Assembly (NCBI GenBank): GCA_003575245.1
Contig: NMQN01000807.1
Coordinates: 1-8,951 of the forward strand
Source of the DNA: Candidatus Atribacteria bacterium 1244-E10-H5-B2
Lineage (GTDB): Bacteria > Atribacterota > JS1 > SB-45 > 34-128
DNA: 8,951 nt
Direction: 5' to 3'
The notes under the pieces are model-generated. The model saw only the letters and a list, made by a program, of their open reading frames with translations. It did no database searches and was not told where the DNA came from. Position 1 is the stretch's first letter. Each line of letters opens with the position of its first letter. A program made the translations under genes and the position numbers. This document shows, piece by piece, positions 1 to 8,951 of this stretch.

Positions 1-108
1 TTCAAATTTCCCCTGCTTCTCCCTGAAAAGGTTAACAAAAAAGGAAAGAGGCAGGGTTACAGGCAACCCGGAGAACTCTGGAAAGAAAGCCGGATCACCG
101 AATAATTT
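1..108. repeat. Left copy of 108-bp flanking direct repeat (attL-like)
   Basis: Matches 8844-8951 at 107 of 108 positions; the only difference is T17 here versus C8860 there. As plus-strand RNA it folds well: CCCTGCTTCT (11-20) pairs with AGAGGCAGGG (47-56), and GGC ... GCC encloses a CCGGA-GAAC-TCTGG hairpin (63-92). Its right edge touches the stop codon of the 35-residue ORF. Because a tyrosine recombinase gene lies about 330 bp inside, the simplest reading is an attachment site or the end of an integrated element. The alternative is the terminal repeat of a circular molecule that was opened for assembly. No tRNA-like sequence is visible, so the target, if any, is not a tRNA 3' end. That the repeat exists is certain; its role is inferred. 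Confidence 0.7.
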
Positions 109-215
109 TAAAGCCTTCCTTTTTCTATATCTTCTCTTAATTCTTTGCCTGACTTATAAGCTATTAAAGCCAATAACGCAAAATGTAATACTGGTATCAT
201 AAACCACCACCACAT
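108..215 (-). CDS. 35-residue single-pass membrane protein
   Basis: Short ORF preceded by an excellent ribosome binding site (GAGGAGGTGA, about 8 nt before the ATG at 213-215). The product begins MWWWFMIPVLHFALLALIAY, one hydrophobic segment over residues 2-20, followed by a charged tail (KSGKELREDIEKGRL) that should lie in the cytoplasm. It is the last gene of the integrase transcript and its stop codon abuts the left flanking repeat, so it is the outermost gene of the element on this side. I recognise no family. Small phage membrane proteins of this shape can be holin-like, superinfection-exclusion or toxin peptides, but nothing here selects between these. The strong RBS and intact frame support a real gene. 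Confidence 0.55.
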   Translation of the reverse strand: MWWWFMIPVLHFALLALIAYKSGKELREDIEKGRL

Positions 216-241
216 TATTTTTTCACCTCCTCTTTATTATT

Positions 242-409
242 TCATTCTGCACTACGATCAAGTACTTTCTTTTTATCATCATCTGGAACCGGTACTGCCA
301 TAATTAACTCCAACAATTCTTCTATATCCTCTTCGCCCAATCCATACCTATATCCTTTCAAAATTTCCCCGACTTTTTCTTTGTATTCTGCTTTTGTCAA
401 TTTTATCAT
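242..409 (-). CDS. 55-residue acidic hypothetical protein downstream of integrase
   Basis: Intact small ORF, beginning MIKLTKAEYKEKVGEILKGY, with an acidic predicted-helical middle (GLGEEDIEELLELIMAVP) and a charged tail. Upstream lies GAAGGAGATGATAAAATTG. The ATG at 407-409 sits inside this Shine-Dalgarno stretch, so the true start may be the TTG three codons later (Leu4), about 9 nt after GGAG; this would give a 52-residue product. It follows the integrase stop by about 29 nt and precedes the membrane ORF by 26 nt, so the three probably share a transcript. Size and position are those expected for an excisionase or other recombination directionality factor, but there is no visible winged-helix motif and the acidic charge argues against direct DNA binding. 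Function unknown. Confidence 0.55.
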   Translation of the reverse strand: MIKLTKAEYKEKVGEILKGYRYGLGEEDIEELLELIMAVPVPDDDKKKVLDRSAE

Positions 410-438
410 CTCCTTCCTTTTTTATAAATCAAAATCCT

Positions 439-1017
439 TTATAAAACTAAGCCGTTTGCAGACTTTTCTATCTCATCATCATTTATGCCGATATAGCTTT
501 TCACAGACCCTAAATTACTATGCCCTAGCCTTTCGGCAATAAGGGATAATGAAGCCCCTTGCATCCTTAAATGATAACCTAGGGTCTTCCTTAAACTATG
601 GCAACCAACCCGATCGGTTATACCTACCTCTTGGCACCAATCCTTGACTAATTGCCAAGCTCCACAATTGGTTAGGGGTTTATTCCCTTTACGCTTTACT
701 GATTTAAATAGATAAGTATTAAGATCATAAATATCTGTATGGTTAAAATAGTATTGCAAAGCTTCTTTTGCCCCTGCATTTAAAGGGATTTTCCTACTTT
801 TACTAGTCTTTTTTTCCTTTACCCAGATATAATTCCTAATCTCCCCCCTGTTATCCCTTACATCCCTTACTTGCAGGTTAAGCAAATCGCTAATCCGTAA
901 GCCTGTATTAATGCCAATGGTAAACAGCAGGAAGTCTCTAGGGTTCTTCTTATCCTTCAAATACCCCTTGATCGCCCTAATCTTATTCTTATCCCTAATT
1001 GGTTCTACGAAATTCAT
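439..1017 (-). CDS. int: Compact tyrosine recombinase / phage-type integrase
   Basis: A 192-residue tyrosine site-specific recombinase that would cut and rejoin DNA at attachment sites through a 3'-phosphotyrosine intermediate, for integration or excision of this element. The catalytic set is complete: Arg41 in TGLRISDLL, a beta-hairpin lysine around Lys69-Lys73 in KEKKTSKSRKIPL, His140 and Arg143 in HSLRKT, His166 in LGHSNLGSVKSYI, and the nucleophile Tyr175. The protein is almost only the catalytic domain; the N-terminal core-binding and arm-binding domains of lambda-type integrases are absent or reduced to about 25 residues. Such short forms occur in phages and plasmids of low-GC bacteria, some acting as resolvases. 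The start at 1015-1017 has an AAGGAGGA site 8 nt upstream, and a consensus promoter lies at 1054-1082. It is the element's gene nearest a flanking repeat apart from two micro-ORFs. Confidence 0.93.
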   Translation of the reverse strand: MNFVEPIRDKNKIRAIKGYLKDKKNPRDFLLFTIGINTGLRISDLLNLQVRDVRDNRGEIRNYIWVKEKKTSKSRKIPLNAGAKEALQYYFNHTDIYDLNTYLFKSVKRKGNKPLTNCGAWQLVKDWCQEVGITDRVGCHSLRKTLGYHLRMQGASLSLIAERLGHSNLGSVKSYIGINDDEIEKSANGLVL

Positions 1018-1025
1018 TTCTTTAA

Positions 1026-1033
1026 TCCTCCTT
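1026..1033 (-). promoter_or_regulatory. Ribosome binding site of the integrase
   Basis: AAGGAGGA on the minus strand, 8 nt before the ATG at 1015-1017. It is close to the ideal anti-16S complement and fixes the start of the unusually short integrase, so the missing N-terminal domain is not an artefact of a wrong start. Confidence 0.8.
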
Positions 1034-1053
1034 ACTTTATTTATTATATAGTT

Positions 1054-1082
1054 ATTATATATTAAATAAGGTAAGATGTCAA
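1054..1082 (-). promoter_or_regulatory. Consensus sigma-70/sigma-A promoter of integrase operon
   Basis: Minus-strand TTGACA (1077-1082) and TATAAT (1054-1059) are separated by exactly 17 bp (1060-1076): both hexamers are perfect consensus. The integrase start follows after about 37 nt. Such an unrestrained promoter is unusual for an integrase gene unless it is repressed. I see no strong palindrome over it, although two CAGTCACCAA direct repeats lie about 90 bp upstream. Confidence 0.85.
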
Positions 1083-1167
1083 GTTTTATTTTAATATTTT
1101 TTTAAACCCTTATAAACAAAGACTTTTTTACTTTATTTAAATTTAGTCAATTAACTATTCATTAATT

Positions 1168-1212
1168 CAGTCACCAACCAGTCACCAATAACCACTAAGC
1201 AAAATCACTAAG
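1168..1212. repeat. Short direct repeats between iterons and integrase
   Basis: CAGTCACCAA occurs twice at 11-bp spacing (1168-1177 and 1179-1188), followed by two related copies of CACTAAG (about 1193-1199 and 1206-1212). Tandem sites about one helical turn apart close to a recombinase promoter could be protein-binding sites, for example accessory sites for recombination or a repressor. The integrase itself lacks an obvious arm-binding domain, so a different protein would have to read them. Role unknown. Confidence 0.4.
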
Positions 1213-1254
1213 TTGAATTCTATCAATTTTATCTATTATCCTGATCATTTAGTT

Positions 1255-1349
1255 AATACAAAATTACCTCTTAAAAAATTCCTTTTTTAAAAAAAAATAT
1301 AAGAAGGTTTTTAGTCTAATTAATTTATTTTTTAGTTTTTTTTTTACCC
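1255..1349. other. A/T-tract region, candidate DNA unwinding element
   Basis: About 95 bp made almost entirely of A and T, with long homopolymer tracts (around 1284-1298 and 1325-1345), directly beside the left iteron array. An extra copy of the iteron core TTAGTCT sits inside it at 1311-1317. Low-melting DNA next to iterons is the usual layout of replication origins of plasmids and phages. Assignment is by context only. The whole gene-free stretch 1018-1515 contains, besides this, the integrase promoter, the short direct repeats, the iterons and the hairpin; I see no credible gene in it. Confidence 0.5.
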
Positions 1350-1351
1350 TA

Positions 1352-1498
1352 AGTTAGTCTAGTTAGTCTAGTTAGTCTAGTTAGTCTATCTTTGAAACCT
1401 ATGTAACCCTTGTTATATATAGGTTTTTTTACCTTTTGAGACTAAGGAGACTAAGGAGACTAAGGAGACTAAGGAGACTAAACAGACTAAACAGACTA
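1352..1498. repeat. Two inverted arrays of 9-bp iterons (candidate replication origin)
   Basis: Left array: four perfect tandem copies of AGTTAGTCT (1352-1387). Right array: four copies of AGACTAAGG (1439-1474), two of AGACTAAAC (1475-1492) and a partial AGACTA (1493-1498). The shared core is AGACTAA, present as TTAGTCT on the left and AGACTAA on the right, so the arrays face each other across a 51-bp centre carrying a hairpin. The 9-bp period is slightly under one helical turn. The block starts just beyond the stop codon of the helicase gene and borders an A/T-tract region, the classical setting for an iteron origin bound by the adjacent replication protein. An alternative is a transcription-control or incompatibility locus. 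Confidence 0.75.
1395..1430 (+). terminator. Hairpin between the iteron arrays with plus-strand U-tract
   Basis: AAACCTAT (1395-1402) pairs with ATAGGTTT (1419-1426), and inside it TAAC (1404-1407) pairs with GTTA (1412-1415) around a CCTT loop. On the plus strand the stem runs into seven T residues, the form of an intrinsic terminator; on the minus strand it does not. No plus-strand gene is visible upstream, so it might end an antisense or primer RNA starting near the left array, or be a cruciform within the origin. Confidence 0.45.
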
Positions 1499-1515
1499 TT
1501 TCCCTAACCAAAATT

Positions 1516-3294
1516 TTATATATATTGCTCTTTTAAATCTTTCAGTAATTCTTTATTTATTAAGTATCCTTTTTTACCGACAGTAGCACTTTCAAAACCA
1601 AGTGATTCCATAACATAATGAAGCCCCATTGTATTTGTTTTTACTGATTCACTCCTCTCTTCATTAAGTAGTCCACAGCAATCGAGACTCCCAATAAAGT
1701 CTTTCCCATCCTCTACATAGTCCAATAATATCTTTACCACATCAGCCTGCAAACTGGTCTGTTTTATCTTCTTCGCTTTCTTTGCTAATAACTTAACAGT
1801 TTCTAAAAACTCTTTTTCCCTTGATGGTACAATTTCCATAACAACCCTATATAGTGGTTTTAATATTTGTCCAAGCCTCCTCCTCGCAAAGTGTTTTAAT
1901 TTTTTTAATTCTTTTCGTTTCCACCTATTGAGCAAAGTTGCCCTAAGAATTGTTAATTTATTCCTTAATTCTTCTGCGGTTTTTAAACTCTTCTCATTCT
2001 CCCTGATCATCGTTTCGACTGCTTCTCTAATGTTTTGTTTCATAATAAAGTGTATAGACCTACTTTTTATAGCTGTTGGCAAACCTAGTTCTGAACCCAT
2101 TGCTAAAGGCCCAAATACCTGATAATATTTAATTTGATTTTCTCTATCCTTATCCTCCATATCAATCCGTGGGACTGCAGACATCCTTTCATATCTGCAC
2201 TTTATCAGACTTATAATATCCGGATTTGCATTTCTACCCACTAGGGTTAACTCATCAACAACTAAAGTAGTCTTATAATATTGTGCACTACGGAACATCG
2301 TTGCAGGTGTGAGGTCTGTTTGTAATTCTGCTTTATAGGCAATATGCCGAAGGACGTCCCCAGCTTGAGATTTTCCAGTAGAATACTCCCCTTGAAAAAA
2401 GAGGAATGGAGTTACTTGTTCTAGATCGATCATATAAGTATGGAATACCCATAAAGCTAACAAAAAATAATCGTGTTCATTTGGCATTTCAACGTGTCGC
2501 CTAATAAATTTTTCTACATCTTTTAGCAGTTCTTCAAAATCAACTTTGTTACGGTCTACATCAAAAATGCTCTTTGTAATATAATTTAATAATAAGTCTT
2601 GTTTTGCTTTATAAGTTCTTTCCTCGATATCGACTGTTTCTGTAGAATAAAGCTTACCATCTTTATCAAATAGATAATGCACCTTATTATTAATTTTTAT
2701 TAAATTAATTAAATTTTCTGGACAACCTTTAGTCAATACTTTCTTCTCTTTTTCATATTTACTTTTTATATCTTTTGTTACATTTTTTATTAAATTTTTA
2801 GTTATCTTGACCCTGTCCCTTAAAGCTGTTATCCGGAATATTTTAGCTTTAACTACACTACCCATTGCTACTGTTTGTTCTTCTTCTTCTAACCTACAGA
2901 TATCAAAAGGTATCCTACTCTTTATTTCTTCTTTTGCTTTTAAATCGTACCCCTCCCAATTATTGATATCGGTATCAATGCCCTGCAAAATATCGCTTTT
3001 TATCTCTTTGTTCTCTCCTTCTAAAGTGTAATCCCTATTTGACTTTTTCTTATAACTTTTTGAATTACCTAATTCCCTGATATGCCTTTCCCAAGTAACC
3101 CCTTTTGCATCATGTCTAGAAATACAGTTATATTCACCTTTAATTACATTGATCCCCATAGAAGGGTGGACATCTTCGTGGTCAGGGTTTATGCAAGATG
3201 TCAAATACTGACCTTCTTTCCCTGTCCTTTTGGCTAAAACAGTTATTTTTTCTTGTGTCTGAAAGTGGCACAAATCAATGTATTCTTCCATCAT
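1516..3294 (-). CDS. Zinc-finger/AAA+ primase-helicase-like replication protein
   Basis: A 592-residue protein likely to unwind, and perhaps prime, DNA at the nearby iteron origin. N-terminus (about 30-75): a CHC2-primase-like zinc finger with Cys34, His39, Cys57 and His61 and the surrounding pattern NPDHEDVHPSMGIN ... GEYNC, degenerate compared with four-cysteine primase fingers. Residues 80-270 are charged and show no TOPRIM or archaeo-eukaryotic primase motif that I can identify. Residues about 275-420 form an ATPase: Walker A GEYSTGKS (302-309, Lys308), Walker B LVVDE (344-348), a sensor-like FGPLAMGSE (394-402) and a putative arginine finger in SRSIHF (Arg412). The C-terminus (about 500-592) looks like a winged helix, as in phage and plasmid primases. 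The start has a GGAAGGAG site. A 44-residue ORF lies 12 nt upstream. The ATPase family is clear; actual primase activity is not. Confidence 0.82.
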   Translation of the reverse strand: MMEEYIDLCHFQTQEKITVLAKRTGKEGQYLTSCINPDHEDVHPSMGINVIKGEYNCISRHDAKGVTWERHIRELGNSKSYKKKSNRDYTLEGENKEIKSDILQGIDTDINNWEGYDLKAKEEIKSRIPFDICRLEEEEQTVAMGSVVKAKIFRITALRDRVKITKNLIKNVTKDIKSKYEKEKKVLTKGCPENLINLIKINNKVHYLFDKDGKLYSTETVDIEERTYKAKQDLLLNYITKSIFDVDRNKVDFEELLKDVEKFIRRHVEMPNEHDYFLLALWVFHTYMIDLEQVTPFLFFQGEYSTGKSQAGDVLRHIAYKAELQTDLTPATMFRSAQYYKTTLVVDELTLVGRNANPDIISLIKCRYERMSAVPRIDMEDKDRENQIKYYQVFGPLAMGSELGLPTAIKSRSIHFIMKQNIREAVETMIRENEKSLKTAEELRNKLTILRATLLNRWKRKELKKLKHFARRRLGQILKPLYRVVMEIVPSREKEFLETVKLLAKKAKKIKQTSLQADVVKILLDYVEDGKDFIGSLDCCGLLNEERSESVKTNTMGLHYVMESLGFESATVGKKGYLINKELLKDLKEQYI

Positions 3295-3306
3295 TTACTC
3301 CTTCCT

Positions 3307-3441
3307 TTATGTACTTTGTAATTCTTTCAATTTTAGATAACCAATCGTCAATAGTAAGCTATCCTTTCGTTCCCTATTTATTTTGTCTGCTTCTATATTT
3401 AAAAGTTCTGCAATCGTTTGTATGGCTAGATTATATTCCAT
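3307..3441 (-). CDS. 44-residue hypothetical protein upstream of the helicase gene
   Basis: Small intact ORF beginning MEYNLAIQTIAELLNIEADK and ending in a basic, predicted-helical segment. It has a strong AGGAGG ribosome binding site 7 nt before the ATG at 3439-3441 and stops 12 nt before the replication protein start, so the two are probably translated from one message. Predicted to be mostly helical; not recognised. Its position just before a replication ATPase would suit a small accessory or copy-control protein, but the sequence offers no direct support. Confidence 0.6.
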   Translation of the reverse strand: MEYNLAIQTIAELLNIEADKINRERKDSLLLTIGYLKLKELQST

Positions 3442-3460
3442 ATTTACCTCCTTTATTTAT

Positions 3461-3522
3461 TTGACTTTTTTAGTCAATTTCTTTATAATAAATACAAAGC
3501 CTGTTAAGGTTATTTGACCTTA
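3461..3522. promoter_or_regulatory. Two palindromes upstream of the replication operon (operator candidates)
   Basis: TTGACT-TTTTT-AGTCAA (3461-3477) and TAAGGT-TATTTG-ACCTTA (3505-3522) are perfect inverted repeats with 6-bp arms, whose centres are about 45 bp apart. TTATTTGAC occurs in both (3457-3465 and 3510-3518), and again, in opposite orientation, over the -35 region of the promoter at 5719-5747. On the minus strand a weak -10-like TTATAAAG lies between the palindromes. Together these look like the control region of the replication operon and may be bound by a regulator of the element, such as the HTH protein. Confidence 0.45.
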
Positions 3523-3539
3523 CTGGTAATATCATATAT

Positions 3540-3575
3540 AAAAAAGAGTTTACTTGGCGGTAGGCTCTTTTTTTT
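3540..3575 (-). terminator. Terminator-like hairpin after the capsid gene
   Basis: Minus-strand arms AAGAGCCTAC and GTAAACTCTT enclose a CGCCAA loop and are flanked by an A-run on one side and a T-run on the other. It lies within 3 nt of the capsid stop codon, so it should end the capsid transcript. On the minus strand two internal C-A mismatches weaken the stem; on the plus strand the same positions are G-U pairs, so it may terminate in both directions. Confidence 0.65.
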
Positions 3576-3577
3576 GT

Positions 3578-4795
3578 TTAAATACTTGGAACAGTTATAA
3601 AATTTGCCACTTCATTTCCATCGGCTAAAACTACGGTTGAATTGTCCAACGGTTGAGCATCTAGGTACATAGTAAATTTATAGCTGACAAGGTCTTTCTT
3701 CCAATTTTCACCACTTTTACCCTCATCTGACCTTATCATCATACCGTCCCTGGTAAGTACAGCATAACGCTTGAAATTGCATAACATAAGACTATGGGGA
3801 TCCCCCAACGATCCCATGTGCTGATTCATTATACATGGTCGCCCCAAGATAGTAAATTTCCCATCGGTTTCTTGGAATACTTTAATCCTCACAGCAGAAG
3901 TGCCAAGCTTGACATGGAGTTTTAAAAGTTGATCAATATTTTGGATACTACACAGGAAAATCGAAGTAGCCCAAGCATCAGGGATCAACTTTTTCGCCAT
4001 TGAAAAAATATTTTCAGCTACTAAAGTATCGCTATCCTGCCCTGTTTCTGCGGTAATCGTAAGGAGATCATTGCCATTTTGTACCCCCAAAGGTTCACCT
4101 GAACCAGTACCTTTTATTAGTAATTTGTTAATTTTGAAGGCTGCTGCGCTCCCAAAAATCCCGGAAATAAACGACCCCATATCTACCGGACTCCCGAAAA
4201 TAACTTCCTCTGAAAAATCGACCGTCTTCCCAATCTTATTAAGCTTCAATTTTACCTGTCTAACGGTCGGGGTATCTTCTCCATAAGTACCGCCTTCGGC
4301 TACTGCATCTATGTCTACATTGGCAACCTTATCACTAGAAAAATCATAACTTTGGATCGCGGGAACTGTTAAAGTTTCCCCCTGTCCACGCTTCAAAACC
4401 CAGCTCTGGCATAGAGGTCTTATAATCTCTTTTTCAGCCATAGCCTGGATTATTTCCGCTTGATATTTTGTCGGGATTAGGAAACTTCCGGGGGACTGCC
4501 CTATTAGTACATCTTTCTCGACCCGGCAATTTTCTAAGGCACTATAATTTTTCTCTGATATTGCCTTTAAGTAATGGCTAAAGTTATCAAATCCGCCGGC
4601 ATCCCTTAGTTCATAACTGTCAAAATTATGCAGTTTTTGCTCCGGATAACCCTGCATCCCGGTTAACATTTTGTTTGGTTTTACCCGATTGATCTGTTCA
4701 AATAACTCATCGGTGTAAGGCTTGATACTTTTCTGAACCTTCTGTTCTACTGCTTCACCAATAAGTTCTTTTACTCTGTCAATTGTCATTGACAT
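3578..4795 (-). CDS. HK97-fold major capsid protein
   Basis: A 405-residue protein that would assemble the icosahedral shell. From about residue 100 it follows the HK97-fold capsid family: GSFLIPTKYQAEIIQAMAEK (103-122, start of the N-arm/E-loop region), LTVPAI (142-147), the P-domain helix around 205-228, the typical GTGSGEPLGVQN (229-240), then the A-domain ending in DAQPLDNSTVVLAD (379-392). Residues 1-40 are helical and charged, a reduced scaffold-like delta region. No prohead protease gene is present here, so either the shell is not processed or a helper supplies the protease. The GTGxGxPLG signature and the nearby terminase favour a viral shell over an encapsulin. The start has AAGGATGTGAT, a one-base variant of the ideal ribosome binding site. 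It is preceded by a long structured leader and followed by a terminator. Confidence 0.92.
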   Translation of the reverse strand: MSMTIDRVKELIGEAVEQKVQKSIKPYTDELFEQINRVKPNKMLTGMQGYPEQKLHNFDSYELRDAGGFDNFSHYLKAISEKNYSALENCRVEKDVLIGQSPGSFLIPTKYQAEIIQAMAEKEIIRPLCQSWVLKRGQGETLTVPAIQSYDFSSDKVANVDIDAVAEGGTYGEDTPTVRQVKLKLNKIGKTVDFSEEVIFGSPVDMGSFISGIFGSAAAFKINKLLIKGTGSGEPLGVQNGNDLLTITAETGQDSDTLVAENIFSMAKKLIPDAWATSIFLCSIQNIDQLLKLHVKLGTSAVRIKVFQETDGKFTILGRPCIMNQHMGSLGDPHSLMLCNFKRYAVLTRDGMMIRSDEGKSGENWKKDLVSYKFTMYLDAQPLDNSTVVLADGNEVANFITVPSI

Positions 4796-5211
4796 GATTT
4801 ATCACATCCTTATAATAAAGATTTTAATTCATTTCTGAATCTGTGAATCTCTATCTCCAGTTAAGTGATAAATCATTTAGATGTATAGCTCTTACGGTAT
4901 AGTAGCCGATTTATCTATCTCATCTTAAAAATAACACAAACACCTGATAGTTTTTCTCTATTCAGTTGTCTCCTTTATCTTTTAGGATTTAAAGGGGGTA
5001 GCCAAAAGATTAAAAACTACCCCCTTGATACGAATTGAAGTTTAGTTGTCAGCTCCATAAAGGTTGTCTTACATATCGTAGACTGCAACTATAACCCCTC
5101 ACAGAAAAGAGATAACAGCCGAGAGCAAAGAATACCAGATATTAAGGGGAACAAAGAAAACCCTCATATCTAGTGGGGGGAACCCTCAGCTTTAGACATA
5201 GACCCCCCTAC
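4796..5211 (-). other. 416-nt gene-free structured leader between HTH gene and capsid gene
   Basis: No credible ORF lies here on either strand; the longest minus-strand candidates are about 22 codons without a ribosome binding site. The stretch is noticeably richer in G-runs and C-runs than its surroundings (GGGGGG at 5175-5180, CCCCCC at 5203-5208, GGGGG at 4994-4998, CCCCC at 5020-5024) and has several inverted repeats, including minus-strand AGATAT ... ATATCT (5145-5174 region). It should be transcribed from the promoter at 5719-5747 as the 5' region of the capsid message. It could be a structured untranslated leader, a separate small RNA, a packaging (pac/cos) site close to the terminase genes, or the remnant of a deleted gene. 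Confidence 0.5.
4977..5026 (-). ncRNA. Candidate H-type pseudoknot in the capsid leader
   Basis: On the minus strand a perfect 10-bp stem, AAGGGGGTAG (5026-5017) with CTACCCCCTT (5001-4992), closes a 15-nt loop. Seven loop bases, ATCTTTT (5010-5004), are exactly complementary to AAAAGAT (4983-4977) located 8 nt beyond the stem. The linkers of 6, 2 and 8 nt would allow an H-type pseudoknot. A Shine-Dalgarno-like AAAGGAG follows directly but has no ATG, GTG or TTG at a suitable distance. If real, this resembles riboswitch or frameshift-type pseudoknots. It is not followed by a good U-tract, so it is not a simple terminator. Confidence 0.45.
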
Positions 5212-5664
5212 CTAAAGTTTTTTAGCCTCCTCAAAATCCTTTTTAGCTTTTTCTGTCTCCCTGATCCTTTCAGCAGTTTTTTCCTCTGATTCAAATTCGG
5301 TTGACCTGACATTAATCTGGTTAGCTTTTTTAAGCTGTTCGATAATATTTTTTGTAAGATCGGCTATGATTAGTTCCTTGACCCTAAAAGCAAGCCACTC
5401 GACATTTGCCTCAAAAGTCCGCCTAATTGCTTCATTAACCTGACTTGCAAATTCATCTGGCTTTGTGAACCTACCACCATTTAGAAATTTAATGAGTTCT
5501 TTTTCTGCGACATAATATCGCATACCCACCTTAATGGCTTTAATTTTACCTTTTTTAAGGTATTCTCTTACCGATAACGGGGTAAGGTTAAGTATCTTTA
5601 CTAAATCTTCAACTATAAAGTATTTTTTGCCTTGAAAAATTTTAGTAGGTGGCATCCTCTCCAT
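5212..5664 (-). CDS. HTH (excisionase/MerR-like) protein with helical tail; regulator or small-terminase candidate
   Basis: A 150-residue protein with two parts. Residues about 14-64 are a helix-turn-helix of the excisionase/MerR-like class: KKYFIVEDLVKILNLTPLSV ... LKKGKIKAIKVGMRYYVAEKELIKFL. Residues 75-150 are long amphipathic helices rich in Glu and Lys (FEANVEWLAFRVKELI, then EEKTAERIRETEKAKKDFEE), probably a coiled-coil oligomerisation region. I place the start at the ATG at 5662-5664 because GGAGGTG lies 7 nt before it; the upstream in-frame ATG at 5683-5685 has no ribosome binding site. Lying between the terminase and capsid genes behind its own strong promoter, it could be a transcriptional regulator (AlpA-like), a small terminase subunit (HTH plus oligomerisation helices is that family's plan) or a scaffold-like protein. 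I cannot decide from sequence alone. Confidence 0.75.
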   Translation of the reverse strand: MERMPPTKIFQGKKYFIVEDLVKILNLTPLSVREYLKKGKIKAIKVGMRYYVAEKELIKFLNGGRFTKPDEFASQVNEAIRRTFEANVEWLAFRVKELIIADLTKNIIEQLKKANQINVRSTEFESEEKTAERIRETEKAKKDFEEAKKL

Positions 5665-5718
5665 CTCTCTACACCTCCATTTCATATATAATCCATCTTA
5701 CTTTGTTTTCTTTTATTT

Positions 5719-5747
5719 ATTATAATATATCTTTATTCAGAAGTCAA
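5719..5747 (-). promoter_or_regulatory. Strong promoter for the HTH-leader-capsid transcript
   Basis: Minus-strand TTGACT (5742-5747) and TATAAT (5719-5724) at exactly 17 bp spacing (5725-5741), immediately after the terminase stop codon. It gives the HTH and capsid genes independent, probably high-level transcription, as expected for an abundant structural protein. The -35 region lies in TTATTTGACT, a motif shared with the palindromes before the replication operon. Confidence 0.8.
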
Positions 5748-5754
5748 ATAAAGT

Positions 5755-7344
5755 TTATAACTGGTGATAGTTTTCGGGGAGTAGGTTATAATCATAATCA
5801 TCTTCAAAATCATCGTCTCCTCCGTGTGCTTCTATCAACCTGACCCGACAGCCTCCGGTAGATATACCACTATTTACTATCCCTTGAGCTGACATTGCCA
5901 GTGCTATCGAAATATCTATTTTAGATGAGGCTTTTGCTTTAATTAGTCTCCAACCTCTATTTGATTCTTTTGCCTTTGCACTAAGCAAATGCTTCCTTAG
6001 TTCCTTATGCTTGAAGAATACAATATTACCGCCACGGATTAAATCGTAAAGATTTTGAGACATCTGCGTTAACCGGTCAAGCGTCTGGGGGAATTCGGTT
6101 AATTTTAGCCCTTTATTAGCTAAGGTCTGTGCTGACCTGGTAAATTGATAAGGATCGAATAAAACCTCTGTTAGGTTAAAATTCTTAGCCAATTTCAGGA
6201 TATGTGCTTCAACCTGTTCTTCTAATTGTACCTCACGTCCTACTTTCCCCTGGAAGGTTTTACAATCAATGAGCTGAATCTTATTATCCTTCCTGGTAAG
6301 TGAAACGAGGGCGGTTGTATCATGTCGCAGTCCTATATCTACGCCGGTTATTATACTTATGCTTTTAGAGGGTAACGGTGGTCTTAGCTTATTATCTATA
6401 CAGGCGTCTAAATCTTCAGAGGTGATGAAGACTTCCATCCCACTTGTAAAATAATTATAATGGAACCTCTGAAAGGTGCCTTCCCGGAGCCTCCCCCTCT
6501 GCTGATCTAAATATTTTTTAGTCTGCCAGGGCATCCGGTTAGCTTCTTCCCCATCATCCCACCAAAAGTAAAATGAAGGATCGGGCTTCTTCTCCAAGTT
6601 CAACCCCTTGTTATATAACCCAAAAAGTAAATCATCTTCATCTGTATCGAAGCCGGCAGTCGAAACAATTAGAATTAAAGGGTGGGGTTTCGTGGGTGTC
6701 GTCGTTAATACCTCGAAAAAGTCCTTCATACCTTCGTAGCGGTACAAATAAAGCTCATCAAATATGACGAGGTCGGGATTTTGCCCTGCTGCACTAACGT
6801 CTGTCGCTAATACCCGAACCACCGAATTTTTATGCGGTATGGTAATCGAATCAGCAGTTATTTTGGCTTGTCGTCTCATCTTATCGTTCATTTGGATAGA
6901 CTTTTTTAGCTTGTCGAAAATGATCCAGCTTGCCATATCTTTATCGGCAGCGCAAAGTAAGATCTCCACATCTTCACCGGGTCGGATCCCTTGGGTAAAG
7001 AGGTACCAGGAGGCTATAAGTGAAGCTATGCAGGATTTTCCCGACTTTTTTGGTTCGCCTAAAAGTGCCATGGTGTAAGGTCTACTGCCATAAAATAGTG
7101 GTCGGAAAATTTTATCCTTCTGAAATTCTTGTAAAACTATCGGTCTCCTAGATTCTGGGATATAAAACTGTTCTTCGGCAAAGTTAATAATATCCTTCCT
7201 ATATTTTTGTATGGTAAAAAAGTCTGCAATAGGGGTCTTTTCTTTCTCCCTATGCCTCTTTAATCCTGCCTGTGTCCGTTCTTTAGCCTCCGGAGTGTTA
7301 GCTAAAAAAGATGATTTTGGTCTAAATTTTACGTTTTTTGCCAT
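5755..7344 (-). CDS. terL: Phage terminase large subunit (ATPase and nuclease)
   Basis: A 529-residue DNA-packaging motor that would cut the concatemer and pump DNA into the capsid through a portal. ATPase domain: Walker A GEPKKSGKS (96-104), Walker B DLVIFDE (191-197, Asp196 and Glu197) and coupling motif LILIVSTAG (223-231). RNase H-like nuclease domain: Asp336 in GVDIGLRHDTTAL, Asp397 in VLFDPYQF and Asp477 in KIDISIALAMS, so all three acidic metal ligands are present. Length is normal for the family and both domains look intact, which argues for function rather than decay. The ribosome binding site is weak; the gene starts 7 nt after the stop of a 52-residue basic ORF, suggesting translational coupling. 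No portal gene follows, and no small subunit precedes it, both of which are unusual. Confidence 0.95.
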   Translation of the reverse strand: MAKNVKFRPKSSFLANTPEAKERTQAGLKRHREKEKTPIADFFTIQKYRKDIINFAEEQFYIPESRRPIVLQEFQKDKIFRPLFYGSRPYTMALLGEPKKSGKSCIASLIASWYLFTQGIRPGEDVEILLCAADKDMASWIIFDKLKKSIQMNDKMRRQAKITADSITIPHKNSVVRVLATDVSAAGQNPDLVIFDELYLYRYEGMKDFFEVLTTTPTKPHPLILIVSTAGFDTDEDDLLFGLYNKGLNLEKKPDPSFYFWWDDGEEANRMPWQTKKYLDQQRGRLREGTFQRFHYNYFTSGMEVFITSEDLDACIDNKLRPPLPSKSISIITGVDIGLRHDTTALVSLTRKDNKIQLIDCKTFQGKVGREVQLEEQVEAHILKLAKNFNLTEVLFDPYQFTRSAQTLANKGLKLTEFPQTLDRLTQMSQNLYDLIRGGNIVFFKHKELRKHLLSAKAKESNRGWRLIKAKASSKIDISIALAMSAQGIVNSGISTGGCRVRLIEAHGGDDDFEDDYDYNLLPENYHQL

Positions 7345-7351
7345 ATATTGT

Positions 7352-7510
7352 TTACCTCACTTTATAACCTTTCTTCTTTTTTTGTTTCCTTTGCTTCTTT
7401 GAATTCTTATTATTTAGGTTCTTCTGCTTACGCAAATGTTCTAGCTTTTTCTCCTTTTTTTCCTTGCGAAAAAAGGCATCGATAACCCTTTGGGTTTGAT
7501 AATCCCTCAT
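7352..7510 (-). CDS. 52-residue highly basic protein upstream of terL
   Basis: Starting at the ATG at 7508-7510, which has AAGGAG 6 nt upstream; an in-frame ATG at 7540 lacks such a site. The product starts MRDYQTQRVIDAFFRKEKKE and contains 22 Lys/Arg in 52 residues, nearly all after residue 15. It is probably unstructured or helical and would bind nucleic acid or another acidic partner. It precedes terL by 7 nt and may be needed for terL translation. This is the slot where a small terminase subunit is usually found, but the protein is too short and lacks a helix-turn-helix. Possible roles are a DNA-condensing protein or a motor accessory. Not recognised. Confidence 0.6.
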   Translation of the reverse strand: MRDYQTQRVIDAFFRKEKKEKKLEHLRKQKNLNNKNSKKQRKQKKKKGYKVR

Positions 7511-7594
7511 TTTTACTCCTTCAGTCCATCTTTTGTCCAAAACCCCGTAAAACCTTAATTTTCCTATGTTTTTAATGTTTTAGCATTTTAGTTA

Positions 7595-7623
7595 ATTATA
7601 TACCAATAGGGGTAAAATTCCCT
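7595..7623 (-). promoter_or_regulatory. Weak promoter candidate for the terminase transcript
   Basis: A minus-strand TATAAT at 7595-7600, preceded by TTGGTA (partial extended -10), lies about 85 nt before the 52-residue ORF. No good -35 hexamer is at the right distance; instead an imperfect palindrome GGGTAAAATTCCC spans 7610-7622, where an activator or repressor could act. Apart from this I see nothing in 7511-7709. Confidence 0.35.
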
Positions 7624-7709
7624 TATTACAATAGGTTTTTCAATGGTTTTATTTTAAAAATTGGTTAAATTCTATCTGACAATACAGTTATACCTGTTTC
7701 CCCCGTTTT

Positions 7710-7787
7710 TTACCTCCAACTGACCTTACAACCACCTGAATTTTTTAGGGCAAAATCAATTACCTGGTAAAAGAATTTTTTTAACAT
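7710..7787 (-). CDS. 25-residue micro-ORF after the lipoprotein gene
   Basis: The ATG at 7785-7787 has a strong AGGAGGT site 6 nt upstream. The 25-codon frame reads MLKKFFYQVIDFALKNSGGC then KVSWR. It has a short amphipathic/hydrophobic N-terminus and a basic end. The quality of the ribosome binding site is the main argument that it is translated. It could be a leader peptide, a small membrane-active peptide or the vestige of a longer gene. Not recognised. Confidence 0.4.
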   Translation of the reverse strand: MLKKFFYQVIDFALKNSGGCKVSWR

Positions 7788-7828
7788 CTTTCTACCTCCT
7801 TTTATTTAGTTAATTATTGTATCTTGTT

Positions 7829-8758
7829 TTAATGGTAAACATTAATTGCTAATTCATTAATTTTTACTGAATTTGCTTGTTTGCCAAAAGTATCGATCAA
7901 AGCATAATCGGAATGGTTTTGACCAGGAGAAAGGGTATAATTTTCATACCAGGAATCATAATAGATATTGCCATCGATACAATTTACAGTAAAATAAATC
8001 TTATAATCATATACAACTTCATTGCTATTATTTTCAATGGTATAATAGGCGTATACCATCGACCACTTTTCTAAATATTCATAATATTCTTGTTCCAAAT
8101 TGTCTAAGGTAATTACAACGTCTCCTGGTGGTTCAGGTTCGGACTCTGTTACAGTTATACACTTAGTCATTGAATCTGTAGCCCCTTTATTATCTGCTAC
8201 AATAAGTTCAACTTTATAACTTCCGATAGAAGTAAAAGTATGATTTACTATCTCTCCACTCCCCATATTCCCATCTTTAAAATTCCATGTATAACTTACA
8301 ATCGTTCCGTCTGGATCAGATGAACCTGAGGCGTTAAAATAGACTTCCAGAGGTTTTATTCCCGATGTGGGACTAGCAGTAAAACTTGCTGTGGGTGGGT
8401 GGTTAACCGCAATAGTAAAACTCTGGATATCACTTAATTCTCCATCAAACACTTTTACAGTAACTACATTATCCCCGACCTGCCCATAATACGGAACCCA
8501 ACTAATTACTCCGGTAAATTGATTAACCGACATATAAGTTGGATTAATTATCAAACTGTAAATTAGACTATCTCCATCGGGATCTGTTGCTTTTACTTTG
8601 TAAGTATAATCTTCTCCTACAGTTGCAGTAAGATTTGGAACTGATGTTATTTCCGGTGCCTCGTTCACTATAATTGGCGGTGTAGTTCCACCACAGCCTA
8701 CCAGTAAAGTTACAAATGCCACTACAAATACTAATACAAAAATTCTTTTACTTAACAT
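7829..8758 (-). CDS. Secreted lipoprotein with Ig-like, PKD and C-terminal beta-sandwich domains
   Basis: A 309-residue surface protein. Signal: KR at 4-5, hydrophobic core 6-20 and lipobox LLVGC with Cys22 as the lipidation site. Domains: an Ig-like/cadherin-type module (about 33-117) with TATVGEDYTYKVKATDPDGD; a PKD module (about 120-204) with ASFTASPTSGIKPLEVYF and the core YTWNFKDG, a variant of the usual WDFGDG; then about 215-309, a beta-rich FxLYD-like segment (YYTIENNSNEVVYDYKIYFT). These folds mediate protein or sugar binding outside the cell; no enzymatic motif is visible. AAGGAGG lies 9 nt before the start. It is the first gene inside the right repeat and is unlike phage structural genes, so it is either host-derived cargo altering the cell surface or a host gene bordering the element. 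Confidence 0.85.
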   Translation of the reverse strand: MLSKRIFVLVFVVAFVTLLVGCGGTTPPIIVNEAPEITSVPNLTATVGEDYTYKVKATDPDGDSLIYSLIINPTYMSVNQFTGVISWVPYYGQVGDNVVTVKVFDGELSDIQSFTIAVNHPPTASFTASPTSGIKPLEVYFNASGSSDPDGTIVSYTWNFKDGNMGSGEIVNHTFTSIGSYKVELIVADNKGATDSMTKCITVTESEPEPPGDVVITLDNLEQEYYEYLEKWSMVYAYYTIENNSNEVVYDYKIYFTVNCIDGNIYYDSWYENYTLSPGQNHSDYALIDTFGKQANSVKINELAINVYH

Positions 8759-8843
8759 TGAAAAAATCCTCCTTTAAAAAATTTTTAAATATCTCCTAGA
8801 AAAGACTCTCCAATCTCCTGCCTTTAAATCATATAAACCCCCT

Positions 8844-8951
8844 TTCAAATTTCCCCTGCCTCTCCCTGAAAAGGTTAACAAAAAAGGAAAGAGGCAGGGT
8901 TACAGGCAACCCGGAGAACTCTGGAAAGAAAGCCGGATCACCGAATAATTT
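8844..8951. repeat. Right copy of 108-bp flanking direct repeat (attR-like)
   Basis: Same orientation as 1-108 and identical apart from C8860. In this copy the main stem CCCTGCCTCT (8854-8863) with AGAGGCAGGG (8890-8899) is fully Watson-Crick. It starts 85 bp upstream of the lipoprotein gene, so on the minus strand it lies in that gene's promoter/leader region, while its plus-strand RNA would read out of the window. The 85-bp gap (8759-8843) holds the ribosome binding site and no clear promoter. Confidence 0.7.

What the first reader, a model, noticed from the sequence alone, without database searches (positions are those of the whole stretch)
3578..7344. Capsid protein and terminase without portal, protease or tail: an ultra-minimal capsid-encoding satellite?
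The window holds an intact terminase large subunit and an intact HK97-fold capsid protein, plus integrase, helicase and origin, in under 9 kb, but none of the genes that normally lie between them: portal, prohead protease, connectors, tail. Known capsid-forming satellites (cf-PICIs) carry a fuller head module. Owning just the shell and the motor would let an element set its own capsid size and packaging specificity while borrowing portal, protease and tail from a helper. The terminase has all ATPase and nuclease residues and the capsid gene has its own promoter and terminator, which argues against simple decay.
Basis: partly seen in the sequence, partly recalled or inferred. Interest (0 to 1): 0.88.

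Follow-up and report, generated by a model that had tools for sequence, protein, structure and literature searches.

The report
Portal-less phage satellite with own capsid
This 8.8-kb DNA element appears to be a parasite of bacterial viruses that makes its own shell protein and DNA-packaging motor but lacks the gene for the portal through which DNA enters the shell, and it belongs to a family of such elements that share genes with full-size viruses.

Summary
The window is one whole 8951-bp contig whose ends repeat over 108 bp (one mismatch). It encodes TerL, an HTH protein, an HK97-fold capsid protein, a helicase-like protein, integrase and a PKD lipoprotein; no portal, protease or tail gene was found. 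It is not a lone remnant. I found 13 related contigs whose ends also repeat (7.6-17.2 kb without the repeat). Six portal families match none of the 13; between them the same searches find the portals of 14 portal-bearing relatives. The portal-less elements carry three sequence-unrelated capsid classes, or none that I could find. Some share their integrase (best matches 86-91% identical), a tape-measure gene or a structured noncoding element with portal-bearing phages; one satellite and three phages come from one metagenome. The TerL C-terminal tail, the portal tether in lambda, is exchanged independently of the TerL core, mostly within a capsid class, and in two elements it matches a portal-bearing phage. 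Best reading: a satellite that makes its own shell and motor and borrows portal and tail from a helper. cf-PICIs carry their own portal, so this is a new variant of phage satellite. Helper dependence, excision and particles are inferred, not shown.

The parts
439..1017 (-). tyrosine integrase, short (192 aa)
   Evidence: PF00589 5.9e-28; phrog_216 3.1e-53; 49-53% identical to integrases of portal-bearing phages, 59% to portal-less L095
1352..1500 (.). two arrays of 9-bp repeats in opposite sense (AGTTAGTCT copies about 1352-1387; GAGACTAAG copies about 1438-1500), possible replication origin beside the helicase-like gene
   Evidence: direct repeat families D1 and D3; complementarity of the units read from the sequence; origin role inferred
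1516..3294 (-). helicase-like replication protein (weak DnaG-type Zn ribbon at N-terminus, Walker A), 592 aa
   Evidence: PF01807 E 0.017, below cut-off; phrog_5311 helicase 1.6e-4; 93% identical homologue on an 8862-bp contig
3540..3573 (.). terminator-like hairpin downstream of the capsid gene
   Evidence: where it is listed on the + strand; the number of such sites is not above chance
3578..4795 (-). HK97-fold major capsid protein, 405 aa, with N-terminal helical (delta-like) region
   Evidence: PF05065 1.3e-25; AlphaFold model pLDDT 65, best PDB match 7.1e-14
4793..4984 (-). capsid mRNA leader: predicted hairpin that pairs ribosome-binding site and start codon
   Evidence: 82% DNA identity to L003 leader although the capsid proteins share 31%; fold z -5.5; pair change G-C to A-U between window and L003, read; L003 alone folds weakly, z -1.4
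5212..5685 (-). HTH_17 protein, 157 aa (Xis/MerR-like HTH plus long helices); candidate small terminase or regulator
   Evidence: PF12728 1.8e-8; model pLDDT 86; best PDB fold matches BldC and Xis, E 0.05, i.e. weak
5755..7344 (-). terminase large subunit, 529 aa
   Evidence: phrog_9 2.8e-58; PDB entry 6z6d 'Terminase large subunit' matched by profile, 9.7e-31
5755..5892 (-). TerL C-terminal tail (last 45 aa, ends LLPENYHQL), candidate portal tether
   Evidence: tail shared with TerLs of a different core: L003, P0105, P0110
7352..7540 (-). small basic ORF, 62 aa, upstream of TerL
   Evidence: phrog_22495 9.2e-5
7829..8758 (-). PKD/Ig-domain lipoprotein, 309 aa, cargo-like
   Evidence: PF18911 1.8e-23, PF05345 3.3e-13; lipobox LVGCG read from the sequence
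1..108 (-). first copy of the end repeat; contains structured noncoding element R1
8844..8951 (-). second copy of the end repeat (one mismatch); contains R1, upstream of the lipoprotein-TerL gene run

Best explanation
An integrative phage satellite with a probably circular form of about 8.84 kb. It excises with its own integrase and replicates with its own helicase-like protein and origin. It makes its own HK97-fold shell protein and its own terminase motor. It takes the portal, and then protease, connectors and tail, from a co-resident tailed phage. The shell protein would build a small head on the helper's portal, and the satellite's TerL, through a C-terminal tail fitted to that portal, would pack satellite DNA. 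Shown: gene content; 14 contigs with repeated ends and no portal found (window included); different capsid classes in them; shared integrase, noncoding element and, in L001, tape measure with portal-bearing phages; exchange of the TerL tail. Inferred: excision, helper dependence, use of a foreign portal, small head (T=3 or below), function of the tail.
For: No match to six portal families in 13 relatives with repeated ends, while portal-bearing relatives score: 12 of 12 by phrog_113, L015 by PF04860 and phrog_12, L176 by phrog_64. In 6 of the 13 (L003, L008, L013, L014, L095, L098) each ORF of 250 aa or more is assigned to TerL, capsid, protease or replication. Three capsid classes: PF05065/phrog_10 (window, L001, L002, L003, L095), Phage_cap_E/phrog_29 (L008, L009, L010, L092), phrog_334/1357 (L014, L096). 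Integrases of L008, L092 and L002 fall among those of portal-bearing phages, best matches 91%, 87.5% and 86%. The L001 tape measure is 50-51% identical over 333 aa to phage tape measures. L092 and phages L099, L101, L176 come from one metagenome (contig names). The TerL tail is exchanged against the core; L013's tail matches the phages', L095's that of portal-bearing L015. Element R1 is shared by satellites and phages.
Against: No particle, host or helper was observed. Among records whose neighbourhood I could read, no portal-bearing phage has a close relative of this capsid protein or this TerL tail. The phages sharing the integrase have a different capsid class (phrog_1005), so their portal may not fit this shell. 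Tail and capsid do not always go together: the window and L001 capsids are 67% identical, yet their tails score 24, no better than shuffled tails (median 21, 95% at 31). The window's contig ends differ by one base, so closure is not strictly proven. The HTH gene was recognised in 9 of the 14 elements only (clusters C14/C15), and whether it is a small terminase is undecided. L098 has no recognised integrase.
Confidence: 0.68

Rival explanations
1. The capsid protein does not build the whole shell but mixes into the helper's shell and makes it smaller, as Ccm of SaPIbov5 does.
For: Ccm is a satellite-coded capsid homologue used with the helper's portal and shell protein (PMC8569155, passages). 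L013, with no capsid gene found, carries a stretch like the C-terminus of the phages' protease, so some members may remodel helper heads.
Against: Ccm resembles its helper's capsid protein. The phages found here that share the integrase have capsid proteins of another class (phrog_1005); beyond the first 22 hits, homologues of the window's capsid protein are at most 27% identical.
Confidence: 0.17
2. Packaging without a portal: TerL docks directly on the satellite's own shell by its tail, and no foreign portal is used.
For: No portal found in any of the 14 contigs with repeated ends; the TerL tail is exchanged independently of the core.
Against: TerL C-termini are assigned to portal docking in lambda, D6E and T4 (PMC9026076, PMC5727402, passages). 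L013 and L095, in which no portal was found, carry tails of portal-bearing phages, which points to portal docking.
Confidence: 0.05
3. A decayed prophage or an incomplete contig of an ordinary phage.
For: The contig is short, the end repeat has one mismatch, and the closest capsid relative (95%) lies on a longer contig of 17,992 bp that I could not read.
Against: Intact genes; a sibling contig of 8862 bp with a 90% identical capsid protein and, on a contig of the same length, a 93% identical helicase-like protein; 13 relatives with repeated ends, TerL and no portal found, 12 of them with integrase.
Confidence: 0.06
4. A self-sufficient very small virus with an unrecognised portal or entry system.
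For: Small closed contigs with terminase or capsid genes were taken as small tailed-phage candidates in gut data (PMC7762592, passages and first part of the discussion).
Against: No ORF large enough for a portal remains in the window; no tail or lysis family matched; close gene sharing with portal-bearing phages.
Confidence: 0.04

Closest known systems
Capsid-forming PICIs (cf-PICIs)
   Same: Integrative satellite with its own capsid protein and large terminase, using helper tails. The cf-PICI EcCI2 capsid is among the best fold matches (rank 6).
   Different: cf-PICIs code for portal, protease and connectors (definition as quoted in PMC10690885, passages); in this family no portal was found, and in the window no protease or connector.
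SaPIbov5 (capsid homologue Ccm)
   Same: Satellite capsid protein used with a helper-supplied portal (PMC8569155, passages).
   Different: As I recall, SaPIbov5 does not carry its own large terminase (no call tested this); Ccm resembles its helper's capsid protein, which was not found here.
MulchRoom and MiniFlayer Streptomyces satellites
   Same: Satellites with their own head and packaging genes.
   Different: They code for portal, scaffold and head-to-tail adapter and lack key replication genes (PMC10690885, passages); here the portal is missing and a helicase-like gene present.
Small circular tailed-phage candidates of gut metagenomes
   Same: Contigs with direct terminal repeats and phage marker genes; nine of 7.3-8.5 kb coded for capsid proteins; a few had no annotated capsid or portal and were allowed to be satellites (PMC7762592, passages and first part of the discussion).
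   Different: Read mainly as tiny phages. Whether their capsid-coding genomes have portals I did not see; in the parts read there is no helper link or exchange of head genes.
Tycheposons and VEIMEs
   Same: Environmental elements mobilised in phage particles (mentioned in PMC11389934 and PMC10803314, passages).
   Different: Gene content could not be compared: the tycheposon paper, looked up by DOI, is not held, and no VEIME source paper was among the rows listed.

Membership tests
Phage satellite (in general) | Lacks genes needed to complete a particle | tested here: met
   No portal, protease, connector or tail family matched in the window and no unassigned ORF of 105 aa or more
Phage satellite (in general) | Depends on a helper phage | not testable with these tools
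   Only indirect: integrase, tape measure (L001) and R1 shared with phages
cf-PICI | Codes for own portal protein | tested here: not met
   relatives
cf-PICI | Codes for own capsid protein and TerL | tested here: met
cf-PICI | Codes for protease and head-tail connectors | tested here: not met
   none among 8 ORFs; a protease-like gene occurs in relatives L098 and L115
cf-PICI | Codes for small terminase | tested here: inconclusive
   HTH protein beside TerL; the L008 copy hits phrog_57 terminase small subunit at 1.1e-5, the window copy does not; fold matches unspecific; a similar HTH lies between portal and head genes in phage L176
SaPIbov5-type satellite | Capsid protein homologous to the helper's | tested here: inconclusive
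   Phages sharing the integrase have another capsid class; true helper unknown
Self-sufficient small tailed phage | Portal and tail genes present | tested here: not met

The most novel reading that the evidence does not exclude
A family of satellites defined by always borrowing the portal: capsid, scaffold, protease and even tape-measure or tail genes come and go, but not the portal, and the TerL C-terminal tail is swapped to fit whichever portal is used. In the boldest form, the window's type builds HK97-fold heads of T=3 or smaller around a foreign portal, the size class described as missing among tailed phages. (Lowered from 0.40 to 0.35 on recheck, because the tails of window and L001 do not match although their capsids do.)
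Probability: 0.35. Interest if true: 0.85.

Novelty: new variant of a known kind. Interest (0 to 1): 0.72.

Why it matters
Known satellites use the helper's shell, shrink it, or make complete heads and steal only tails. A family that makes shell and motor but not the vertex joining them would show that a portal can work with a foreign shell, and that motor-portal fit can be set by a short exchangeable tail. It would also offer natural 8-9 kb candidates for the predicted but unseen small HK97-fold heads, and it gives a simple search rule (contig with repeated ends, TerL plus capsid, no portal) for finding satellites in uncultured bacteria.

Tried and rejected
Host: no genome is held for the window. 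The single genome scan with the TerL alignment gave one distant hit in a Nitrospira assembly; none of the six neighbouring proteins scanned there matched a capsid or portal family. Database names 'Candidatus Atribacteria' for two TerL relatives (82% and 49% identical) are the only host hint.

A pattern scan for the YHQ-type TerL tail in viral contigs gave 4 matches, none in a contig with a recognised TerL. Rfam has no match at E up to 1 in the window or in six relatives. The idea that L001 shortens its tape measure was dropped: 645 aa against 668 aa. Defence-gene models (PADLOC) gave only weak matches to the window's HTH protein (9.5e-5 and 8.1e-4) and none to the other four window proteins given.

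Rows dropped or limited. L012 was first counted with the small elements, then dropped: it is a 4.2-kb fragment with a second, phage-type terminase. L115 has no end repeat and is not among the 13. The portal-bearing group was recognised by its portal cluster before the family searches, so those hits are a sensitivity check, not an independent count. Repeated ends could not be seen in loci that the 10-kb flank limit cut short, so larger closed phages would be missed. My end-repeat test allowed 2% mismatches (reused); exactness was checked for L001 only. L114 is a distant member (TerL 32%, long branch); no capsid gene was recognised in it. In the tail test L010, L092 and L098 could not be split by the script and were left out.
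Full report
What is there. The window is a whole contig: the protein database lists two predictions of its capsid protein on a contig of 8951 bp (P0001, P0002). Its ends repeat over 108 bp with one mismatch. The genes lie on the minus strand in the order PKD lipoprotein, small basic ORF, TerL, HTH protein, capsid protein, helicase-like protein, integrase. The capsid model is of moderate confidence (pLDDT 65), but its PDB matches are HK97-fold heads: Mycofy1 first, the cf-PICI EcCI2 at rank 6, HK97 itself at ranks 10 and 12; encapsulins, which share the fold, appear from rank 8. TerL matches PDB entry 6z6d by profile (9.7e-31), which I recall to be the HK97 terminase. No ORF outside the named genes reaches 105 aa, so there is no room for a portal.

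It is one of a family. Of the 52 capsid homologues, 2 are the window's own and the next 20 are 37-95% identical. Of these 20, 6 have a longest contig of 8.3-9.6 kb (8862, 9029, 8913, 9031, 9577, 8320), 1 of 17,992 bp, and 13 of under 8 kb. A 93% identical homologue of the helicase-like protein has a longest contig of 8862 bp, the same length as for a 90% identical capsid protein, so probably the same element. Scans of IMG/VR with capsid and TerL queries filled a set in which 14 of 159 sequences held (some overlapping) have repeated ends, the window included: L001, L002, L003, L008, L009, L010, L013, L014, L092 (the full record of L011), L095, L096, L098, L114. Lengths without the repeat run from 7.6 to 17.2 kb; window, L002 and L001 have 8843, 8839 and 8888 bp. 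Loci cut by the flank limit cannot show end repeats. Of the 13 relatives 12 have a recognised integrase, L098 being the exception; the HTH gene is recognised in 9 of the 14 elements (clusters C14 and C15).

No portal. PF04860, phrog_113 and PF05133 were searched over 28 records, and phrog_64, phrog_12 and PF05136 over 16 records. The 13 relatives with repeated ends, and L115, gave no match in any of the six. Controls: phrog_113 found 12 of 12 phage-type records, PF04860 and phrog_12 found L015, phrog_64 found L176; PF05133 and PF05136 found none of these records and rang only in control genomes. PF04860 missed 6 of the 12 phrog_113-type portals at E 0.001, so one family alone would not have been enough. 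In 6 of the 13 (L003, L008, L013, L014, L095, L098) each ORF of 250 aa or more is assigned, so nothing of portal size is left over; in L096 the only other one, 260 aa, has no family match but clusters with a replication-like protein of L009.

Head genes vary, the portal does not appear. PF05065/phrog_10 capsid: window, L001, L002, L003, L095. Phage_cap_E/phrog_29 capsid: L008, L009, L010, L092, with a scaffold-like gene (phrog_172 in L008; same cluster in the others). phrog_334/1357 capsid: L014, L096. L098 has two protease-like genes and no capsid gene found; in L013 and L114 no capsid gene was recognised. L001 has a tape measure, and L092 a tape measure and a tail-like protein, still without portal.

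Links to portal-bearing phages. Contigs L097, L099-L106, L108-L110 and L118 share the TerL and portal clusters. In L103 the genes after TerL are portal (phrog_113, 6.1e-71), protease, scaffold and capsid phrog_1005. Integrases of L008, L092 and L002 sit among the phages' integrases (98/99 support); best matches are 91% (L008 to L109), 87.5% (L092 to L108) and 86% (L002 to L118). The window's integrase is 49-53% identical to theirs. In the TerL tree the portal-less label needs two changes, because L002 TerL is sister to the phages' TerL (100/100); in the integrase tree two are needed, but one is not ruled out; several long branches make both trees rough. The L001 tape measure (645 aa) matches phage tape measures of 668 aa over 333 residues at 50-51%. 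L092, L099, L101 and L176 bear the same metagenome number, 3300028837.

The TerL tail is a moving part. Cutting TerL after its last conserved helix (core counted from residue 61): the window's core is 59% identical to L008 but the tails do not match, whereas with L003, P0105 and P0110 the core is 45-47% and the tails share 17 of 27, 24 of 36 and 20 of 21 aligned residues. P0105 and the capsid P0003 (95% to the window's) bear source numbers 14595 and 14597 and both have a longest contig of 17,992 bp. L002 has a core 70% identical to phage L103 but a tail like L003. L013, with no capsid gene found, has 18 of 27 tail residues as in phage L103, and a 217-aa protein with a 35-42 aa stretch 50-57% identical to the C-terminus of the phages' protease. 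L095's tail scores 54 with that of L015, a portal-bearing phage of the same capsid family; shuffled tails score 21 at the median and 40 at most. Over pairs with core identity under 47%, same-class tails score higher (7 pairs, mean 43.9) than different-class tails (71 pairs, mean 26.7); 6 of 2000 label shuffles reach this. Against a strict rule: window-L001 (capsids 67% identical) scores 24, window-L095 23 and L001-L095 25, all within the shuffled range. Related phages are among the rows, so the shuffle count is a guide, not a probability. In lambda the TerL C-terminus is a portal-binding tether (PMC9026076, passages); for D6E and T4 the C-terminal segment is assigned to portal docking (PMC5727402, passages).

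How it probably works. Integrase and helicase-like protein give excision and replication; the shell protein, with an N-terminal helical region that may act as scaffold, assembles around a helper portal; TerL docks by its tail; the helper's tail completes the particle. An 8.8-kb monomer would fit the range given for T=3 heads, 8.1-17.1 kb (PMC7762592, first part of the discussion). These steps are inference.

What is known. cf-PICIs carry portal, protease and connectors (PMC10690885, passages). SaPIbov5 Ccm shows a satellite capsid protein used with a helper portal (PMC8569155, passages). In nine searches of open papers (two of them aimed at Atribacteria) the listed titles and abstract starts named no portal-less satellite with its own capsid and TerL; lists were capped and most papers were not opened. 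The tycheposon and cf-PICI papers looked up by DOI are not held, so earlier description cannot be excluded.

Noticed in passing
window 1-108 and 8844-8951 (-); L008 2896-3001; L013 2942-3043; L095 1986-2086; L100 2958-3052; L101 3308-3408; L109 4358-4459: A noncoding element of about 105 nt with two predicted helices, shared by satellites and portal-bearing phages, without Rfam match. In these four satellites it lies between integrase and TerL. A pattern scan found it in 10 viral contigs; the four not already held share genes with these phages.
   Followed up: partly
window 4793-4984; L003 2717-2902: The capsid gene's leader is more conserved (82%) than the capsid gene and can fold so that the start codon is paired, with a compensating pair change between the two; possible translational switch (L003 folds weakly).
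   Followed up: partly
L013 5908-6561: 217-aa charged protein with a stretch like the C-terminus of the phages' protease, in an element without a recognised capsid gene: possible head-remodelling mimic.
   Followed up: partly
L098 1-13313: Contig with repeated ends holding two diverged copies (59% in the protease-like protein) of a TerL-protease module, as if two satellites were joined.
   Followed up: no
L012 286-4177: A satellite-type TerL and HTH gene directly upstream of a phage small and large terminase of another class; its TerL is 81% identical in DNA to that of satellite L009.
   Followed up: partly
L008 1469-2140: Protein matching candidate defence models PDC-M30B and PDC-M41B (1.2e-33 and 1.4e-33); clustered with phage proteins (C8).
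   Followed up: no
window 7829-8758: Secreted PKD/Ig-domain lipoprotein at the place, upstream of TerL, where L001 has its tape measure; possible surface cargo or exclusion gene.
   Followed up: no
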